From Sulfobacillus sp. (GTDB taxonomy: Bacteria > Bacillota > Sulfobacillia > Sulfobacillales > Sulfobacillaceae), in contig DAIDDL010000001.1 of NCBI GenBank assembly GCA_027309085.1, positions 124,001 through 188,000 on the forward strand: a DNA stretch of 64,000 nt. The letters run 5' to 3'. The notes beneath the pieces were generated by a model that worked only from the letters and a program-made list of their open reading frames with translations, made no database searches and was not told where the DNA came from. The position numbers and the translations under genes were made by a program. Positions 1 through 64,000 of this stretch are shown one piece after another. Position 1 is the stretch's first letter. Each line of letters begins with the position of its first letter.

Positions 1-447
1 AATTCTCATGGGGCGGGAGCATCATCCAACCTGAGCCTTTAAGCGCAGCAGCCACGCGGGATGTCAGCCAATCCGCTGGCTGCTCGCTTATTCGCCAAAC
101 CCGAGGCTTGCAGGAATTTGGTGGGTTTGGAACGGGAGGGCTGGCTTGCTGCGCGATGGTGAAGTCCGATATATTCAGCCTCGGGTGGGCAAGAGAGATC
201 CTGTCTGGAGAATTTCTGCACAGAGCAGTCACAGTATTTTTGTGATCTGGTGCAGCAGGATTTTATCAATGGGTGACGAATCATTATGCTGTAGCTAGCG
301 CGTAAATTTGGCAGGCCCTCCAACTCCCATCAGCATTCGTGGCAAACGGCATTCCCACCCGTTCTTTTGTCGCAATTGTGGGTCTATGAGATTTTTCCAG
401 CGCGAGCATCTATTGCATTGAAATCCAAACTCAAGGAGGCCCGTCTT
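1..447. other. Intergenic left edge, no supported gene
   Basis: I find no coding region here that has a plausible ribosome binding site together with a recognisable protein. Reading frames exist on both strands, but their translations are low-complexity and resemble no family I know. The segment probably holds the promoter of the transporter gene that follows. Confidence 0.4.
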
Positions 448-1671
448 ATGTCAACCCAGCCCCGCTCTGATTCCGCGCCTATGGTGACGGTGCGTTCCGT
501 CGCGGGACGCAGTCCAGCCATGTTTGCGCTGATCGTGATTATTTCCGCTATCCCTGCCTTTTTAGAAGGATTCGATACGAACCTGTACACGTTTGGATCC
601 CCATTTGTGGTGCACAATGTACACGGCACGGTGGCGCTCTTGGGCGAGGTGTCCACGGGATACGCACTGGGAATCGCCATATTCAGCATGGTGGGCGGCT
701 ACCTGTTTGACCGCTTTTCCGTGAAATATACTATTATGGCGTCCGTTGTCATCTTTGCGGTATTCACTGTCTGGACGGGGTATGTCACGAGCCCGGCCGG
801 CCTGTTTGCAGCCCGGTTGGGAGTGGGCATTGGCGTCGGGATCTTTCAGCCGGCTATTGTGGCGCTGCTGGGAGATATTTTCTTTGAAACAAGGGGGCGC
901 GCCGTGTCGGCTTTCGCCGTATTCTTTGGGTTGGGGCTCTTTATTGGCCCGAACCTCATGAATCCTTTTCTGCCTCACTACCGAACTCCTTTTATTTTGT
1001 CAGGGCTGGCCGCTGTCATCTCTCTGCTCCTATTTTATTTTGTGATTCCGAAGACCTATAAGAAACCGGAACGCCGCGGGATCGGATTTTCTGGCATCTT
1101 TCACCGCAATGTTGCCGTGCTGTCGGTCGCTATTTTCCTCTTTGGCATTGCGCTATTCGGGTTTCTCGGATATTACTCGGATTATCTGCTGAAAGGGATT
1201 GCCCTGTCGTCCGCTCATGCCGCGGAGGTGGTCTCGATGGGAGGGCTGGGCGGCTTCATCTGCGCATTTCCTATCGGCTATATGGCGGATAAGCTGGGAC
1301 GCAAACGGGTCGTGTCATTTGCCGCCCTGTTGATTGCCATTGGCTGCCTGGGGATGTTCAGCGTGGGCAGCATCACCGCCTTGCTGGTGCTCACCTTTGC
1401 TTTCGGAGCTGGCTGGGGCATCTTTGTGGATTTGGTCGCGACGATGGGGCAGGACTCGGTGGATGACTCGATAGCGGGCACCGTGACAGGCTGGCTGTTC
1501 TTGGTGTTCAATGTAGGCGCGCTTCTGGGCGGGCCGCTGTTTGCCTCTTTGCTTCCGGAGGGGTTTGAGACCGCTGGCCTGATTACCTTGGGCCTCTCCA
1601 GCGTCTTGGCGCTGGCGTTTACCCTGATGACCCGGCCCATCGAGCAAAGCAACATCGCTTTGGCGGAATAG
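448..1671 (+). CDS. MFS transporter
   Basis: A 407-residue polytopic membrane protein of the major facilitator superfamily, probably a proton-coupled metabolite transporter; the substrate is unknown. Near residues 80-92 the loop 2-3 signature is visible as GGYLFDRFSVKY, and its half-repeat GYMADKLGRKRV sits near residue 280, as in 12-helix MFS proteins. The ATG at 448 is chosen because AAGGAGG lies 8 bases upstream; the open frame reaches back to 367 but with no ribosome site. The gene stands alone and is closed by a strong hairpin. Confidence 0.88.
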   Translation: MSTQPRSDSAPMVTVRSVAGRSPAMFALIVIISAIPAFLEGFDTNLYTFGSPFVVHNVHGTVALLGEVSTGYALGIAIFSMVGGYLFDRFSVKYTIMASVVIFAVFTVWTGYVTSPAGLFAARLGVGIGVGIFQPAIVALLGDIFFETRGRAVSAFAVFFGLGLFIGPNLMNPFLPHYRTPFILSGLAAVISLLLFYFVIPKTYKKPERRGIGFSGIFHRNVAVLSVAIFLFGIALFGFLGYYSDYLLKGIALSSAHAAEVVSMGGLGGFICAFPIGYMADKLGRKRVVSFAALLIAIGCLGMFSVGSITALLVLTFAFGAGWGIFVDLVATMGQDSVDDSIAGTVTGWLFLVFNVGALLGGPLFASLLPEGFETAGLITLGLSSVLALAFTLMTRPIEQSNIALAE

Positions 1672-1681
1672 GCGGATCACC

Positions 1682-1725
1682 ATGCACAAAGGCGGGCCAG
1701 CCTCTTGCGGCCCGCCTTTGTGCAT
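1682..1725 (+). terminator. Long perfect hairpin after the MFS gene
   Basis: The 17-base arms ATGCACAAAGGCGGGCC (1682-1698) and GGCCCGCCTTTGTGCAT (1709-1725) are perfectly complementary around a 10-base loop. There is no long T run, but the position 11 bases after the stop codon fits transcription termination. Confidence 0.7.
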
Positions 1726-1769
1726 AGTCTACAATATGAGGGCGGGATTAGATGAAGGGAGAGCACGAG

Positions 1770-1955
1770 ATGAAGAACGTGGAATTTTCCGTGGAGGATG
1801 GCATTTTGACGATACGGGTTGACCTGTCACAGGAATTTGGACGCTCCGGGTCCGGCAAATCGGTGATTATCGCTTCCACTGAGGGCAATGCGGTGCTGCC
1901 TGACCGTGATGAGCGGGTCGGTCTCAATGTGTATAAGCTGGTCAAAAAACCTTGA
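1770..1955 (+). CDS. Small conserved-looking protein, function unknown
   Basis: A 61-residue, soluble, mixed-charge protein beginning MKNVEFSVEDG, with a GSGKSVIIAST segment near residues 27-37. That segment is too short and out of context to be a P-loop. The ATG at 1770 has AAGGGAG about 9 bases upstream; an in-frame start at 1752 has none. It looks like the short conserved proteins of unknown function found singly in Firmicutes. I cannot assign a role. Confidence 0.6.
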   Translation: MKNVEFSVEDGILTIRVDLSQEFGRSGSGKSVIIASTEGNAVLPDRDERVGLNVYKLVKKP

Positions 1956-2096
1956 GAGCGCAAAGCCCGAGAAAAGGGGACCGGGAGCAGACCATTTAGG
2001 GACTGCGGAGTCTTTGCCACAAAAGGCGGCAGACAAGCCGTTCGGGCCCATTCCGCATTAGGGGAACGGGCCGGAATGGCAAAAAATGAAACGGGA

Positions 2097-3785
2097 TTAA
2101 TAATGGTTCTGCGCGGCCATGGCGCGGCCGAGCCGATTGAGAATGTCGGGCGCGTCCAGACGTCCCATCAGGACTTCCACAAAGACCAGCCGGTCTTTGG
2201 CGATCTCGGCGGCCGCCAGCGCGTCATCCAGCTGCTGCACGGTGGACACTTGGAGGGCCAGGCAGGTGCTGTCTCCGAAAACCCGCGGGAGCTGGTGGTA
2301 GCTCCACATGGGGATGTCATTGTAAGGTTCGTCGGGACCGTGAATGGCGCGCTCCACTGTGTAGCCGTCATTGTTCAGCAGCATGACAATCGGGTGGAGC
2401 CGCCATTTAATCATCGTGGACAGTTCCTGAACGGTAAGCTGGAAGGAGCCGTCGCCGATGACTAAAATATTGCGCCGGTCCGGGAAGGCCAGCTGCGTGC
2501 CCAAAAGTGCCGGCAGGGTGTAGCCGATGGAGCCCCATAGCGGCTGACCGACAAAAGCGGTGTGCTCAGGAATGGGGATTGATGCGGCGCCAAAGTAGGC
2601 CGTACCCTGATCTGCGATGAGCACATCCCCCGGGATGAGGAACTGGCTGAAACGGGACCAAAAATGCTCTTGGGTCAAAGCCGCCGTCCTGTCCTTCCCA
2701 GGCTCCGCCTGGCGGGGCGCTTCTGCGGCGGAGGCCGGGAGAATATCCAGTGTGGACGGGTCCCGGGGCTCAAAGTTTCCGCTTAGTGCCGTTAAAAGCT
2801 CTTCCATATTCACGCGGTCATAGCGCACCGCGCCGATATTGGTATGGTGGGGATGCACTGCAATGGCGGTGTCGAGGTCAATGCCGTCAGTGAAGCTCCC
2901 GGTCAGGGTGTCAATTAGCTGCACGCCCACCAGAATCAGACAATCCGACTGGGCGATGCGCTCCTTAAGATACTCTGCGCTCAACCCGCCGTTGTATACA
3001 CCGATGAACTGGGGGTGATTCTCCGCAATGACTCCCTTGCCCATGCTCAATGTCGCGACAGGAAACCCCGAGCGCTCCACGAGGTGCAGCAAAGAGGCTT
3101 CGGCATGATAGCGGTTCACCTCAAAGTCTGCTAAAATAACGGGCTTGCGGGCCGATCGCGCGCGGCGTGCGATCTGGGCGCGCACCTCCTCAAGGTTGGC
3201 AGGGTCACTGGCGGGAAGGTCCAGGGAGCCAAGAAGCGGGCCTGCAGGAGGGGCTGCGGGCTGGCCGCTGACATCAGACGGCAGGGCGATGTACACGGGG
3301 CGCTTGGAGGTCCAGCACGTACGGAGCACCCGGTCGATTTCCAAAGGGGCTGTGTCCGCCTGCAAAATGGTCTGGGCTGCAGTCACCTCCCGGTAGGCCG
3401 CGTGGAAATGGCCAAACTGTCCGTCCGCCAGCGAGTGGTGCACCAAGAGGCCCTGGGCCATGACCGACGTGGCCGGAGTTCCTGTGATGGCCACGACGGG
3501 GACTCTTTCCGCGAAGGATCCGGCCACGCCGTTTATGGCGCTCAGCTCTCCCACCCCGTAGGTGGTGACCAGAGCTCCAATGCCTTTAAGGCGGGCGTAT
3601 CCGTCCGCGGCGTAAGCGGCGTTGAGCTCGTTGCGGTTGCCCACCCATGTCATTGTTTCATGAGTCATCACCTGGCTGAGAAAGTTTAAGTTGTAGTCGC
3701 CAGGCACGCCAAACAGGTGGTCTATGCCGAGTTCAGCCAGGCGGTCCAGAAGGTAGCGGCCAACGGTGTATGTGGGGTTCTCCAT
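2097..3785 (-). CDS. Thiamine-diphosphate 2-keto-acid (pyruvate/indolepyruvate) decarboxylase
   Basis: A 562-residue ThDP enzyme that should decarboxylate a 2-keto acid to an aldehyde in the cytoplasm. Visible features are the activating glutamate in NELNAAYAADGYAR (Glu53), the paired catalytic histidines LVHHSLAD (His116-His117), and the ThDP-binding block GDGS...LLNNDGYTVE in the last quarter. NNDGYTVERAIHG resembles indolepyruvate and branched-chain keto-acid decarboxylases more than bacterial pyruvate decarboxylase. The ATG at 3785 has AGGAGAG 8 bases upstream. The gene diverges from a MarR gene and an alcohol dehydrogenase, which suggests keto acid to aldehyde to alcohol. The substrate is uncertain. 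Confidence 0.88.
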   Translation of the reverse strand: MENPTYTVGRYLLDRLAELGIDHLFGVPGDYNLNFLSQVMTHETMTWVGNRNELNAAYAADGYARLKGIGALVTTYGVGELSAINGVAGSFAERVPVVAITGTPATSVMAQGLLVHHSLADGQFGHFHAAYREVTAAQTILQADTAPLEIDRVLRTCWTSKRPVYIALPSDVSGQPAAPPAGPLLGSLDLPASDPANLEEVRAQIARRARSARKPVILADFEVNRYHAEASLLHLVERSGFPVATLSMGKGVIAENHPQFIGVYNGGLSAEYLKERIAQSDCLILVGVQLIDTLTGSFTDGIDLDTAIAVHPHHTNIGAVRYDRVNMEELLTALSGNFEPRDPSTLDILPASAAEAPRQAEPGKDRTAALTQEHFWSRFSQFLIPGDVLIADQGTAYFGAASIPIPEHTAFVGQPLWGSIGYTLPALLGTQLAFPDRRNILVIGDGSFQLTVQELSTMIKWRLHPIVMLLNNDGYTVERAIHGPDEPYNDIPMWSYHQLPRVFGDSTCLALQVSTVQQLDDALAAAEIAKDRLVFVEVLMGRLDAPDILNRLGRAMAAQNHY

Positions 3786-3810
3786 GTGTGTCACTCTCCT
3801 CGGAAAATAG

Positions 3811-3825
3811 GTCAATAGATTTGAC
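3811..3825. promoter_or_regulatory. Operator-like palindrome 1 at the decarboxylase promoter
   Basis: GTCAATAGATTTGAC: 5-base inverted arms around 5 bases. It lies just downstream of the -10 element of the minus-strand promoter, where a bound repressor would block transcription. It shares its arms with the palindrome at 3854-3868, 43 bp away centre to centre. Confidence 0.6.
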
Positions 3826-3829
3826 TTAT

Positions 3830-3858
3830 AGTGTATAGGGCGGGGTGTGTTAAGTCAA
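3830..3858 (-). promoter_or_regulatory. Promoter of the decarboxylase gene
   Basis: On the minus strand TTGACT (3858-3853) is followed after 17 bases by TACACT (3835-3830). The -35 box lies within one operator palindrome and the start region overlaps the other. Confidence 0.6.
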
Positions 3859-3868
3859 TAACATTGAC
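3854..3868. promoter_or_regulatory. Operator-like palindrome 2 at the decarboxylase promoter
   Basis: GTCAATAACATTGAC: perfect 6-base arms around AAC. Symmetry continues outward with TTA and TAA on either side. It covers the -35 box. The adjacent divergent gene encodes a MarR-type dimer, the obvious candidate ligand; this is inference. Confidence 0.65.
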
Positions 3869-4095
3869 ATAAAGCAATTGGACGAAATTTGGTGGCTGCA
3901 GCCCTGCGGTGAAGAAAAAGCCGGACTGTGGATAGATTTCTGTGGGCTTGTGCTATCATGGACGGGTCAAGGCTTCAGGGCCGCTAGGTTTGCTTCACGC
4001 GCTGAACCCCATCGCAGTCCCCCGTTCCTTTACGTGTGGGCCGGCGATGCGCGGGACTGCGATACATGGCCGGAACCGGACGGAGGGGAAATGCT

Positions 4096-4557
4096 ATGGA
4101 CGACCGCCGCAAGTCGCAGCTCAACAAAATCTTGGTGCTCTTCTATTTCGCCTACCGGACATTCACGGATAAGCCCGATCAAATTCTGGCCAAGCATCAC
4201 CTGCAGCGGGTGCACCACCGCATTCTGTTCTTTGTGGGGCATTTCCCCGGCCTCACCGTCAATCAGTTGCTGGCCATGCTGGAAGTCAGCAAACAGGCGC
4301 TGCATAAACCGCTGAAGCAACTGGTTGAACTGGGTTTCATCCACAACACCCCGGCTGAGCGTGACAGGCGCAGCCGGCTTTTGACCCTGACAGACACTGG
4401 GGAGGCGCTGGAGAAAGAACTGAGCGACGCCCAGAGGGTTTTTCTCGATCAGATCTTTACGGAAGCGGGAATCGGCACCGAAGAGGCGTGGGTGCAGATT
4501 ATGGCCGCGCTGTCCCAAAAAAGGCCCGCGGTAGGATTCCTCAAGGATCTGCAGTAA
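4096..4557 (+). CDS. MarR-family transcriptional regulator
   Basis: A 153-residue winged-helix regulator. The helix-turn-helix lies around residues 52-80 (TVNQLLAMLEVSKQALHKPL) and the wing holds the typical AERDRRSRLLTLTDTG stretch. MarR proteins bind short palindromes as dimers and usually repress neighbouring genes until a small aromatic or oxidised ligand binds. The ATG at 4096 is preceded by GGAGGGG. It is divergent from the decarboxylase gene, whose promoter carries two matching palindromes, and precedes the alcohol dehydrogenase by about 100 bp. It is therefore likely to be the local regulator. Confidence 0.85.
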   Translation: MDDRRKSQLNKILVLFYFAYRTFTDKPDQILAKHHLQRVHHRILFFVGHFPGLTVNQLLAMLEVSKQALHKPLKQLVELGFIHNTPAERDRRSRLLTLTDTGEALEKELSDAQRVFLDQIFTEAGIGTEEAWVQIMAALSQKRPAVGFLKDLQ

Positions 4558-4661
4558 AGAGCCTGCCAAGCCGGACGCCCGACAGCGCTCCCGGTGTGGA
4601 AGGCAAGAACACACAGAGAGGCTGGTATTGTCCATGATAGGACTGTTTGCCGGATTCCCCC

Positions 4662-5846
4662 ATGAGCTATAAAGCCATCCGCTATCACTTATCCCTGCCA
4701 AGATTGGCTCGGCAGAAATTTCTTCCCCGCACGGCCAAGATGGGGGCGGTCTCGTCCCTGAAATCTGAAATGGTCGCGGAGCCCGAGGTGGCCTCACGCC
4801 CTGGCTGGATCCGGGTCAAGCCCGTTTTGTCCGGGATCTGCGGTTCCGATTCCTCGCTGCTGCTCGGCAGCAGTTCTCCCTATTTGGCTCCTCTAACGTC
4901 CTTTCCTGCCGTTCTCGGCCATGAAGTGGTGGCGCGCGTCGCCGACGGCAGCGATGCTTGGGTCAAAGATACGCTGGTGGCAGTGAATCCCTCTCTCTCA
5001 TGTCTGGCCTTGGGATCGGACACTCTCTGCCCGGCTTGTGCCAGCAATCAGCCCAATTGGTGCCATCACCGCAGCCGGCACGACCTGGGTCTGCTCATCG
5101 GATTTCACAAGGATTATCCCGGAGGGTTCGGACAATATATGTGGGTGCCCGAGGGGCAGCTGGTGGCAGTGCCGCCCTTGATGCCGCCGTCGCGCGCGGT
5201 TCTGACCGAACCCCTGACCATTGTCCTGCATGGCCTGTCCCATGCTGACTGGGACAGGGTGCGCTCGGTGCTGGTGATTGGAGCCGGCACGGTAGGTCTG
5301 CTGACGCTTTTGGCTTTGCGGGAGGGCCATCCGGCAGCGGACGTGGTCAGTGTCGCCCGGTATCCCCAGCAAGCCGAATGGGCGGGCAGACTGGGCGCCC
5401 GGGTTGTTGTGCGGAGCCTCGCGGACGAGGCGGTAAACGCCTACACCGGAGCACCCGCTCCCCGCCTGTGGAACGCGCCGGTTTGGCGCCCCGCCGGATT
5501 TGACCTGGTCATCGATGCGGCGGGCACAGGGTCCTCCCTGCAAGATGCGCTGGGTGCGGCGGCCCCGGGCGGGCAAGTGCTTCTCATAGGGGGCACGGGG
5601 GAGGTGAAACTGGACCTGACGCCTGTGTGGTCGCGGGACGTGACGCTCTTCGGCACGTTTGGATACGGCGGCACAGAGCATGACCTCTTCTCGGAGGCCA
5701 TCGCGCTGTTGGAAAACACCGATGTGCCGGCCGAGGATCTGGTGACCCATATCTATGCGGCCCGCGACTATAAAACGGCCTTTCACACCGTCTGGAACAA
5801 AAATTTGGGGGCTATCAAGGTCTGCCTGAACGATTTTGAGGGATAG
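4662..5846 (+). CDS. Zinc-dependent alcohol dehydrogenase (MDR family)
   Basis: A 394-residue medium-chain dehydrogenase. Visible are the catalytic zinc ligands GICGSD (Cys60) and GHE (His87-Glu88), a structural-zinc cysteine cluster CPAC...C near residues 125-140, and the Rossmann motif VIGAGTVGLL near residue 205. It should interconvert an alcohol or polyol and an aldehyde or ketone with NAD(P). The nearby keto-acid decarboxylase suggests reduction of its aldehyde product; a sugar dehydrogenase role is also possible. The start is ambiguous: ATG 4662 has a poor ribosome site, and TTG 4647 has AGGA only 4 bases away. The next gene follows after 18 bp. Confidence 0.8.
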   Translation: MSYKAIRYHLSLPRLARQKFLPRTAKMGAVSSLKSEMVAEPEVASRPGWIRVKPVLSGICGSDSSLLLGSSSPYLAPLTSFPAVLGHEVVARVADGSDAWVKDTLVAVNPSLSCLALGSDTLCPACASNQPNWCHHRSRHDLGLLIGFHKDYPGGFGQYMWVPEGQLVAVPPLMPPSRAVLTEPLTIVLHGLSHADWDRVRSVLVIGAGTVGLLTLLALREGHPAADVVSVARYPQQAEWAGRLGARVVVRSLADEAVNAYTGAPAPRLWNAPVWRPAGFDLVIDAAGTGSSLQDALGAAAPGGQVLLIGGTGEVKLDLTPVWSRDVTLFGTFGYGGTEHDLFSEAIALLENTDVPAEDLVTHIYAARDYKTAFHTVWNKNLGAIKVCLNDFEG

Positions 5847-5864
5847 AGACTGAAGGAGGCCGGC

Positions 5865-7094
5865 GTGACAGAGTCTTTGACCGTACAGCAGCAAGACCTG
5901 AGGCGGTTTCTCTTGTCTTTCCAGGGTCTGAACCCGCTGAGCCGTCCGGTTCCGGACGGCATGGAACCGGATCTGGCCCAGCTGATCCGAAATTTGGAAT
6001 GCGTGCAGATCGACCCCGTGTCCCTCATCGGACGCAATCAGGATCTGGCCTTGCTCGCGCGTCACGACGGATACCGCGCCGGGAGCGTGGATGTTCTGCT
6101 GGCCCGAGGGACAATTTTTGAGTACTCCACGCATGCGGCCTGCTTGCTGCCCATTGAGGATTTTCCCGTGCTGAAAGGGGTGCGCGCCCGCCGCCGCCAG
6201 CAGCTGCAACGGGAGATGGATGACTTGGGCAGCGTGATCGGAGAGGTCTTAACCCGGCTCAATAACGAGGGCCCTCTGACTTCGCGGGCATTTGAGTCGC
6301 CGGCGCGGGTGCAGGGCTATTGGGATGGAGCGGTCGGCACCACCAAAGCAACCTCCCACGCCCTGAATCTGCTGCGGGACGCCGGGATGATACGGGTGGT
6401 GGGCCGTGACCGCTCGTTGCGCACTTTTGACCTGGCTGCCCGGGGCTTGGATGCTGAGGTGGCCCGGCGCAATGAGGAAATCTCGGAAGATGAAGCCGAC
6501 CAGGCTCTGTTTGCCAAATACCTGCGGGCCTTTCGGGTGGTCACGGAGAGAGATCCACTGTGGGGATGGAAGAAGGCAACCCTGAGCCAGCGGCGCAGTC
6601 TCGCCGCGGAGGCCGCCAGCCAGGGCGTTCTCGTTCCGGTTATGATTCAAGAGACGGGGCGGTCCTATTACCTCCGCCGCGAAGATATCGGCCGCATGGA
6701 GTCGTGCATGGGGCAGGAACCTTATGACCTGGAAGATCCCGCCCTCCGCGTGCGGTTTCTCCCACCGTTGGACAATGTATTGTGGGGCCGCGAACGGCTG
6801 CATGATCTCTTTGGGTTCCGGTACGTCTGGGAAATTTACAAACCTCCGGCGCAGCGCCAGTTTGGCGCCTACACCATGCCCATTCTCGCCGGGGACGCGC
6901 TGGTGGGGCGGATGGATGCCCGCCTGTCCAGGGACACCGGGGTGCTCCATGTTCTGCAGATGGCATTCGAGCCGGATTTCCGCTACCCGTCATCTTTTGC
7001 GCAGACGTTGGAGAGAGACTTGCAGCACTTTGCCCGTTCACTGGGAGCCGCCATTGTGGAGCGTCAGATTTCCGGAGAGGGGCGGGGCGTGTGA
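5865..7094 (+). CDS. YcaQ/AlkX-type winged-helix DNA glycosylase
   Basis: A 409-residue protein of the HTH_42 (YcaQ/AlkZ) family. Members remove bulky or crosslinked alkylpurines from DNA; E. coli YcaQ unhooks interstrand crosslinks. The family's catalytic Q-hydrophobic-D motif is present as Q48-I49-D50 in ECVQIDPV, followed by RNQDLALLAR. Tandem winged-helix repeats fit the length. The GTG at 5865 has AAGGAGG 5 bases upstream and lies 18 bp after the dehydrogenase stop, so the two are probably cotranscribed. The exact lesion repaired cannot be read from sequence. Confidence 0.8.
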   Translation: MTESLTVQQQDLRRFLLSFQGLNPLSRPVPDGMEPDLAQLIRNLECVQIDPVSLIGRNQDLALLARHDGYRAGSVDVLLARGTIFEYSTHAACLLPIEDFPVLKGVRARRRQQLQREMDDLGSVIGEVLTRLNNEGPLTSRAFESPARVQGYWDGAVGTTKATSHALNLLRDAGMIRVVGRDRSLRTFDLAARGLDAEVARRNEEISEDEADQALFAKYLRAFRVVTERDPLWGWKKATLSQRRSLAAEAASQGVLVPVMIQETGRSYYLRREDIGRMESCMGQEPYDLEDPALRVRFLPPLDNVLWGRERLHDLFGFRYVWEIYKPPAQRQFGAYTMPILAGDALVGRMDARLSRDTGVLHVLQMAFEPDFRYPSSFAQTLERDLQHFARSLGAAIVERQISGEGRGV

Positions 7095-7174
7095 ACGGGG
7101 TCATAAGGCCTGCAACACGGTAAGATATTCAATATATTCGGAGAACGCCTGAGGGGGGATCTGCACTGGACAGC

Positions 7175-7855
7175 TTGGCGCAGGCTAAGAAAATGGCCGC
7201 GGAACGCGCGGTGGAATTTGTGGAAGACGGCATGACCGTGGGGCTTGGCACGGGGTCAACGGCTTACTGGGCTATTCAGAAGCTGGGGGAGCGGGTCCGC
7301 CAGGGATTGAAAATCCGGGCGATTGGGACATCGGAGCAGACGGAATCCATGGCCCGGGAGCTCGGCATTCCTTTGCTGGACTTTGCCACTGTCAGCGCTT
7401 TGGACGTGGCCATTGACGGGGCCGACGAGGTGGCCAAGTGTTTTGTCCTGACCAAAGGCGGCGGGGGGGCCCTGCTGCGGGAAAAGCTCGTGGCGTCGGC
7501 TGCCAGCCGCTTTATCGTGATCGTGGATAGCACCAAGATAGTCAACCGCCTGGGCCATTTCCCCATGCCGGTGGAGGTGGTCCCGTTCGCATGGGAGCTG
7601 ACTGCGCGGCGGGTCGAGGCCAGCGGGTGCCGCAGCACGCGGCGCTCCCAGCACGACGGCACACCCTTTATCACGGATAATGGAAACTATATTCTGGACT
7701 GCGACTTTGGAGAAATAGCTGATCCGCACAAAACTCATGCCTATCTGAAGGCACTGCCCGGAGTGGTGGAAACCGGATTTTTTATTGATATGGTGTCTGT
7801 CGTGGTCGAGAGTGATGGCCAACGTGTGGATCTGCACTACCCGGAAAACCGATAG
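7175..7855 (+). CDS. rpiA: Ribose-5-phosphate isomerase A
   Basis: Interconverts ribose 5-phosphate and ribulose 5-phosphate in the pentose-phosphate pathway. From the TTG start the known catalytic residues fall at Asp81, Asp84, Lys94 and Glu103 (IDGADE and TKGGGGALLREK), and the phosphate loop is GLGTGSTA. The length of 226 residues is normal. The start is debatable: TTG 7175 is 16 bases from the only good ribosome site (GAGGGGGG, 7151-7158), whereas an in-frame CTG at 7166 is 7 bases away and would add three residues (M-D-S) typical of homologues. Confidence 0.93.
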   Translation: MAQAKKMAAERAVEFVEDGMTVGLGTGSTAYWAIQKLGERVRQGLKIRAIGTSEQTESMARELGIPLLDFATVSALDVAIDGADEVAKCFVLTKGGGGALLREKLVASAASRFIVIVDSTKIVNRLGHFPMPVEVVPFAWELTARRVEASGCRSTRRSQHDGTPFITDNGNYILDCDFGEIADPHKTHAYLKALPGVVETGFFIDMVSVVVESDGQRVDLHYPENR

Positions 7856-7863
7856 CACACACC

Positions 7864-7881
7864 CTCCCCCGCAGGGGGGAG
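7864..7881. terminator. Short GC hairpin between convergent genes
   Basis: CTCCCCC and GGGGGAG pair around a 4-base loop in the 35-bp gap between rpiA and the convergent phosphatase gene. No T run follows, so termination here is only a possibility. Confidence 0.35.
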
Positions 7882-7890
7882 CGCTGGCGG

Positions 7891-8514
7891 TTAAAGCGCG
7901 CCGGCGTGGGCGGGCGGTGCGAGCGGCAGACCCAGCAGTTCAAAATGATCTCCTGAACGGTTGGCGTGCACCCCGGCGACGTTGGAGAAATGCAGGAGCC
8001 CCGAAGACTGCCAGGGCGCCTTCAGGATGTGGAGGGTGACGGCTTTGAGACAGTCGGCGTGGGTAATGGCCACAATCAGCCCCGAGTCATACTGCTCTCC
8101 GACGTCTTGCAGGAACGACGCCATGCGCAGGCCAACGGCACTGAGCTTTTCACCATGCGCGGGAGGGGACTCGGGGTCGCTCTTCCATAACTGGTAGCGC
8201 TCGCTGTCGTGCTGGGCGAGGTCTGAAATGATGCGCCCGTCAAAATCCCCCAGTTTAATCTCATGGAGGCGGGGGTCAATTTGGACGGCGGGGCCATGCG
8301 TTTCTTGCTCCCAGATTTTCGCCGTGTCGATACTGCGCAGAAGCGGGCTGGCATAGATCGCGCGCGGCGGCTGTGCCGCCCACAGGCGGGCCAGGTCTTG
8401 CGCTTCCCGGCGTCCGCGGGCTGTAAGGGCCGGGTCGGAGCGCTCCGACACCAGCATGTTCTGGATATTGGCTTCACTCTCGCCGTGGCGCACAAATAAA
8501 ACAGACAAGGCCAT
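7891..8514 (-). CDS. Histidine phosphatase superfamily protein
   Basis: A 207-residue phosphoglycerate-mutase-like phosphatase. The phosphohistidine motif VRHGESEAN is at the N terminus (Arg9, His10), a second arginine is in YASPLLRSIDTA, the acid is in LHEIKLGDFDG, and the second histidine is in VAITHADCLKA. Many members are broad small-molecule phosphatases, so the substrate is unknown. The ATG at 8514 has AAGGGGG 11 bases upstream; the frame is open to 8607 without better support. Confidence 0.82.
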   Translation of the reverse strand: MALSVLFVRHGESEANIQNMLVSERSDPALTARGRREAQDLARLWAAQPPRAIYASPLLRSIDTAKIWEQETHGPAVQIDPRLHEIKLGDFDGRIISDLAQHDSERYQLWKSDPESPPAHGEKLSAVGLRMASFLQDVGEQYDSGLIVAITHADCLKAVTLHILKAPWQSSGLLHFSNVAGVHANRSGDHFELLGLPLAPPAHAGAL

Positions 8515-8693
8515 AAAATCGTGAACCCCCTTTAGCCGCCTGCTGATTTGACAAGCCAGGCACTTGGCTGTGATGAACTTTCCTAATAGGTATACCGCAT
8601 TTTCCATGGATCCGGAAATTTACGACGCGCTGTTCCCCAGCGGTTTTTGGCATGGGAAGCAGGAATTGGGGATGCACGGAAACGATTCAGAGC

Positions 8694-8722
8694 TTGTCGC
8701 CATCATTTGGAGAGGATATGAT
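8694..8722 (+). promoter_or_regulatory. Candidate promoter of the pRiA4b-like gene
   Basis: TTGTCG (8694-8699), 17 bases, TATGAT (8717-8722), about 60 bp upstream of the start codon. Confidence 0.4.
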
Positions 8723-8782
8723 AGGAATGACTAATCTCGGCCCGTCAAATGCGGGGTAACCAAAGAGGAGCTGTATGGGGTC

Positions 8783-9349
8783 ATGGCAATGCGGTCATTT
8801 CTTTACGATATTCAGGTATCTTTGCTAGATATGCCATGGCCGGTATGGCGCCGGCTTATGGTGCCAAGCACCATCACTTTCAAAAAGTTTCACGAAGCCA
8901 TTCAGATTGCCATGGGGTGGCAGAGCTACCATTTGTTTGAGTTTAAGTACGGACCGCTGGCGATTTCCGTGCCGGATGAGGATTTTGTGGTGGATGACTC
9001 GCATTTCGATGCGCGCTGGAAAAAGCTGTCCTCATTGAATCTGGCCTCGTCCGATGTCATGTCATACCTTTACGATTTCGGGGACAACTGGGTGCACCTG
9101 ATCCATGTGAAGGGAGTCAGACCCCTCGAGCACCGCGAGATGGCGGTGCGCTGCACTGCGGGGGAGGGGGCGTGCCCGCCGGAAGACGTGGGTGGCCCAT
9201 ACGGTTACGAGCAGTTTCTGCAGACGATCTATGACAGCGATGATCCCGAAGCCAGCCACTTGCTGGACTGGGTGGGAGGCGAGTTTGACCCGTGGGCTTT
9301 TGACCGGAACCATGTGAACGAAGAGATGGCCCAGCGTTTCAAGAAGTGA
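8783..9349 (+). CDS. Plasmid pRiA4b ORF-3 family protein
   Basis: A 188-residue protein with the hallmarks of the pRiA4b ORF-3 family: YDIQVSLLDMPWPVWRRLMVP at the N terminus, FHEAIQIAMGWQSYHLFEF, YLYDFGDNWVHLI, and the acidic CPPEDVGGPYGYEQF block. The family is common on chromosomes and mobile DNA and has no established biochemical function. Starts at 8783 or 8789 are both possible; the ribosome site is GAGGAG at 8765-8770. The last two codons and the stop lie inside the terminator stem. Confidence 0.82.
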   Translation: MAMRSFLYDIQVSLLDMPWPVWRRLMVPSTITFKKFHEAIQIAMGWQSYHLFEFKYGPLAISVPDEDFVVDDSHFDARWKKLSSLNLASSDVMSYLYDFGDNWVHLIHVKGVRPLEHREMAVRCTAGEGACPPEDVGGPYGYEQFLQTIYDSDDPEASHLLDWVGGEFDPWAFDRNHVNEEMAQRFKK

Positions 9350-9378
9350 GTCCCTAAGGACTCACTTCTTGATTTTTT
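9341..9378 (+). terminator. Rho-independent terminator overlapping a gene end
   Basis: AAGAAGTGAGTCC (9341-9353) and GGACTCACTTCTT (9358-9370) form a perfect 13-bp stem with a CTAA loop, followed by six T. The left arm encodes the last lysines and the TGA stop of the preceding gene. Confidence 0.9.
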
Positions 9379-9712
9379 GCTATTGACACGATCGGGATTG
9401 AGAGAAATTCGGCGGAGGGCCTCTTAGGAATAATAACTCTTCTTCGGGACGCAAGGTCAGGTCCTCAAACTTCCGCGCGCCAATCAAATTCACCGATTCC
9501 CCGGATGCAGGGGTCGGTTTCAAACCCTTTTGGGCTCACATGCAGAGGCAAACCTTGCCGCTCCAAGCAATCGGTAGCCGCCCCGGGAGTGCTGAGTGCC
9601 GGACTGAGGCAGCTGTTCCGTTCCTTTGCAATGCGCTCCTGAACGGCCCGCCATAATAGATTGTGATGTGCCCGAGACCTGCCATTCCCACTTCTTTCTT
9701 TAGCCATAGCCG
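9379..9712. other. Intergenic region, nothing recognised
   Basis: About 330 bp between a terminator and the 3' end of the convergent MFS gene. A 98-codon minus-strand frame crosses it, but it starts inside the MFS gene, has no ribosome site and resembles nothing known. Confidence 0.35.
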
Positions 9713-10921
9713 TTATGCGCGCTCCGGGGAGATAATGCGGCCCATTGCATAGACATTCCACGACTGCGCGACAGAGGTGAGCAGTATGAGCCCAATGACC
9801 ATGACCGGAGAGGAGATCCAGTGCACCCCGATGGCGAGGATGGCTACCGTCAGCAGGCGGCCGATATTCAGCGCCACTTCCCGGCTGAGGGTATAGCTGA
9901 CCCGCCTTTGGGTAATATCAGGGTCCTGGTCCATAACTCCCATCGGGATGGTCTCGGAAGGGATCATATAAAAGGGCAGCGTCAGCGCGAACAACACCCC
10001 ATAGGCAAAGATCCACGGCCAGGATGATCCGCCTAACAGCAAGAGGCCCGCGCCGATCATCCCGGCAACGCCCAGAGCCATGGACCCCAATTGTCTGCCG
10101 TAGCGGACGTGGCGGGTGACCAGCAAGGAGGCGGTCATGCGTGCCAGTGCCGTCGCCGCAGTATAAATTCCCACGAGAGCAGCGCTGTGTGTCGCGAAGA
10201 AAATAAGAAAGAGTCCGGCCAGGCTGGTAATGCCTTCGCGGGTGCCCCGCACCACCACGGTTTTGATAATGACTGCCCAATCGGGGCGGTCGGCGACCAC
10301 CCGCCAGCTGTCTGCTATGGGCTGCAAGTGCATGGGGGGGCCGGTCGGGACCCCGGAGCTGATAGCGAGCGCCGCCGCATACAGGGCAAGCGCGACGGCA
10401 AACACAATCAGGTAGCCCCCCAACCCGGCGACGGTGCTGATGACCAGTCCGGAGAACAGCGGGGCAGCGACCCCGGTAATGCTGTTGACGGCGCCGCTGA
10501 CCCCAAAAAAGTGCATGCGCGAATCTCTGTCGATGGTATCAAAGGTCATGAGGTTGAACCCGAACCAGTAAGCGCCTTGGGCAATTCCGTAAATAATGCC
10601 CAGCGCCAGCACAAGGTGGCCGGCATGGTGGGAAAGGGCGAGCAGCAGGCCGTAAAATGCCATGGTCAGGAATAGCCCCCACCGGTAAGGAACGAGGGGA
10701 GGTCTGCCGTGAAACACCTTTGAGGCCGCGTAAAAGACCACCGTGAGCGCTACGAAATACCCGATGTTGAAGGTGATGAGGCCTGTCAGGCTGTGGGCGA
10801 CCACAAGCATAAACAGATTGACAAAGACCGTGGCCACCGCATTGGCGGTCTGGGCGCCAGAAAAGGTCAGGAGCAGCCATAACGCCCCAGGGGATAACTT
10901 TTGCCGTGGAGACTGGGACAT
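9713..10921 (-). CDS. MFS transporter, second type
   Basis: A 402-residue polytopic membrane protein with about 12 hydrophobic segments. It resembles the YqgE-like MFS group of Firmicutes rather than the sugar or acid transporter at 448; it has FNIGYFVALTVVFYAASK early and a GVSGAVNSITGVAAPLFSG stretch around residue 150. The substrate is unknown. The ATG at 10921 has AAGGAGG 7 bases upstream. It is separated by about 140 bp from an IS200-type transposase gene on the other strand. Confidence 0.8.
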   Translation of the reverse strand: MSQSPRQKLSPGALWLLLTFSGAQTANAVATVFVNLFMLVVAHSLTGLITFNIGYFVALTVVFYAASKVFHGRPPLVPYRWGLFLTMAFYGLLLALSHHAGHLVLALGIIYGIAQGAYWFGFNLMTFDTIDRDSRMHFFGVSGAVNSITGVAAPLFSGLVISTVAGLGGYLIVFAVALALYAAALAISSGVPTGPPMHLQPIADSWRVVADRPDWAVIIKTVVVRGTREGITSLAGLFLIFFATHSAALVGIYTAATALARMTASLLVTRHVRYGRQLGSMALGVAGMIGAGLLLLGGSSWPWIFAYGVLFALTLPFYMIPSETIPMGVMDQDPDITQRRVSYTLSREVALNIGRLLTVAILAIGVHWISSPVMVIGLILLTSVAQSWNVYAMGRIISPERA

Positions 10922-10977
10922 GAAATCCTCCTTGTGTTAGCCAGTGCGGTTTATGGAAATGACACCTTGGTATTGTC

Positions 10978-11011
10978 GGTGACGGTTCACAGGCGTCACC
11001 AGTGACCACTG
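10978..11011. repeat. Adjacent small hairpins upstream of tnpA
   Basis: GGTGACG (10978-10984) pairs with CGTCACC (10994-11000), and CAGTG-AC-CACTG (11000-11011) follows directly. IS200/IS605 elements carry subterminal hairpins recognised by TnpA, so this may be the left end. The exact tip cannot be fixed without a second copy. Confidence 0.35.
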
Positions 11012-11061
11012 TGCCAACCCCCTTGCGCTGATTATTAGTCTCAGTATATCATTAGGTTACT

Positions 11062-11511
11062 ATGGATGAAACAGAAATGATGTCGGCCTCACACGCCGTG
11101 TACTCTCTTCGGTTGCATATCGTCTTTGTGACCAAGTACCGGCGGAAGACCTTAGTCCCCGAGGTGCTCGAGGCTTTGCAAGGGGCTTTCGCGGAGATCC
11201 TGGCCGATTGGCGCTGCACCCTCATAGAATTTGGGGGAGAAGCCGATCATGTCCATTTGCTGGTGGGTATCCACCCGGCCCTGAACATCTCGATCTTGAT
11301 CAACAATCTGAAATCCGCCAGTTCGCGCCGGATGCGCAACCGATTTGCCGAACATCTCGCAAACTACTATGGGAAACCATACTTCTGGCACCGCGCCTAT
11401 TATGTCGGGAGTGTCGGGGGGGCATCGGTGGATACGGTGAAGCGCTATGTCGAGGCCCAAGGGACGAAAGAAAAACCCCGCAAGGCGGCCAAGGCGCTGC
11501 CCCCCGCTTGA
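11062..11511 (+). CDS. tnpA: IS200/IS605-family transposase TnpA
   Basis: A 149-residue Y1 HUH single-strand transposase. The metal-binding HUH motif is DHVHLLVGI near residue 68, and the nucleophilic tyrosine is expected in VKRYVEAQ near residue 131. The N-terminal LHIVFVTKYRR is characteristic. No tnpB lies beside it, so this is an IS200-like arrangement. The ORF is full length, so it may be active. The ribosome site is weak, as is usual for this family. Confidence 0.9.
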   Translation: MDETEMMSASHAVYSLRLHIVFVTKYRRKTLVPEVLEALQGAFAEILADWRCTLIEFGGEADHVHLLVGIHPALNISILINNLKSASSRRMRNRFAEHLANYYGKPYFWHRAYYVGSVGGASVDTVKRYVEAQGTKEKPRKAAKALPPA

Positions 11512-11870
11512 CCTCGCCAGCTGTCGTCTCAGGGGCAATGCGCGGCCGTGATGTTCAATTAAGCCCTGCTTGAGTGCTTGTTGACCAGTTCTGAAATGAC
11601 ACACGTGTCTAGAAGGCTTATTCCCGTGGACAACATAACCACCTTGGGCTCTGCGCGCACGCAATCGATTGGGGACTATCTTCGGATTGGTGGATGAGAT
11701 CACTCCACTTGCCGGCGGCCCGACCGCGCTCTGTAGCACCTTACTGGGTACAAACGGCCAGAGGGGAACGGCGGGGCCTGCAGGCATGGAATATCAATTG
11801 CCCGCATAATGCCTATATGAGGATAGATGCCATGGATAGCGAATCCGGATGGAAAAAATTCGGGATGACT
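11512..11870. other. Intergenic region after tnpA
   Basis: No gene is supported here. The segment should include the right end of the IS200-like element, but I could not identify a convincing subterminal hairpin, and there is no recognisable tnpB remnant. Confidence 0.35.
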
Positions 11871-11899
11871 GTGACCTGACGTCGATTTAAGCGTTATAT
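11871..11899 (+). promoter_or_regulatory. Weak candidate promoter of the LCP gene
   Basis: GTGACC (11871-11876), 17 bases, TTATAT (11894-11899), about 50 bp upstream of the start codon. The match to consensus is partial. Confidence 0.3.
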
Positions 11900-11951
11900 G
11901 ACATAGGGAACGTTTGGCGAATGCTCAATAGGACATATGCGGGAGGTTGTC

Positions 11952-13259
11952 GTGCATAACCATTTGAATGAACCATTGCCGAAAAGGCAGCAGGTGAAGC
12001 CCAAGAAGCGTGGAAAATGGCGGTGGATACTGCCGGTGGGGATTTTGGGCGCCCTGGGCGCTCTGGCTGCGGGGGCTTGGTGGAAAGTGAATCCCACGCA
12101 CGCCCTGACGACTCCCCGGGTAAGTTCTCTCAACAAAAATTATGCCTTGGGCCAGCAGCGGGTCACCATCTTGCTCCTAGGCAATGCGCTCAGCATTATC
12201 AACGGCAAAGACGTGACTAATCCGAAAGTGCGGGACCGCACCGATGCCATGCTGCTGCTGAGCGTGGATACGAAGACGGGGAAGGTCAACGTGCTCTCCA
12301 TCCCCCGCGATTCACTCGTGGACATTCCCCATGTGGGCTACACCAAGCTGAACGAGGCCAACTACTTTGGCGGGCCCAAGCTGGCCGTTCAGGAAGTCGA
12401 GAAGATGATGCACATCCCGGTGGACTTTTACATGGAAACGACGATGTGGAACTTTGCCGATATCATCAATCAAATTGGCGGGCTGACAATCTACGTGCCC
12501 AAAGCCATGCACTACGGCGGCACCGGCAAGTACCTTGACATCAACCTAAACAAGGGTCTGCAGCATCTCAATGGCCAGCAGGTGCTGGAATTCGCCCGGT
12601 TCCGCCATGAACCGATGGGCAGCATCGCCCGTTCGTTCCAGCAGCAGGAAGTGATCAAGGCCATTATGCACAAACTGCTCGACCCCTCCAACTTGCCGAA
12701 GCTGCCGCAGATTGCGCTGGAGCTGCGCAAGGATATTGTCTACACCAATCTGCATGACAACCAGCTTCTGGCTCTGGCCCTGGTCGCCCGCCACGTATCC
12801 CTGTCCAGTGTGCAGTTCGCCACCATTCCGGGCACGCCAACGACGCGGATGGACCCCTATATGCACGTTAAGCTCGATTATTGGGTCGACAATCCCAAGT
12901 GGGAGCAGCTGCTGGCTGACCAGATGCTGATGGGGCAGCCATGGACCAAGGCGCAGAAGAAGAGCATCGATTTTGTCGTGCGCAGCGGCACCGGCTCCCT
13001 GGCCCCAGCCCAGCAGTTTGCCAGTTGGCTGAAGCAGCAGGGGTATACGGTCAATGAGGTAATCTGGGCCAACAATCATAACCACGTGCAGAACAGCATC
13101 GTGAATTTTACCGGGGACGAAGGGTTTGCCACCTCTCTGGCGAGCGCGCTGGGACCGTCTGGCGCCACGGCCATTTCCAACAGTCCCTACCACGATGTGC
13201 CGCACCTGGATATGATCATTACCGTGGGCCAGGACTATAAACCCAGCCTGGGGAACTAA
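11952..13259 (+). CDS. LytR-CpsA-Psr (LCP) family wall-polymer ligase
   Basis: A 435-residue membrane-anchored protein with a basic cytoplasmic tail, one transmembrane helix (about residues 23-45, WILPVGILGALGALAAGAWW) and an extracellular LCP domain. LCP enzymes attach teichoic acids or other glycopolymers from lipid carriers to peptidoglycan. Conserved pieces are RDRTDAMLLLSVD, SIPRDSLVDIP and ARFRHEPMGS. The C-terminal 100 residues, starting VRSGTGSLAPAQQFASWL, look like the LytR_C domain. The GTG at 11952 has GGGAGG 5 bases upstream and is preferred over ATG 11937. Confidence 0.9.
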   Translation: MHNHLNEPLPKRQQVKPKKRGKWRWILPVGILGALGALAAGAWWKVNPTHALTTPRVSSLNKNYALGQQRVTILLLGNALSIINGKDVTNPKVRDRTDAMLLLSVDTKTGKVNVLSIPRDSLVDIPHVGYTKLNEANYFGGPKLAVQEVEKMMHIPVDFYMETTMWNFADIINQIGGLTIYVPKAMHYGGTGKYLDINLNKGLQHLNGQQVLEFARFRHEPMGSIARSFQQQEVIKAIMHKLLDPSNLPKLPQIALELRKDIVYTNLHDNQLLALALVARHVSLSSVQFATIPGTPTTRMDPYMHVKLDYWVDNPKWEQLLADQMLMGQPWTKAQKKSIDFVVRSGTGSLAPAQQFASWLKQQGYTVNEVIWANNHNHVQNSIVNFTGDEGFATSLASALGPSGATAISNSPYHDVPHLDMIITVGQDYKPSLGN

Positions 13260-13284
13260 GGCGCTTCTGGGGGCTGCCTTAGTT
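13254..13284 (+). terminator. Hairpin at the end of the LCP gene
   Basis: AACTAAGGC (13254-13262) and GCCTTAGTT (13276-13284) pair perfectly around 13 bases, and the TAA stop codon lies in the left arm. There is no T run, so strength is uncertain. Confidence 0.5.
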
Positions 13285-13330
13285 TGACACGGACGTTTCC
13301 CGGAACAAAAGTTTGTACGCGAAAAAATCC

Positions 13331-13359
13331 TTGCGGTTTAGCGCCCGAGCGTTTACAAT
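13331..13359 (+). promoter_or_regulatory. Candidate promoter of the membrane protein gene
   Basis: TTGCGG (13331-13336), 17 bases, TACAAT (13354-13359), about 55 bp before the start codon. Confidence 0.5.
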
Positions 13360-13414
13360 AACCCCGAACATGGACAGACAAGGTGAAGGGAGCAGTTTTT
13401 GATGAGGGATGGAT

Positions 13415-14176
13415 ATGGCTTTACCATCGAGCAAAACCCCGCGTGATCTTCTTCGCTTGCTGATTTTGCCGCTTGTGGATGGATACTTCTTGTCAATGGT
13501 GGTTTCCGGCCGCTTGGATCACTGGAATGTGGCGGTGCTGGTGGGCCTGTTGGCCTTCAGCGGAGCCGGAGTGGTGACCACTGCTTCTCTCTTGCCTCAC
13601 AATCCGAAGAATTTCCGGGGAATGGCCCTGACAATTGCCCGGGTCTATTTGGTGATGCTGCCAACAGCCTGGATTGCGACGCTGCTGATGGGCCCCCTGC
13701 AATCCATTGAATTGCCCTACCAAGGAATTTTCACGGCGCTGATCCTAATCGGCACGGCGGCCAATATGTGGCCTACAGAGCTGCCGGGGCGGTTGCGCGG
13801 ACTCTATAAGCCGGCGCAGATGGTCGCGGTGCTGGTCTCGGTCATGCTGCTCTACGGCCTGGAAAGCCACAGGCTTTTCCCCCTGCGCTTCCACCTGAAT
13901 CTTGACCTCATCGGCATGGTCTCCCTATCGGTGGCGGTAGGGTTCACACTGACCATCTTGGGGAGCCTCCTGCAGTGGAAGTGGGGCGGGCTGGATACCC
14001 CGTTCTCCCGCAGTGTGCTGGCAGCGGGAGGGAGCATTGTCCTCCTGCTGGTCTCCCTGACGCTCTTGGGCGTGCCTGTGCCCGCTCTGTGGATTTGGAG
14101 CGCGGAGGGGCTCGCGATATCAGGCGCCGTCTTTGCCACCAGGTGGCATGCGGGCAAGCCGCCGCTGTCCCTTTAG
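13415..14176 (+). CDS. Polytopic membrane protein, function unknown
   Basis: A 253-residue protein with about seven hydrophobic segments separated by short loops. I see no catalytic or transporter motif and cannot place it in a family. The ATG at 13415 has GAGGG 6 bases upstream; ATG 13409 is too close to that site. Its 3' end faces the glycerophosphodiesterase gene 20 bp away. Hydrophobicity and a good promoter make a real gene likely. Confidence 0.65.
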   Translation: MALPSSKTPRDLLRLLILPLVDGYFLSMVVSGRLDHWNVAVLVGLLAFSGAGVVTTASLLPHNPKNFRGMALTIARVYLVMLPTAWIATLLMGPLQSIELPYQGIFTALILIGTAANMWPTELPGRLRGLYKPAQMVAVLVSVMLLYGLESHRLFPLRFHLNLDLIGMVSLSVAVGFTLTILGSLLQWKWGGLDTPFSRSVLAAGGSIVLLLVSLTLLGVPVPALWIWSAEGLAISGAVFATRWHAGKPPLSL

Positions 14177-14196
14177 GCCGCCGTCTTGGCGGCTGA

Positions 14197-14904
14197 CTAC
14201 TGCACAGCCCACAGGGGGTCGTCTAAAAAGACGGCAGTAGCGCCGTTGCGCCGGGCCCGTTCATAGTGGCTGTAGCTGTGAATGCCGTAGATGCCGGTGT
14301 GGATATGGCAGGCCCTGAGCTTGAGGAGGTCTTCGGCCGGAGTGTATTCCCGGTCCATGTGGAGAATGCTGCAGGGAACCGAGCGCGCTACGGCAGCTGG
14401 GTCGAGCAGGCGCGCGCTGTACAGCGCGGCTACGGCAATGTCCGGATCCTGAGCCAGCGCATAATGCAGTTGCGGGTGGTGGAATGAGGACAGCAGGACG
14501 CGATCGCCCAGGCCATAGTCGCGGACCATCTCCAGTACCCGGTCGACCAGCAGCGGAGAAGGATCTTTGATTTCCAGATTGAGGGCGGTGGGTGGGGCTG
14601 CCATGGCCAGCAAGTCCGCCAGGCGGGGCACTCTGAGGGTAGGGTCGCCTTTCAGGGGCACTGACTGCAGTTCCGCCCAGAGCCATTCACTGACCAGCCC
14701 TTGGGCCTGGGTGGTGCGCTCCAGGGTTTCGTCGTGCAAAATGACAACCTCTTTGTCCCGGGTTAGCTGGAGGTCGCATTCGATGCCGTCGGCCCCGTCC
14801 CTGATGGCCCTGTGAAAAGCGGCCAGGGAGTTTTCCGGCAACAGGGCTGAAGACCCGCGGTGGGCCCAGATAAACGGGCGGGATAGCGTGGGATACTGGA
14901 ACAT
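14197..14904 (-). CDS. Glycerophosphodiester phosphodiesterase
   Basis: A 235-residue GDPD TIM-barrel enzyme hydrolysing glycerophosphodiesters to glycerol 3-phosphate and an alcohol. Visible are AHRGSS (His15-Arg16), the calcium/acid ligands in PENSLAAF and GIECDLQLTRD, and the second histidine in ILHDETLERTT. There is no signal peptide, so it acts in the cytoplasm on lipid head-group breakdown products. The ATG at 14904 has GAGAGGAG 8 bases upstream; a TTG at 14910 is too close to it. Confidence 0.88.
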   Translation of the reverse strand: MFQYPTLSRPFIWAHRGSSALLPENSLAAFHRAIRDGADGIECDLQLTRDKEVVILHDETLERTTQAQGLVSEWLWAELQSVPLKGDPTLRVPRLADLLAMAAPPTALNLEIKDPSPLLVDRVLEMVRDYGLGDRVLLSSFHHPQLHYALAQDPDIAVAALYSARLLDPAAVARSVPCSILHMDREYTPAEDLLKLRACHIHTGIYGIHSYSHYERARRNGATAVFLDDPLWAVQ

Positions 14905-15153
14905 GCGCAAGGCTCCTCTCTGCTGTGGCTGCTATATCAGAAATCATAGCAAATTTTACCGGAGAGGGAAGGCTTTTTTCTTCAGGCAAGCTCCCGGTGG
15001 AGACCTTCCCAGTATTTGCGCCCAGACCCGAAAAATTCTCTGCCCGTCGCATCCAGCGGACAACGTCTCCCCGGGCCGGTGGCGCAATACTCTACTATTA
15101 GCCGTGCAGCGCGGCGGTGATCAACGTGCGGTGACCCGCAGAAAGGGCAAGGG

Positions 15154-15888
15154 ATGACCAAAGGCAGAATTCCGTCGGTGAAACTGGGGTGCGTGGGAAT
15201 ATGCGACCATTGCATGGGCATGTTAAGCGACCATGAAACCCATGAGCACACAATGCTCTGCCCCGCTTGCTCCGCGGCTGTGCTCATGGTGCCGGTGGGG
15301 CGGATGGCGTGGGGCCTCGAAGAGATAGGGCGGCAGCTGGAAAAGATGCAGCCTGTCTCCATTTTCCACCACAAGCCTATCCAGCCGTGGCCCGTGCTTA
15401 ACGGGGATGCCTGGCACGTGGATATCCGGATGCCCTTGTCCAGCCCTTACGCCCGGGTTGCGGCCCGGTGGTTTCCCAAGGAGTACGGGGGCATCTGGGA
15501 GAGTCTTGGCACGGCCGATATTCCGGACGGGGGGTACATTGGAGACCCTCTGGCTGAAAGCTTGGTGATCCCCAAGCTTTTGGTATCGCAGGCGGGAATT
15601 GCCCGGTTGGGAAGGAGCATTCGGCAGTGCCGCCAGCAGTTTGCCCAGAAGACCGGACGGGAGTGGATGGAGCAGATGGGAGGCTGGCTGCAGGCCATGG
15701 CGGATGAAGACGCAGCTGGCCTGAGGCAAGCGATTGCCCGGGCGCCAAGGCGCCTTGATCCCGGCGAGCGGGATTTGCTGCGCCTTATTCAGCGCGTTCG
15801 CGAAGAGGGTCAAGGCTCGGGGCAGGTCCTCCGGTTTCCCTCGGGCGCAAGACGTCGGACGCGGTCCAAGGGCCACTTCCCGCGCTGA
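15154..15888 (+). CDS. Zinc-ribbon protein of unknown function
   Basis: A 244-residue protein with an N-terminal treble-clef or ribbon-like cysteine pattern: GICDHCMGML followed about 20 residues later by LCPACSAA. The middle is an aromatic-rich globular region (EYGGIWESLG...PDGGYIGDP), and the C terminus is arginine-rich and probably flexible. I do not recognise the family. GAAAGGGCAAGGG precedes the ATG. It converges with a tiny membrane-protein gene 13 bp away. Nucleic-acid or protein binding is plausible from the ribbon, but unproven. Confidence 0.6.
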   Translation: MTKGRIPSVKLGCVGICDHCMGMLSDHETHEHTMLCPACSAAVLMVPVGRMAWGLEEIGRQLEKMQPVSIFHHKPIQPWPVLNGDAWHVDIRMPLSSPYARVAARWFPKEYGGIWESLGTADIPDGGYIGDPLAESLVIPKLLVSQAGIARLGRSIRQCRQQFAQKTGREWMEQMGGWLQAMADEDAAGLRQAIARAPRRLDPGERDLLRLIQRVREEGQGSGQVLRFPSGARRRTRSKGHFPR

Positions 15889-15901
15889 ACAGGGCCCGCT
15901 C

Positions 15902-16021
15902 CTAAAACAGGTTGGGCGGGTCGGAATGGCCGCCAAACAGCGCCCACAGAATGAGGCCCGCCACAAGCCAGGCAGCCGGCACAATGATGACAATCAGCAG
16001 GATCCAATATCCTAATGACAC
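15902..16021 (-). CDS. 39-residue single-span membrane peptide
   Basis: A very small gene read by eye: GTG start at 16021 and TAG at 15902-15904. It encodes a peptide beginning MSLGYWILLIVIIVPAAW, continuing with a second hydrophobic stretch LVAGLILWALF, and ending in a polar tail GGHSDPPNLF. The ribosome site GGAAAGG lies 9 bases before the start. Nearly all residues from 5 to 29 are hydrophobic, so it should be a one-helix membrane protein. Function unknown; such peptides often tune larger membrane complexes. Confidence 0.6.
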   Translation of the reverse strand: MSLGYWILLIVIIVPAAWLVAGLILWALFGGHSDPPNLF

Positions 16022-16163
16022 CGTGACCAGCCTTTCCCCGCAGTGCGGCAAACATTTCTCGGAGACATCTCGCGCAACCTAGGCCCTGTTCCGGGGTCTT
16101 TTCCCTTTCCCCATCATATCAGCTTGCGAACCAAATGGCAGGATAGGCTCAGTATGTCCCGTT
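16022..16163. other. Divergent gap between the small membrane gene and the Fur-box region
   Basis: It holds the ribosome site of the minus-strand peptide gene and presumably its promoter. No gene or strong hairpin was seen. Confidence 0.35.
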
Positions 16164-16182
16164 GATGATGATTTTCATTATC
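16164..16182. promoter_or_regulatory. Fur-box-like palindrome
   Basis: GATGATGATTTTCATTATC matches the classical 19-base Fur box at 16 of 19 positions, and its outer 8-base arms pair at 7 of 8 positions. It lies just upstream of a TG-extended -10 element at 16206. A Fur-family protein is encoded at 56487-56942 in this window. Confidence 0.55.
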
Positions 16183-16202
16183 CCGACAACGAGGGCCAAG
16201 TT

Positions 16203-16211
16203 TGCTATAGT
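16203..16211 (+). promoter_or_regulatory. Extended -10 promoter element
   Basis: TGC followed by TATAGT (16206-16211) is an extended -10 element. The -35 region would abut the Fur-box-like palindrome. The first downstream start codon is at 16358. Confidence 0.45.
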
Positions 16212-16357
16212 ATCAGCCAAGGTCCAGGCTTGGCCGGTGTCGTATGCACAATTCGCTGATACTGCCTCCCCCACGGATATTGACAGTACCAGACCGCGCT
16301 CCGCGCGGTAGTGAATCCGCGCCTGGCAGAACGACGTATAAGAGGGGGGAATGGCCG

Positions 16358-16768
16358 ATGCGCAGGAAATATGCAAAATGGTGGAATCTTGATGCATTGC
16401 TTCCGGAGCAGATGGATGAAATCCGCCAGTGTGTAGAGTCCGGATCCACAGACGAAGTGGCGCTGGTGGCCGTGGACTGCGATCAAAAGGCGGAAGAGCT
16501 GGCCGACCGGTTTCAGGATGTGTCCGGCGAGTACCTGGTCAGCGAGTCCGGCACCCGGCGTCTTCTGCTCCTGCGCTCCCACGCCTGGGCTATGGCCCGG
16601 GATGACAGCCATGACAGGGTGATGGGGCTGATTCAGGTGCTGGAGCAGACGCTGCAGCTGGCCAGAGAGGCCGACCCGGCCCGGAGTGGAGAACTGCAGG
16701 CGCAGTGCGCCGATCTGCTGAGCCAATATCCGGAGATTCAGGAACGATTCACCCGCCAGCAAGAATAG
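16358..16768 (+). CDS. Acidic soluble protein, function unknown
   Basis: A 136-residue, predominantly helical, acidic protein (for example LLPEQMDEIRQCVESGS and LADLLSQYP-like repeats of charged helices). There is no family I recognise and no membrane segment. The ATG at 16358 is preceded by GAGGGGGGA at good distance; the frame opens at 16244 without support. Its promoter region carries a Fur-box-like palindrome, which hints at metal-dependent expression. Confidence 0.6.
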   Translation: MRRKYAKWWNLDALLPEQMDEIRQCVESGSTDEVALVAVDCDQKAEELADRFQDVSGEYLVSESGTRRLLLLRSHAWAMARDDSHDRVMGLIQVLEQTLQLAREADPARSGELQAQCADLLSQYPEIQERFTRQQE

Positions 16769-16896
16769 CGGCACCTGCAAAATTCGCCTGCACGGCGGAC
16801 GACTTGCGCCGGGAATTTTGGCAGCGCGGGTAGTGTGGCCGCAGAGCTTTTGACGCGGGCCTCAGGGAACTTTTCCCCGACCTTTTCGTGCATAGA

Positions 16897-16910
16897 CCGT
16901 TCGCGAACGG
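16897..16910. promoter_or_regulatory. Perfect 14-bp palindrome upstream of the DUF1540 gene
   Basis: CCGTTCGCGAACGG is fully self-complementary and lies 58 bp before the start codon at 16969. It could be a protein-binding site. No bound factor can be named. Confidence 0.3.
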
Positions 16911-16968
16911 GGACCTTAACAGACGGGACCGGGCAGCGGGGGTCCCGAATCTCAAAGGGGGCAACCAT

Positions 16969-17193
16969 ATGGCATCGGTTGATGTGCGCTGCACTGTAAG
17001 CAACTGTTATTTTTGGGCGAAAAATGATCTGTGCTCCGCAGACAGCATCCTGATCACGGCAGACTCGGCAGCAGACGGCCATGCCCGGATGGCATTTGGC
17101 ACCGAAAACCACGGGGACCTGGTGGCGTCCATGGGTGACACGCCAGCGCAGAGCATGGCCAGTACGGCATGCCATACTTTTAAGCAAAAGTAG
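16969..17193 (+). CDS. DUF1540 domain protein
   Basis: A 74-residue small cysteine protein of the DUF1540 type. Two spaced motifs, VRCTVSNCYFWAKNDLCSA near the start and a late TACHTF, match the family pattern C-x4-C-x7-C...C, which probably binds a metal. The function is not established; in Firmicutes such proteins are often stationary-phase or spore associated. The ATG at 16969 has AAAGGGGG upstream. It is a single gene closed by a strong terminator. Confidence 0.8.
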   Translation: MASVDVRCTVSNCYFWAKNDLCSADSILITADSAADGHARMAFGTENHGDLVASMGDTPAQSMASTACHTFKQK

Positions 17194-17197
17194 GACC

Positions 17198-17228
17198 AGA
17201 GGCCCGGGGATGATTTCCCCGGGCCTCT
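17198..17228 (+). terminator. Terminator of the DUF1540 gene
   Basis: AGAGGCCCGGGGA (17198-17210) and TCCCCGGGCCTCT (17216-17228) form a perfect 13-bp stem with a TGATT loop. Only a short T-rich tail follows. Confidence 0.8.
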
Positions 17229-17664
17229 TCTTGGCGTTTCCGCCGCAATAGGCCATCACCCCTGACATTTGACTCAAGAAGTACTCGCCGGCGGAGTCGG
17301 TATGCGGCTGAGAGGACTGCCGCCGATTGGCGACGGTTTAGACAGAAAACTGCTGTAGCCTCGATCAGGAAGAACACGCAGCCAATTCGGCCCGTGTCTT
17401 TCCCCCAGCGGAATCTGACGCGCATGCATTAGGCAGGACTCCGCTGCGTTCAGACAGTTTCCGGACACGGGCATTTGCGTGGCGCGAAACCCTCGTGACG
17501 GTGCGAGGAGATGGCGGTTGTCAAACAATGCCTTGGCGGGAGTTGACGCAGCGACTTATTGTCCCGGCTGTGATTGCCGTATGGATGGTGTTGAACGCCT
17601 TCACCGTCTAGCTGACCGCTCCTCCGCAGAGCCAACACAACCAAACCTTGCGGCCGTGTTCTCC
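17229..17664. other. Intergenic region, nothing recognised
   Basis: About 435 bp between the DUF1540 terminator and the 3' end of the FMN reductase gene. Short frames on both strands lack ribosome sites and known domains. I see no clear hairpin terminator for the reductase gene. Confidence 0.35.
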
Positions 17665-18234
17665 CTATCCCTCGAGGGCCCGCCCCGTTGGATGCGTCTT
17701 AATCCAAACCACAAAGGCGTCCACGAATGATTGCAGGAATTTAACCGTCTCTTCATTGTGAATTTTCCCCTGGTCATCCAGCAAGTCCGCCACCTCGCCG
17801 ATATAAGCCTCGGGTTGTTGCATTACGGGCATATTCAAGAATACCAGGGATTGCCGCAAGTGATGGTTCGCGCCAAACCCACTCAGTTTACTCGGCGAGT
17901 TGCTGATAATTGCGGCCGGCTTGCCATTCCATACACTGGATCCATATGGACGGGAGCCGACATCCAGGGCATTTTTCAATACCGCCGGCACGGACCGATT
18001 ATATTCAGGAGTGACAAACAATACCGCAGGGATCTCCTTCATGGTGTTCCGAAATACCGTATATGCCGGCGGAACACGGTTGTCATCGTCATAGTCCTGA
18101 TTGTATAAAGGCAGGTTGAGGTCTACAAATTCCGCCACATATCCGTCAGGCAATAAAGACGCCACATACCGTGCCAGTTTTTTTGAAAACGATTCGTTCC
18201 GTAGGCTCCCCACCAAAATTCCCACTTTGATCAT
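17665..18234 (-). CDS. NADPH-dependent FMN reductase
   Basis: A 189-residue flavodoxin-fold reductase of the FMN_red family, which transfers electrons from NADPH to FMN or quinone-like acceptors. The phosphate loop is VGSLRNESFSKKLA near residue 8, and the flavin-binding PEYNRSVPAVLKNALD near residues 75-95 is diagnostic. The ATG at 18234 has AAGGGGG 8 bases upstream. The exact acceptor is unknown. The neighbours give no pathway context. Confidence 0.88.
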   Translation of the reverse strand: MIKVGILVGSLRNESFSKKLARYVASLLPDGYVAEFVDLNLPLYNQDYDDDNRVPPAYTVFRNTMKEIPAVLFVTPEYNRSVPAVLKNALDVGSRPYGSSVWNGKPAAIISNSPSKLSGFGANHHLRQSLVFLNMPVMQQPEAYIGEVADLLDDQGKIHNEETVKFLQSFVDAFVVWIKTHPTGRALEG

Positions 18235-18642
18235 TTTCCATACCCCCTTGGTGTTGTTAGCCGTGCGTGTATGTCTTTTCCCTACCTAGATCCCAATGAT
18301 ACGCGGGGCCACCCAGGCACCCTCCAAAAACAGCGCAACGTTGACCTACACCCATCCTCCCTATTATATCCATTTGGCTATGATTGGGTGTGCCAAGCAG
18401 AAACTGCTGTAAATCCCATGATCTTTGGTGATCTCGTGCAGGTCCTTTTCCTTTCTTTCTCAGCGGTGGCGACAGGTGCCAGAACTTCCGACCCGCATCC
18501 TTCTTGTGCCTCCTTACAGACATGAGTCCCCCCTAAACTTTCCCTGCCCTAAAAAAGGAATTTCCCGCCGTGTGTCGAAACTCGCTTCTTGTAAGAAATT
18601 GTCGAAGGGAATCGGCAAGCGCTTAACAAGAAAGGACTCTGC
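18235..18642. other. Divergent intergenic region upstream of the chemotaxis operon
   Basis: About 400 bp. TTGACC (18341-18346) followed after 17 bases by TTATAT (18364-18369) is a candidate plus-strand promoter for the chemotaxis operon, with a long leader. No gene is supported. Confidence 0.3.
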
Positions 18643-20637
18643 ATGATGAATCTTACAGGCAAGGTTGCCGTGGTGGCCGGGCTGCTGATGGCCGTGACGG
18701 TTACGCAAAGCTATTTGTCCATCTCGCGCGCAGACAGCACCCTGCATGAAATCCGGACGGTCTTCGAGCGGGAAAGCATTTTCAACAACGCTGTGCACAA
18801 TATGGAAACGGCCTTTTACGGCTACGACGATCAGATGAACATGTACGTGCTGGTGGCGGATATCCCCCGCCTGTCGGCGCTGGACTCTACTACTTATGCG
18901 CAGGCCAGCGGATTTTCCGGGCAGTTTTCGTCGGACTTCAGGCGGGCGCAATCCAACATGACCGGCAGTTCCGGCACGCCGCTGCTGCGCGAGTTGGGCC
19001 AGCAGATTCAAGCCTACCGTGCGGACGCGGCGGTGGTGCACCAAGACGTGCTGGCAGGAAAAATTCCGCAGGCGATTGCCATGCAGACAGTCGGCAACTC
19101 CCAGCCCTCTAATATGATTATGCCGCTGTTAAGCCGTTTGAACCGGCTCAGCGAATCGCAGATGTCCACCTCTCTAGCCCTTGTCCTGCAAGACCAAAAG
19201 AGCGCAATTTCCTTTGCCTGGACGGCGATGTTTGCGATGCTGCTCGTCGTGCTGCTAGCGCTCGCAGCGATCCAGCGGTATGTTGTCCGTCCTATCCGCC
19301 AGTTGGAACATGTGGCCCGCAATCTCTCAGAAGGCAATATTGAAGAGGAGGCGGCCTATGCCAGTGCGGATGAACTGGGCGCTCTGGCTCAGTCCTTCCG
19401 CTCGATGACGGCATACCTGGCAGGCGCGGGAGAGATTGCGGACGCTGTGGGCCATGGAGATTTAACGCGCGCCCCCGAGGCCAAAGGGCCTAAAGATGTG
19501 CTGGGCAAGGCGCTCGTGGCGATGCATCAGGGGCTGCGCGAGGTGATTCAAGCCATGCAGGAGATGGGACACCAGGTGCACGGCAGTGTTTCTGAACTGA
19601 GCGAGCTGGCATCGCTGACGACCGATGCCACACAGCAGATCTCTCTGGCCATCGGCCAGACCGCCAAGGCCACCGGGGAGTCCTCCCACGGGCTGCAGCA
19701 GATTGCCGCGTCGATGCAGCAGCTGAAGGCCGCGGTCGAGCAAGTGGCATCGGGCACACAGGACCAGGAGACCCAGGCGCAAGGAGGGGAGCAGGCCCTA
19801 GGCACCATGAAACAGGCCCAAGGATCGGTGCAGGAAGCTGCCCAGCGCATGGAGGCCTTGGCTGATGAATCCCGCAAGAGCGCTGTCTCCGGGCGCAAAC
19901 AGGTCGAAGAGACCCTTGCAGCGATTGGGCGGATTGCGGCTGTGACGAAGACCACAGCGGAGGCCACGGGGATGCTGGGCCGTCATTCCGAACGCATTGG
20001 AGCCATTGCGGGAACCATTTCGGAAATTGCCTCGCAAACCAACTTGCTAGCTCTCAATGCGAATATCGAGGCAGCCCGGGCCGGAGAGCACGGGCGCGGA
20101 TTTGCCGTGGTCGCCGACGAGGTCCGCAAACTGGCGGAGCAGTCGGCCAAGGAAGCTAAGAATGTCAGCGAGCTAATCCGCACGATTCAGGACACGGTCC
20201 AGCAGTCTGTGCAGTCCATGGAGAAAGGCCAGCAGGAAGTCTTGGCCGGCCAGTCTTTAGGCGAGCAAACCCGGGAAGCCCTGGGACGGATGGAGGAGGC
20301 GGTGTCACAGGTGGCCAGTGAAATCGGCACGCTGTCTGCCACGGTTGCCGGTTTTACGGCCCAGAGCGCGGGGGTGGACCAGGGCATCAAGCAGATCTCC
20401 CGGATTGCCCAGGGGAATGCCGCCTCCGCGCAGCAGATGGCTGCGGCTTCGGCAGATGTGACCGACACGATTCAGGGTCTGGCGGCCATTTCTGAAGAGA
20501 CGGCGGCTGCGACGGAAGAAGTGGCCAGCACCAGCCAGAATGTGGCGGAGTCAGCGGCCGGTCTGGCCGCCAAATCCCGTGACATGGCAGGCGTGGCCAC
20601 CCGCCTGGACCAGTTGGTCTCGCGCTACCGGCTGTAA
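18643..20637 (+). CDS. Methyl-accepting chemotaxis protein
   Basis: A 664-residue receptor. TM1 is at about residues 5-24, followed by an extracytoplasmic helical sensor region of about 160 residues that looks like a four-helix bundle. TM2 is at about 188-210, then HAMP, then a long signalling coiled coil. The hairpin tip is conserved ([20 protein letters not shown], then [18 protein letters not shown]) near residues 460-510. It would signal to CheA. The methylesterase and methyltransferase genes follow in the same direction. ATG 18643 or 18646; AAAGGA lies upstream. Confidence 0.93.
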
Positions 20638-20676
20638 GCGGGCGGACGGGCCAATACGATAAAGGAGACGAGCTGC

Positions 20677-21684
20677 ATGCGGTTGCTGCCTATTAATCAA
20701 CTGGAACCCGGTGACGTTATCGCGGACACCCTGCACAGCGGGGACGGGCGCGTGCTCTTGCGGCAGGGGGTGGCTCTGAACGCGGACATGATCAAGGCGG
20801 TGGCGCGGTGGGGAATTCCCGCGCTGCCGGTTGAGTGGCCAGGATTTGAAGACATCGACACAACGCCGATCGTTTCCCCTGCCATCATCGACAAAATAGC
20901 TTTGTGGGCCAAACATCCGGGCCCTCTCGACGCCTCCCGCCTGCATGAGGGGCAGGCTCTAGTGAGCAGTCTGCGCGAGGAGCAGCTTCTCGTCCATGCC
21001 CGGGCATTTGAAATGCTGTCAGTATATCAAGCGGGAAGCGCCTATCTAACATTTTATGCCAATCTGGCGGGACTGGTCATGCGCTTGGCCGACCAGATTG
21101 CGCCCGAATGGTCTGAGGCGTACGGCCTGTCCGCTTTGCTTTACGGATTTCACCATCCGGGACTCGAAGACGGCAAGGTCCGGGAATTGTCCGCCGCTGA
21201 CTTGGCGGCGCTGATTCTTGCCGTGCGGCAGTGCCGGGCGCCAGCTCCTGTTGTCACCGCGCTGCTCCACCACCAGTGCCGCTATGACGGATCGGGCAGC
21301 CCTCCGCTCAAGGGGGAGGAGATTTACCGGGGCGGCATGCTGCTGGGTCTGGCGGAAAGCTTTCTCATGCTGATTTTCCAGACCGACCAAGAGCCGCTTC
21401 CCGCCCACGAAGCGCTGGAGTGGGTGATGGGCGGCGCGGGCACGGATTTTTCCCTGGAGGCGGTCAGGAAACTCGGTCGCATCGTCGCCCCTTATGCCGC
21501 AGGGCAGGTGGTGACTTTGGGGCGGGAAGTGGCGGTGGTGCAGCGGGTGCCGGCGGACTGGCCCAACCGACCCGTGATTTTAATGCTGAACGGGGAGAGC
21601 AAGGGACAGACGGTCGATTTGCGCCAGGCTGATCAGCAGACCCGGGTGATTTCCGGAGTCTACCAGAACAGGCTCTGGTCTTAA
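20677..21684 (+). CDS. Degenerate HD-GYP-like protein
   Basis: A 335-residue protein that begins like HD-GYP proteins (INQLEPGDVIADTLHSGDGRVLLRQG) and keeps the GYP-region signature HHQCRYDGSGSPPLKGEEIYRGG near residue 205. Where an HD-GYP phosphodiesterase has HDIGK it shows LYGFHHPGLEDGKV, so the metal-binding HD pair is altered. It is likely to be catalytically impaired and may bind rather than hydrolyse c-di-GMP. It lies 39 bp after the receptor gene and before cheC, so it probably works in chemotaxis. AAAGGAG precedes the ATG. Confidence 0.7.
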   Translation: MRLLPINQLEPGDVIADTLHSGDGRVLLRQGVALNADMIKAVARWGIPALPVEWPGFEDIDTTPIVSPAIIDKIALWAKHPGPLDASRLHEGQALVSSLREEQLLVHARAFEMLSVYQAGSAYLTFYANLAGLVMRLADQIAPEWSEAYGLSALLYGFHHPGLEDGKVRELSAADLAALILAVRQCRAPAPVVTALLHHQCRYDGSGSPPLKGEEIYRGGMLLGLAESFLMLIFQTDQEPLPAHEALEWVMGGAGTDFSLEAVRKLGRIVAPYAAGQVVTLGREVAVVQRVPADWPNRPVILMLNGESKGQTVDLRQADQQTRVISGVYQNRLWS

Positions 21685-21711
21685 CTGACGAGGGGGGACG
21701 GGAGACAGCGA

Positions 21712-22272
21712 ATGGAAGCTAACGTGGAACAAGTCATGAGCATCTGGGGAAAAATTTGCGGACCGGGTCTGGAAGAGGCGAGCCGTGCCCTGAGCCGCAT
21801 GACGGGGCTGTCTTTCACCATGGAGGACAAAGCGGTGAGTGAGGTCGAGTGGAAAGATATCCTGGACAAGTTTGACGCGCGCCACGCCGCTGAGCTCTAC
21901 GCAGTGAATCTGGGGGCGACCGGGCTGATTCCCACCCGCATCATCCTCATCTTCTCTCCGGAAAACAGCCGGAGCCTGGTCTCCGCCATGATGGGGGAAG
22001 ACGTGCCCCTGCCTCTGGATGACGTGGGGCTGTCGGCTTTGGGAGAAGTAGGCAACGTTGTGGGGACAGCGTTTCTGAATGTATTTGCAAATATTTTCGG
22101 AGAGGTGTTTGAACCGACGGTGCCGCAGGTGCGGCAAGGTCAGGGCAGCAGTGTGTTTCCCGTGCTGCCTGTCCGCCAAAAAGTTCTCGTTACGGAAGCG
22201 CTCTTCCGGGTGACCGGGGAAACTCTCTGGGGAGAAATTATGATTGCCCCGTTGACGAAGGGAGCGGAGTGA
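21712..22272 (+). CDS. cheC: CheC-like CheY-P phosphatase
   Basis: A 186-residue protein of the CheC/CheX/FliY phosphatase group, which removes phosphate from CheY. One active-site signature is clear: S-x3-E-x2-N in LSALGEVGNVVGTAFLN, near residues 107-122. The N-terminal half has the corresponding helix (ICGPGLEEASRALSRMTG) without the Glu/Asn pair, so only one of the two sites usual in CheC seems intact. It ends one base before the cheY start codon. Confidence 0.78.
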   Translation: MEANVEQVMSIWGKICGPGLEEASRALSRMTGLSFTMEDKAVSEVEWKDILDKFDARHAAELYAVNLGATGLIPTRIILIFSPENSRSLVSAMMGEDVPLPLDDVGLSALGEVGNVVGTAFLNVFANIFGEVFEPTVPQVRQGQGSSVFPVLPVRQKVLVTEALFRVTGETLWGEIMIAPLTKGAE

Positions 22273-22273
22273 C

Positions 22274-22639
22274 ATGACCATCCTGATTGTGGACGATGCC
22301 GCCTTCATGCGCATGCGTCTGAAAAAGCTGCTGACCGGTCAGGGATTTGCGGTGGAAGAGGCGAGTGACGGGAAGGAAGCGGTGGCCAGGTATCAGGCCC
22401 TAAATCCCGACTGTGTGCTGATGGACATTACGATGCCGGAGATGAGCGGGATTGATGCCCTGCAGGAAATTCGCCGGATCGACCCGGAAGCCAGAGTCAT
22501 CATGGTGTCCGCATTAGGACAGCAGGCTATGGTGATCCAAGCGATTCAGCATGGAGCCAAGGACTTCATTGTCAAGCCGTATGAACCGGACCGGGTGCTC
22601 AGTGCCCTCACCAAGGTGCTGCCCGTGCAAAAATCCTAG
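22274..22639 (+). CDS. cheY: CheY response regulator
   Basis: A 121-residue single-domain receiver. The acidic pocket is VDDAAF at the N terminus, the phosphoacceptor aspartate is in CVLMDITMPEMSG (about Asp54), the conserved Ser/Thr is in MVSALG and the lysine in IVKPYE. It would carry the signal from CheA to the flagellar or pilus motor. It lies one base after cheC, so it is translationally coupled. Confidence 0.93.
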   Translation: MTILIVDDAAFMRMRLKKLLTGQGFAVEEASDGKEAVARYQALNPDCVLMDITMPEMSGIDALQEIRRIDPEARVIMVSALGQQAMVIQAIQHGAKDFIVKPYEPDRVLSALTKVLPVQKS

Positions 22640-22650
22640 AGGAGTGGGCT

Positions 22651-23679
22651 ATGCCTGGCGTTCTGATTGTTGATGATTCCGCCTATGTGCGTTTTGTGCT
22701 TAAGGACCGGTTTCGCCGCCGGGGCTGGGAGACGTGCGCGGTGGCGGACGGCCATGCGGCTCTCGCGGCTCTTTCGGGATTTGCTCCCGACTTGGTGACT
22801 CTCGATGTGGTGATGCCAGGCATGGACGGCATTGAGACCGTCAAGGCCATTAGGGCTTTGTGGGCAGGCCCCATTATTATGGTGTCAACCCAGACCCACG
22901 GAGGCGCCGACCAAACCTGGCCGGCCTTGGAGGCTGGCGCCACGGACTTTGTGGGAAAGCCTGGCCCAGACAGCCCGCTCGGGGACGTGATGGATCAAAT
23001 TATCACCAAGTTCGAGGCATGCCAAGCGCCTTGCCCGCCTCCGGGCCAGCACCGGGCCGGAGCCCAGGTGCCAAGGGTCCCGGCGCAGGCTGTGGTGGTT
23101 GGCGCTTCCACGGGGGGCCCCGCCGCTCTGGCGCGGGTGCTGAGGCATGTGGAGGGAGCGCCCGGGGTGCCTCTTGTGATCATTCAGCACATGCCGCAAA
23201 GTTTTACCCCCTCCCTGGCCGCCCGCCTGGGAAAGATTCTTGGCCGCCCCGTGCAGGAATCGCCTCTGGCGCCTGCAAAAGTGCGGTGGGCTCCGGGCCT
23301 GGTGGTTCTAGCGCGCGGGGGCTACCATCTCCGGATGGATTCGTCCGGACTGTGGAGTGAGCAGGGGGTTCGCCTGCATGGCGTGATGCCCGCCATTGAT
23401 GTGACGGCGGGAGATGGGGTGAGGGTGTTCGGCGCCGGATTGTGCATGGCCATCCTGACCGGGATGGGAGAGGATGGGGCGGACTCGGCCGCATTGTGCC
23501 GCCAGGCGGGCGGCACGGTGATGGTGCAAGATCCCGAGAGTGCGGTCGTCTGGGGGATGCCGCAAGCAGTGCTCAACAGGGGAGCGGCCAGCAAGGTGGG
23601 CAGTCTTGAGGATATTGGGCGGTGGATAAACGAGGTGATGCATGATGGCCGCGGCATTTTTGGATCTGGAATGGAATGA
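22651..23679 (+). CDS. cheB: CheB protein-glutamate methylesterase
   Basis: A 342-residue two-domain enzyme. The receiver domain occupies residues 1-120 with the aspartate in VTLDVVMPGMDG. After a Pro/Ala-rich linker comes the catalytic domain with the serine in VVGASTGGPAAL, the histidine in IIQHMPQSFTPSLAARL and the aspartate in GMGEDGADSA. It demethylates or deamidates receptor glutamates during adaptation. Its last 38 bases overlap cheR. Confidence 0.94.
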   Translation: MPGVLIVDDSAYVRFVLKDRFRRRGWETCAVADGHAALAALSGFAPDLVTLDVVMPGMDGIETVKAIRALWAGPIIMVSTQTHGGADQTWPALEAGATDFVGKPGPDSPLGDVMDQIITKFEACQAPCPPPGQHRAGAQVPRVPAQAVVVGASTGGPAALARVLRHVEGAPGVPLVIIQHMPQSFTPSLAARLGKILGRPVQESPLAPAKVRWAPGLVVLARGGYHLRMDSSGLWSEQGVRLHGVMPAIDVTAGDGVRVFGAGLCMAILTGMGEDGADSAALCRQAGGTVMVQDPESAVVWGMPQAVLNRGAASKVGSLEDIGRWINEVMHDGRGIFGSGME

Positions 23680-24433
23680 CTTTCTCAAGACCGTGGCCCG
23701 CCATCCCGATTTGGCGTGGAATCTTCAAGGGTATAAAAGACCGCAGGTGGAGCGGCGCCTGCAGGGTTTTCTGATGCGGGAAGGTTACACTTCTTTGGCC
23801 AAACTGGCCCGGGATCTCGACGCCGAGCCAGCCCTGGCCCGCCGGATGAAAAATTTTGTGACAGTGCATGTCAGCGAGTTTTTCCGGGACGGGGTGTACT
23901 GGGAGCGGTTGGAAGAGGCGGTGGCGCAAGCGCCGTGGAGAAACCACGCGCAGGTCTGGTCCGCAGGATGCTCGTGGGGAGCGGAACCCGCCACTGTGTG
24001 GCTCATGGCCAGGAAGGCGGGCTGGCGGGCAGAAATTTGGGCCACGGACACGGACCTCCCGGTACTGGAACAGGCAGAGACGCTGCACTTTCCTAGAGAA
24101 ACCTGGACCGCTGCGCTGGAGCCGTACCGGGCCTACGTGCAAATTCAAGAGGACGGCAGCTGGTCTTTAGATGCGCGGGCCCGCCAGGACATCCGCTTTA
24201 CGCACCACGACCTGTTGGCGAATGCCGCTGACCTTGGGAGCTTTAACCTGATCCTGTGCCGCCACGTGCTGATTTACTTTTCCCAGGAGGCCAAGCAGCA
24301 GGTGCTGGCGAATCTGGTCAGTTCTCTCAAAACCGGGGGGTATTTGTTTATCGGCGCAGCTGAAATGCTGCTGGAAGCCCGTGACGTGGGACTCGCAGCG
24401 GTGGCGCCGTCGCTTTTTCAAAAGAATGGCTAG
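23642..24433 (+). CDS. cheR: CheR chemotaxis methyltransferase
   Basis: A 263-residue SAM-dependent methyltransferase acting on receptor glutamates. The N-terminal helical domain contains YKRPQVERRLQGFL. The SAM site is VWSAGCSWGAEP (near residue 103), with LILCRHVLIYF and LKTGGYLFIGAAEML further on, all typical of CheR. Start ATG 23642 or 23645 lies inside the end of cheB with GAGGTG upstream. It is the last gene of the chemotaxis operon and is followed by a terminator. Confidence 0.94.
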   Translation: MMAAAFLDLEWNDFLKTVARHPDLAWNLQGYKRPQVERRLQGFLMREGYTSLAKLARDLDAEPALARRMKNFVTVHVSEFFRDGVYWERLEEAVAQAPWRNHAQVWSAGCSWGAEPATVWLMARKAGWRAEIWATDTDLPVLEQAETLHFPRETWTAALEPYRAYVQIQEDGSWSLDARARQDIRFTHHDLLANAADLGSFNLILCRHVLIYFSQEAKQQVLANLVSSLKTGGYLFIGAAEMLLEARDVGLAAVAPSLFQKNG

Positions 24434-24483
24434 GGGCATGGCCTGGGCATTGCTGCGCAATGCTTTCCGCCAAAGAAGTCAAG

Positions 24484-24522
24484 GACGGGTCACCGCCGGG
24501 CACAAGGCGGTGACCCGTCTTT
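24484..24522 (+). terminator. Terminator of the chemotaxis operon
   Basis: GACGGGTCACCGCC (24484-24497) pairs perfectly with GGCGGTGACCCGTC (24506-24519) around an 8-base loop, followed by TTT. Confidence 0.82.
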
Positions 24523-24581
24523 GATGTTAATCTTTCCCGATGTCAAAATGGCCGCTGCATCCGTACCGGGTGGGCAGATGT

Positions 24582-24590
24582 TGCTATACT
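24582..24590 (+). promoter_or_regulatory. Extended -10 promoter element
   Basis: TGC followed by TATACT (24585-24590), downstream of the chemotaxis terminator and about 125 bp before the next start codon. Confidence 0.4.
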
Positions 24591-24714
24591 CAGCAGGACG
24601 CAAGAGACCGGATTCCTGCGAGGGGCCGTTTTACAGCGTGAGACCAGGGCGTGAATGACACGGGGAATGATGCCCAATACCAGGGGTGCGCGAACGCCCG
24701 GGAGCGTGAGGGGA

Positions 24715-25218
24715 ATGGACGAAGAGATGGTGGCGGCCCTGCAAGGAGTGTACCGTCCACAGAAGGTCAGGACTTTGCTCGTAGCCGAGTCGCCTTCCGT
24801 GGCCGAACGGTTTTTCTACCTGGGCAACTCTCCGCTATTTCGCTATACCTATCTGGCTTTCCAGGATGTGTTCGGATTGCAGGCAGGCACTCCGAAAGAA
24901 TTTTTGGCGTGGTTCCGGGATCACGGCTTTTTCCTGGACAATCTTGCGCAGCACAGCATCGGGCATCTGCCACAGCCGGCCCGCAGGGCGGCGGCTATGC
25001 TCTGGGTCCCGTCTTTGGCGGAGCGCCTGGCGATCTACCGGCCTAACAACCTTGTGGCGGTGATGAAGAGCCTCGAGAGGCCTGTGGCCCAAGCCATCGA
25101 GCTGGCAGATATTTCACTGGAAAATATGGCGGTCCTGCCCTTTCCAGCGCGGAGTGTGCGCAACCAGTGGGCGTACCGGGAGCAGTTGGGGGGCTTGGTG
25201 GGGGCATGGGGAGTTTAG
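24715..25218 (+). CDS. Hypothetical protein, possibly uracil-DNA-glycosylase-like fold
   Basis: A 167-residue soluble protein. The segment VRTLLVAESPSVAERFFYLGN followed by FRYTYLAFQDVFG loosely recalls the beta strand and loop order of the uracil-DNA-glycosylase-like superfamily, but I see no catalytic motif and would not call an activity. The start is uncertain: ATG 24715 (GGGAG 10 bases upstream), ATG 24727 and upstream frames are all possible. The DUF420 gene follows. Confidence 0.5.
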   Translation: MDEEMVAALQGVYRPQKVRTLLVAESPSVAERFFYLGNSPLFRYTYLAFQDVFGLQAGTPKEFLAWFRDHGFFLDNLAQHSIGHLPQPARRAAAMLWVPSLAERLAIYRPNNLVAVMKSLERPVAQAIELADISLENMAVLPFPARSVRNQWAYREQLGGLVGAWGV

Positions 25219-25316
25219 TCTTTCGCCCAGGACAGCCTCCGTGTCATAATAGGAAAAAGCGGTGGCGCGCCAACGAACTAGACGCCATGCGCCGGAATAT
25301 GACAGGAGGGCATTGG

Positions 25317-25784
25317 ATGGGGATTGCGGGCCTGTGGGGCTTGTTCAATGAAGTCGTCATGATTGCCAGTGCCACCGTAGTGGCATTCGGCTGGTATTTT
25401 ATCCGTCATAAGCAGGTCGCCGTGCACCGGAAGTTTATGCTGGCTGGCTCGACTTTGGGGGCGGTATTCTTTGTCAGTTACCTTCTGAGCACGTTTCTGG
25501 TCGGGGATACGTATTTTGGCGGGCCAGCTAAATATAATGTCAGCTACCAGACCTTTCTTTTGATTCACATCCTGCTGGCCACTGCGGCGGCCGTGATGGG
25601 AGTCATCACGCTGCGCTATGCGCTGAAGGGAAGATTCCGGCAGCACCGGAAAATTGCGCCGTGGACCGCTACTTTTTGGTTTATTGCGGCTATCACAGGA
25701 CTGGCGGTATTTTTGCTGCTCTTTGTCATTTTCCCGCCGGGGGCGACCACCAAGAGTTTGATCGATATCATTGTGGGCCACTGA
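25317..25784 (+). CDS. DUF420 membrane protein (CtaM/YozB-like)
   Basis: A 155-residue integral membrane protein with four or five helices. The segment HKQVAVHRKFMLAG and a later GRFRQHRKIAPWTATFWF, each with histidines near helix ends, are characteristic of DUF420. Some members (CtaM in staphylococci) are needed to mature haem-copper oxidases. The ATG at 25317 has AGGAGGG 6 bases upstream; earlier in-frame ATGs lack this. No oxidase genes are nearby. Confidence 0.8.
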   Translation: MGIAGLWGLFNEVVMIASATVVAFGWYFIRHKQVAVHRKFMLAGSTLGAVFFVSYLLSTFLVGDTYFGGPAKYNVSYQTFLLIHILLATAAAVMGVITLRYALKGRFRQHRKIAPWTATFWFIAAITGLAVFLLLFVIFPPGATTKSLIDIIVGH

Positions 25785-25833
25785 GGACGCCGCAGCATGG
25801 GAAAAAACTGGAGAATGTAAAGGAGAGGGAATT

Positions 25834-26469
25834 TTGGAGTTGATCGCGCAATACGCTTTGCCGGATATGCCGCACTATCCGCTCTTGATCTTGCTTCACG
25901 GTCTCGGATCTGACGAAAATGACTTGATGGGGCTGGCGCCTGCTCTGCCGCCGGGATGGGGTCTGGCCAGCCTGCGAGCCCCCTATCCCTACGGGCCTGG
26001 CTACCAGTGGTATTCTCTGGAGAACATCCGGGATCCCGAACCGGCCGACTTTGCGGCGAGCCTGCAGGCGGTCGAGTCATGGGTACGCGCAGTGCCTGAG
26101 CATGTTCCTGGGGCGGATGTGTCCCGGATTGTACTGGGAGGATTTTCGCAAGGGTCGGTGATGGCGGTTTCCGCAGGATTCTCCGGCCGGCTGAATGACC
26201 TCTTGGCTGGTGTGTGCGTGATGAGCGGCTATGTTCCGGATCACGCGGTACTCGCCCCGGGACCGCGGCCGGTGTTTTGGGGGCACGGCACGGCAGATGG
26301 GGTGTTGCCTCTGGCCTTAGGGCAGGCAGGGGTTCAGCGGCTTGAGGGGCTGGGCGTGGCCGTCAGCTTTCACCAGTATCCCATGGGGCATGAGGTGTGC
26401 GCGGCCGAGATGGCCGATCTGAGTGCCTGGCTTGAAGCTCTGCCCGAAAACCGGCAAGCGGGGCGCTAA
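25834..26469 (+). CDS. Phospholipase/carboxylesterase family hydrolase
   Basis: A 211-residue alpha/beta hydrolase. The oxyanion strand is LLILLHGLGSDENDL, the nucleophile elbow GGFSQGSVMA, the acid in GTADGVLP and the histidine in PMGHEV, all in the order of the esterase/acyl-protein-thioesterase family. Cytoplasmic; natural ester unknown. The start is TTG 25834 with AGGAGAG 6 bases upstream; no ATG is available nearby. It sits 6 bp before a D,D-carboxypeptidase gene, probably in one transcript. Confidence 0.85.
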   Translation: MELIAQYALPDMPHYPLLILLHGLGSDENDLMGLAPALPPGWGLASLRAPYPYGPGYQWYSLENIRDPEPADFAASLQAVESWVRAVPEHVPGADVSRIVLGGFSQGSVMAVSAGFSGRLNDLLAGVCVMSGYVPDHAVLAPGPRPVFWGHGTADGVLPLALGQAGVQRLEGLGVAVSFHQYPMGHEVCAAEMADLSAWLEALPENRQAGR

Positions 26470-26475
26470 GTTCAG

Positions 26476-27693
26476 ATGCCAAAGTTCCGAGTGAAAAGGC
26501 GGCCGAGAAGGTACCGGCCGCGCTTCAGGTTTTGGGCAATGGGCGCGGGGCTGGCAGTTGTGGCCGGGGCGCTGGCTCTGCCCCGGATGGCCGTGGTCCA
26601 CCCCTTGGCGCTGGCGCCAGCGGCCCAGCGCTCCTTTCGCCTCGCCCCTGACCCCCGCAAGTGGTCGACCCTCGCCGGAAGCAGTGAAATCCAGGTCGCT
26701 GGCGGCCCGGTGCTGTTCGCCAAAGGCCAGAATATCGAGCGGCCGATTGCCTCTACCACAAAAATTATGACCGCGTACCTGACGCTGACCAATCCGTCGA
26801 TGCCGCTTGGCAAGCAAGTGGCGATTACCACGGCAGAGGTGCTTAATGACCGCGACGGCATTTTGAAGTCCGATAGCGAGGTGTCCCTGAGAGTCGGGCA
26901 GGTGGTTACCGTGCACGACTTGCTGTGGGCGCTGATGCTGCCCTCGGCTGACGACGCGGCTTGGGCCCTGTCGCGGGCAGGCACCGGGAATAATCCCAAC
27001 CTGTTCATTGCCGAGATGAACCGGAAAGCCCGCGAATTGCATATGAACCGGACGCATTACACGGATCCTGACGGGGTCAGCCACCAGGCCTATTCTACCG
27101 CCAAGGACCTGATGAAACTGACAGAGGTGGCCATGAAGCTCCCCATCTTCCGGGATATCGTCCGGACCAAGACGGTGATGAGCCCTTTTGGCACGCTGAC
27201 CAATCTCAACCAGATGCTGTGGCAATATCCGGGGACCATCGGGGTCAAGACAGGGTGGACGCCTTGGGCGGGGAGCTGCCTGGTTTTCGGCGCCACCAGA
27301 ATGGTTCACGGCAGCCCCCTGACAGTGTACGGGGTGGTGCTTGGAGAGCCTTCATTCAATCCGATGTTCCAGGACACGGCGCAACTGATGAATACGGCAT
27401 TCCGCGTGCCGTGGACGACTTTGCTGCCGGCCAGGTCGCCAGTGGCCGCGGTGGCCGTGTCAGGGCTGTTCGGTTCGAAGACTTACCAGTTTTCTGCCGC
27501 AAAACCTTTGGGAGCTTACGAGGCGGGGGAGTCCGCCCGGCTGCAGTGCCGCTGGGACATCAGCGGGAGCGCATGGCGGAAGGGTCAGGTCGTGGGCTAC
27601 TGCCGGGTGGATGCGAGCGGATGGCCCCAGTCGCCATGGGTGCCGGTGACCGCTGACCAATCATACCGGATGCTGTGGTGGGGCCGTTTGTAG
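26476..27693 (+). CDS. D-alanyl-D-alanine carboxypeptidase (S11), variant SxN motif
   Basis: A 405-residue penicillin-binding protein of the DacA/DacF type with an N-terminal membrane anchor (about residues 20-40). It trims D-Ala from peptidoglycan pentapeptides outside the cell. Motif 1 is STTK, and motif 3 is KTGW. Motif 2 reads S-A-D instead of S-x-N (MLPSADDAAWAL), an unusual Asn-to-Asp change. A C-terminal domain of about 100 residues follows. Its 3' end overlaps the paralogue on the other strand by 33 bp. Confidence 0.88.
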   Translation: MPKFRVKRRPRRYRPRFRFWAMGAGLAVVAGALALPRMAVVHPLALAPAAQRSFRLAPDPRKWSTLAGSSEIQVAGGPVLFAKGQNIERPIASTTKIMTAYLTLTNPSMPLGKQVAITTAEVLNDRDGILKSDSEVSLRVGQVVTVHDLLWALMLPSADDAAWALSRAGTGNNPNLFIAEMNRKARELHMNRTHYTDPDGVSHQAYSTAKDLMKLTEVAMKLPIFRDIVRTKTVMSPFGTLTNLNQMLWQYPGTIGVKTGWTPWAGSCLVFGATRMVHGSPLTVYGVVLGEPSFNPMFQDTAQLMNTAFRVPWTTLLPARSPVAAVAVSGLFGSKTYQFSAAKPLGAYEAGESARLQCRWDISGSAWRKGQVVGYCRVDASGWPQSPWVPVTADQSYRMLWWGRL

Positions 27694-28623
27694 TTTGACC
27701 TGGTGAAATCCCCAGTTGAGAATTTTCAGGGCGTCGGCGTCTTCCGGGGGGAAGCCGTCTTGCGCATGCAAAATCACTCCGAGCAAGGTGACGGAATGTC
27801 CGTTCACCTTGCGCGTGGCTGCAAAGATGAGGTTGAATCCGGCCGCTGTCGTCCACCCCGTCTTGACGCCGATGACCTGCGGGTCCATAAAGAGCAAGCC
27901 ATTCAGATTGCGCACGACCGGGTTGTGGGGCAAGGAGGTTTCCTTGGTATCGACGATCCGGCGGAACAGAGGGTTCTCCAGATCCTGTTCCGCGATGATC
28001 GACAGATCCCAAGCGGTGCCTATGGACTGCGGGGAGAGACCGTCGGGGTCGGCGTAATGGGTGCCGTGCATTCCCAGCCGCGCAGCCTGCTCGTTCATTT
28101 TCGCCACGAACCGGGCAGTGGAGCCCCCCATGGTCTCGGCCAATTCAACGGCAGCGTCGTTGGCGGAGGCCAGCATCAGGCCATACAGCAGCTGCTTGAC
28201 CCGGTAATGTTCGCCAGGTGCCATATAAATGTCGGACCCTGTCGTTGCCGCCGCGTTAGGGGTGACGGTCACGGTTTTTGTCAGGGGCAATTCTTTGAGG
28301 GCCAGGTAGATGGTCATCAGCTTGGTAGTGGACGCCAACGGGCCAGGGGTGTGGGGATTCAACTGCCATAAAAGCTGGTGCGTGTTCAGATTCCATAATA
28401 CCCCGGAGCTTTCCCCAATCTTAAAGGGCAGGGGGGGTGTGGGGGCGGACACGGGCTCCACGCTGTAGAATTCCGGGGTTTTAGCGCGGGGCAGGCCCGC
28501 CTTGTGCACGGCGTGGGTGCCTGGCGCCTGATTAATCCATGCGGTGACAATGAGGGCCAGCACCACGAGGGCGGCAGCCCACGGTGCCGGAGCCGGTTTT
28601 CTGCGGCGGGATCGGGAAATCAT
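27661..28623 (-). CDS. D-alanyl-D-alanine carboxypeptidase (S11)
   Basis: A 320-residue paralogue of the preceding gene, with an N-terminal signal anchor (about residues 14-31, WAAALVVLALIVTAWI). The three penicillin-binding motifs are standard: STTK, S-A-N in ASANDAAVELAE, and KTGW. It lacks the extra C-terminal domain. The ATG at 28623 has AGGAGGA 7 bases upstream. The gene runs towards and overlaps the other carboxypeptidase gene, so the two mRNAs are complementary at their 3' ends. Confidence 0.9.
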   Translation of the reverse strand: MISRSRRRKPAPAPWAAALVVLALIVTAWINQAPGTHAVHKAGLPRAKTPEFYSVEPVSAPTPPLPFKIGESSGVLWNLNTHQLLWQLNPHTPGPLASTTKLMTIYLALKELPLTKTVTVTPNAAATTGSDIYMAPGEHYRVKQLLYGLMLASANDAAVELAETMGGSTARFVAKMNEQAARLGMHGTHYADPDGLSPQSIGTAWDLSIIAEQDLENPLFRRIVDTKETSLPHNPVVRNLNGLLFMDPQVIGVKTGWTTAAGFNLIFAATRKVNGHSVTLLGVILHAQDGFPPEDADALKILNWGFHQVKLQTAPPQHPV

Positions 28624-28670
28624 TCAGTATTCCTCCTGCAAGGGTCGTTGGATACTATATTAGCAGACTC

Positions 28671-29147
28671 TCACGGCTTGGACGCAGGGGGGATTTTTTG
28701 GAGGAATTTGTCCCACCACAGGGGATTCTGATCGATAAAGGCCACCAGCGCGGTCAGCCGGTCCAGGGTTTCGACGCTGAAGTAATGTTCGATGCCCTCC
28801 ACGTCATGGTCAATAATGCTGCCCTCGTGGATGGCCAGGTGCAGGAGAAACCGCTCGAGAATCTGGTGGCGGGCCAGCAGCTGGCGCCCTTCCGCCATCC
28901 CTTTGGGAGTGAGCGCCAGCCCCCGGTAGCGTTCCACATCCAGCCAGCCGTCCGCTTTGAGCTTGCGGATCATCTTGCTCACAGAGGCTTGGGAGATATG
29001 CAGGCGATCGGCGATATCGGACACGCGGGCATACCCTTTCTCCTGGGTCAGGCGCCATATCGCTTCCAGATAGTCTTCTTGGTTGGGTGTGGACACCTCC
29101 CTCACCCTCTTTTCCTTTTCCGCCAGGATATGCAAGAGCGGCTCCAA
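28671..29147 (-). CDS. mntR: MntR-type manganese-responsive repressor
   Basis: A 158-residue DtxR-family regulator very like Bacillus MntR. All metal ligands of MntR are recognisable: Asp25 and Glu28 (EDYLE), His94 (LARHQ), and Glu117, Glu120 and His121 (DVEGIEH). The aspartate at the first position is the mark of Mn-selective members. The helix-turn-helix is VSDIADRLHISQASVSKMIRKL. It begins at TTG 29147 with GAGAGG upstream; a start at GTG 29096 would match Bacillus in length but lacks spacing. It follows the CDF exporter by 15 bp. Confidence 0.88.
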   Translation of the reverse strand: MEPLLHILAEKEKRVREVSTPNQEDYLEAIWRLTQEKGYARVSDIADRLHISQASVSKMIRKLKADGWLDVERYRGLALTPKGMAEGRQLLARHQILERFLLHLAIHEGSIIDHDVEGIEHYFSVETLDRLTALVAFIDQNPLWWDKFLQKIPPASKP

Positions 29148-29162
29148 TTGTGCATGCGCCTC

Positions 29163-30077
29163 TCAGGAAGGGTGAGCGGGGCGGCGGGCGCAGTCATCAT
29201 CCGGGCGTTGGTGGGTGTCGGTCTCCAGCTGAATAGTGACGTGGTGGATGGCAAAATCGGAGGTCAGGCGGGCAGCGACGGCGGACAGAAGCTCCTGGCC
29301 CTCGCGCAGGGACATGTTGCCGGTGCGGACGTGGGCGGAGAGGACATTGTATCCGGACTCCAGCGACCAGATGTGGATGTGGTGCACATCTTCCACACCC
29401 GGGATGTCGCGCAGAGCTGCATCGATGAGGGCAGGGTCGATGCCTGGCGGGGTGGCTTCCATGAGGATGCTGACACTGCGCCGGGTAATGCCAAGGCTGG
29501 CGCGGAAGAGGATGAGGCCAATGAGAATCCCGGCCAGCGGGTCGAATCCCGGCCACCTGGTCCAGATGATGAGCAGGCCGGAGAGCACCACGCTGAAGGA
29601 GCCGGCAGCATCGCTCAGGGAGTGCCAGAACATGGATCGGACGTTGAGGTCGTGCTCTTCGTGGCGCATCAAGAGCCCCGTGATGGCGGCGTTGAAAGCG
29701 AGAGCGGTTAGCCCCAGCCAGATCATGGAAGCGGCCCCGACAGTCTCTGGGCGGATGAGACGGTAAATTCCGGCGCCTATCAAGAGGCAAGCCAGAATCA
29801 GCAGCACCAGTCCGTTGACCAGGGCGGCCAGAATTCCACTGCGCCGGTAGCCGTAGCTGAGGCGGGTCGTGGGCGGATTGTCCTGAACTTTGGCGGCATA
29901 ATAGGCGAGACCCATGGCGCCGCTATCGCTCAGCAGGTGCAGTGCGTTGGACAGCACCGACAGGCTGTGGCTCGCGAGACCGCCCAGAAATTCAATGAGG
30001 AAAACAGCGGCGGTCAGGATCAGGGCCCACTTCAGTTGGGCAGTGGCTGTAGGAATTCTTGGCGAATGTGCGTGCAC
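29163..30077 (-). CDS. Cation diffusion facilitator (CDF) metal exporter
   Basis: A 304-residue membrane exporter with six helices. Motifs of the family are FLGGLASHSLSVLSNALHLLSDSG near the start (TM2, metal-site Asp), WHSLSDAAGSFSVVLSG (TM5), and a C-terminal cytoplasmic domain with HIHIWSLESGYNVLSAHV. It exports a divalent metal in exchange for protons. Cotranscription with mntR suggests Mn(II) or Fe(II). The start is GTG 30077 with GGAG at 9-12 bases. The TM2 HxxxD pattern (HLLSD) is the zinc-type rather than the strict manganese DxxxD pattern, so the metal is uncertain. Confidence 0.88.
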   Translation of the reverse strand: MHAHSPRIPTATAQLKWALILTAAVFLIEFLGGLASHSLSVLSNALHLLSDSGAMGLAYYAAKVQDNPPTTRLSYGYRRSGILAALVNGLVLLILACLLIGAGIYRLIRPETVGAASMIWLGLTALAFNAAITGLLMRHEEHDLNVRSMFWHSLSDAAGSFSVVLSGLLIIWTRWPGFDPLAGILIGLILFRASLGITRRSVSILMEATPPGIDPALIDAALRDIPGVEDVHHIHIWSLESGYNVLSAHVRTGNMSLREGQELLSAVAARLTSDFAIHHVTIQLETDTHQRPDDDCARRPAHPS

Positions 30078-30180
30078 GGCGTCAGTCTCCGTCTCCGGTT
30101 GATATATTATTATACTGCATGCTTGCGGTTCGGTGACACGGCGCTGGCCTGCGAGGACGGCCAGACGGAGGAGAATCAGT

Positions 30181-30873
30181 GTGCCCACAAAACCTTTGAT
30201 GATTTTCGACTTCGACGGCACGTTGTACCGGGGCGATGAGCCGTATCTCTATTATGCCCGGCAGGTGGCGGATCTGCTCAGTGAGCGCGCCGCGCAAGAA
30301 TACTTGCGGAAGGTCCATGCCCATGTGGCGGGGGAGGACCTGGTGCCCGCGGCAGACAACTGGGAGGCCGTGGTCCGGCTGATGGAGCCTTTTGGGCAGA
30401 CCCTGGCCCCGGAGCAGTGGCAGGAAGCGTTTATGGCCACCAGACGCCACATGCTGGAGGGCGGCTGTCCTCTGGAAGTGCCCGCGGGGCTCCAGAACTT
30501 TCTGGAGCAGGCGAGAGGGCAGGCGACCCTGGTTCTGGCCAGCAACAGTCCTTATGAAGCGGCAGTGCCGCTGCTGGAGCGTCTGGGCCTCGCCCAGTTT
30601 TTTGATGTCGTCCGCTCCGGCGCCAACAAGCCGCAGGGCCTGGTGACGACAGCGCGGGAGCTGATGGGCCCGGAGTACGATCCCCTGCGCGTATTCAGCA
30701 TTGGCGACCATTACACCAATGACATTGCCCCGGGTGTGCTGGAAGGCTGGACGACGGGGCATATCAGCCCGCGCCGGATTTTTCCTGGCCCGTCGACTTA
30801 TCAGGCGGCCACCATGGAAGAGATTCTGCCCAGCGTCCAAGATTGGCTGGACAGACACAGCAGGGAGGGGTAA
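30181..30873 (+). CDS. HAD-superfamily hydrolase
   Basis: A 230-residue haloacid-dehalogenase-type phosphatase. Motif I is IFDFDGTLYRG (Asp10, Asp12), motif II LVLASNSPYE, motif III the lysine in GANKPQGL, and motif IV SIGDHYTNDIAPG. A helical cap lies between motifs I and II. The substrate is unknown. GTG 30181 has GGAGGAGA about 7 bases upstream. The next gene starts 3 bp after its stop, so they are coupled. Confidence 0.85.
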   Translation: MPTKPLMIFDFDGTLYRGDEPYLYYARQVADLLSERAAQEYLRKVHAHVAGEDLVPAADNWEAVVRLMEPFGQTLAPEQWQEAFMATRRHMLEGGCPLEVPAGLQNFLEQARGQATLVLASNSPYEAAVPLLERLGLAQFFDVVRSGANKPQGLVTTARELMGPEYDPLRVFSIGDHYTNDIAPGVLEGWTTGHISPRRIFPGPSTYQAATMEEILPSVQDWLDRHSREG

Positions 30874-30876
30874 GGC

Positions 30877-32133
30877 GTGGCAACTGTCCGGTTTTACGGC
30901 GGGGTCGGTGTGATTGGCTCCAGCAAAATTTTGATTGAACAAGGCGGCTGGCGGGTGCTTTTGGATTTCGGACTGGATTTCAGCCCCGGCACGGGGCTCT
31001 TCCGGGGAGCGGTAGGCCCGAGGCCGGGCCACGAGCTGTCTGACCGTCTGAAAACCCAGATGGCGCCGCGCATTCCGTTTCTCTACCGCCCGGAGCTCAT
31101 GGGCGCGGTGGGGGACCTGCCCTCCGGCACGGATGGCCGCACGGCCGTGTTCATCACGCATGCCCATATTGACCACATCGGCTTAGCCGGCGATATTGAC
31201 CCGCGCATCCCTATCTGGGCTTCTGCCGACACCGCGCGCATCATGAATGCCTTGAAGAGCAGCCAGGAGCTTCAAGGACCGTGGCCCGAGCTGCAGGTCA
31301 TGGCGGCTGAGACTCCGGTGTCTTTCGGCCCGTTCCGGGTGGTGCGCTACGATGTGGACCACGATATTGTCGGCGCCTCAGGTTACGGGGTGGAAACTGA
31401 AGACGGGGTGGTGGCCTTTAGCGGCGATCTCAGGCTGCATGGCCGCCATCCCGAGAAAACCTGGCATTTTGCCCAAAAAGTCCAGGGGGCGAGAGCTCTG
31501 GTCATGGAAGGGACGACACTGTCCTTCGGATTTCAGGAAGCGGTGCGCACCGAAGGGCAAGTCGACCGGGATTTCGCCAGAATTGTGGGGATGACGCCGG
31601 GACTGGTGCTGGCTACGGTATACCCGCGCAATATTGAGCGGGTGGCGGTGTTTATGCAAGTGGCAGAGGACCTGCACCGCGAGTTCTTGTGGCCCCGTCC
31701 CATGGCCAGATTTTTTCAGGCGATGGGGCTTAAGGCCGAGGTGTGGGACGCGGACCGCCTGGAGGGCGTGAACAAACATCCGGAACGCTACATTATGCAG
31801 CTGAGCCCGCCAGACTGGCCCATGATGCTGGACCTGCCGCTAGGCCCGGGCGCCGCCTTCATCCACGCCAACGGGGAGCCTTTGGGAGCATTTGACCCCC
31901 ACTGGACTCTCTTGCAGGACTGGCTCGCGGCCCTGCACACCGGATTTTGGCCGATTGGCACGGGCGGCCACGCATCGCCCGACGGCATCCGCCAGCTGCT
32001 TGAGACCATCAGGCCGGACATCCTCTTCCCGCTGCACTCGAGGGAGCCGGACCGCATGCTGCCCCCGCCGGGGACTGCCCGCTGGCTTCCGGAGAAGAAC
32101 CGCGTGTACGACTTGTCGTTAAACGAGTCCTGA
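30877..32133 (+). CDS. MBL-fold (RNase J-like) metallohydrolase
   Basis: A 418-residue metallo-beta-lactamase-fold protein. The two-metal motif THAHIDHIG is near residue 95, a further ligand is in AFSGDLRLHG, and the C-terminal GTGGHASPDGIRQLL...ILFPLHSREPD matches the end of RNase J and related beta-CASP enzymes. It is shorter than RNase J (about 550), so RNA processing is possible but unproven. GTG 30877 lies 3 bp after the HAD gene. Confidence 0.8.
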   Translation: MATVRFYGGVGVIGSSKILIEQGGWRVLLDFGLDFSPGTGLFRGAVGPRPGHELSDRLKTQMAPRIPFLYRPELMGAVGDLPSGTDGRTAVFITHAHIDHIGLAGDIDPRIPIWASADTARIMNALKSSQELQGPWPELQVMAAETPVSFGPFRVVRYDVDHDIVGASGYGVETEDGVVAFSGDLRLHGRHPEKTWHFAQKVQGARALVMEGTTLSFGFQEAVRTEGQVDRDFARIVGMTPGLVLATVYPRNIERVAVFMQVAEDLHREFLWPRPMARFFQAMGLKAEVWDADRLEGVNKHPERYIMQLSPPDWPMMLDLPLGPGAAFIHANGEPLGAFDPHWTLLQDWLAALHTGFWPIGTGGHASPDGIRQLLETIRPDILFPLHSREPDRMLPPPGTARWLPEKNRVYDLSLNES

Positions 32134-32151
32134 ACTTCAGGAAATCTTCAT

Positions 32152-32180
32152 TTGGCTTTAACAGCCTGTCATATTATAAT
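32152..32180 (+). promoter_or_regulatory. Promoter of the UDP-sulfoquinovose synthase gene
   Basis: TTGGCT (32152-32157), 17 bases, TATAAT (32175-32180). A 15-bp palindrome, TCCTGAACTTCAGGA (32128-32142), overlaps the upstream gene's stop codon and ends 9 bp before the -35 box; it may be an operator. Confidence 0.7.
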
Positions 32181-32231
32181 GTTCAAGGCAGAAATTCGTG
32201 TGTTTCGTATATCGACTTGGGAGGATGCTTC

Positions 32232-33404
32232 GTGAGAATACTCGTATTAGGTGGAGACGGCTATCTCGGATGGCCGACGGCTATGTATCTCTCTAAAAAG
32301 GGCCACGACGTTGCAGTGGCCGACAATTTTGTACGGCGGCAGTATGATTTTGAACTGGGAGCCGACAGTCTGGTGCCTATCGCAACTTTGCAGCAGCGCA
32401 TCAAGACATGGAAAGACGTCACCGGTCTCCACATCAATCTGTATGTGGGAGACATGACCGACGCAAGTTTTGTGCACCGGATGATCGGCGAATTCAAACC
32501 GGACACCATTGTGCATTATGCCGAACAGCGGTCTGCCCCTTATTCGATGATTGACCAGGAGCACGCAGTCTATACCCAGAAGAATAACGTGGTCGGCACC
32601 TTGAACGTGCTGTATGCCATGGCCGACCTGAACCCCAATATCCACTTGGTGAAGCTCGGCAGCATGGGCGAGTACGGCACGCCCAATATCGACATTGAAG
32701 AGGGCTTTTTGGAAGTGGAGCACAATGGCCGCAAGGATATTCTGCCTTATCCCAAGCAGCCGGGCTCTTTCTACCACCTGTCCAAAGTGCACGACAGCCA
32801 CAATATCCTGTTTGCCTGCAAGAACTTTGGGTTGCGGGCCACGGATTTGAACCAGGGCATTGTGTACGGAGTTGAAACGGACGAGTCGGTTCTGCACCCG
32901 GACTTGTCCACCCGCTTTGACTACGACGGCATCTTTGGCACCGTCCTCAACCGCTTCTGCATTGAAGCCGTGCTGGGACACCCCCTGACGGTATACGGCT
33001 TAGGCGAGCAGCGCCGGGGTCTTCTGGACATCCGGGACACGGTGCGCTGTATTGAAATTGCTTCCGAGAATCCGCCCGAAGCCGGCGAGTTCCGGGTATT
33101 CAACCAGTTTACCGAGGAGTTTTCCATCAAGGAGTTGGCAGAGCTGGTGGCCAAGACCTATCCGGGACAAGCCCGCGTGGAAATGGCGGAAGATCCCCGG
33201 ACTGAGGCTCTGACGCACTACTACAAGGCTCACAACACCAAGCTCATCGACCTGGGCCTCGTGCCTCACTTGCTCTCCGACACCCTGATTGAGTCGATGT
33301 TCAGCGTCATCGAACAATATCAGTCCCGGGTCAACTGGGACATCATCCGCACGTCGGTCAACTGGCGGCGGACCCGCAATCCTCTGTACGACAACGAGAA
33401 ATAA
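32232..33404 (+). CDS. sqdB: UDP-sulfoquinovose synthase
   Basis: A 390-residue extended short-chain dehydrogenase that makes UDP-sulfoquinovose from UDP-glucose and sulfite. Diagnostic stretches are the NAD motif LGGDGYLGWPTA, HYAEQRSAPYSMID, LGSMGEYGTPNIDIEEG and KQPGSFYHLSKVHDSHN, with the catalytic Tyr and Lys in YHLSK. The sugar serves sulfolipid (SQDG) or, as in Sulfolobus, surface glycans. GTG 32232 has GGGAGG 7 bases upstream. No sulfolipid transferase gene is adjacent. The gene has its own promoter and terminator. Confidence 0.92.
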   Translation: MRILVLGGDGYLGWPTAMYLSKKGHDVAVADNFVRRQYDFELGADSLVPIATLQQRIKTWKDVTGLHINLYVGDMTDASFVHRMIGEFKPDTIVHYAEQRSAPYSMIDQEHAVYTQKNNVVGTLNVLYAMADLNPNIHLVKLGSMGEYGTPNIDIEEGFLEVEHNGRKDILPYPKQPGSFYHLSKVHDSHNILFACKNFGLRATDLNQGIVYGVETDESVLHPDLSTRFDYDGIFGTVLNRFCIEAVLGHPLTVYGLGEQRRGLLDIRDTVRCIEIASENPPEAGEFRVFNQFTEEFSIKELAELVAKTYPGQARVEMAEDPRTEALTHYYKAHNTKLIDLGLVPHLLSDTLIESMFSVIEQYQSRVNWDIIRTSVNWRRTRNPLYDNEK

Positions 33405-33415
33405 GGATTTCGGTC

Positions 33416-33448
33416 AAAAGAGCCCTGCGGCTGATGCAGGGCTCTTTT
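33416..33448 (+). terminator. Terminator of sqdB
   Basis: AAAAGAGCCCTGC (33416-33428) and GCAGGGCTCTTTT (33436-33448) pair perfectly around a 7-base loop and end in T residues. Confidence 0.9.
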
Positions 33449-33777
33449 GTTGCAGGAAACGGGGATGCGGGGAGATTGTGTTTGCTGCTAGGGTGAAAGG
33501 TTATGGGGAATAGCTGGCATGCCCATCGGTATTCTGATGCTCAGGACAGCAAGGGGAGTTTCTTGCAGAAGAGGGGTTCCTGAGGCATTCTACAATGTTC
33601 GCCAGAGATCACCCAATTTCAGCGCGAACGGGGTTCTGTTGAGGAGGCTGTGCGGGACTGGCGTGCATGCACGGGGGGCTTGCGGGAAGCATTCTCGCCT
33701 TTGGTGACCCGTGAGAGAAGCGTCAAGGGGGATTTGAGCCCTGCTCTCTGGGGGCTCACGACCGCTCTATGGCCCGG
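33449..33777. other. Intergenic region, nothing recognised
   Basis: About 330 bp after the sqdB terminator. No frame has a ribosome site and a recognisable product. Confidence 0.35.
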
Positions 33778-33786
33778 TGGTATAAT
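33778..33786 (+). promoter_or_regulatory. Extended -10 promoter
   Basis: TGG followed by a perfect TATAAT (33781-33786), 50 bp before the start of the CBS-PAS-HD gene. The -35 region is poor, as is usual for extended -10 promoters. Confidence 0.6.
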
Positions 33787-33835
33787 AACCCAGAGAGAAT
33801 AGGGCAAAAAACCAGCGGAATGAGGGACGCCATAC

Positions 33836-35248
33836 ATGAAAATTGGATTCATTATGGATACTGACTACCTCACAGGCCACCCCGAAGATTCGGCACTATT
33901 AGCGCAGTGGGTGGTCAAGACCAGTCCCCACCGGAGTCTCTATGTCGTGGATGACGACCAGCAATTGGTGGGAGTCATCCGACTAGCAAATGCGGTGGAG
34001 CCTGTCCCACTAACACTGCAGCAGATGATGATCCCACTCAGCGAGATATCTGCGGTCAGTCCCGACGATAGCGTGGATGTTTTGGTCCCGCTGTTCCGGG
34101 ATAATCCGGAGTGGTCTTCCATCCCTGTGATGCGGGGAAACCGCCTTGCCGGCATTGTCAGCCGGGAATGGAAAGCGCCCGCGAATCCGGCGGCTGATGA
34201 CGACTGGGATGCGGTGTCAGTCGGGCAGCTTTATGAATCATTGCTGGATGCGTTGTATACTGGGCTGATTATTGTGGACAACAGGGGCATGACGCGCTTG
34301 TTAAATCCTGAAGGCGCAGAAATCTTAGGGGTTGACCCAGACGAGGTGGTTGGCCAGCCCTATGAGGAACTCGCTACACGGCTCTTTGACCATATGCGCG
34401 ACTATCTGACACGCAGTGCGGTGCCTTTAGCCCTGACGGGGGCCGTAGACCGGGGTGAGCGGGAATTGCGTGTGTCCAATGGCCGCCATGTTTTGTTTAA
34501 ATTTGCGGCGGTGCGGGAGGCGCAGCATGTCCAAGCCGTGCTGATCACGTTTATGGATGTCACCCCTCTAAAACATGCGGAGGTACAGGCCCGCTATCAG
34601 GAACGGGAACTTGAGATGGCGTTTGCCCTGACACTGCCCAACAGCAAGGTCGAATACAAGCTCAAATCGTCCCCGGAATATCAAGATATTTATGACCCCG
34701 CTACGGGCCAAGCCCAGATCACCGGCGTGATTGCGGACGGCACGTATCACCACGTGATTAATGGCTTGCGCATTATGGCGGAACTGAAGGAAATTGGGGT
34801 CTTCCAGCTTGTGGGGATCGATAAGGACACATTGGTCCAGGCCTTCATTTTCCATGATGTCGGCAAAGCCCAGCCGGTTCTGCGGGTAGGACAGATATTT
34901 GTGCCTCAAGAGACCTTTGAGCCGGGCTACCTGCATGCGGGGCGCAGTGCCGATTGGGCCCGCAAGGACTATCATGTGACGGAGGATGTGGAGTGGCTCG
35001 TCCGCTATCACCACACTCCGGAAAAGGAATTGCCGCCAACCTTTCCGGCTGCCTTAAAACCCATGTGGCGGGTGTTTAAACTGGTCGATGGCCTGTCCGC
35101 CGGGTTGACCCGGCGGGATGCGGACATTGCTCCAATGACACTGCGGGGGAGTGTGCTGACTATTCACGAGACCAACCCGGACCAGCGCTACGACCGTCAC
35201 TACCGGTTGGCGATATACAGCGGGGAGATTATCCCCGTGACCGGGTAA
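33836..35248 (+). CDS. CBS-PAS-HD domain signalling protein
   Basis: A 470-residue cytoplasmic protein. Residues 1-115 look like a CBS pair (SLYVVDDDQQLVGVIRLANAV; IPVMRGNRLAGIVSR). Residues about 135-245 are a PAS domain (DALYTGLIIVDNRGMTRLLNPEGAEILG). The C-terminal 200 residues are an HD-type domain with HHVINGLRIM and FIFHDVGKAQP, then VRYHHTPEKEL. This suggests a phosphohydrolase controlled by nucleotides (CBS) and a redox or small-molecule ligand (PAS). I know no characterised enzyme with this order. GAGGGA precedes the ATG. Confidence 0.75.
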   Translation: MKIGFIMDTDYLTGHPEDSALLAQWVVKTSPHRSLYVVDDDQQLVGVIRLANAVEPVPLTLQQMMIPLSEISAVSPDDSVDVLVPLFRDNPEWSSIPVMRGNRLAGIVSREWKAPANPAADDDWDAVSVGQLYESLLDALYTGLIIVDNRGMTRLLNPEGAEILGVDPDEVVGQPYEELATRLFDHMRDYLTRSAVPLALTGAVDRGERELRVSNGRHVLFKFAAVREAQHVQAVLITFMDVTPLKHAEVQARYQERELEMAFALTLPNSKVEYKLKSSPEYQDIYDPATGQAQITGVIADGTYHHVINGLRIMAELKEIGVFQLVGIDKDTLVQAFIFHDVGKAQPVLRVGQIFVPQETFEPGYLHAGRSADWARKDYHVTEDVEWLVRYHHTPEKELPPTFPAALKPMWRVFKLVDGLSAGLTRRDADIAPMTLRGSVLTIHETNPDQRYDRHYRLAIYSGEIIPVTG

Positions 35249-35808
35249 CGGCAAGCCCTTGGGCTTGGGCGGTGGGGAACCAGCCACCCGTCCGGGGCGA
35301 TGGCCACAGCGCCCAGAATATAAGGGATTGGCAGCCTCGGCGGAACTCGGTTCCGTATGATTTCCGCCGGTCCCGCATACCTAACACTTTCAGAAGGATG
35401 GTGTGTCCCTGCGGAGCCCCGTAGTGCGTCCGCCTTAATGGGAAAGCCTTTCCGGCTGGAATGACTGCATGGTGCGGTCGCGCGAAAAAATTTCAGTTCT
35501 CTAATCCTATCTTTCTCCGTCTCCGCAACGAATTCGCCAGGATTGACCAGGCTAAAGTTGACGAAGAAGGTCCGGCCATCCATTGCCTAACTGGACCACC
35601 TCAGGCGGTCTCCTTGGGTGCCGGGATTTTTCGGGAGGTACCGGTTCTAAAATGGGGGCATAATAGGGCACAAGGACGGTAATGGAGAAATATCTGTACT
35701 CCAGGGCGGCCAGGAGCCGGTCCTGGAGGTGCTGGGTGCCACACAACATCCGGAAAAATTGTACAATAGCCAAGGGTGGAGAGATTAGGGAATGTGCAGG
35801 GGGGAGAC
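35249..35808. other. Long intergenic region
   Basis: About 560 bp. A small hairpin, CAAGCCC and GGGCTTG (35252-35267), follows the preceding stop but has no T run. TACAAT at 35762-35767 is a possible -10 for the methyltransferase gene. Frames on both strands give no recognisable protein. Confidence 0.4.
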
Positions 35809-36468
35809 ATGAGCGTGAAGCGAAAGTGGGGTTTAGGCATACTGGGAGCTCTGGGCCTGGGATTTGCCGCCGTGAGAATCAACGGCAAGCTGCGGCCGGG
35901 TCCCATGACGATGAAGCTCGAGCGGTTTTTCCTCACCAATCCTGTCCGGGTAGCCTATTTCGGTCCCCGCGACGCATTGCGCCTGACAGGCGATCTCAGC
36001 GGTCTGCGGGTACTGGAAGTGGGGACGGGAGTGGGGGTGGTGCTGGCCGAAATCGCCCATAGGGTGGGCGAGGGAGGGCAGGCATTCGGGGTGGATATTC
36101 AAAGCGATGCGGTCAGGCGCACGGAGCACCGTCTCAGCACAGAAGGCCTGCTGTCCCGCACGGGTCTGGCGACGGCCAGCGCCACGGAAATGCCGTGGGC
36201 GGACCAGAGCATGGACCGGGTTGTGATGGTGGCAGTGCTGGGAGAGGTGTCCCCCAGCCAGCGGGTGGGGGCGCTGGAAGAAGCCCGCCGCGTGCTGACC
36301 CCGGATGGTCTTCTGGCCATCACGGAATTCTGGCCGGACCCGCACTATATTCCCCTGGCAAGAATGGTGCGCCATCTGCGCCAGGCAGGATTTTCCATTG
36401 TGGATGTGTTTGAAAAGCCGATGCTCTACAGCGTATCTGCCAAACCGGTCCGCTCCGCTGAATCCTGA
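35809..36468 (+). CDS. Class I SAM-dependent methyltransferase, membrane-anchored
   Basis: A 219-residue methyltransferase. The N terminus carries a short hydrophobic helix (WGLGILGALGLGFAAVRI). The SAM motif LRVLEVGTGVGVVLAEIA is near residue 66, followed by FGVDIQSDAV, a post-I DRVVMVAVLGEV and the LTPDGLLAITEFWPDP strand. It resembles UbiE/Methyltransf_11 enzymes; the substrate is unknown, perhaps a lipid or quinone given the anchor. A GGGGGGAGA site precedes ATG 35809. Confidence 0.82.
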   Translation: MSVKRKWGLGILGALGLGFAAVRINGKLRPGPMTMKLERFFLTNPVRVAYFGPRDALRLTGDLSGLRVLEVGTGVGVVLAEIAHRVGEGGQAFGVDIQSDAVRRTEHRLSTEGLLSRTGLATASATEMPWADQSMDRVVMVAVLGEVSPSQRVGALEEARRVLTPDGLLAITEFWPDPHYIPLARMVRHLRQAGFSIVDVFEKPMLYSVSAKPVRSAES

Positions 36469-36510
36469 TCCAAAAGTGGCGACATGATCTTGTTAATAAG
36501 GTGGGAGTCA

Positions 36511-36852
36511 ATGAAACGCATTGAAAAACCTTGGGGATTTGAATTGTGGTGGGCGGTCACGGACCGCTATGTGGGCAAGCTGATTCATGTCAACCAGGGA
36601 CAGTCCTTGAGTCTGCAATATCACCGGATGAAGCATGAGAGCATGTATGTGGTGGCGGGCGAGGCGGACGTGCTGATTAACAGTGAGGTGAAGCGGATGC
36701 GGCCGGGTGATGCGGTGGAGATTGCGCCCATGACCAAGCACCGCCTGACGGCGGTGACGGACGTGGACGTGATGGAGGTCTCTACGCCAGAATTGGACGA
36801 TGTGGTCCGGTTGGAGGACAATTACGGCCGCCAGGGAACCTCTGCCCCGTAG
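36511..36852 (+). CDS. Cupin protein (mannose-6-phosphate isomerase C-terminal-like)
   Basis: A 113-residue single cupin. The metal-site pattern is visible as LSLQYHRMKHESMYVVAGEADV, with PGDAVEIAPMTKHRL in the second motif, and the KPWG opening is typical of the type II phosphomannose isomerase/GDP-mannose pyrophosphorylase tail. Free-standing versions act in nucleotide-sugar metabolism or bind sugars. It fits with the phosphomannomutase and mannosyltransferase-like genes elsewhere in the window. AAGGTGGGAG precedes ATG 36511. Confidence 0.8.
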   Translation: MKRIEKPWGFELWWAVTDRYVGKLIHVNQGQSLSLQYHRMKHESMYVVAGEADVLINSEVKRMRPGDAVEIAPMTKHRLTAVTDVDVMEVSTPELDDVVRLEDNYGRQGTSAP

Positions 36853-36858
36853 AGAGAA

Positions 36859-36890
36859 AAAGAAGCCGCGAGTTAACCGGCGGCTTCTTT
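36859..36890. terminator. Terminator between cupin and mrp genes
   Basis: AAAGAAGCCGC (36859-36869) and GCGGCTTCTTT (36880-36890) pair perfectly. Read on the minus strand it ends in TTTTTCTC, so it serves mainly mrp, whose stop codon lies in the loop. It may also stop plus-strand transcripts. Confidence 0.8.
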
Positions 36891-38075
36891 CCCTAAGGTC
36901 TGCTTGATGCGCTGGGCAATCGTGAGGAAGATGCTGGCCGCCTGGGAGTTCTGGTCGGTGGACGTCGTGGGCCGGCCTTTGTCGCTCCCCTCGCGGACGG
37001 TTGCTTCCAGCGGAATTTGGCCGAGCAGCGGCACGTCAAACAGGTTGGCTAAAGATTGCCCGCCGCCTTCGCCAAACACGTTCATACGCTCCCCGTGGGG
37101 ACAAACTACATAGGACATGTTTTCGATGACGCCGATGATCTCCTGGTGCGCTTTCTGTGCCACGTCTCCAGCACGGTGCGCCACTTGGGTGGCGACTTCC
37201 TGGGGGGTGGTCACCAGCACGAGCTTGGCTTTGCGCACTTTCTGGGCAATGTCCAGGGCGACGTCGCCGGTGCCGGGAGGCAGGTCGATGAGCAGGTAGT
37301 CCAGAGTGGGCCATGCCACATCGGAGAAGAATTGCTGCATCATCTTGCCCAGCATGGGTCCGCGCCAGACAATAGCCTGTCCTTCCTCGACAAACATGCC
37401 CATCGATACGAGATGCACACCGTGTACGGACCAGGGGATGATTTTTTCCTGTTCGTTCACTTTGGCTTTTTCTTTGGCTCCAAACATGCGCCCTTGGCTG
37501 AATCCGTAAATATCCATGTCAATCACGCCGACGCGTGACCCCATACGGGCCAGCGCCACGGCAAGATTGGCGGTCACGGTGGACTTGCCCACCCCACCCT
37601 TGCCGCTGGCTACACCGATGATGACGGTGCTGTCCGCGTCCGACATCATGCCTGCAGCTGCGGCCTGACCCGGCAGCGGGCCGATGATTGGCGCTTTTTT
37701 GCCGGACGACTGGGGCGGGGGTGGGGTAACGCTGATGCGAGCTCCGCTCTCCGGACGCGCCGGCTCGCCCTGGCGGGCTTTCTGGGCGGCCTCAAAAGCT
37801 TTTTGGAACGCCGCCCGGCGCTCTTTCTCGTTCATCACCGACAGGGTCACGGCGACATCTTTCACTTCCGGCAAAACTTTTAGGGCCCGGTTGACGTCTT
37901 CCGTGATTTTCTCGTGCAGCGGGCAGCCGTCGACGGTGAGGGCAATATCCAAAGCGACACGGCCATCCGGCTCAATGGCGACCGTGCGGACCATGTTCAG
38001 CGATACGATGCTCTGGTGAAGCTCCGGGTCCTGAACGGTGTCCAGGGCCTGCAAAACACGGGTTTGATCTAGCAT
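36873..38075 (-). CDS. Mrp/ApbC-type Fe-S cluster carrier ATPase
   Basis: A 400-residue protein. Residues 1-80 are a DUF59/MIP18 domain ([16 protein letters not shown]), then a Pro/Ala linker, then an ATPase with the deviant Walker A motif [12 protein letters not shown]. It would carry and transfer Fe-S clusters. The usual CPxC of Mrp proteins reads C-P-H-G ([13 protein letters not shown]), so one of the two cluster cysteines is missing. The ATG at 38075 has GAGGTGG upstream. It follows a free-standing DUF59 gene by 20 bp. Confidence 0.88.
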
Positions 38076-38095
38076 ATATCCACCTCGCAGACAAA

Positions 38096-38404
38096 TTAGA
38101 AGCCGAGTAAGCGGCGGCCTTCATCTGTCAGCATATCAGGAGTCCACGGCGGACTCCAGACAATGTCGACATGGGCTTCTTTGACGCCGTCCAGTGTTTC
38201 GATAGCCATTTCGGCCGTCCGCGTAATGGTGTCGTGCATGGGACACCCCGGAGCGGTCAAAGTCATTTCGACGGTGACAGAACCGTCATTTTGCACGTCT
38301 ACACTGTACACCAGCCCCAAGTCTACGACATTGACGCCTATTTCCGGGTCGCTGACCTCTTTGAGCACTTCCAACACCTGATCCTTGCTGGGCGCTTCTA
38401 CCAT
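38096..38404 (-). CDS. DUF59/MIP18-family metal-sulfur cluster assembly factor
   Basis: A 102-residue SufT/PaaD-like protein helping Fe-S cluster maturation. Diagnostic are [30 protein letters not shown] (conserved Cys) and [15 protein letters not shown]. The start ATG 38404 has AAGGAGG 8 bases upstream. It is the first gene of an operon with mrp and is preceded by a promoter and a 24-bp palindrome. Confidence 0.9.
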
Positions 38405-38432
38405 AGGAGTCGCCTCCTTTTTATAGAGTGGA

Positions 38433-38456
38433 GATATGCTCAATCCTGAGCATATC
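38433..38456. promoter_or_regulatory. 24-bp palindrome at the Fe-S operon start
   Basis: GATATGCTCA (38433-38442) and TGAGCATATC (38447-38456) are perfect inverted arms around 4 bases. It begins 7 bp downstream of the minus-strand -10 box, so it covers the start region. It could be an operator (an Rrf2/IscR-type Fe-S sensor would be apt) or an mRNA hairpin before the ribosome site. Confidence 0.6.
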
Positions 38457-38463
38457 ACTCAGT

Positions 38464-38490
38464 ATTATACCGCGTTTTGCTTTTTTGCAA
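38464..38490 (-). promoter_or_regulatory. Promoter of the DUF59-mrp operon
   Basis: Perfect minus-strand TATAAT (38469-38464); the best -35 is TTGCAA (38490-38485) with a short 15-base spacer, or GTTGCA with 16. Confidence 0.55.
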
Positions 38491-38644
38491 CGCCCGGAAA
38501 AAGTTTCTTGGAATGGATGCATACCCCAGAATATTTTGGCCACACTACGAATATGTCTGGTAGGTAACCCAAAAATTTATTCACCCTCCCGTACAGGTAT
38601 CATCATCTTTTTTAGCCTAGACATACGGAGATGGGGGAAGAACG

Positions 38645-39043
38645 ATGACAGGCCAAGAGTCTCACGCAAGTCTGATGCGGTTGATGTGGTGGAGCCTTAG
38701 GCTCGGATGGTCGAAAAACAAGGAAGGCCGAAGGCGTGCTAGGCGGCGCATTTGGGGGATGCTGGAAGCGCGGTGGATGCGCTTGGTGCCTGAGGCAGTC
38801 CCTGGTGACAGCAGCGGGGTGACGCGGGCGGTGTGGCTGGGGGCGGCGCTGGCGTCACGGTCGCTCATCCGTTACCCTCTCTTGCCGCGCAAACTGAAGT
38901 CGCGGCTGATTTGGCTGGTGCGGCTGGTGGGACGCAACAACGGCAAGGCGCTGGTGACCGCCTATCTAGCTTGGGCATGGATGGCTGACGTCGCCCAGTC
39001 GCCTAGTTTTATTGAAGCGCACGCCAGTCCTGAAACCCTGTGA
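38645..39043 (+). CDS. Basic protein, function unknown
   Basis: A 132-residue, strongly basic, Trp/Arg/Leu-rich protein (RRRARRRIWGMLEARWMRLV and LPRKLKSRLIWLVRLVG). No family recognised. There are amphipathic helices but no clear transmembrane span, so association with nucleic acid or the membrane surface is possible. GGGGGAAG lies 7 bases before ATG 38645, and a classic terminator follows immediately, which supports a real gene. Confidence 0.6.
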   Translation: MTGQESHASLMRLMWWSLRLGWSKNKEGRRRARRRIWGMLEARWMRLVPEAVPGDSSGVTRAVWLGAALASRSLIRYPLLPRKLKSRLIWLVRLVGRNNGKALVTAYLAWAWMADVAQSPSFIEAHASPETL

Positions 39044-39069
39044 GGAGGACCCCCGGTCCTCCTCTTTTT
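39042..39069 (+). terminator. Rho-independent terminator
   Basis: GAGGAGGACC (39042-39051) and GGTCCTCCTC (39055-39064) pair with a 3-base loop, followed by TTTTT. The stop codon TGA lies at its first bases. Confidence 0.9.
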
Positions 39070-39505
39070 ACTTGCTGGGGCGGGAATAGCGCTGGGACTT
39101 GCGCCAGTACCAGATGGACACAGCGAAGAAAATGATGGCGATGATGACCTTGCTGAAGAGGTGCGAGGGCGCTTTGGTGATTCGGTAGCTTTTCGAGATG
39201 AGGATCTTTCCTGAACTGGTGAGGGCCGACGCCCTCAGCTGGCCGGTCTGACGGAGCAGGTAGGCTCCGGCATACTCATGGGCGGCTTCTTTTTTCAGCG
39301 CGACCCGCACGGCTTTTTGCCCCGTGATGCGCAGCTCCAGCACTGCGGGCACCGCCTTTTGGCTGACCACGATAAAGGTGGTCTCCGCCGGTGCCTGCAC
39401 CGGAGTCGGTGTCACCACCATCTGGACGGCGGGCGCCGCCCATGTCAAGGCGGAGAAGGCGAACAGCGCGATTAGCGCGAGGATGGACGATTTGACAATA
39501 TGCAC
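39068..39505 (-). CDS. Exported membrane-anchored protein, function unknown
   Basis: A 145-residue protein with a signal peptide (about residues 6-23, ending in TWAAPA), an extracellular beta-rich domain of about 85 residues, and a C-terminal transmembrane helix (IIAIIFFAVSIWYW) with a basic tail. It lies next to the Tad pilus island, divergent from the TadG-like gene. Not recognised as a family. GTG 39505 has AAAGGA 7 bases upstream. Confidence 0.6.
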   Translation of the reverse strand: MHIVKSSILALIALFAFSALTWAAPAVQMVVTPTPVQAPAETTFIVVSQKAVPAVLELRITGQKAVRVALKKEAAHEYAGAYLLRQTGQLRASALTSSGKILISKSYRITKAPSHLFSKVIIAIIFFAVSIWYWRKSQRYSRPSK

Positions 39506-39604
39506 GGCGAAATCCTTTCTACAGAACGCTCTTGTCTGCTATTCTACATAATTCCCAGCGGGGCACAAAGAAAAACTTTTTCCACCTCATTCGACTTGAA
39601 AATA

Positions 39605-39634
39605 TTTACAGGACTGTCTCCTTCTGCGTATAGT
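39605..39634 (+). promoter_or_regulatory. Candidate promoter of the TadG-like gene
   Basis: TTTACA (39605-39610), 18 bases, TATAGT (39629-39634), about 30 bp before the start codon. Confidence 0.5.
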
Positions 39635-39665
39635 GGAAGCAATCGGAAGAAGGAGCGGAAAATGA

Positions 39666-40763
39666 ATGAAAACGACAAAGAGGAAGGGACTTGGCAGTGA
39701 ATCGGGGCAGGTTCTGCCCATCACGGTGTTATTCATGGGAGTCATCATCGGGGCAGCAGCCATCTCGATTGATGTCGCCAAGGTGTCTGCTCTGAGAAAT
39801 CAGGCGCAGACGGCCACCAGTGCGGCGGCGTTGGCGGCGGCGCAGCAGATTGCCTCTCAGATTAATGGCGAGGTTCAAGGGATATCGACAAGACCAATCA
39901 GTACAACGGGGCCTACGGCCGCGGCGCAAGAGATTTATAAATCCAATATAGCAACAGCCATTGGCCATTCTTCCACCCTAAACAATTGCCAGGTTTCTTA
40001 TTATATTGGATCTACGCCTCAGTCGTCGGGTTCATTAAACTTAACTTCTTTGACTGTTCCAGTGTATGTCCGCGTCACCGCAGAAGGAAATACGCCGATG
40101 AATTTCGGTGCCGCACTTGGGATTTCTAGTGCATCAGTGAAACCAGAGGCAACCGCGGAAATTGTGCCACAGTCGGAAATTAGTACCAATTCTATGTTGC
40201 CCTTGGTTCTACCTGCCACGGCTGGGGACGTCGCGAAGTTACCATTGTCGTCGACGACTATTAACACATGGAGCACCTACTGGAAACCAAACCAACAGTA
40301 CGCGGCATATCGAGGCAATGGAAATGGATTAATACCTCAGTGGGCCGAGAGCTTAGGCCATAACTATATAATTCCCTATCACAAGAGCACAGGAAGTGGT
40401 ATCTTGGGGGACGGTCTATTCGGATGGTTTCCAGTATCCTCTACTTTAAGTATCGGAAATAATATTTCGGGAATTCCTGGAGCAGCACATTGGAAGGCCG
40501 TGTTAAAGAATGTAGAGAACAATCAGGTCTATATAGTTCCTATAGGCAATCCGGACCCGAATGAAAACAAGGAAATCACTGTGTTAGGATTTGCGACCAT
40601 CACTATTGATGCCGTTTATGGTCGAAAGAGCGAACCGAATGTAGGATTTCTTTTCACCTTGGATGGAGATACTGCTCTGCCAGGCAATACAATATTAGGC
40701 TCCAAGACACCAACTCCCGTGAACTACAGTGTGCAATTGGTTTCAAACTCGTCTATGCCGTAA
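39666..40763 (+). CDS. TadG-like Tad pilus-associated protein
   Basis: A 365-residue exported protein with one N-terminal hydrophobic helix (about residues 16-36), of the kind in TadG: SGQVLPITVLFMGVIIGAAAISIDVAK, with RNQAQTATSAAALAAAQQ beyond it. The rest is a Ser/Thr/Asn-rich extracellular domain. It would be a minor pilin or pilus-linked adhesin. GC is lower than in the flanks. AGGAG at 39651 is 10 bases from ATG 39666 but 6 bases from an overlapping 12-codon frame at 39662. Confidence 0.72.
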   Translation: MKTTKRKGLGSESGQVLPITVLFMGVIIGAAAISIDVAKVSALRNQAQTATSAAALAAAQQIASQINGEVQGISTRPISTTGPTAAAQEIYKSNIATAIGHSSTLNNCQVSYYIGSTPQSSGSLNLTSLTVPVYVRVTAEGNTPMNFGAALGISSASVKPEATAEIVPQSEISTNSMLPLVLPATAGDVAKLPLSSTTINTWSTYWKPNQQYAAYRGNGNGLIPQWAESLGHNYIIPYHKSTGSGILGDGLFGWFPVSSTLSIGNNISGIPGAAHWKAVLKNVENNQVYIVPIGNPDPNENKEITVLGFATITIDAVYGRKSEPNVGFLFTLDGDTALPGNTILGSKTPTPVNYSVQLVSNSSMP

Positions 40764-40850
40764 TCTGACTTGCAGAGCTTTGGGTGTCCGGTTCCACACG
40801 AATTACCTGAGGATGCGTGAACAAAGAGTAGGTTCCTCTCTCACCGTTTT

Positions 40851-41981
40851 TCATTGCCACCACCACTGGTGAGTGAAAAGTATAGTCCCGTACAGGCTGG
40901 CGGCAATCCATAGAATTACAGTGATAGTCATAATTCGACGATTTTTGATGAGCGCTAGACCCGCGTAAACGGGAAAATACACACTCATCAACCGTAGTGT
41001 GCTGTGAAACGGCCAATTCATGGCCAAAAATGAAAGCGAGACAACCACGCCGATCCATGTGAAAATTATCGCCGGCACATTTTTATGTGACGACAGTAAT
41101 TTAGTTAATAGGACAGTACCCACAATGTAAGGAATGGATAATACAGCGAACAACATTTCAGCCACCCGTGTCTCTACAGGTACAAGGGGAGCAAATATTA
41201 ACGTATATTGACTCCACGGCCACACCCACCGGGAGTGCCAACTTGCTTCGCCTTGCCACGGGGCGAGAAAAGAGTGCCAGTGAACTGCAGAATACAGGCT
41301 GTAGAGAATAATCATGATCGCGACACCACTGCCCCAAAGGATAGCACCGCGAACTTTCGGCCAATCCCTCCGAAAAAGTGACTGAAATAGCAGTGTGAGC
41401 AGCATGATCCCGACCAGTGCGCCTGTCGGGTGGCTTAGAACTGCCAAACCTGCAGATATGGACGCAATGACATATTTAGATTCAAGCGCGTAAACCAGAC
41501 TCATTGCGATGAGAAGTACTGTGAGAGGCTCCGTATACAGAACGGAATAAAATATTGCCGCGGGATTAAAGGCAAAGAAGATGAGGGCAAGAGTCACTTG
41601 ATTGGATGAGAGTTGCAAGAGACGAAAGTACCGATTAAGGAAATATAGGTCACCAGCAAATACTGCCTGCATAATTAACAGGGCGATCCATTTATTCATG
41701 GCCAGAGCGATGATTATGGGCAAGAGAGGATAGAAGGCCAAGCTGTACGGTGCATAGCCATGATGAGCAATATGGAGGTAGATGAGAGAATCGTATTGAA
41801 ACCATAATAAGGCCTTGGAAGAAAATAATTCGGTGGTGCGCAATATGGCCGGGGTTGGATGGTTAAAAGGAATCATGGTTCCAAACAATAACCATAATTC
41901 GTGCAGAATGAACACGCCTAACCATACCGGACTGTTGAGATACCAATAGCGAATCGATCTCACTGCGGCTTGTCTCTCCAT
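40851..41981 (-). CDS. PIG-V-like membrane glycosyltransferase
   Basis: A 376-residue polytopic protein with about ten helices. QYDSLIYLHIAHHGYAPYSLAFYPLLP near residue 65 fits the PIG-V/mannosyltransferase signature (W/YD..YL.IA.HGY...FFPLYP). Such enzymes transfer mannose or another sugar from a polyprenyl phosphate outside the membrane. It is a distant paralogue of the gene at 52930. It sits inside the Tad island between TadG-like and pilin genes and has AT-richer DNA than its surroundings. ATG 41981 has GGAGGG about 5 bases upstream. Confidence 0.75.
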   Translation of the reverse strand: MERQAAVRSIRYWYLNSPVWLGVFILHELWLLFGTMIPFNHPTPAILRTTELFSSKALLWFQYDSLIYLHIAHHGYAPYSLAFYPLLPIIIALAMNKWIALLIMQAVFAGDLYFLNRYFRLLQLSSNQVTLALIFFAFNPAAIFYSVLYTEPLTVLLIAMSLVYALESKYVIASISAGLAVLSHPTGALVGIMLLTLLFQSLFRRDWPKVRGAILWGSGVAIMIILYSLYSAVHWHSFLAPWQGEASWHSRWVWPWSQYTLIFAPLVPVETRVAEMLFAVLSIPYIVGTVLLTKLLSSHKNVPAIIFTWIGVVVSLSFLAMNWPFHSTLRLMSVYFPVYAGLALIKNRRIMTITVILWIAASLYGTILFTHQWWWQ

Positions 41982-42172
41982 AAGGCCCTCCAATCATGTA
42001 CTAAGCATTATTCGCCGTACGCATCGCATTTCCTTGCAAAACGGAAAAAATGTTAAATGTTCCCGAAAAAAGAAGGAATGGGATGGTCAATGTCGAATAT
42101 CCCACATGAGCAGGAAGATATTGTATCTTGCTATTGCCCGCGGAATATATTGGAGAAAATAGGAGGATTATA

Positions 42173-42361
42173 TTGGCGACGATCGGACAGTTTTTAATGG
42201 CGTTTATGACCCGCCTGAAGAAGAAAGACGGGCAGGCACTTGTTGAGTACGCTTTGATTTTGGCCCTAATTGCTATAGTCGTAATTGTGGCCCTGCATTT
42301 CTTAGGTGGTGCCGTTAGCAACACTCTAAACAATGTGGGACAAAATATTGCGAAACCGTAG
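42173..42361 (+). CDS. Flp-family type IVb pilin
   Basis: A 62-residue prepilin. A basic leader (MTRLKKKDG) is followed by the cleavage site G20-Q21 and the conserved Glu at +5 in QALVEYALIL, then a 20-residue hydrophobic helix and a short polar tail. A type IV prepilin peptidase should cleave after Gly20; none is in the window. The start is TTG 42173 with AGGAGGA 5 bases upstream; internal ATGs at 42197 and 42206 lack a site. Confidence 0.88.
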   Translation: MATIGQFLMAFMTRLKKKDGQALVEYALILALIAIVVIVALHFLGGAVSNTLNNVGQNIAKP

Positions 42362-42377
42362 TAGCATAAATGTATGG

Positions 42378-42410
42378 ATGCGGCTATTCATCGTGAAATA
42401 GCCGCATTTT
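42378..42410 (+). terminator. Terminator after the pilin gene
   Basis: ATGCGGCTATT (42378-42388) and AATAGCCGCAT (42397-42407) pair perfectly, followed by TTTT. Partial termination here would let the pilin be made in excess over the assembly proteins downstream. Confidence 0.82.
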
Positions 42411-42434
42411 CTTCGGAATATAGGAGGGTGCACT

Positions 42435-43172
42435 GTGGCAATTGCCAAACGCATGGGCACATTTGTCCGAGTCAACCGGTGGCTGTTGGCAGGTGTGGTA
42501 GTCATTGGTGTGGCGGCTTATGTCTCGGCTAGGTATGTGCAGATTGCCATTCAGCAGGCCAACGCCAAGGTGAAGACGCCAACGGTCCAAGTATTGGTGG
42601 CGGCCCAGCCTATTGCCGCTTACACGCCGGTGGCACCAGCAATGGTGACGGTTAAAACTTTTCCTGCCGCTTCCGTTCCGGCGGGAGCTTATTCGGCATT
42701 GACGGGTCTGAGCGGCGCATGGACTACCCAAAGCGTGTCGGTGGGCATGCCGGTTGTGTCCAGTGAGGTGTTTTTTCCAAAGACCGCGAATGTGATCGCG
42801 GCCCGAATCAGTCCTCAGGACATGGCAGTGGATGTGCCTCTTTCATCGACAGCCGCCATCGACGGCTTGATTATCCCCGGAGACAATGTGGCCCTGTTTA
42901 TCACGATCACCAAGGGTGGTCAGAAAGTCCTCGCGGATTTTATGAATGATGTCAAGGTGCTGGCCGTGAACGGCTCCATGGCGGCGCCGGCCGCGCCGGC
43001 GGTTGGCTCGAGCCCCAACCTCATTGTGGCCATGCCTCCCGCCAAAATTGAGTCCCTGCTGTATGCGGAGCAGTATGACGGCGGATTTACGGCGGCCCTG
43101 GAATCTCCGCACACGAAAGCCAAAGCACCAGCGCCGTACGGCATGACGAATCTTCAAAATGCCATTCCTTAA
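42435..43172 (+). CDS. cpaB: CpaB/RcpC-like pilus assembly protein (SAF domain)
   Basis: A 245-residue protein with an N-terminal membrane helix (about residues 16-35) and a SAF domain (VQVLVAAQPIAAYTPVAPAMVTVKTFP), followed by the CpaB region (ARISPQDMAVDVPLSSTAAIDGLIIPGDNVAL). It acts outside the membrane in Tad pilus assembly. GTG 42435 has TAGGAGGG upstream. First gene of the cpaB-tadZ-tadA-tadB-tadC run. Confidence 0.85.
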   Translation: MAIAKRMGTFVRVNRWLLAGVVVIGVAAYVSARYVQIAIQQANAKVKTPTVQVLVAAQPIAAYTPVAPAMVTVKTFPAASVPAGAYSALTGLSGAWTTQSVSVGMPVVSSEVFFPKTANVIAARISPQDMAVDVPLSSTAAIDGLIIPGDNVALFITITKGGQKVLADFMNDVKVLAVNGSMAAPAAPAVGSSPNLIVAMPPAKIESLLYAEQYDGGFTAALESPHTKAKAPAPYGMTNLQNAIP

Positions 43173-43190
43173 CAAAAAGGGCGTGTGCTC

Positions 43191-44330
43191 ATGACAAATG
43201 TGCTAATCGCGGCGATTTCTCCGGTAATGGAAATGATCCAGCGCACGGTTCAAAAAATGCCTTCGGTCCACATTGCCGCGACCACCGACAGTGTCCGCGA
43301 GGCCATTGACTATTGTTCTGTGGAGTCTTTGGACGCCATTATTGTGGACGAAACGCTTCTTATCGACAGCTGGGGACTAAGCGACCGGCTGTCCCGCGCA
43401 GCCTGCCCCATCGTCTTGGTGATTGAGTCGCCTAGTGCCGAGTCCACCCGGAGGGCCTTGGCTATGCACGCCGCGGACGTGATGACACTCGAGGCCTTGC
43501 CTACGTTGCTGCCGCCAGTGCTGAACAGTTTTGATAGCAAGGATGCGGACCAAGAAACGGTGCACCGGATCATTGGTGTCTATTCCGCTAAGGGCGGGGT
43601 CGGGAAGACAACCCTGGCGGTGAATTTGGCGTGGCTTCTGGCCAAACTCTCCGGAAAGACCACGGCGCTGGTGGACTTGGACCTCCAGTTTGGAGATGTG
43701 GGGCCAATGGTGCATGACCATCCCGACGTGACTATCCAGGAACTGGTGGAGGGGTCGCCCCAGACCATTGAAGAGGACAAGCTGGCTCGTTCCCTGATTG
43801 CTGTGGACAATCTGCCTCTGGACCTCCTCCTGGCTCCCATCCACCCGCAGTACGCGGACGCGGTGGAATCCCACCACGTCAAAGACATCGTGAAGCATCT
43901 CAAGTCTTCGCATGTCTATACCGTTTGTGACTTGTCTTCGGGACTGATCGACCAGAATCTGAGCGCTATGGATATGGCCGACGTGATTGTCATGGTGGCC
44001 ACTCCAGAGATGATTACTCTGCGGACGGTGCTGCGCTCTTTAAAAGTTTTAGGGACTCTTTATCCTCAAGAGGGGAAAATCCGCGTGGCGCTGAACCGCG
44101 CAGGCAGCGGCATATCCAAAGAAGAAATTCAAGCATTTCTCGGTCTTCCGGTAACCTACTGGATGTCGAGCGGGGGGGTGGCGCCGGTGCGCTCCGCCAA
44201 CTCCGGCAAGCCCTTGGTGGTTGTTGATCCTGGGAATGCCCTGGCAGTGTCCATTGAAAATATCGCGAAAGGGCTGCTCGCGGAATTTGAGGGAGCCAGC
44301 AGGAAAACGGCAAGAAAAGAATCGCTGTGA
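43191..44330 (+). CDS. CpaE/TadZ-like ATPase, copy 1
   Basis: A 379-residue protein. Residues 1-120 resemble a receiver fold without a clear phosphoacceptor set. Next comes a MinD/ParA-type ATPase with deviant Walker A SAKGGVGKTT near residue 131, ALVDLDLQFGDV, and DLSSGLIDQN. TadZ places the pilus machine in the cell. ATG 43191 has AAAAAGGG upstream. It is cotranscribed with cpaB and tadA; a second copy lies at 48626. Confidence 0.85.
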   Translation: MTNVLIAAISPVMEMIQRTVQKMPSVHIAATTDSVREAIDYCSVESLDAIIVDETLLIDSWGLSDRLSRAACPIVLVIESPSAESTRRALAMHAADVMTLEALPTLLPPVLNSFDSKDADQETVHRIIGVYSAKGGVGKTTLAVNLAWLLAKLSGKTTALVDLDLQFGDVGPMVHDHPDVTIQELVEGSPQTIEEDKLARSLIAVDNLPLDLLLAPIHPQYADAVESHHVKDIVKHLKSSHVYTVCDLSSGLIDQNLSAMDMADVIVMVATPEMITLRTVLRSLKVLGTLYPQEGKIRVALNRAGSGISKEEIQAFLGLPVTYWMSSGGVAPVRSANSGKPLVVVDPGNALAVSIENIAKGLLAEFEGASRKTARKESL

Positions 44331-44357
44331 TCAGGGTGGCAGGAAGGAGGAGTTAGG

Positions 44358-45710
44358 ATGTCTTTACGGACCAGGATTAATGGCATGTCCCCGGGAGCTT
44401 CTCAGGCTTTCAAGTCCATTAAGGCCCCGCAATCTGCCAAGGCGGCTAATGACTTTGACTATTTGGGCGCAAATTTTATGGCGCTTAAGAGCCGCATTCA
44501 AGATGCGCTGCTGATGCAAGTCACGTCTCCGGAAAATTTGTCGCGGGATGAACTGCGTGGCATGATCTGGAATATCGTCGAGGCGGACAAAGACATCGCG
44601 CCTTTGGAGAAAGATGCCTTGGTGCGGATTCTAGTCGACGAAATTTTGGGCTACGGCCCCATTCAGGTGCTCTTGGATGACCCGGAGATCTCGGAAATTA
44701 TGATCAATGGCGCGGGGAGCATTTACATTGAGCGGCAGGGAGCTCTGGTGAAAACCAATATTGTGTTTCGGGACGAAGGACACTTGCGGGCGACTTTGGA
44801 AAAAATGCTGTCATTCTCGGGACGGCGAGTCGATGAGGCCAGCCCCATGGTGGACGCCAGGCTGCCGGATGGATCCCGGTTGAATGCCATTTTGCGGCCA
44901 TTGGCGGTGGCAGGCGATTCTGTCACCATCCGCAAGTTCTCCAAGGACCCGTTCATCCTTTCGCAACTGGTTCAGATGGGCACTTTGTCGGCGGACATGG
45001 CAGCGTTTATCGAAGCGGCTGTGCGCGGCAAACTCAATGTGGTGGTTTCAGGCGGAACAGGATCTGGTAAAACCACCACCCTGAACGCTTTTTCTGCGTT
45101 TATTCCGGGAACGGAGCGTATTGTCACCATTGAGGATGCGGCCGAACTCCAGCTTCAGCAAGATCACAAAGTGACTTTGGAATCCCGCCCGCCCAACATT
45201 GAGGGCCGGGGCGGGGTGGCTATCCGGGATCTGGTCCGCAACGCCCTGCGCATGCGGCCTGACCGCATCATTGTCGGTGAGGTGCGGGGCGGGGAGGCGC
45301 TGGACATGCTGCAGGCTATGAATACCGGCCATGAAGGCAGTTTGACGACGGTGCACGCCAACACTCCCCGCGACTGCCTGTCACGGATTGAAACCATGGT
45401 ACTGATGGCCGGCGCTGACCTCCCCCTGCCGGCCATCCGGTCGCAAGTGGCGTCCGCCATCGACATTATCGTGCAGCAGGCACGCCTGCTTGACGGCTCC
45501 CGCCGCATTATCCGCATCACCGAAGTGGTGGGGATGGAGAGCGGCACCATCACCACGCAGGACCTGTTCCAGTTCGACCAGTCGGGTGTGGACGAAGAGG
45601 GAAAAGTGGTCGGAGTCTTCCACGGCAACGGCATCCGGCCTAAGAATTACGACCGGATCCGGTCTCAGGGTGTGGACCTGTCCCCCAGCATCTTCGGGAT
45701 GGGACTGTGA
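44358..45710 (+). CDS. tadA: TadA/CpaF secretion ATPase
   Basis: A 450-residue hexameric ATPase powering Tad pilus extension and retraction. Walker A is SGGTGSGKTTTLNAF near residue 231, the Asp box is TIEDAAELQL, the Walker B region is PDRIIVGEVRGGEALDML, and the His box is GHEGSLTTVHAN. The N-terminal domain has SEIMINGAGSIYIERQG as in CpaF. Ribosome site AAGGAGG. The length is normal. Confidence 0.94.
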   Translation: MSLRTRINGMSPGASQAFKSIKAPQSAKAANDFDYLGANFMALKSRIQDALLMQVTSPENLSRDELRGMIWNIVEADKDIAPLEKDALVRILVDEILGYGPIQVLLDDPEISEIMINGAGSIYIERQGALVKTNIVFRDEGHLRATLEKMLSFSGRRVDEASPMVDARLPDGSRLNAILRPLAVAGDSVTIRKFSKDPFILSQLVQMGTLSADMAAFIEAAVRGKLNVVVSGGTGSGKTTTLNAFSAFIPGTERIVTIEDAAELQLQQDHKVTLESRPPNIEGRGGVAIRDLVRNALRMRPDRIIVGEVRGGEALDMLQAMNTGHEGSLTTVHANTPRDCLSRIETMVLMAGADLPLPAIRSQVASAIDIIVQQARLLDGSRRIIRITEVVGMESGTITTQDLFQFDQSGVDEEGKVVGVFHGNGIRPKNYDRIRSQGVDLSPSIFGMGL

Positions 45711-45717
45711 GGCGGCT

Positions 45718-46638
45718 ATGAGGGACTTGAGCATCATACTGGCCGTCACATGGGCGCTGGCGCTATTCTTAGTGGTAGTGGGGGTCCGGGCCTCGCGCAC
45801 ATACCAGGTCACCCAAAGGCGTCTCGTGCAGATGGGCACCATGGCTCCCCGAGGCGGCAAACCGGCCCAGGCTCCCTTCAGCCTGCTGGGCAGTCTGCGC
45901 AAGACGTGGAGCCAAGGCCAGAGCGCTGCCGCGCTGAAACTCAGGATGAGCGAGTACATCTTGTTTATTGCGCTGGGATTTATAGTGCCCGGACTGATCG
46001 GGTTGGCTGTGCGGGGCGCAGTAGGGGGATTGGTGCTCGCGCTCGTCGGCGGCGGGGGGGTGCTCTTGTACTTTCGGTACATGAAATCGCGCTATTTGAG
46101 ATTGGCCGAACAGAGCCTGCCTGACTTCCTTCGCGGAATCTCTGGGGCTCTGCGGGCCGGCACTTCACTGCTGCAGGCAATGTCACTTGTGGCTAAGGAG
46201 ACTCCAGACCCACTCGGCGGGGAGATTACACGGGTGCTCAGGCGGGAGTCCTTTGGATTCAGTTTGGAGCAGACCTTGGAGGAACTGACCAACCGGATTC
46301 CTTCGAAAGATTTGTCTCTCGCGGTGATGGTCATCAATATCCAGCGGGAAATCGGCGGGTCCCTGGCAGACATTCTGGAAAACATTGTGGACACCATCGT
46401 GGCCCGGCAGCGCCTGGCCCAGGAAGTGCGCTCACTGACGGCCCAGGGCCGTTTCAGCGGGTGGATTCTGACGGCTCTGCCTTTTATTCTAGGGTTTATG
46501 ATTTGGTTTATTGATCCCAGCTATATTGACCCGCTGTTTCACACGACCATCGGCTGGATCCTTTTGGGAATGGCTGCGGTTTCCGTGGCGATTGGCGGGT
46601 TCGTCATCAACCGCCTGGTCCGCTCACCTGAGATGTAG
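45718..46638 (+). CDS. tadB: TadB inner-membrane platform protein
   Basis: A 306-residue T2SSF-type platform protein. There is an N-terminal helix, helices around residues 80-115, a cytoplasmic F-domain with LPDFLRGISGALRAGTSLLQAM and EIGGSLADILENIVDTI, and two C-terminal helices. It pairs with TadC to form the pilus base. ATG 45718 is 7 bp after the tadA stop. Confidence 0.9.
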   Translation: MRDLSIILAVTWALALFLVVVGVRASRTYQVTQRRLVQMGTMAPRGGKPAQAPFSLLGSLRKTWSQGQSAAALKLRMSEYILFIALGFIVPGLIGLAVRGAVGGLVLALVGGGGVLLYFRYMKSRYLRLAEQSLPDFLRGISGALRAGTSLLQAMSLVAKETPDPLGGEITRVLRRESFGFSLEQTLEELTNRIPSKDLSLAVMVINIQREIGGSLADILENIVDTIVARQRLAQEVRSLTAQGRFSGWILTALPFILGFMIWFIDPSYIDPLFHTTIGWILLGMAAVSVAIGGFVINRLVRSPEM

Positions 46639-46649
46639 GGAGGTTTTGT

Positions 46650-47582
46650 ATGCTGCGCTGGATGGATGTCACAATTGCCGCCCTGTTGGCTCTAGCGGTC
46701 ATTCTATTCGCGGCCTGGGTCAAGGATTTGAAAGTGTTCAGCCGGCAAAGGGCGCTGGGCGACCGGCTCTCGCCCTACCAACTGCGGCGGGCTGACCCTG
46801 CGGACGAACTGGAGATGCCGTTTTCCCAGCGGGTTATCGTCCCGGGTCTGCAAAAGATCTTTGATGCCCTCTCGCGCGCCTTGACCCCTGCCAAAGTGCG
46901 GGCGGAACTGGGCCGCCGCCTGAGGCAGGCGGGCAGCACGATGGGTCCCGATGCTTTTGTGCTGTACCGCCTGGCCATTTCCGTGCTGCTTTTAGCTCTG
47001 GGAGTGGTGGTGGGGCTGATCGAGACGTCTTTGCCGGGATGGCAGCGGGTGGCGATTCCTTTGGGGATGGGAGCTATCGGCTACATCTTTATGGGGGTGC
47101 GGGTCAATACCCAGGCCCAAATCCGTCTGAGACAGCTCGAACGCTCACTCCCCGAAGTGTTTGACCTGCTGAGTGTCAGCGTGGAGGCAGGGCTGGCTTT
47201 TGATGGGGCCTTGAGGAAACTGGTGACAAATCTGGGACCGGGCCCGGCCAAGGATGAATTTACCCGAGTCCTGTCGGACATGCAGCTGGGAATGACCCGG
47301 TCAGAAGCGCTGACGGCCCTGGCCGAGCGCACTAAATCCCGGGAACTTAAGAGGTTTGCGGGGCTGGTGGCGCAGTCCGACCGGACCGGGGCGGGAATCG
47401 CCAATGCCCTTAAAGTACAGGCCCACGACATCAAAGCGGCGAGGGCCGCTCAGGCCCGGGAAAAAGCGGCCCTGATCCCAGTCAAAATCATCTTCCCCAT
47501 GGTGCTGTTTATTTTTCCGGCTATTTTCATTGTCATTCTCGGGCCTGCGTTTCTGTCCCTGATTCGCGTGTTCCATGGCTGA
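46650..47582 (+). CDS. tadC: TadC inner-membrane platform protein
   Basis: A 310-residue T2SSF protein paired with TadB. It has an N-terminal helix, a helix pair around residues 110-150, LPEVFDLLSVSVEAGLAFDGAL, then RTGAGIANALKVQAHDIKAARAAQAREKAALIPVKIIFP and a final helix. Its last 8 bases overlap the DUF192 gene. Confidence 0.9.
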   Translation: MLRWMDVTIAALLALAVILFAAWVKDLKVFSRQRALGDRLSPYQLRRADPADELEMPFSQRVIVPGLQKIFDALSRALTPAKVRAELGRRLRQAGSTMGPDAFVLYRLAISVLLLALGVVVGLIETSLPGWQRVAIPLGMGAIGYIFMGVRVNTQAQIRLRQLERSLPEVFDLLSVSVEAGLAFDGALRKLVTNLGPGPAKDEFTRVLSDMQLGMTRSEALTALAERTKSRELKRFAGLVAQSDRTGAGIANALKVQAHDIKAARAAQAREKAALIPVKIIFPMVLFIFPAIFIVILGPAFLSLIRVFHG

Positions 47583-47937
47583 CGAGCTCGTGCCGGAGGG
47601 ATTCGTGGCCGTGAGAAATATGCGGACTCTGCAGCTGCTAGGGGATCATATTCAGGTGGCCGATTCGTTTTGGCTGCGGTTTCGGGGGCTGATGGGAACT
47701 GCAAGCTTGGATCCCGGAGAGGGAATGCTCTTCCCCCGAACCAATTCCATCCACATGTTTTTTATGCGCTACCCCCTGACGATTGTCTACCTGTCGAAAG
47801 ACATGAAGGTGCTGCGCAGCGTGGTGGTGAAGCCATGGCGCATCGGGCCGATCGTGTTAAAAGCCCAGTGGGTGCTGGAACTGCCAGACATTTCTCAAGC
47901 GGACATTCAAACAGGCGATACGGTGAGCATTGAATAG
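47575..47937 (+). CDS. DUF192 protein
   Basis: A 120-residue protein of the DUF192 family: VADSFWLRFRGLMGTASLDPGEGMLFP, HMFFMRYPLTIVYL and the closing VLELP. There is no signal peptide, unlike many members. The function of the family is unknown. It starts inside tadC by 8 bp, so it is translationally coupled to the pilus operon, which suggests a role in pilus biogenesis or in a process shared with it. Confidence 0.85.
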   Translation: MADELVPEGFVAVRNMRTLQLLGDHIQVADSFWLRFRGLMGTASLDPGEGMLFPRTNSIHMFFMRYPLTIVYLSKDMKVLRSVVVKPWRIGPIVLKAQWVLELPDISQADIQTGDTVSIE

Positions 47938-47950
47938 CCAGTGACGGTAC

Positions 47951-48442
47951 TCAACTGGAGCAGGCCGCATTGGTTCCCGCCTCAAAACACCCATTGGGGG
48001 TCTGAGAGCCGTTATCTACCTCCACCACCATGGTGTACTGCTGGGTAATGGGCACTTGCTGGCCAAATCCTGGAATACCGATGAGCAAAGGATAGTGTGC
48101 TGCTACAGATACAGTTACCGTCTGGGGCAGATTTGAGGTAGTTGTTGATGTGGTGGATGAAGACGGACCAGTAACGGTCCACTTGACTGGCGTATCCACA
48201 GGAAAAATGTTGTCTTGGTTCACTTGATTGATTATGGCTTGCTTCGGACTATCTCCCAAAGACGCCTCACGCACCCCGATGCGGGCTGCCTGCTGGATGG
48301 TGATAAAGCCGTTGAAGAGCAATCCCATTTGAATGATGCCTAGGAGAAATAGCAAGAGGAGCGGGACGACGAGGGCGAACTCGACAAGAGCCTGGCCTTT
48401 GCGGTCCTGCCAGCGGGACCGGTTCACTAGGGATATGCGCAT
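47951..48442 (-). CDS. TadE-like minor pilin
   Basis: A 163-residue protein whose N terminus repeats the pilin signature: a basic leader (RSRWQDRKG), then GQALVEFALVVPLLLLFLLG with Glu five residues after the Gly, matching the Flp pilin. A Ser/Thr-rich extracellular domain follows (SSSTTSTTTS), ending with a cysteine pair. It is probably processed by the same peptidase. The minus-strand gene converges on the DUF192 gene with a 13-bp gap. Confidence 0.82.
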   Translation of the reverse strand: MRISLVNRSRWQDRKGQALVEFALVVPLLLLFLLGIIQMGLLFNGFITIQQAARIGVREASLGDSPKQAIINQVNQDNIFPVDTPVKWTVTGPSSSTTSTTTSNLPQTVTVSVAAHYPLLIGIPGFGQQVPITQQYTMVVEVDNGSQTPNGCFEAGTNAACSS

Positions 48443-48546
48443 CAAGTTCAGACTCCTTGTCCGATGATTTTTATATAGAAATAGCGGTTGATGTAATATG
48501 ATTATCTTCAGTGTAAGGACAAAGTGGGGAACTGTAAATAATTTCC

Positions 48547-48575
48547 TTGGAAAAGTTCGCAGGGACCAATATTGT
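48547..48575 (+). promoter_or_regulatory. Promoter of the second CpaE/TadZ gene
   Basis: TTGGAA (48547-48552), 17 bases, TATTGT (48570-48575), about 50 bp before the start codon. Confidence 0.5.
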
Positions 48576-48625
48576 GTATCATGCAGGGGAATGGACCAGT
48601 TTAGTGTCGAATCAGGAGGATGTTT

Positions 48626-49810
48626 ATGTTCACGGTGTATGTTGCGTGCCACGACGAATTGCGAACAGAATTAACGGTTGCCGTGAAAAACATACCGGGG
48701 GTGATTCTGAACGGGAGTTCGGCTGACTTGCGCGAGTCTCTCGAGGAATGCGCTGCAGAAGCGCCCGGAGTCTTCCTGGTTGACGATACGTTGCTGGCCC
48801 AAAATGTTGGCCTCTTCGAAAAGCTGGCGGCGGTGCCGTATCCGGTTGTGGTGCTGGCCCCCTCGGCCGATGCTGCGGCGGCCCGCCGGGCCCTGGCCAT
48901 CCGGGCCAAGGATTTCATCAGTCTGGACAGCTGGGCCGAGGACTTGGGGCCCATCCTGTCCCGGGTCGCTGTCCCCATTCAGGGCGAGACGCGGCAGGAC
49001 GGGCGGGTTCTCGTGGTATTTTCCTCCAAGGGCGGGGTGGGCAAGACTACCCTGAGTGTGAATCTGGCTATCGCGCTGGCAAAGACGAGCCGCCAGCCGG
49101 TGGTGATTATGGATCTGGACATCCAGTTTGGGGACGTAGCCCCGATGGTGGGGGACGCGCCTTTGGTGACACTGTTTGATTTGGTGAAAGGAACGGCGGC
49201 CGTTGACTCCGACATGCTCAAGCGGGCTGTAAAGCGGGTGGCGAACAACGTGTATATTCTGGCCGCTCCTGACAATCCTGAGGAAGCTGATGATGTGCAT
49301 GCGGACCAGGTGGTGCAGATCCTGCACCTGCTCCGCGAGACCTATGCCTACGTAATCGTGGATACAGCGCCGGGCTACACCGATATCAACGTGGCAGCTT
49401 TTGATTTTGCCGATACCATTTTGACCGTGTGCACCCCGGATGTGGTTACCCTCAGAACAATCGGGCAGGCTCTGCAAGTATTTTATGACGGATTCCACTA
49501 CCCGAAAGACAAAGTGCGCATTGTGCTGAACCGTAGCGGGTCGAAAACCGGTGTCGAGACGACAGACATTGCGCAAGTGCTGCAAACCCCCATTGCCTTT
49601 CAATTGCCGAGTGACGGCGCCTTTCCTGTGCGCGCTGCCAATGAAGGGCACCCGCTTCTGCTGCAGTTTCCGGATTCATCCCTGTCCCGGACCATTCAGA
49701 GCATGGCCAATGATCTGGTTCGCGAGACAGAAGGCCGCATCCGGAAAAATCCGGCTAAGCGCACCCTGCTGGCCCGCCTCACAGGAAGAAAACCCAAAGA
49801 AGTGCAGTAG
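48626..49810 (+). CDS. CpaE/TadZ-like ATPase, copy 2
   Basis: A 394-residue paralogue of the gene at 43191 with the same layout: a receiver-like N-terminal domain of about 120 residues, then Walker A SSKGGVGKTT near residue 134, MDLDIQFGDVAPM and DTAPGYTDIN. It has its own promoter outside the main operon. ATG 48626 has AGGAGGA 5 bases upstream; ATG 48620 overlaps that site. It may position a second pilus pole or regulate the first copy. Confidence 0.85.
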   Translation: MFTVYVACHDELRTELTVAVKNIPGVILNGSSADLRESLEECAAEAPGVFLVDDTLLAQNVGLFEKLAAVPYPVVVLAPSADAAAARRALAIRAKDFISLDSWAEDLGPILSRVAVPIQGETRQDGRVLVVFSSKGGVGKTTLSVNLAIALAKTSRQPVVIMDLDIQFGDVAPMVGDAPLVTLFDLVKGTAAVDSDMLKRAVKRVANNVYILAAPDNPEEADDVHADQVVQILHLLRETYAYVIVDTAPGYTDINVAAFDFADTILTVCTPDVVTLRTIGQALQVFYDGFHYPKDKVRIVLNRSGSKTGVETTDIAQVLQTPIAFQLPSDGAFPVRAANEGHPLLLQFPDSSLSRTIQSMANDLVRETEGRIRKNPAKRTLLARLTGRKPKEVQ

Positions 49811-49910
49811 CCTCTGGTGAGCTTTTCCCTATTCCACGGTTGGCAAGGACAGGGTCCGCGCATATTAAAGGGTGTTCTGTCAAAATGGCGAGAGGGAAGG
49901 GCGATTCAGC

Positions 49911-51623
49911 ATGAGTGCAATCCCGCGGCACTGGCTGTGGGCTGTCCCGGCGCTGACAATGGCAGCCGGGTTGTTTTCTGTGGCGGGCTTGCGCCATACC
50001 CAAGCTGCAGCCAGCTCGCAGGCGGGGCCTGCAGCGTTCAGCAAATACGGCATGGGGCGGGACAACAATCCTGTGTTTGAGGACCGCGCGGTGAGTCGTT
50101 GGGACCGGAACTGGACCTACACAGCGCAAGAGCCTTTGCAGCAGGCGTCGGTGGCGCAGGGGGCCGTGTATGTTTCGGGGGATGGCGGCCGTCTCAATGA
50201 TCCCCATAACGATGAGGTCTACGCGTTGGGAGCTGGGACCGGGAAAGTTTTGTGGACCAGGCATTTGGACAATATGTCCATGACCACGCCTGTGGTGGCG
50301 CATGGCCTGGTGTTTGTGGGCACGGGCAGCCAGCAGTTTTCGGCCCGGCAGCAGGCTAAGGTCAACCGGCTCCAGAGCCGGTCTGTCGTCCGGGGCACAG
50401 GACCGAGTGCGATTTATGCCTTAGGCGCCCATACAGGGGCGGTGCGCTGGAAGTTTCCCACCCGCGGAGAGGACATGCCGACATTTGTCGCGGACCGGTC
50501 CACGATCTACGCGGCCAACGGCCAGGGCCGCATTTATGCTCTGGCCGCGCCGACCGGCGCCGTTCAGTGGAGTCTCAAAATCGGGTCGTATGTCAGCATG
50601 GCATCCCCGGAGCTGGTGAGGGGAATCCTCTATGTTTCCGGAGCCCACCCGTACCGGCTTTACGCGGTGGATGTCCACACGCACCGCCTGGTATGGCAGA
50701 GGCCTGTGCCCAGAGTGTTCGGCGGCTCCGACGACAGTTCCCCGGCCTTCGCCGGCGGGCTGATTTATCTGGAGGGGACAACGGGCACATGGCAGCACCC
50801 GGTATCGGAATTGCTCGCATTTCGGACGTCAGGAACTCTGGCGTGGGAAACACGGCTCGGTGCCGGGACCCTGCCCAAGGACATTGAGGTATCAGCCCCT
50901 ATGGAGCACCGCGGCACCGTGTATGTGGGCTCTCCGGTATCGGACGCTGAATACGCCGTCCGAGCACGGACAGGGCGGGTCGAGTGGCGTTTCAAGGCAT
51001 ACGGTCCCATTTCTGAATCGGCAGCCGCCGTCAGGGGCAGAGTGTACGTCGGTGACGGGAAAGGCATGCTCTATGCGCTGAGCGCCCACTCTGGCCGGGA
51101 GATCTGGTCGCGGTACCTGTCCGGGGCCTTTGCCGCCGACTATCCCGTGGTCGTGGGGCAGACTCTCTACCAGCCTGATGAAAATGGCCAGATGTTTGCG
51201 TTGCCCATGAGCGAGATGACAGGGCAGGCCCTGCGCCAGCCCCCTGACCTCCCCATGCCTTCCGGCACTTTGGGGCAGGATATTAAAAAAGGCGAGAGCG
51301 TCTTCATGGAAGGCATGGGCCCGCAAGGGCTGTCCTGCGCCAGCTGCCATGCGGGCGGCGGCTCCTTGAGCACTTACCGGCAGGGACAGCTGATCCCCAG
51401 CCTTCTGGGGGCCGCCTCAGCCTTTCCCATGGTCCGGCAGGGCAAGATCCGGACTCTGGACGGGCAGATTAGGAGCTGCCTCCATGCTATGAGGGGGCCG
51501 CAGTTGGCCGGGGACAGTGCAAAAATGCAAGAACTTAATGTCTACCTGCACTGGCTGTCAAGCGGGTGGCCGGATCACCTCTCGACCCAGACTGGCCACA
51601 GCAATTCGAAAGGAGGCTGCTGA
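49911..51623 (+). CDS. Beta-propeller (PQQ-like) protein fused to cytochrome c domain
   Basis: A 570-residue exported redox protein: signal peptide (about residues 8-32), then PQQ-type propeller repeats (VYALGAGTGKVLW, IYALGAHTGAVRW, IYALAAPTGAVQW, LYALSAHSGREIW) to about residue 445. The C-terminal domain has one haem site, CASCH (near residue 478), and a later Cys in IRSCLHAMRGPQL before ELNVYLHWLSSGW. That pattern recalls the TsdA/SoxA cytochrome group. The propeller resembles tetrathionate-hydrolase-like proteins (GEDMPT, GSYVSMASP, GGSDDSSPA). Substrate unknown. It overlaps the next cytochrome gene by one base. Confidence 0.75.
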   Translation: MSAIPRHWLWAVPALTMAAGLFSVAGLRHTQAAASSQAGPAAFSKYGMGRDNNPVFEDRAVSRWDRNWTYTAQEPLQQASVAQGAVYVSGDGGRLNDPHNDEVYALGAGTGKVLWTRHLDNMSMTTPVVAHGLVFVGTGSQQFSARQQAKVNRLQSRSVVRGTGPSAIYALGAHTGAVRWKFPTRGEDMPTFVADRSTIYAANGQGRIYALAAPTGAVQWSLKIGSYVSMASPELVRGILYVSGAHPYRLYAVDVHTHRLVWQRPVPRVFGGSDDSSPAFAGGLIYLEGTTGTWQHPVSELLAFRTSGTLAWETRLGAGTLPKDIEVSAPMEHRGTVYVGSPVSDAEYAVRARTGRVEWRFKAYGPISESAAAVRGRVYVGDGKGMLYALSAHSGREIWSRYLSGAFAADYPVVVGQTLYQPDENGQMFALPMSEMTGQALRQPPDLPMPSGTLGQDIKKGESVFMEGMGPQGLSCASCHAGGGSLSTYRQGQLIPSLLGAASAFPMVRQGKIRTLDGQIRSCLHAMRGPQLAGDSAKMQELNVYLHWLSSGWPDHLSTQTGHSNSKGGC

Positions 51624-51994
51624 TGGCGCTCGGGAAACGTTTGCGGGCTGCCGCGCTGGGCCTGGCAGTGATAGGGTGCGCAGCATACGGCATATACCAT
51701 GACGCCCACGTGCAGGCGGTGGCGAAGACTTCTGCCCGGCAGGCATCAGACGGGCAGGAACTGTTTGCCGCAATGTGCCAGACCTGTCATGGCCGGGGCG
51801 GGGACGGGTCTGGCGGGGCGCCTGTGCTGAACAGCGGGGCCACGGTGCAAAAGTATCAGGATACCGCGGCCCTGGCCCATTTTATCCGGACCCGCATGCC
51901 TGCCAGCGACCCCGGTGTCCTGACCCGTCCGGAAGCATGGGATCTCGCCCTCTTCATTAATAAACTGAACCATCGTCTTCCAGGAAATCCCTAA
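51623..51994 (+). CDS. Monohaem cytochrome c
   Basis: A 123-residue exported class I cytochrome c. An N-terminal signal or anchor (about residues 9-25) is followed by the haem site CQTCHGRGGDG near residue 52, with a likely Met axial ligand in IRTRMPASDPG. Its start codon overlaps the stop of the propeller-cytochrome gene, and AAAGGAGG precedes it, so it is probably the electron acceptor for that protein. Confidence 0.88.
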   Translation: MALGKRLRAAALGLAVIGCAAYGIYHDAHVQAVAKTSARQASDGQELFAAMCQTCHGRGGDGSGGAPVLNSGATVQKYQDTAALAHFIRTRMPASDPGVLTRPEAWDLALFINKLNHRLPGNP

Positions 51995-51998
51995 GTGG

Positions 51999-52027
51999 TT
52001 GAAGTCCGTGTCCCGAGACGCTACAAT
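51999..52027 (+). promoter_or_regulatory. Promoter of the GNAT-glycosyltransferase operon
   Basis: TTGAAG (51999-52004), 17 bases, TACAAT (52022-52027), 30 bp before the TTG start at 52058. Confidence 0.6.
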
Positions 52028-52057
52028 GAGGACATGGTGTGAAAGGGAGGGCCACGT

Positions 52058-52933
52058 TTGTTAAGGTATGTCCGTGCCTCGGTAGATGACCAGGCGAAGG
52101 TTGAGCAGTTTTTACAAGGGGTTCATGATGATTTATCGGAACAGGTCAGCACCTATTTAAAACAGGCGCAAGGCGGTTTATACCTGGCCCTAGAAGACGA
52201 CGCAATTGTCGGGACGGCGGTCATTACATTTCCTAAAAGGCACGAGGTATATCTTGGCAGCGTGCGGATGGCACCCCCCCAGCAAGACCGGGATCTGTAT
52301 AAGGAATTTGCCGCCTACCAACTGGACCAGGCGCAGAAAGCGGGAGCGCATATTGTGCGTGCCCTCGTCAAAGATGATGACACCTTGTGGAGTGCCGTGC
52401 TCCGGGAAGAATTTGGTTTTCAGGATGCCGGGCAATGGATTGTCGGAGAGTTTGAAGGGTTTCAGGCCCCGGAGACCCCTCCCCAGGAGGCAGGGCCAGC
52501 CTGGGCTGTGGATAAGGCCCGGGTTAAGGAATTTATGCGCCAGTTCCCGGAATCGCTATGGGTAGGCAAGGATATGTATATTCCGGAGTCCCTGACACCG
52601 GATGATATGGAGAATCAGTTTGAAGAGGGCGGGATTGCGGTTGCGCCCCAAGACGCCCGGCTGAGTGTCGACTCGGTGGCGCTCTACCGGGTGCGCAACA
52701 ATGACGCCATTGACGTGAAATTTTTTAAGAGCCAGGGCCGCCATACCCAGGATCTGCTGAACTATCTCTGGATTGAAGCCAGGGCTTGGGGTGTCCAGAA
52801 GATGCGGTTCGGCATGGCGTCGGACACTGCAGAACAGATCGCGAAAGCGCTGAACTTGCCCATTCAGAATCAGTGGGCGGGGACTGTGCTCGAGCGGCGC
52901 TTTGACCCTGCTGCCTATTCTTCGTCCTCATGA
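52058..52933 (+). CDS. GNAT-type acetyltransferase-like protein
   Basis: A 291-residue cytoplasmic protein whose first half looks like a GNAT N-acetyltransferase (LALEDDAIVGTAVITFPK, then a helix and strand) and whose second half may be a second, diverged copy. There is no signature precise enough to name a substrate. TTG 52058 has AAGGGAGG 7 bases upstream. It is the first gene of a run with glycosyltransferases, overlapping the next by 4 bp. Confidence 0.65.
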   Translation: MLRYVRASVDDQAKVEQFLQGVHDDLSEQVSTYLKQAQGGLYLALEDDAIVGTAVITFPKRHEVYLGSVRMAPPQQDRDLYKEFAAYQLDQAQKAGAHIVRALVKDDDTLWSAVLREEFGFQDAGQWIVGEFEGFQAPETPPQEAGPAWAVDKARVKEFMRQFPESLWVGKDMYIPESLTPDDMENQFEEGGIAVAPQDARLSVDSVALYRVRNNDAIDVKFFKSQGRHTQDLLNYLWIEARAWGVQKMRFGMASDTAEQIAKALNLPIQNQWAGTVLERRFDPAAYSSSS

Positions 52934-54090
52934 CCCTAGGCCGGGTCCGCGCCTGGAAAGATTCATGGTGGCCTGACCCAAAGACCGCCCGGGAACTGAT
53001 TGAGCTTTTGGTGTTCAGCCGGATCGCGCTGATCTTGGCGGGGTGGGTCGGGATGGCCCGGCTGCCATGGAAGTATTACTCACCCGAATACAACGTCTCG
53101 GCGAATCCCATTGTGCTGATGTGGATCCGCTGGGACGGTTTGTGGTATACCGGGATTGCCACGCACGGCTACTGGTTCCAGGCCCTGGCGTTTTTCCCCA
53201 TGTACCCTTTTCTGACAGCCTTGGTGCACTGGGTGACATTTCTGCCAGTGTACGACACGGCACTGATTGTTTCCAATATCGGTCTGGCAGGCTTTACCTT
53301 TACCTTCTACGGTCTGGTCCGCGATATTTTCGGGCCAGACGCCGCCAAACGGTCGGTCTGGATTGCGGTGATGTTTCCCACTGCTTTTTTTATGTCCGCC
53401 GCTTATACCGAAGGCATCTACCTGTTTTTCAGCACAGCGGTCTTTTGGCTGGCTTACCGGAAAAAATTTTACGCGGCCGGAGTATTTGGGTTGCTGGCGG
53501 GATTAACCCGCAACGAAGGCGCGTTTACCGTGATCCCGATCTTGTGGTCGTATTACCAAAGCTACGGCTGGCGCATCCACAAAGCGTTGTGGAGCGTGCT
53601 TTTGGTGCCCGCCGGAATTATCGCCTACATGATTTACCAGTGGCGGGACTTTGGATCGCCGGTCGCGTTCATCGCCGCCCAGGCTTACTGGGGCCGCCAA
53701 ATTTCCTGGCCCTGGGTGGGAATAATTTTAGCGGTGAAGACCATCGGGAATGGTAGTCCATTGCAGACGGACGCAATCCTCAGTATGATAGATCTGTGCT
53801 CAGCGCTCGGGTTTATTGTATTATGGGGTTTAGCGTGGAAGAAAAAGTTTCCGGTGGACTGGCTGGCGTATTGGGGCATCTTATTGCTGATAGATATTTC
53901 GGCGCCGGATATTCACGGCCGAAGCCCTTTGCTGTCAATGTCGAGGTTGGTGCTCATTTTGTTTCCGGGGTTTGTCACCATGGGCATACTAGCTAAGAAT
54001 GAGAGCTGGCAGAGGTTTTTTGGATGGGTTCTGCCGATGTTGCAGATGACGTTCTTTCTGGTGTTTGCAACATGGCATTGGATCGCATAA
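52930..54090 (+). CDS. PIG-V-like membrane glycosyltransferase
   Basis: A 386-residue polytopic enzyme. IRWDGLWYTGIATHGYWFQALAFFPMYPFL near residue 58 is the PIG-V-type catalytic loop with the aspartate. SAAYTEGIYLFFS and GLLAGLTRNEGAF further on are also conserved. It should transfer a hexose from a polyprenyl phosphate on the outer side. The next gene encodes a likely donor-lipid synthase. ATG 52930 overlaps the preceding stop (ATGA). Confidence 0.8.
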   Translation: MTLGRVRAWKDSWWPDPKTARELIELLVFSRIALILAGWVGMARLPWKYYSPEYNVSANPIVLMWIRWDGLWYTGIATHGYWFQALAFFPMYPFLTALVHWVTFLPVYDTALIVSNIGLAGFTFTFYGLVRDIFGPDAAKRSVWIAVMFPTAFFMSAAYTEGIYLFFSTAVFWLAYRKKFYAAGVFGLLAGLTRNEGAFTVIPILWSYYQSYGWRIHKALWSVLLVPAGIIAYMIYQWRDFGSPVAFIAAQAYWGRQISWPWVGIILAVKTIGNGSPLQTDAILSMIDLCSALGFIVLWGLAWKKKFPVDWLAYWGILLLIDISAPDIHGRSPLLSMSRLVLILFPGFVTMGILAKNESWQRFFGWVLPMLQMTFFLVFATWHWIA

Positions 54091-54109
54091 TTAACGAGGA
54101 GGCTAATGC

Positions 54110-54859
54110 ATGCGTGCCTTAGTGATTCTTCCCACTTACAACGAATTAGGCAATCTCGGACCGCTGATGGAATCCATTATCGAGCAGGGCGAGATGTTTG
54201 ACGTGCTGATTATCGATGACGGGTCGCCGGACGGGACGGGACTCTTGGCCGACCATCTCAAGACAGTCTATCCTAATCGGGTGGAAGTGATACACCGCCA
54301 AGGCAAGCTGGGATTGGCCACAGCGTACCTGACCGGGTTCCGCTACGGGCTGAATAAAGGGTACGATTACATGTTCGAGATGGATGCGGACTTTTCCCAC
54401 AACCCGCACTATCTGCCGGAGTTTATCCAGACCATGGTCCGGGAGAAGGCAGATGTGGTTCTGGGCTCGCGCTATGTGCCAGGAGGCGGGGCGACGCGGT
54501 GGCCTTGGTACCGGAGGCTGATTTCCCGCGGAGGCTCAATGTACGCCGGACTGATGCTGGGTGTCAGCATCCGCGATTTGACAGGCGGGTTCAAATGTTT
54601 CAGCCGGCGGGTGCTGGAAGCCATGAATCTGGAGGCTATCGAATCCACGGGCTACGGCTTTCAGATTGAAATGACTTACCGGGCTGTTCGGTCGGGATTC
54701 AAAGTGGCCGAGATGCCCATTATTTTTGAGGAGCGGCGTGAGGGCAAGAGCAAAATGTCGCCAGGAATTTTCGCGGAAGCCTTGTGGATGGTCGGCAAAC
54801 TGCGTTTGGAAAGCGGGATGGAAGGCGACCGGCGCCCGGCAGACGAGCGGCTGCGCTAA
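54110..54859 (+). CDS. Polyprenol-phosphate glycosyltransferase (dolichol-P-mannose synthase-like)
   Basis: A 249-residue GT2 enzyme making a polyprenyl-phosphate sugar, probably mannose. Motifs: LVILPTYNELGNL, IIDDGSPDGTG, YMFEMDADFSHNP (metal-binding acidic motif), VLGSRYVPGG and TGGFKCF. There is no membrane helix, so it would work at the cytoplasmic face. It fits as donor synthase for the PIG-V-like enzyme directly upstream, with a GtrA flippase-like gene downstream. Confidence 0.88.
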   Translation: MRALVILPTYNELGNLGPLMESIIEQGEMFDVLIIDDGSPDGTGLLADHLKTVYPNRVEVIHRQGKLGLATAYLTGFRYGLNKGYDYMFEMDADFSHNPHYLPEFIQTMVREKADVVLGSRYVPGGGATRWPWYRRLISRGGSMYAGLMLGVSIRDLTGGFKCFSRRVLEAMNLEAIESTGYGFQIEMTYRAVRSGFKVAEMPIIFEERREGKSKMSPGIFAEALWMVGKLRLESGMEGDRRPADERLR

Positions 54860-54865
54860 ACGGCT

Positions 54866-55342
54866 ATGAGACTAGACAAATACCGGATGATGATTGGGCG
54901 CTTCGTGCGCTACGGCATTATTGGGGTGAGCGGGGTCGGGGTGAATTTAGGAGTTTTGACCCTGTTGCGGCACTTGTGGCCGGGTCAAGCCACGACCACC
55001 TATGTGCTGGCCGTGGAAGCTTCGATCATCACCAATTACGTGCTCAATGCCTGGTTCACCTTTAAAGCCCGGGTGCATATTCCCGGATTTTTACGCTATA
55101 ATTTGGTGTCAGCTGGCGGTCTTATTGTTCAGACCGCGATTTACCGTCTGGTGCTGGGTCACGGTGTGAACTATATCATCGCGGACCTGATTGCCATTCC
55201 CTTCGGCACCGTGATTGGATTTGTTTTGTCAAACGTGTGGGTTTTTCGGGTACGGGAGGCGCTGTCAGTCCATGACCCAATCGAGAGACCGGTCACTGAA
55301 CCCCCAGCCAGCACCCTTAGACGCACTAGAGGCGGTCGTTGA
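54866..55342 (+). CDS. GtrA-family membrane protein
   Basis: A 158-residue protein with four helices: FVRYGIIGVSGVGVNLGVLTLL, then VLAVEASIITNYVLNAWFTFK, and two more. GtrA proteins are thought to flip polyprenyl-phosphate sugars or assist their transferases. It lies 6 bp after the glycosyltransferase gene, in the same operon. Its last 70 bases overlap the ThrE-like gene. Confidence 0.85.
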   Translation: MRLDKYRMMIGRFVRYGIIGVSGVGVNLGVLTLLRHLWPGQATTTYVLAVEASIITNYVLNAWFTFKARVHIPGFLRYNLVSAGGLIVQTAIYRLVLGHGVNYIIADLIAIPFGTVIGFVLSNVWVFRVREALSVHDPIERPVTEPPASTLRRTRGGR

Positions 55343-56063
55343 GGCCGGGGTAGCAATGCTTACCAGCGGGGCTGAAGTGGCGCGCGTGGAGGATACCATG
55401 GCGCGCTTGGCACAGGCCTATCATGTGGCTCCAGTTGATGTCGTGGCGATGCCCACGGCTCTTTTTGTTGCTGGGCCTGAGGGACAGAGTCTGGTTAAGC
55501 GCATCCAGCACCGCTCGGTGAATCTGGCAGTGGTGGCGGAGATCAATCAGATGTCCCGCGATGTGGCCAAAAATCCGGTGCCGTTGGAAGAATTCCGGGA
55601 GCGTTTGAATGCGGCCCGGCAGCTCGCGGTCTACCCTCCCTGGGCTACGGTGGTGTTTGCCGCCTTTGCCGCCGGACTGATCAGCCAGCTGATGGGAGGG
55701 CGCCTGCCTGACGTGCTGCCAGCGGCGCTCAGCGGGGCCCTCACGCAGATGACCCGCAGGGCCCTGGCGCGGACACAGATGCCGGGCAATCTGGGCGACA
55801 TGTTGGCCGCTTTAGTGGCCACGGTCCCAGCGCTGTTCATGGCCAGGTTCCCCGGGTTTCAGCCCGGCTCTATACTGGTCGGGGGGATTATGGTGCTGAC
55901 TCCGGGACTGCTGTTCACCACGGCGGTCCGCGACGGCATTGCAGGCGACTTGGTGTCAGCGGTCAGCCGGCTCCTGGAAGCCCTGCTGATTGGCGGGTCG
56001 GTGGCGGCGGGCGCGAGCTTGCCGCTTTACATCTATCTCCACATGGGAGGGCGCTGGCCGTGA
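55272..56063 (+). CDS. Threonine/serine exporter ThrE, large part
   Basis: A 263-residue protein homologous to the N-terminal part of ThrE/YjjP: a soluble start (MLTSGAEVARVEDTMARLAQAY) and about five helices including FPGFQPGSILVGGIMVLTPGLLFTTAVRDGIAGD. Together with the next, overlapping gene it forms a split amino-acid exporter. ATG 55272 has GGGAGG about 11 bases upstream, inside gtrA. Confidence 0.83.
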   Translation: MTQSRDRSLNPQPAPLDALEAVVEAGVAMLTSGAEVARVEDTMARLAQAYHVAPVDVVAMPTALFVAGPEGQSLVKRIQHRSVNLAVVAEINQMSRDVAKNPVPLEEFRERLNAARQLAVYPPWATVVFAAFAAGLISQLMGGRLPDVLPAALSGALTQMTRRALARTQMPGNLGDMLAALVATVPALFMARFPGFQPGSILVGGIMVLTPGLLFTTAVRDGIAGDLVSAVSRLLEALLIGGSVAAGASLPLYIYLHMGGRWP

Positions 56064-56500
56064 TCGAGCAGGCAGTGTTTGCGGGGCTGACCACCATGGC
56101 CTTCGGCTTTCTATATCAGGTGCGGGCCTCTCTGCTGTGGATTTCCGGGGTGATTGGGGCAGTGGCCTGGGGGACGTCGCTCGGGATTCACCTGCTGCCC
56201 GGAGCAGGGCTGCTAGGGGACTTCGCTGGCGCATTTGTGGTCGGAGGTCTGGCAGAAGGCGCCGCTTTGTGGAAGAAGAAGCCGGTGACCATATTCGTCG
56301 TCCCTGCCATTATCTCTTTTGTGCCCGGATATCTGGTCTACGAGAGCATGGTTGCGTTCTTGAAAAACAACTTTAATGGGGGGCTGCATTTCGGGCTCAG
56401 CGCGATGTTTGCCGCGGCAGCCCTGGGGCTGGGCCTGGCGCTGGCCACAGCGCTCCTGCGCCCGCTCCTGCGCCCCCACCACTTTCTCAATCCCCGTTAG
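56060..56500 (+). CDS. Threonine/serine exporter, small part (DUF3815/ThrE_2)
   Basis: A 146-residue membrane protein with about five helices, matching the C-terminal half of ThrE or YjjB. Markers are FGFLYQVRASLLWISGVIGAVAW and PGYLVYESMVAFLKNNF. GTG 56060 overlaps the preceding stop by 4 bp. Its 3' end overlaps the convergent fur-like gene by 14 bp. Confidence 0.83.
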   Translation: MIEQAVFAGLTTMAFGFLYQVRASLLWISGVIGAVAWGTSLGIHLLPGAGLLGDFAGAFVVGGLAEGAALWKKKPVTIFVVPAIISFVPGYLVYESMVAFLKNNFNGGLHFGLSAMFAAAALGLGLALATALLRPLLRPHHFLNPR

Positions 56501-56942
56501 ACTGGGCTTGTGCCTCTTTTGCCTGGCATTTTGGGCACAGGCCGTGGATCTCCACATCGTGGTAAATGATTTTGTAGTGGTAGGGCTCCACGATCTCATC
56601 AATGCGGTGTTCCAACTGGCAATTGTATAAGTCGATGACCTCGTTGCAGCCAATGCAGACGAGGTGGTGGTGATGGTGCCGGAATGGGGGGATGAGTTCG
56701 TACCCGACGGATCCATGCCCGATGAGGACGGGGTGCACCACCCCCATGGCGGTGAACAGCTCCAGAATGCGGTACACCGTTGTCTGGTTCATTCCGGTGG
56801 CGTGGATTTCCTCGACCAGGGCGGGAATGGAGAGGGGCAGAGGACTGGATTCCAGCAGGCGGTATACGTGCAGACGGTCCGGGGTGACGCGCAGTCCTCG
56901 CTGTCGCAGTGCGTTTTGCAGTAATTCTTCATGCGCGGCCAT
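56487..56942 (-). CDS. Fur-family metalloregulator
   Basis: A 151-residue Fur/Zur/PerR-type regulator. The winged helix is VYRLLESSPLPLSIPALVEEI and TTVYRILELFTAMGVV; the dimer domain has a run of five histidines (PFRHHHHHLVCIGCNEVIDL) and two CxxC zinc motifs (CIGC, CPKC). It binds a metal and then a palindromic box. Which of Fe, Zn or peroxide it senses cannot be fixed from sequence. GGGAGGG precedes ATG 56942. A candidate Fur box is at 16164. Confidence 0.87.
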   Translation of the reverse strand: MAAHEELLQNALRQRGLRVTPDRLHVYRLLESSPLPLSIPALVEEIHATGMNQTTVYRILELFTAMGVVHPVLIGHGSVGYELIPPFRHHHHHLVCIGCNEVIDLYNCQLEHRIDEIVEPYHYKIIYHDVEIHGLCPKCQAKEAQAQSNGD

Positions 56943-57099
56943 GATGACCCTCCCATCTTGCTGATATTATGCCCACTCCCCAGCGAAAAGGCAATGAAGC
57001 GCGCGTTCTGCCAGGGGCGCACCAAGAAGCGCCCCTGGCAGTCTGGGGTTCATTTTATCAAAGCGCCGACCCCCCCCCGGGTTTAGCCGGGAAGAGTCG

Positions 57100-57393
57100 T
57101 CACCCGGGTTTAGGGAGGAAACCGTGGTCTTGCAGCTCTTGCAGCACGTCATGGGGACGGCCGCTAATCACAAAAATTTCCTGGGCTGCACCACTGGAAC
57201 GCCCGATTAGCTTGAGGCCGCTGGGGGTAAAGTACTGGAAGGAATAGCCCATTTGCCCGCCAGACTTGGGACTGATTGTTCCCGGGATGACACCGTCCAC
57301 AAAGGACAGCGACGACAAGAAGCGCAGACCAGGCTCCAGCTCTCTGACAACATGATGCTGTCTTTTGACTTTGGACTGCCGGTATTTGGCCAT
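57100..57393 (-). CDS. Small basic protein, function unknown
   Basis: A 97-residue, soluble, basic protein starting MAKYRQSKVKRQ, with a conserved-looking GGQMGYSFQYFTPSGLKLIGRSSGAAQEIFV-type core split here into shorter pieces: YSFQYFTPSG and GRSSGAAQEI. It does not resemble a family I can name. GAAGGGCAGGA lies 6 bases before ATG 57393. Confidence 0.5.
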   Translation of the reverse strand: MAKYRQSKVKRQHHVVRELEPGLRFLSSLSFVDGVIPGTISPKSGGQMGYSFQYFTPSGLKLIGRSSGAAQEIFVISGRPHDVLQELQDHGFLPKPG

Positions 57394-57474
57394 GTCGGAT
57401 CCTGCCCTTCTCTGATGCTTCTATGGTATCAAATTGACAGGGGGAATCCAAATGCCTGGAAAGAAAAGACAAGG

Positions 57475-58005
57475 ATGAGCGCCCGGTATTGTGCGAATTG
57501 CCAGGGGGCGCTGCAGACAATGCGGCTCGCGGGCACTGACAGACAAGTATGCCCGCAGTGCGGGCAGGTGGCGTATGCGGATGCGCGTGTGGGTGTGGCA
57601 GCGCTCCTTTACACGGCAGACTGGCAGGTGGCGTTGGTGAAGAGGGCGCTGACCCCGGGGTTTGGGCTGTGGACGATGCCTGGCGGGTATGTGGAAGGCA
57701 GTGAGACGCCAGAGGGCGCGGCACGGCGCGAAATCCAAGAAGAGCTGGGCGCATTGCGCCTCCCCGGGTGCTGAAACTTGCCGGGGTGTACCGCGAAGCG
57801 GAAGAGGGCGCAGTGACCGTGGTGTACCGGGGGCGGGCCGCCAGCCCCCATGGAATCGCTGCAGGTGCGGTACTTTCACGTGGCCCAAATCCCTTGGGAC
57901 GACCTGTTCTTCCCGTCGGCCCGGCAAGCTCTGCGGGACTGGATGCAGAGGCGGATCATTGCGGGTCCGCGCGCCACTCCGGGACAGTTAGTTGATGAGT
58001 CTTGA
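57475..58005 (+). pseudogene. NUDIX hydrolase with two compensating frameshifts
   Basis: N-terminal zinc ribbon (CANCQGAL, CPQCGQVAY), then a NUDIX box (GGYVEGSETPEGAARREIQEELG), as in the NudC-like ADP-ribose/NADH pyrophosphatases. The frame then breaks near 57765: LKLAGVYREAEEGAVTVVYRG continues in another frame to about 57845, after which the original frame resumes with VRYFHVAQIPWDDLFFPSA and ends at TGA 58003. One base seems lost at the first site and one C gained in the C5 run at 57845-57849. It may be a true pseudogene or a sequence error. ATG 57475 overlaps the stop of a preceding 8-codon frame. Confidence 0.75.
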
Positions 58006-58656
58006 GGTCCGCTCAGTTCCCCGCCGCAGTTTGGGCTCCTGGGTGACAATATCCGGCAGTTTCACGTCGGTCCATGGCTGGACAACGATAGCGCCGCCGT
58101 CAACATGGGCAAATTCCGGCCGCTCGCCGTGCCCGTCGCCTAGGGCAATGGTGCTCCCAATTTTAATTTGGGCGGGCTGCAGCCGCAGAGCAAAGATGCC
58201 GGCGGTGCGCTCCTGAGGCTGGCCTGCGTAGACGGTGCCACGGAGCCAGCCAAACACCATGACGTCGCCCGACGCGATGACGGTGGCGCCGGGATTGACG
58301 TCGCCCACGATAATCACGTCGCCCTGATGCATGATTTGCTGGCCGGAGCGGACCGTGTGCCGCACTATCAGGGGGACAGGCGCCGGTTTTTTCTCCTCGA
58401 GGGAAATGACCGTGGAGCTGTCCGTCTGCTGCACACCTTTCAGGGTCAGGGCGGGAAATGGCGCAAAAGCCTCAGCAATCTGTTGAAACAGCGAGAGAGT
58501 CAGCGCCATGCTGCCCACTTCGAGGTACACCCCGGTTTCGCCTAGAAAGTCATGGCGTGCCTGAAGTGTTGCGGTAAGATCTGCAATCAGGGCTTCCTCC
58601 GTCGCGAATCCTGTCGCGACGAGGCGCAGCCCGTGGCGATCTCCCTTGATTTCCAT
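57988..58656 (-). CDS. minC: MinC septum-site inhibitor
   Basis: A 222-residue MinC. The N-terminal domain (about residues 1-100) inhibits FtsZ; the C-terminal domain is the MinC beta-helix: VIIVGDVNPGATVIASGDVMVFGWLRGTVYAGQ, and the closing ERPEFAHVDGGAIVVQP. With MinD it keeps septa off the poles. No minD is next to it. ATG 58656 has AAGGAGG 8 bases upstream. Its end overlaps the NUDIX pseudogene by 18 bp. Confidence 0.9.
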   Translation of the reverse strand: MEIKGDRHGLRLVATGFATEEALIADLTATLQARHDFLGETGVYLEVGSMALTLSLFQQIAEAFAPFPALTLKGVQQTDSSTVISLEEKKPAPVPLIVRHTVRSGQQIMHQGDVIIVGDVNPGATVIASGDVMVFGWLRGTVYAGQPQERTAGIFALRLQPAQIKIGSTIALGDGHGERPEFAHVDGGAIVVQPWTDVKLPDIVTQEPKLRRGTERTSRLIN

Positions 58657-58844
58657 TGGATAATTCCTCCTTGCGCGCCAAAACTCTGAAGTGATGGCGT
58701 ATGCGGCGCCCAGCCGCTCATACTTCATCAAATTCTCTGGAGGCTTGACAAAATCCTGCCCCTTCCCTCATATAATTTTTCGACACGGCGCGACCGGCGC
58801 CAAAATCCCCCCTTATCCAGCATGCGGCCGGCTTCCGGTTACAC

Positions 58845-59588
58845 CTATTGCGGGGGTCTGTGGACGCTGTCTTCGGCCAGGTAATAGACTGGCCCCTGAG
58901 CGGTAATTTCCCGGGATCCTATGCGGGCGCCCTGGCGGATGAGGGACTCGGCTTCGGTGGGGCTGAGGGCCCGTCCCCCAGGCCACAGCCGGTAGCGGGG
59001 AACCTGTCTTGGGACATTCGCCAGGTCATCATCCTCGGACGGGGGTGCCGGAAGCGGGAATCCAGCCGCAAAGTCCCGGGTCAGGCGATCGACCGGACTG
59101 ACGCGCCACGGCACCGGGAGATGGGTCTCACCCACCCAGGCTGTGAGGCGGGAGATGCGGCGGGGGCCGCCCGCTGCAATCACCCACAGAGAAAACTGGG
59201 CATTGGCAAACCCTTCGAGACGGTAGACGGCGAGTTTGGCCGCCCACTGCTTGGCGGTTTCCTTGCCCGTGTCCACTTCTACCAGCACCGGCAGGGGAGA
59301 CCGCCCGGCATGGACAATGGCATCGGGATACAGACCGTACAGGGTGCCGGCCGTCTGCCAGCGGCTGACGAGGGGGCGGAGGCGGATAAAGGTTTCCGTG
59401 ACGAGGTCGCGGTGCTGGAGATGCCCGCCCTTTTGAAACTGGGAGCGGGTCCACAGAGCGCTGTGCCACAAGAAAACCTGGTCCGGCAGGTCGATGTCCT
59501 GCAGGCGGAGGCCAAAATAGGTGAGAGCCTGCTGCTCTGACAGATATCCCGTAGCCTCCAGCACATCTTGCCAGGACATTTCAATCAT
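58845..59588 (-). CDS. Replication-relaxation-like protein
   Basis: A 247-residue protein. The core YPDAIVHAGRSPLPVLVEVDTGKETAKQWAAKLAVY, split here, has a PD-(D/E)XK-like layout (D...VEVDTGKE...K), as in the replication-relaxation family linked to plasmid and integrative elements. It starts by overlapping the stop of the coupling-protein gene (ATGATTG), so the two are coupled. The call rests on the motif and context. Confidence 0.6.
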   Translation of the reverse strand: MIEMSWQDVLEATGYLSEQQALTYFGLRLQDIDLPDQVFLWHSALWTRSQFQKGGHLQHRDLVTETFIRLRPLVSRWQTAGTLYGLYPDAIVHAGRSPLPVLVEVDTGKETAKQWAAKLAVYRLEGFANAQFSLWVIAAGGPRRISRLTAWVGETHLPVPWRVSPVDRLTRDFAAGFPLPAPPSEDDDLANVPRQVPRYRLWPGGRALSPTEAESLIRQGARIGSREITAQGPVYYLAEDSVHRPPQ

Positions 59589-61059
59589 GGTCCCAAGCCT
59601 CCTCATGCAGGGGGATATGGGGCAGGGTCAAGGGGACTGGCCGGGTTAGGCGGCCACGTTGGGTGAGCTGCGCGTAGGCCTTGCCGCGGGCCAGGTAGCG
59701 GAGGTCGGCCGGAAGGCGGTGGGGCTGGGCCAGGCGGCTGAACACAGCCTCGTCGTCAGCGTGGATGCCCCCTAAGATGATGCGCTGGCGGGCATTGGCC
59801 AGGATAGCCTCGCGCAAGGCGTTCGACAGCTGGCCCAAGTCCTGGTGCGCGAGCACCAGCCCCACGGAGTACCCTCTCGCCAGCGCAAGGTAATCGCTGA
59901 GGTCGGGAGTGACGTACTGGTGGAATTCGTCGAGATACAGAAAGTAGGGGTGGACATCCCCCGCCTTCAGCCGGCGGTAAGTGGCCATCGCCAGGCCGTG
60001 CCAGAGCAGTGTGCCCAGCACCTTGGCAGACTCTCCGAGGCGGGCCAGGGACAGCGGGCAAATGACGGAGATATCCTCGCGGAGCACCGTGTCCCAGTCA
60101 AAGTCGCTGGGCCCTGTCAATACCCGGCGGATATCGGGATTGACCAGCAGCAGTTCCAAACGGTTCAGCAGGCCCTGCCGCTGCTCTTGAGCTGTGCGCG
60201 CGCTGATCTGCTTCAGCTGCTCCCGAAAATAGCCCAGCACACGGCGGTCCTGGGACTTGCCGAGCACGGTGTCGCGGAAGGACTCCGTCCGCAGAAAATC
60301 GAGCACATGGCTGAGGTCGGCGTGTTCACCCAAAGATTCTTTCACGGCCATCACGCTGTACATGAGCAAAACCCGGGAGGTGACGGCATAAAACGGGTGG
60401 CCGGCTTCGGTGATTTGGTTGAGAGCCCACGACAGGCCTTCTGCTGCCACGTCGGCTGGGCCCGACAGGGGATTGTAGTGGGCGCAGTCGGGCCGGTGGG
60501 GGTCAAAATAGACGACCGTGGCGTGATGCTCCAACGCCGCCTGGTAGGCGGTATAGCTGAGGTCGCCCTTGGGCTCTATGAGAGTGACAGCCCGCCCGGC
60601 CTTTAAGTCCTGGGCGATGAGCGGCATGAGAATGCTTGACGACTTTCCGGACCCGGTCGGGCCCAGAATGTGCATGTGCATAAATCTGTCGGACACGGTC
60701 AGGCGCACGGGAAGGCGCCACCAAGCGCTGCGCCCTAGAGCCACGGACTTCCGGGAAGACACGGGCCGCAACCCGCCCAGCGCCCACCAGGCCGCAAGGC
60801 CCGCAGCCAGAGCCCATGGCCACCGGTCGAGAATGAGAGCGGCCAGCAGCACCGACAAAGCCTGCGCCTTGCGCCGGGTTGGGGACCCTGTGGCCAGCAG
60901 GGCTCCTGCCAGCGCCAGCGCGAGGGCGTCACCGAGGGAGATGAAGCGGGGCTGGCCCAGGGCGTAGTGCAGCAGACTGTCGGCCACGGCCGCCGCTGAC
61001 CACAAAGGGGCGGCAATCCAAAATGCGATCTGAGAAACCGGGCGGAAAAGGCGGCGCAT
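59581..61059 (-). CDS. VirD4/TraG-like conjugative coupling ATPase
   Basis: A 492-residue membrane ATPase. Two or three N-terminal helices (about residues 10-100) precede the P-loop ILGPTGSGKSSS (residues 131-142). Further on come LIEPKGDLSY and the Walker B-like YFLYLDEFHQYVTPDLSD, then ALAHQD-like GLVLAHQDLGQL. These proteins bring DNA to type IV secretion channels. No other conjugation genes are near. ATG 61059 has GGAGGG 4 bases upstream. Confidence 0.83.
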   Translation of the reverse strand: MRRLFRPVSQIAFWIAAPLWSAAAVADSLLHYALGQPRFISLGDALALALAGALLATGSPTRRKAQALSVLLAALILDRWPWALAAGLAAWWALGGLRPVSSRKSVALGRSAWWRLPVRLTVSDRFMHMHILGPTGSGKSSSILMPLIAQDLKAGRAVTLIEPKGDLSYTAYQAALEHHATVVYFDPHRPDCAHYNPLSGPADVAAEGLSWALNQITEAGHPFYAVTSRVLLMYSVMAVKESLGEHADLSHVLDFLRTESFRDTVLGKSQDRRVLGYFREQLKQISARTAQEQRQGLLNRLELLLVNPDIRRVLTGPSDFDWDTVLREDISVICPLSLARLGESAKVLGTLLWHGLAMATYRRLKAGDVHPYFLYLDEFHQYVTPDLSDYLALARGYSVGLVLAHQDLGQLSNALREAILANARQRIILGGIHADDEAVFSRLAQPHRLPADLRYLARGKAYAQLTQRGRLTRPVPLTLPHIPLHEEAWDHD

Positions 61060-61081
61060 AATTCCCTCCAAATACTGTCAT

Positions 61082-61101
61082 TAATTCGACAATATTCGAC
61101 A
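61082..61101. repeat. Two tandem 10-bp repeats upstream of the coupling-protein gene
   Basis: TAATTCGACA (61082-61091) and ATATTCGACA (61092-61101) repeat with a 10-bp period, one helical turn, about 25 bp upstream of the minus-strand start codon. A protein-binding site is possible. Confidence 0.4.
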
Positions 61102-61131
61102 CGTTGTCTGGGTTTCCTTTTTTGGAGAAGT

Positions 61132-61166
61132 AAAAAAATCCGTTCCCGGTGTACGCGGGAACGGAT
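61132..61166 (-). terminator. Terminator of the phosphomannomutase gene
   Basis: Read on the minus strand: ATCCGTTCCCG, 7-base loop, CGGGAACGGAT and then a run of seven T (61166 to 61132). It lies 22 bp after the phosphomannomutase stop. Confidence 0.9.
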
Positions 61167-61188
61167 GTGAGGGGTACCGAGACCGATC

Positions 61189-62583
61189 TTACTCTCCAGA
61201 CCAGTCGACTGCCGCGATAAATGGGAATGCCGTCAGCGCGGACTGCAAGTCCCGGGTGATTTCGTCAAGATGTTCGGGGGAGTCGGCTTCGGCCCTGGCG
61301 ACAAGCGCAGGCTGGGTGTTTGATGCGCGGATGAGGCCCCAGCCGTGCGCGTAGTTCACACGCAGGCCGTCGATATCGATGACGGACACGTCCTGGCGGG
61401 CCTTGTAGACTTTCTGCAAGGTGGAGACCACCAAGGCCTTCTTGTCGTCAGGGCACTCGATTCGCACTTCCGGCGTGGCGGGCTTGAGGGGCACGTCCGC
61501 CAGCAGCCCGGAGAGGGACTGCTGGCTGTGGGAGAGAATGCGGAAGAGCCGTCCTGCCGCATAGAAGGCGTCGTCAAACCCGTAATATTCGTCGGCAAAA
61601 AACATGTGCCCCGACATTTCTCCGGTAAAGACCGCGCCAATCTCCCGCATGCGCGCCTTGATCAGGGAGTGCCCGGTCTTGAAGAATTCGGGCTGGCCGC
61701 CGAGTTTTGTAATTTCATCGACCAGGGTCTGCGAGCATTTGACCTCCACAATGGCGCGGGCCCGCGGGTGCCGGGCCAGAATCTCGCGCCAGTAGAGAAT
61801 CATCAGGCGGTCGCCCCAGATAATCTGCCCGTTATTGTCCACCACTCCCAGCCGGTCGCCGTCACCATCAAAGGCCACCCCTAAATCAGCTTGGGTGTCC
61901 TTGACCCTCTTGATGAGGTCCACCAGATTTTTGGCGACGACAGGGTCGGGATGGTGATTGGGGAAGGTGGGGTCCGTCTCGCAGTACAGGTAATCCGCTT
62001 GCACGCCGAAGGCATCCATCACGTCTTGAGCAAACAGGCTGGGCGTGCCGTTCCCGCAGTCAACGACCACACGCAGGGGATGGGGGCCCAGCTGAATTTT
62101 TTCTTTCAGCATCAGGAGGTAGGCGGGAACCGGGTTGGCGGTGGTGCGCTTCCCGGCGCCGGCAGTGAATTCGCCCGCTTCCAGAATGCGCCGGACCTCT
62201 TGGATTTCCTCTCCGTAGAGGGTGGAAGGGCCCAGCGCCAATTTGAATCCGTTGTATTCCGCGGGGTTGTGGGACGCGGTGATCATGACGCCGCCGTCAA
62301 TGTTAAAATGCACCCGGGCAAAATAAAATATCGGGGTCGTGACTTCCCCGATGTCAATCACGTCGACTCCTGTTGACAGCAGGCCCGCAGTGACGGCATC
62401 CCGGAAGGCGGGAGATGAGCTGCGCGAATCCCATCCCAACAGGGCCTGAGAGGTGTTGTTCCGCAAAAGGTAGGTGCCAAACGCCTGCCCTAAGGCTTTG
62501 ACGCCGTCGGTGTTAAAGTCAATATCCACCAAGCCGCGGATATCATATTCCCGAAACACAGTCGGATTAATAGTAGAGGACAT
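61189..62583 (-). CDS. Phosphomannomutase/phosphoglucomutase
   Basis: A 464-residue alpha-D-phosphohexomutase converting mannose (or glucose) 6-phosphate to the 1-phosphate. The phosphoserine loop is ITASHNPAEYNGFK, the metal loop VAFDGDGDRLGV, and the sugar loop GEMSGHMFFADEYYG. It feeds nucleotide-sugar synthesis for the surface glycans implied by the glycosyltransferase genes. ATG 62583 has AAAGGA 8 bases upstream; ATG 62589 is too close to it. Confidence 0.9.
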   Translation of the reverse strand: MSSTINPTVFREYDIRGLVDIDFNTDGVKALGQAFGTYLLRNNTSQALLGWDSRSSSPAFRDAVTAGLLSTGVDVIDIGEVTTPIFYFARVHFNIDGGVMITASHNPAEYNGFKLALGPSTLYGEEIQEVRRILEAGEFTAGAGKRTTANPVPAYLLMLKEKIQLGPHPLRVVVDCGNGTPSLFAQDVMDAFGVQADYLYCETDPTFPNHHPDPVVAKNLVDLIKRVKDTQADLGVAFDGDGDRLGVVDNNGQIIWGDRLMILYWREILARHPRARAIVEVKCSQTLVDEITKLGGQPEFFKTGHSLIKARMREIGAVFTGEMSGHMFFADEYYGFDDAFYAAGRLFRILSHSQQSLSGLLADVPLKPATPEVRIECPDDKKALVVSTLQKVYKARQDVSVIDIDGLRVNYAHGWGLIRASNTQPALVARAEADSPEHLDEITRDLQSALTAFPFIAAVDWSGE

Positions 62584-62654
62584 CAGCATGATCCTTTCTT
62601 GTCAGAATTCCAGGACTTCATGCGGTAAATAATACCGCTTGCGGCCAGAGCCGT

Positions 62655-63257
62655 CTATGGCAGGACCTTGTCAGCGGGGGCGAGCGAGGCTAAGTCTTGG
62701 AGCCAAGGATGTCCCAGATGCCACGCCAGGACAATCAGCACGGCGCTCAAGACGGCAGAGGCCGCCTGGTCGGTGTAGCGCACTCCAGCATGCAGCGGCC
62801 AGCGGAAGCCGCGGCGTGTGAGCGGCCAGAGCCACCACTGCCGCTCGTCATTGAACCCGTCCAGCGCCAGGTGGCTGATGCCTCCCAAAAACAGCCCGGC
62901 TGCGACCCAAAAAGGAGACAGGTTCCGCAGGCCAGCCGCGTGGGAGGCGGAGGCGGCAAGCCAGGCGGCAATGCCGCTGGCCAGAGTCACCCCCGCCACG
63001 GAATGGCCCTGGTGGCGGTGCCAGATAGGGTGGGGCCACCCCGCCCGCCCGACCCGGGGCGGCAGGCGCCCTCCCCTGGACGCGGACACTGCCGGCCACG
63101 GGATCCAGCGGCCCACCCAGGATTGGGGAAGGTCCCAGTCGGGAAGCAGGCTGCCAGCGCCCGCGGCCGCCAACAGAGTCAGCGGATGGGGGGCGTGGAG
63201 GCTGATGGCCACTCCTGCGGCCGCCAGCCCGCCTAAGAGATGGGTGTGGCCTTTCAT
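62655..63257 (-). CDS. YdjM-like metal-dependent membrane hydrolase
   Basis: A 200-residue membrane protein starting MKGHTHLLGGLAAAG, with conserved histidines and aspartates at helix ends: GSLLPDWDLP, IWHRHQGHSV and ISHLALDGFNDERQWW. This pattern is that of the YdjM (LexA-binding, inner-membrane-associated) putative hydrolase family; its reaction is unknown. ATG 63257 has AAGGAGG 7 bases upstream. Confidence 0.82.
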   Translation of the reverse strand: MKGHTHLLGGLAAAGVAISLHAPHPLTLLAAAGAGSLLPDWDLPQSWVGRWIPWPAVSASRGGRLPPRVGRAGWPHPIWHRHQGHSVAGVTLASGIAAWLAASASHAAGLRNLSPFWVAAGLFLGGISHLALDGFNDERQWWLWPLTRRGFRWPLHAGVRYTDQAASAVLSAVLIVLAWHLGHPWLQDLASLAPADKVLP

Positions 63258-63405
63258 GGAATAACCTCCTTCGTTCTGCGCCAAGACAGATGGGATCCCC
63301 TAGAGGCAGTCAAACAGGACTGGCCGGCAAAGTCAACGGGTCACGGCCAGAGTCGGCGAAATTCCGCAGACGGGCGCTGAATTTGGGGAGACTGGAAAAA
63401 ATTTG

Positions 63406-63434
63406 TTGACTAAATCCGAACGTTTATATAAAAT
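63406..63434 (+). promoter_or_regulatory. Promoter of the nucleobase permease gene
   Basis: TTGACT (63406-63411), 17 bases, TAAAAT (63429-63434), 53 bp before the start codon. Confidence 0.75.
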
Positions 63435-63456
63435 TCCTCTGTTATCGTTCGGAATT
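63412..63456. promoter_or_regulatory. Inverted pair of PurBox-like sites
   Basis: AAATCCGAACGTT (63412-63424) and, on the other strand, AATTCCGAACGAT (63456-63444) each match the Bacillus PurR PurBox AWWWCCGAACWWT at 12 of 13 positions. They face each other across the -10 box with 19 bases between. PurR would repress until PRPP is high. Confidence 0.65.
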
Positions 63457-63487
63457 ATTTTACGCAATATAGGTGCGGAGGTGGACA

Positions 63488-64000
63488 ATGGCGGAGCACA
63501 GCAAAGAAGGGTCCCAATACGGTGCAGAGGTGGCCCGCATTGAGCCCATAGGAATTGAGCACGTCGAGGAAAGCGAGCGGCACGGGCATGTTTCTTCCGT
63601 TTTCACCCTGTGGTTTGGCGCCAATGTGGAGCTGGCCACCCTGACAACGGGCACGGCGGCCGTGGCTCTGTTCGGGCTGAGCTTCACCCAGGCAGCGATT
63701 GGGCTGATTATCGGCAACATCCTGGGCGTGACGCTGTTGGGTCTGGTATCCACGTTCGGACCTCGCCTAGGTGTGCCGCAGATGGTGCATTCGCGCGCGC
63801 CTTTCGGCTTTTTTGGGAACTTTCTGCCGGGGTCTTTGAACGCCATTGCGGGAATCATGTGGTTTGCCGTGAACACGGTGCTGGGCTCATTCGCGTTCGA
63901 GGCGCTATTCCACACGGATTTCATGGCCGCTCTTCTGGTCATGGTGCTGATCCAGGTCATCGTGGCGGTGTACGGCCACAACATGATCCACGCGGTGGAG
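63488..64000 (+). CDS. NCS1-family nucleobase permease, 5' part
   Basis: The first 171 codons of a permease cut by the window edge. After a polar start of about 35 residues come FTLWFGANVELATLTTG (TM1), then FGLSFTQAAIGLIIGNILG and GVPQMVHSRAPFGFFGN, which are standard NCS1 (cytosine/purine/allantoin) motifs. It imports a nucleobase or related compound with a cation. GGAGGTG lies 5 bases before ATG 63488. Paired PurBoxes in the promoter support a purine substrate. Confidence 0.88.
   Translation, partial: MAEHSKEGSQYGAEVARIEPIGIEHVEESERHGHVSSVFTLWFGANVELATLTTGTAAVALFGLSFTQAAIGLIIGNILGVTLLGLVSTFGPRLGVPQMVHSRAPFGFFGNFLPGSLNAIAGIMWFAVNTVLGSFAFEALFHTDFMAALLVMVLIQVIVAVYGHNMIHAVE

Follow-up and report, generated by a model that had tools for sequence, protein, structure and literature searches.

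We identify a secreted fusion protein of Sulfobacillus relatives (gene A) in which a propeller resembling tetrathionate hydrolase (TTH), a one-haem domain of the SoxA/TsdA type and a flexible tail with a Gly-Gly-Cys end follow one another in a single chain, and which is encoded beside a class I cytochrome c (gene B). We propose, with confidence that falls a little short of even, that A-B is an extracytoplasmic sulfur-oxyanion oxidase in which the tail Cys serves as a built-in covalent sulfur carrier between the haem and the propeller. A tethered carrier is the simplest reading that accounts for all four conserved elements, namely the haem site, the partner cytochrome, the Cys tip and the acid site. 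The pair lies in a stretch of 64,000 nucleotides from a Sulfobacillus sp. genome (contig DAIDDL010000001.1; hereafter the window), and its features are collected in Table 1. The fusion is a new composite of known parts, and we found no description of the fusion, the A-B pair or the Cys tail in the open-licence PMC literature.

Anatomy and distribution of the gene pair

An earlier note on this DNA had described a signal peptide, a propeller and a one-haem domain in the first protein, and a second gene that overlaps it by one base and supplies haem c. Pfam matches and the sequence bear this out: all three parts are present, genes A and B share exactly one base (TGATG), and each of the two proteins carries one CxxCH motif. 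The parts named there all stand; what that account of the anatomy overlooked is the C-terminal Gly-Gly-Cys tail. Directly upstream of the pair, the window holds a Tad-pilus-like cluster on the minus strand (43185-49810), with two CpaE-like ATPases, a CpaF-like ATPase, and TadB/TadC-like and TadE-like proteins.

Table 1. Features of genes A and B, in positions of the window
Feature	Position	Strand	Basis or detail
Gene A, secreted TTH-like propeller/SoxA-TsdA-type haem/GGC-tail fusion, 570 aa	49911..51623	+	ATG 49911, TGA 51621-51623
Signal-peptide-like segment of A, residues ~1-33	49911..50009	+	Hydrophobic core, TQA-A; predicted helix 8-21
Propeller of A, residues 65-436	50103..51218	+	AF2 model; top PDB match tetrathionate hydrolase
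Asp275 codon of A, column of catalytic Asp325 of A. ferrooxidans TTH	50733..50735	+	Alignment
SoxA/TsdA-type one-haem domain of A, residues ~454-557	51270..51581	+	Pfam, profile and fold matches
Haem c motif CASCH of A (C476-H480)	51336..51350	+	Sequence
Cys523 of A, aligned with Cys haem ligand of TsdA/SoxA	51477..51479	+	Alignment; PMC4423706
Variable flexible tail of A, residues 553-570, Gly-Gly-Cys end, candidate sulfur carrier arm	51567..51620	+	Tip kept in 15/15 intact fusions
Cys570, last residue of A	51618..51620	+	Sequence
Likely ribosome-binding site of gene B, AAAGGAGG, sharing bases with the Gly-Gly codons of A's tail	51609..51616	+	Sequence
Gene B, class I cytochrome c, 123 aa, N-terminal membrane-anchor-like helix	51623..51994	+	ATG 51623
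Haem motif CQTCH of gene B	51776-51790	+	Sequence
Met92 of gene B	51896-51898	+	Invariant Met (MPA) in alignment

We searched for the fusion's haem domain in 154 genomes of its own class and in 398 genomes sampled from the phylum. The A-B pair occurs in 16 genomes of a single order of Sulfobacillus relatives, 15 of them in one family (f1) and one in another (f2), as 15 intact full-length fusions and one broken copy, and the other intact fusions are 49-58% identical to that of the window. Gene B adjoins A in every carrier (16/16). Because there are 15 intact members and one broken copy, each beside B, we regard the fusion as real and not a product of chance. The surroundings of A-B are largely syntenic among the f1 carriers; in G041, which belongs to another family than f1, the two genes are still together in an unrelated gene context. 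Sulfobacillus benefaciens AMDSBA4 is among the carriers. Among the matches of a plasmid search, none covered 80% of A. The broken copy lies in a single-contig genome (G004; L041 6309-7996), where an in-frame stop splits the fusion gene and gene B is intact; the split gene is either a pseudogene or a sequencing error.

Propeller and tetrathionate hydrolase

The propeller matches Pfam PQQ_2 (E 4e-34), and its best sequence match among solved proteins is the TTH of Acidithiobacillus ferrooxidans (Af-Tth; phmmer E 1.4e-36). An AF2 model built from four sequences, which is good for the propeller and poor, with low confidence, for the haem domain and tail, has eight blades, as in Af-Tth (6l8a, 7cqy), and matches TTH in VIA with Z 46.1 (rmsd 1.9, 357 residues aligned; next entry Z 38.4) and in Foldseek with E 6e-30. 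The resemblance to TTH that had been read from the sequence is upheld, TTH being the clear best relative. The catalytic Asp, for which the earlier note had looked to structure prediction, is kept as well: in all 15 fusions D275 stands in the column of Asp325, the residue that acts as acid in TTH (PMC10859504) and is replaced by Asn in 7cqy, the structure of the D325N variant. R161 and E187 of A are likewise common to Af-Tth. The Asp275 column is kept in more distant propeller paralogues too; conservation across this wider family means that it does not single out the function of the fusion.

The window's own genome holds a separate propeller gene (G000:C4:1425-2546; L003, L111). In a propeller tree that includes one characterised TTH only and has some long branches, Af-TTH joins this paralogue with support of 100/99, and the fusion propellers form a separate clade. 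The paralogue is 40% identical to Af-TTH, against 28-32% for the fusion propellers, and is a better candidate than the fusion for the genome's real TTH. Since the Asp is non-specific and Af-TTH groups with the paralogue, with the fusions in another clade, we place the fusion in the TTH superfamily and take it as probably not the TTH of its genome. Thus the fusion shares with Af-Tth its fold, top match and Asp325 column, but differs from it in identity and clade and in adding a haem domain and a Cys tail. According to the part of Justice et al. (2014; PMC4378227) that treats these proteins, Sulfobacillus genomes encode TTH homologues of uncharacterised families; AMDSBA4 is among the genomes of that survey, whereas the cytochrome domain, partner gene and Cys tail are absent from that part of its account. 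Two cytochrome-less propeller paralogues (L042 7028-8356 and L043 982-2349) are nested within the fusion clade and apparently lost the haem domain and Cys tail together.

Haem domain and partner cytochrome

The haem domain of A matches Pfam SoxA-TsdA_cyt-c (PF21342) with 33.3 bits against a gathering score of 27, and a profile of 12 fusion haem domains finds TsdA at E 1.4e-12 and SoxA at E 4e-8. When the domain is modelled in isolation, at low confidence, its top 13 fold matches are TsdA, TsdBA and SoxAX. With the SoxA model NCBIfam TIGR04484, A scores 58.6 bits, under the curated cut-off of 110. The conserved Cys that the earlier note had placed downstream of the haem, before YLHWLSS, is found together with that segment in all relatives, as YL[HR]WL[SA]S, and in the alignment C523 takes the place of the Cys that ligates the haem in TsdA and SoxA. 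The domain has ligand positions for both His and Cys. The cytochrome is therefore related to TsdA/SoxA as had been supposed, and is not of some unrelated kind.

An Arg four residues ahead of the ligand Cys is reported as invariant in TsdA and SoxA and as necessary in TsdA (Grabarczyk et al., PMC4423706). At this position (Arg119, four residues upstream of C523) the fusions carry Gln in 14 cases, including Gln519 of the window's protein, and Glu in the remaining one of 15; the equivalents of TsdA Arg109 and Ser127 are not conserved. Arg is kept in four TsdAs, true TsdAs of related genomes included, and in Paracoccus versutus SoxA. Its absence from the fusions weakens the reading as a plain thiosulfate dehydrogenase, and on this feature the haem domain falls outside both TsdA and SoxA; TsdA/SoxA-like chemistry with other anion-binding groups is possible.

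Gene B, with CxxCH and an invariant Met, encodes a His/Met cytochrome c. The B alignment has no conserved Cys outside CxxCH, and a conserved A-B disulfide was rejected on this ground. The fusion resembles TsdA (4wq7) and TsdBA (5lo9) in the fold and family of the catalytic domain, the position of the Cys haem ligand and a second haem provided by a class I cytochrome c, but it has this haem on a separate polypeptide, replaces Arg119 by Gln or Glu, and adds the propeller and tail.

C-terminal cysteine tail

The intact fusions end in GGC (14/15) or AGC (1/15), optionally followed by an extra K, N or Q. In all 15 the terminal Cys lies 17-20 residues from the last helix, at the end of a poorly conserved linker in which 64% of residues are small or polar (G/S/T/P/A/N/Q). 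Only four Cys of A are conserved: C476 and C479, which attach the haem, C523 at the ligand position, and C570. The terminal Cys is absent from 10/10 stand-alone one-haem relatives, from 3/3 TsdAs and from the cytochrome-less propeller paralogues, including the two nested within the fusion clade. Its setting recalls SoxY, which has its carrier Cys in a C-terminal Gly-Gly-Cys: P. versutus SoxY, used as control, ends IGGCGG (thus GGCGG, compared with (G/A)GC in the fusions).

In most loci G-rich tail codons lie a few bases upstream of the start of B, as they would if the terminal GGC were a mere coding by-product of B's ribosome-binding site without a role in the protein. We consider this extremely improbable. 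The tail Cys is kept for the protein's sake, because its codon varies between TGC and TGT, several loci have an extra codon between it and the start of B, and among 124 other translationally coupled ORFs of the collected DNA there is none with a Cys in the last two residues. The tail glycines may serve both the protein and B's ribosome-binding site. We rejected GGC as an artefact of that site, which accounts for the glycines at most.

Comparison with the Sox pathway

SoxAX oxidatively conjugates thiosulfate to the Cys of SoxY, from which SoxB then hydrolyses off sulfate, and the TsdA reaction passes through a Cys S-thiosulfonate (PMC4423706, PMC5336275). SoxY was found in none of the 61 relatives searched, with PF13501 matching in the P. 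versutus control, and neither PF13501 nor TIGR04488 has a match anywhere in the window's genome. True SoxB was likewise found in none of the 61 relatives, and the SoxB model finds its target in P. versutus. SoxB-like matches at ~290 bits, against a cut-off of 550, occur in five relatives, all of them fusion carriers; SoxB-like metallophosphatase loci are L106 8073-9608, L107 6985-8424, L108 7386-8825 and L109 6926-8371. Because these matches have no signal-like start and no recognised sox neighbours, we rejected them as Sox proteins and read them as 5'-nucleotidase-type. The fusion resembles SoxXA/SoxYZ in pairing a SoxA-family haem domain with a separate one-haem partner and in its terminal Gly-Gly-Cys, but its arm is in cis, there is no SoxY domain and no SoxB, and the SoxA Arg is missing.

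Proposed mechanism and its alternatives

We propose that the tail Cys would take up a sulfur oxyanion to form Cys-S-thiosulfonate. This would happen either by oxidation, with thiosulfate at the Cys-ligated haem, in the way that SoxY is loaded by SoxAX, or by exchange of its thiol with tetrathionate. Electrons would pass from the haem of A to that of gene B and on to the respiratory chain. The arm would then swing over to the propeller, and in its pocket acid hydrolysis driven by the Asp would release sulfate, a SoxB-like job at a TTH-like site; in TTH the acid site splits sulfonate from polythionate. The persulfide left on the arm would enter the next round. A-B would in this way resemble SoxA, SoxX, SoxY and a hydrolase in two polypeptides, in hosts without SoxY or true SoxB. 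The anatomy, conservation and linkage of the pair are observed, and from them we infer the substrate, covalent loading, order of steps and electron route. A fuller claim goes further: one polypeptide would combine a haem site of the SoxA family, a Cys carrier arm in cis and an acid hydrolase in the propeller, as an analogue of the Sox cycle that arose without SoxYZ or SoxB. Acidophilic Gram-positives would thereby have a covalently tethered route by which thiosulfate or tetrathionate is oxidised to sulfate and electrons go directly to a cytochrome. We advance this as possible, if on the doubtful side.

The main weakness of the carrier reading is the missing Arg. A thiol is also a poor nucleophile at strongly acid external pH, which counts against a carrier. 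The arm would have to reach both the haem and the propeller pocket, and the AF2 model is of low confidence for the haem domain and tail. Sulfobacillus-type acidophiles are used in bioleaching and are common in mine drainage; if the carrier reading is true, A-B would fill a gap in their oxidation of thiosulfate and tetrathionate and would place several steps of sulfur oxidation in one secreted molecule. Carrier steps of the Sox pathway have so far been hard to study, and a single chain that unites the haem with a carrier Cys and a hydrolase would open that chemistry.

A TTH-like enzyme with an electron outlet is a rather unlikely alternative that nonetheless deserves weight. Here the propeller would hydrolyse polythionates, the haem domain and B would take electrons from the reduced sulfur product, and the tail Cys would be secondary, serving product handling or redox protection. 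TTH is the best match in sequence and fold, the Asp is kept, and the cytochrome-less members nested in the fusion clade suggest that the propeller can act alone. However, the genome holds a nearer TTH relative, with the fusion propellers in another clade at lower identity; the TTH reaction requires no electron acceptor, and the strict C-terminal Cys is left unexplained. The same Cys is unaccounted for if A-B is a split thiosulfate dehydrogenase or tetrathionate reductase, in which the haem domain of A and B would be the two TsdA haems and the propeller a scaffold or substrate funnel. Although the haem domain and B follow each other as in TsdA, where the catalytic haem precedes a class I cytochrome c, and the profile and the top fold matches fit, the equivalents of Arg119, Arg109 and Ser127 are missing and the true TsdAs of related genomes do have the Arg, so that we judge this unlikely.

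A different role for the C-terminal Cys, in place of a sulfur carrier, seems to us decidedly unlikely: that it is a structural or switchable ligand, whether by swapping as haem ligand, in a metal site or through a disulfide between proteins. In TsdA the Cys ligand has been proposed to leave the haem during the reaction (PMC9562282), and the tail begins where the haem domain ends; yet a loose, variable linker with a Gly-Gly-Cys end is more what one expects of a mobile arm than of a fixed ligand, and B has no conserved partner Cys. The alcohol or sugar dehydrogenase that the earlier note had offered as an alternative finds no support. Pfam PQQ repeats and the combination of propeller and cytochrome c do recall a quinohaemoprotein alcohol dehydrogenase (type II), but the alcohol dehydrogenase model gives 53 bits against a cut-off of 480, the vicinal Cys pair is absent, the propeller of the window's protein has no Cys at all, and the best structural match is the cofactor-free TTH. 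We looked for an ordinary alcohol or glucose dehydrogenase as best match, and TTH came out best. A PQQ dehydrogenase was rejected on family scores and the missing Cys pair, and its probability is minimal. PqqC was found above cut-off in none of nine host genomes, in a search that had no positive control and proves little.

Small secreted SoxA-like proteins

One-haem SoxA-like proteins that are small and secreted are encoded at nine further loci (L048, L051, L053, L055, L058, L059, L065, L072 and L075). Where surroundings were examined, no sulfur genes were recognised beside stand-alone SoxA-like genes, and this family has a D-Ala-D-Ala-ligase-like neighbour. Its members end in LSRFHER or LSHFHER, with Gln in place of the invariant Arg where aligned.
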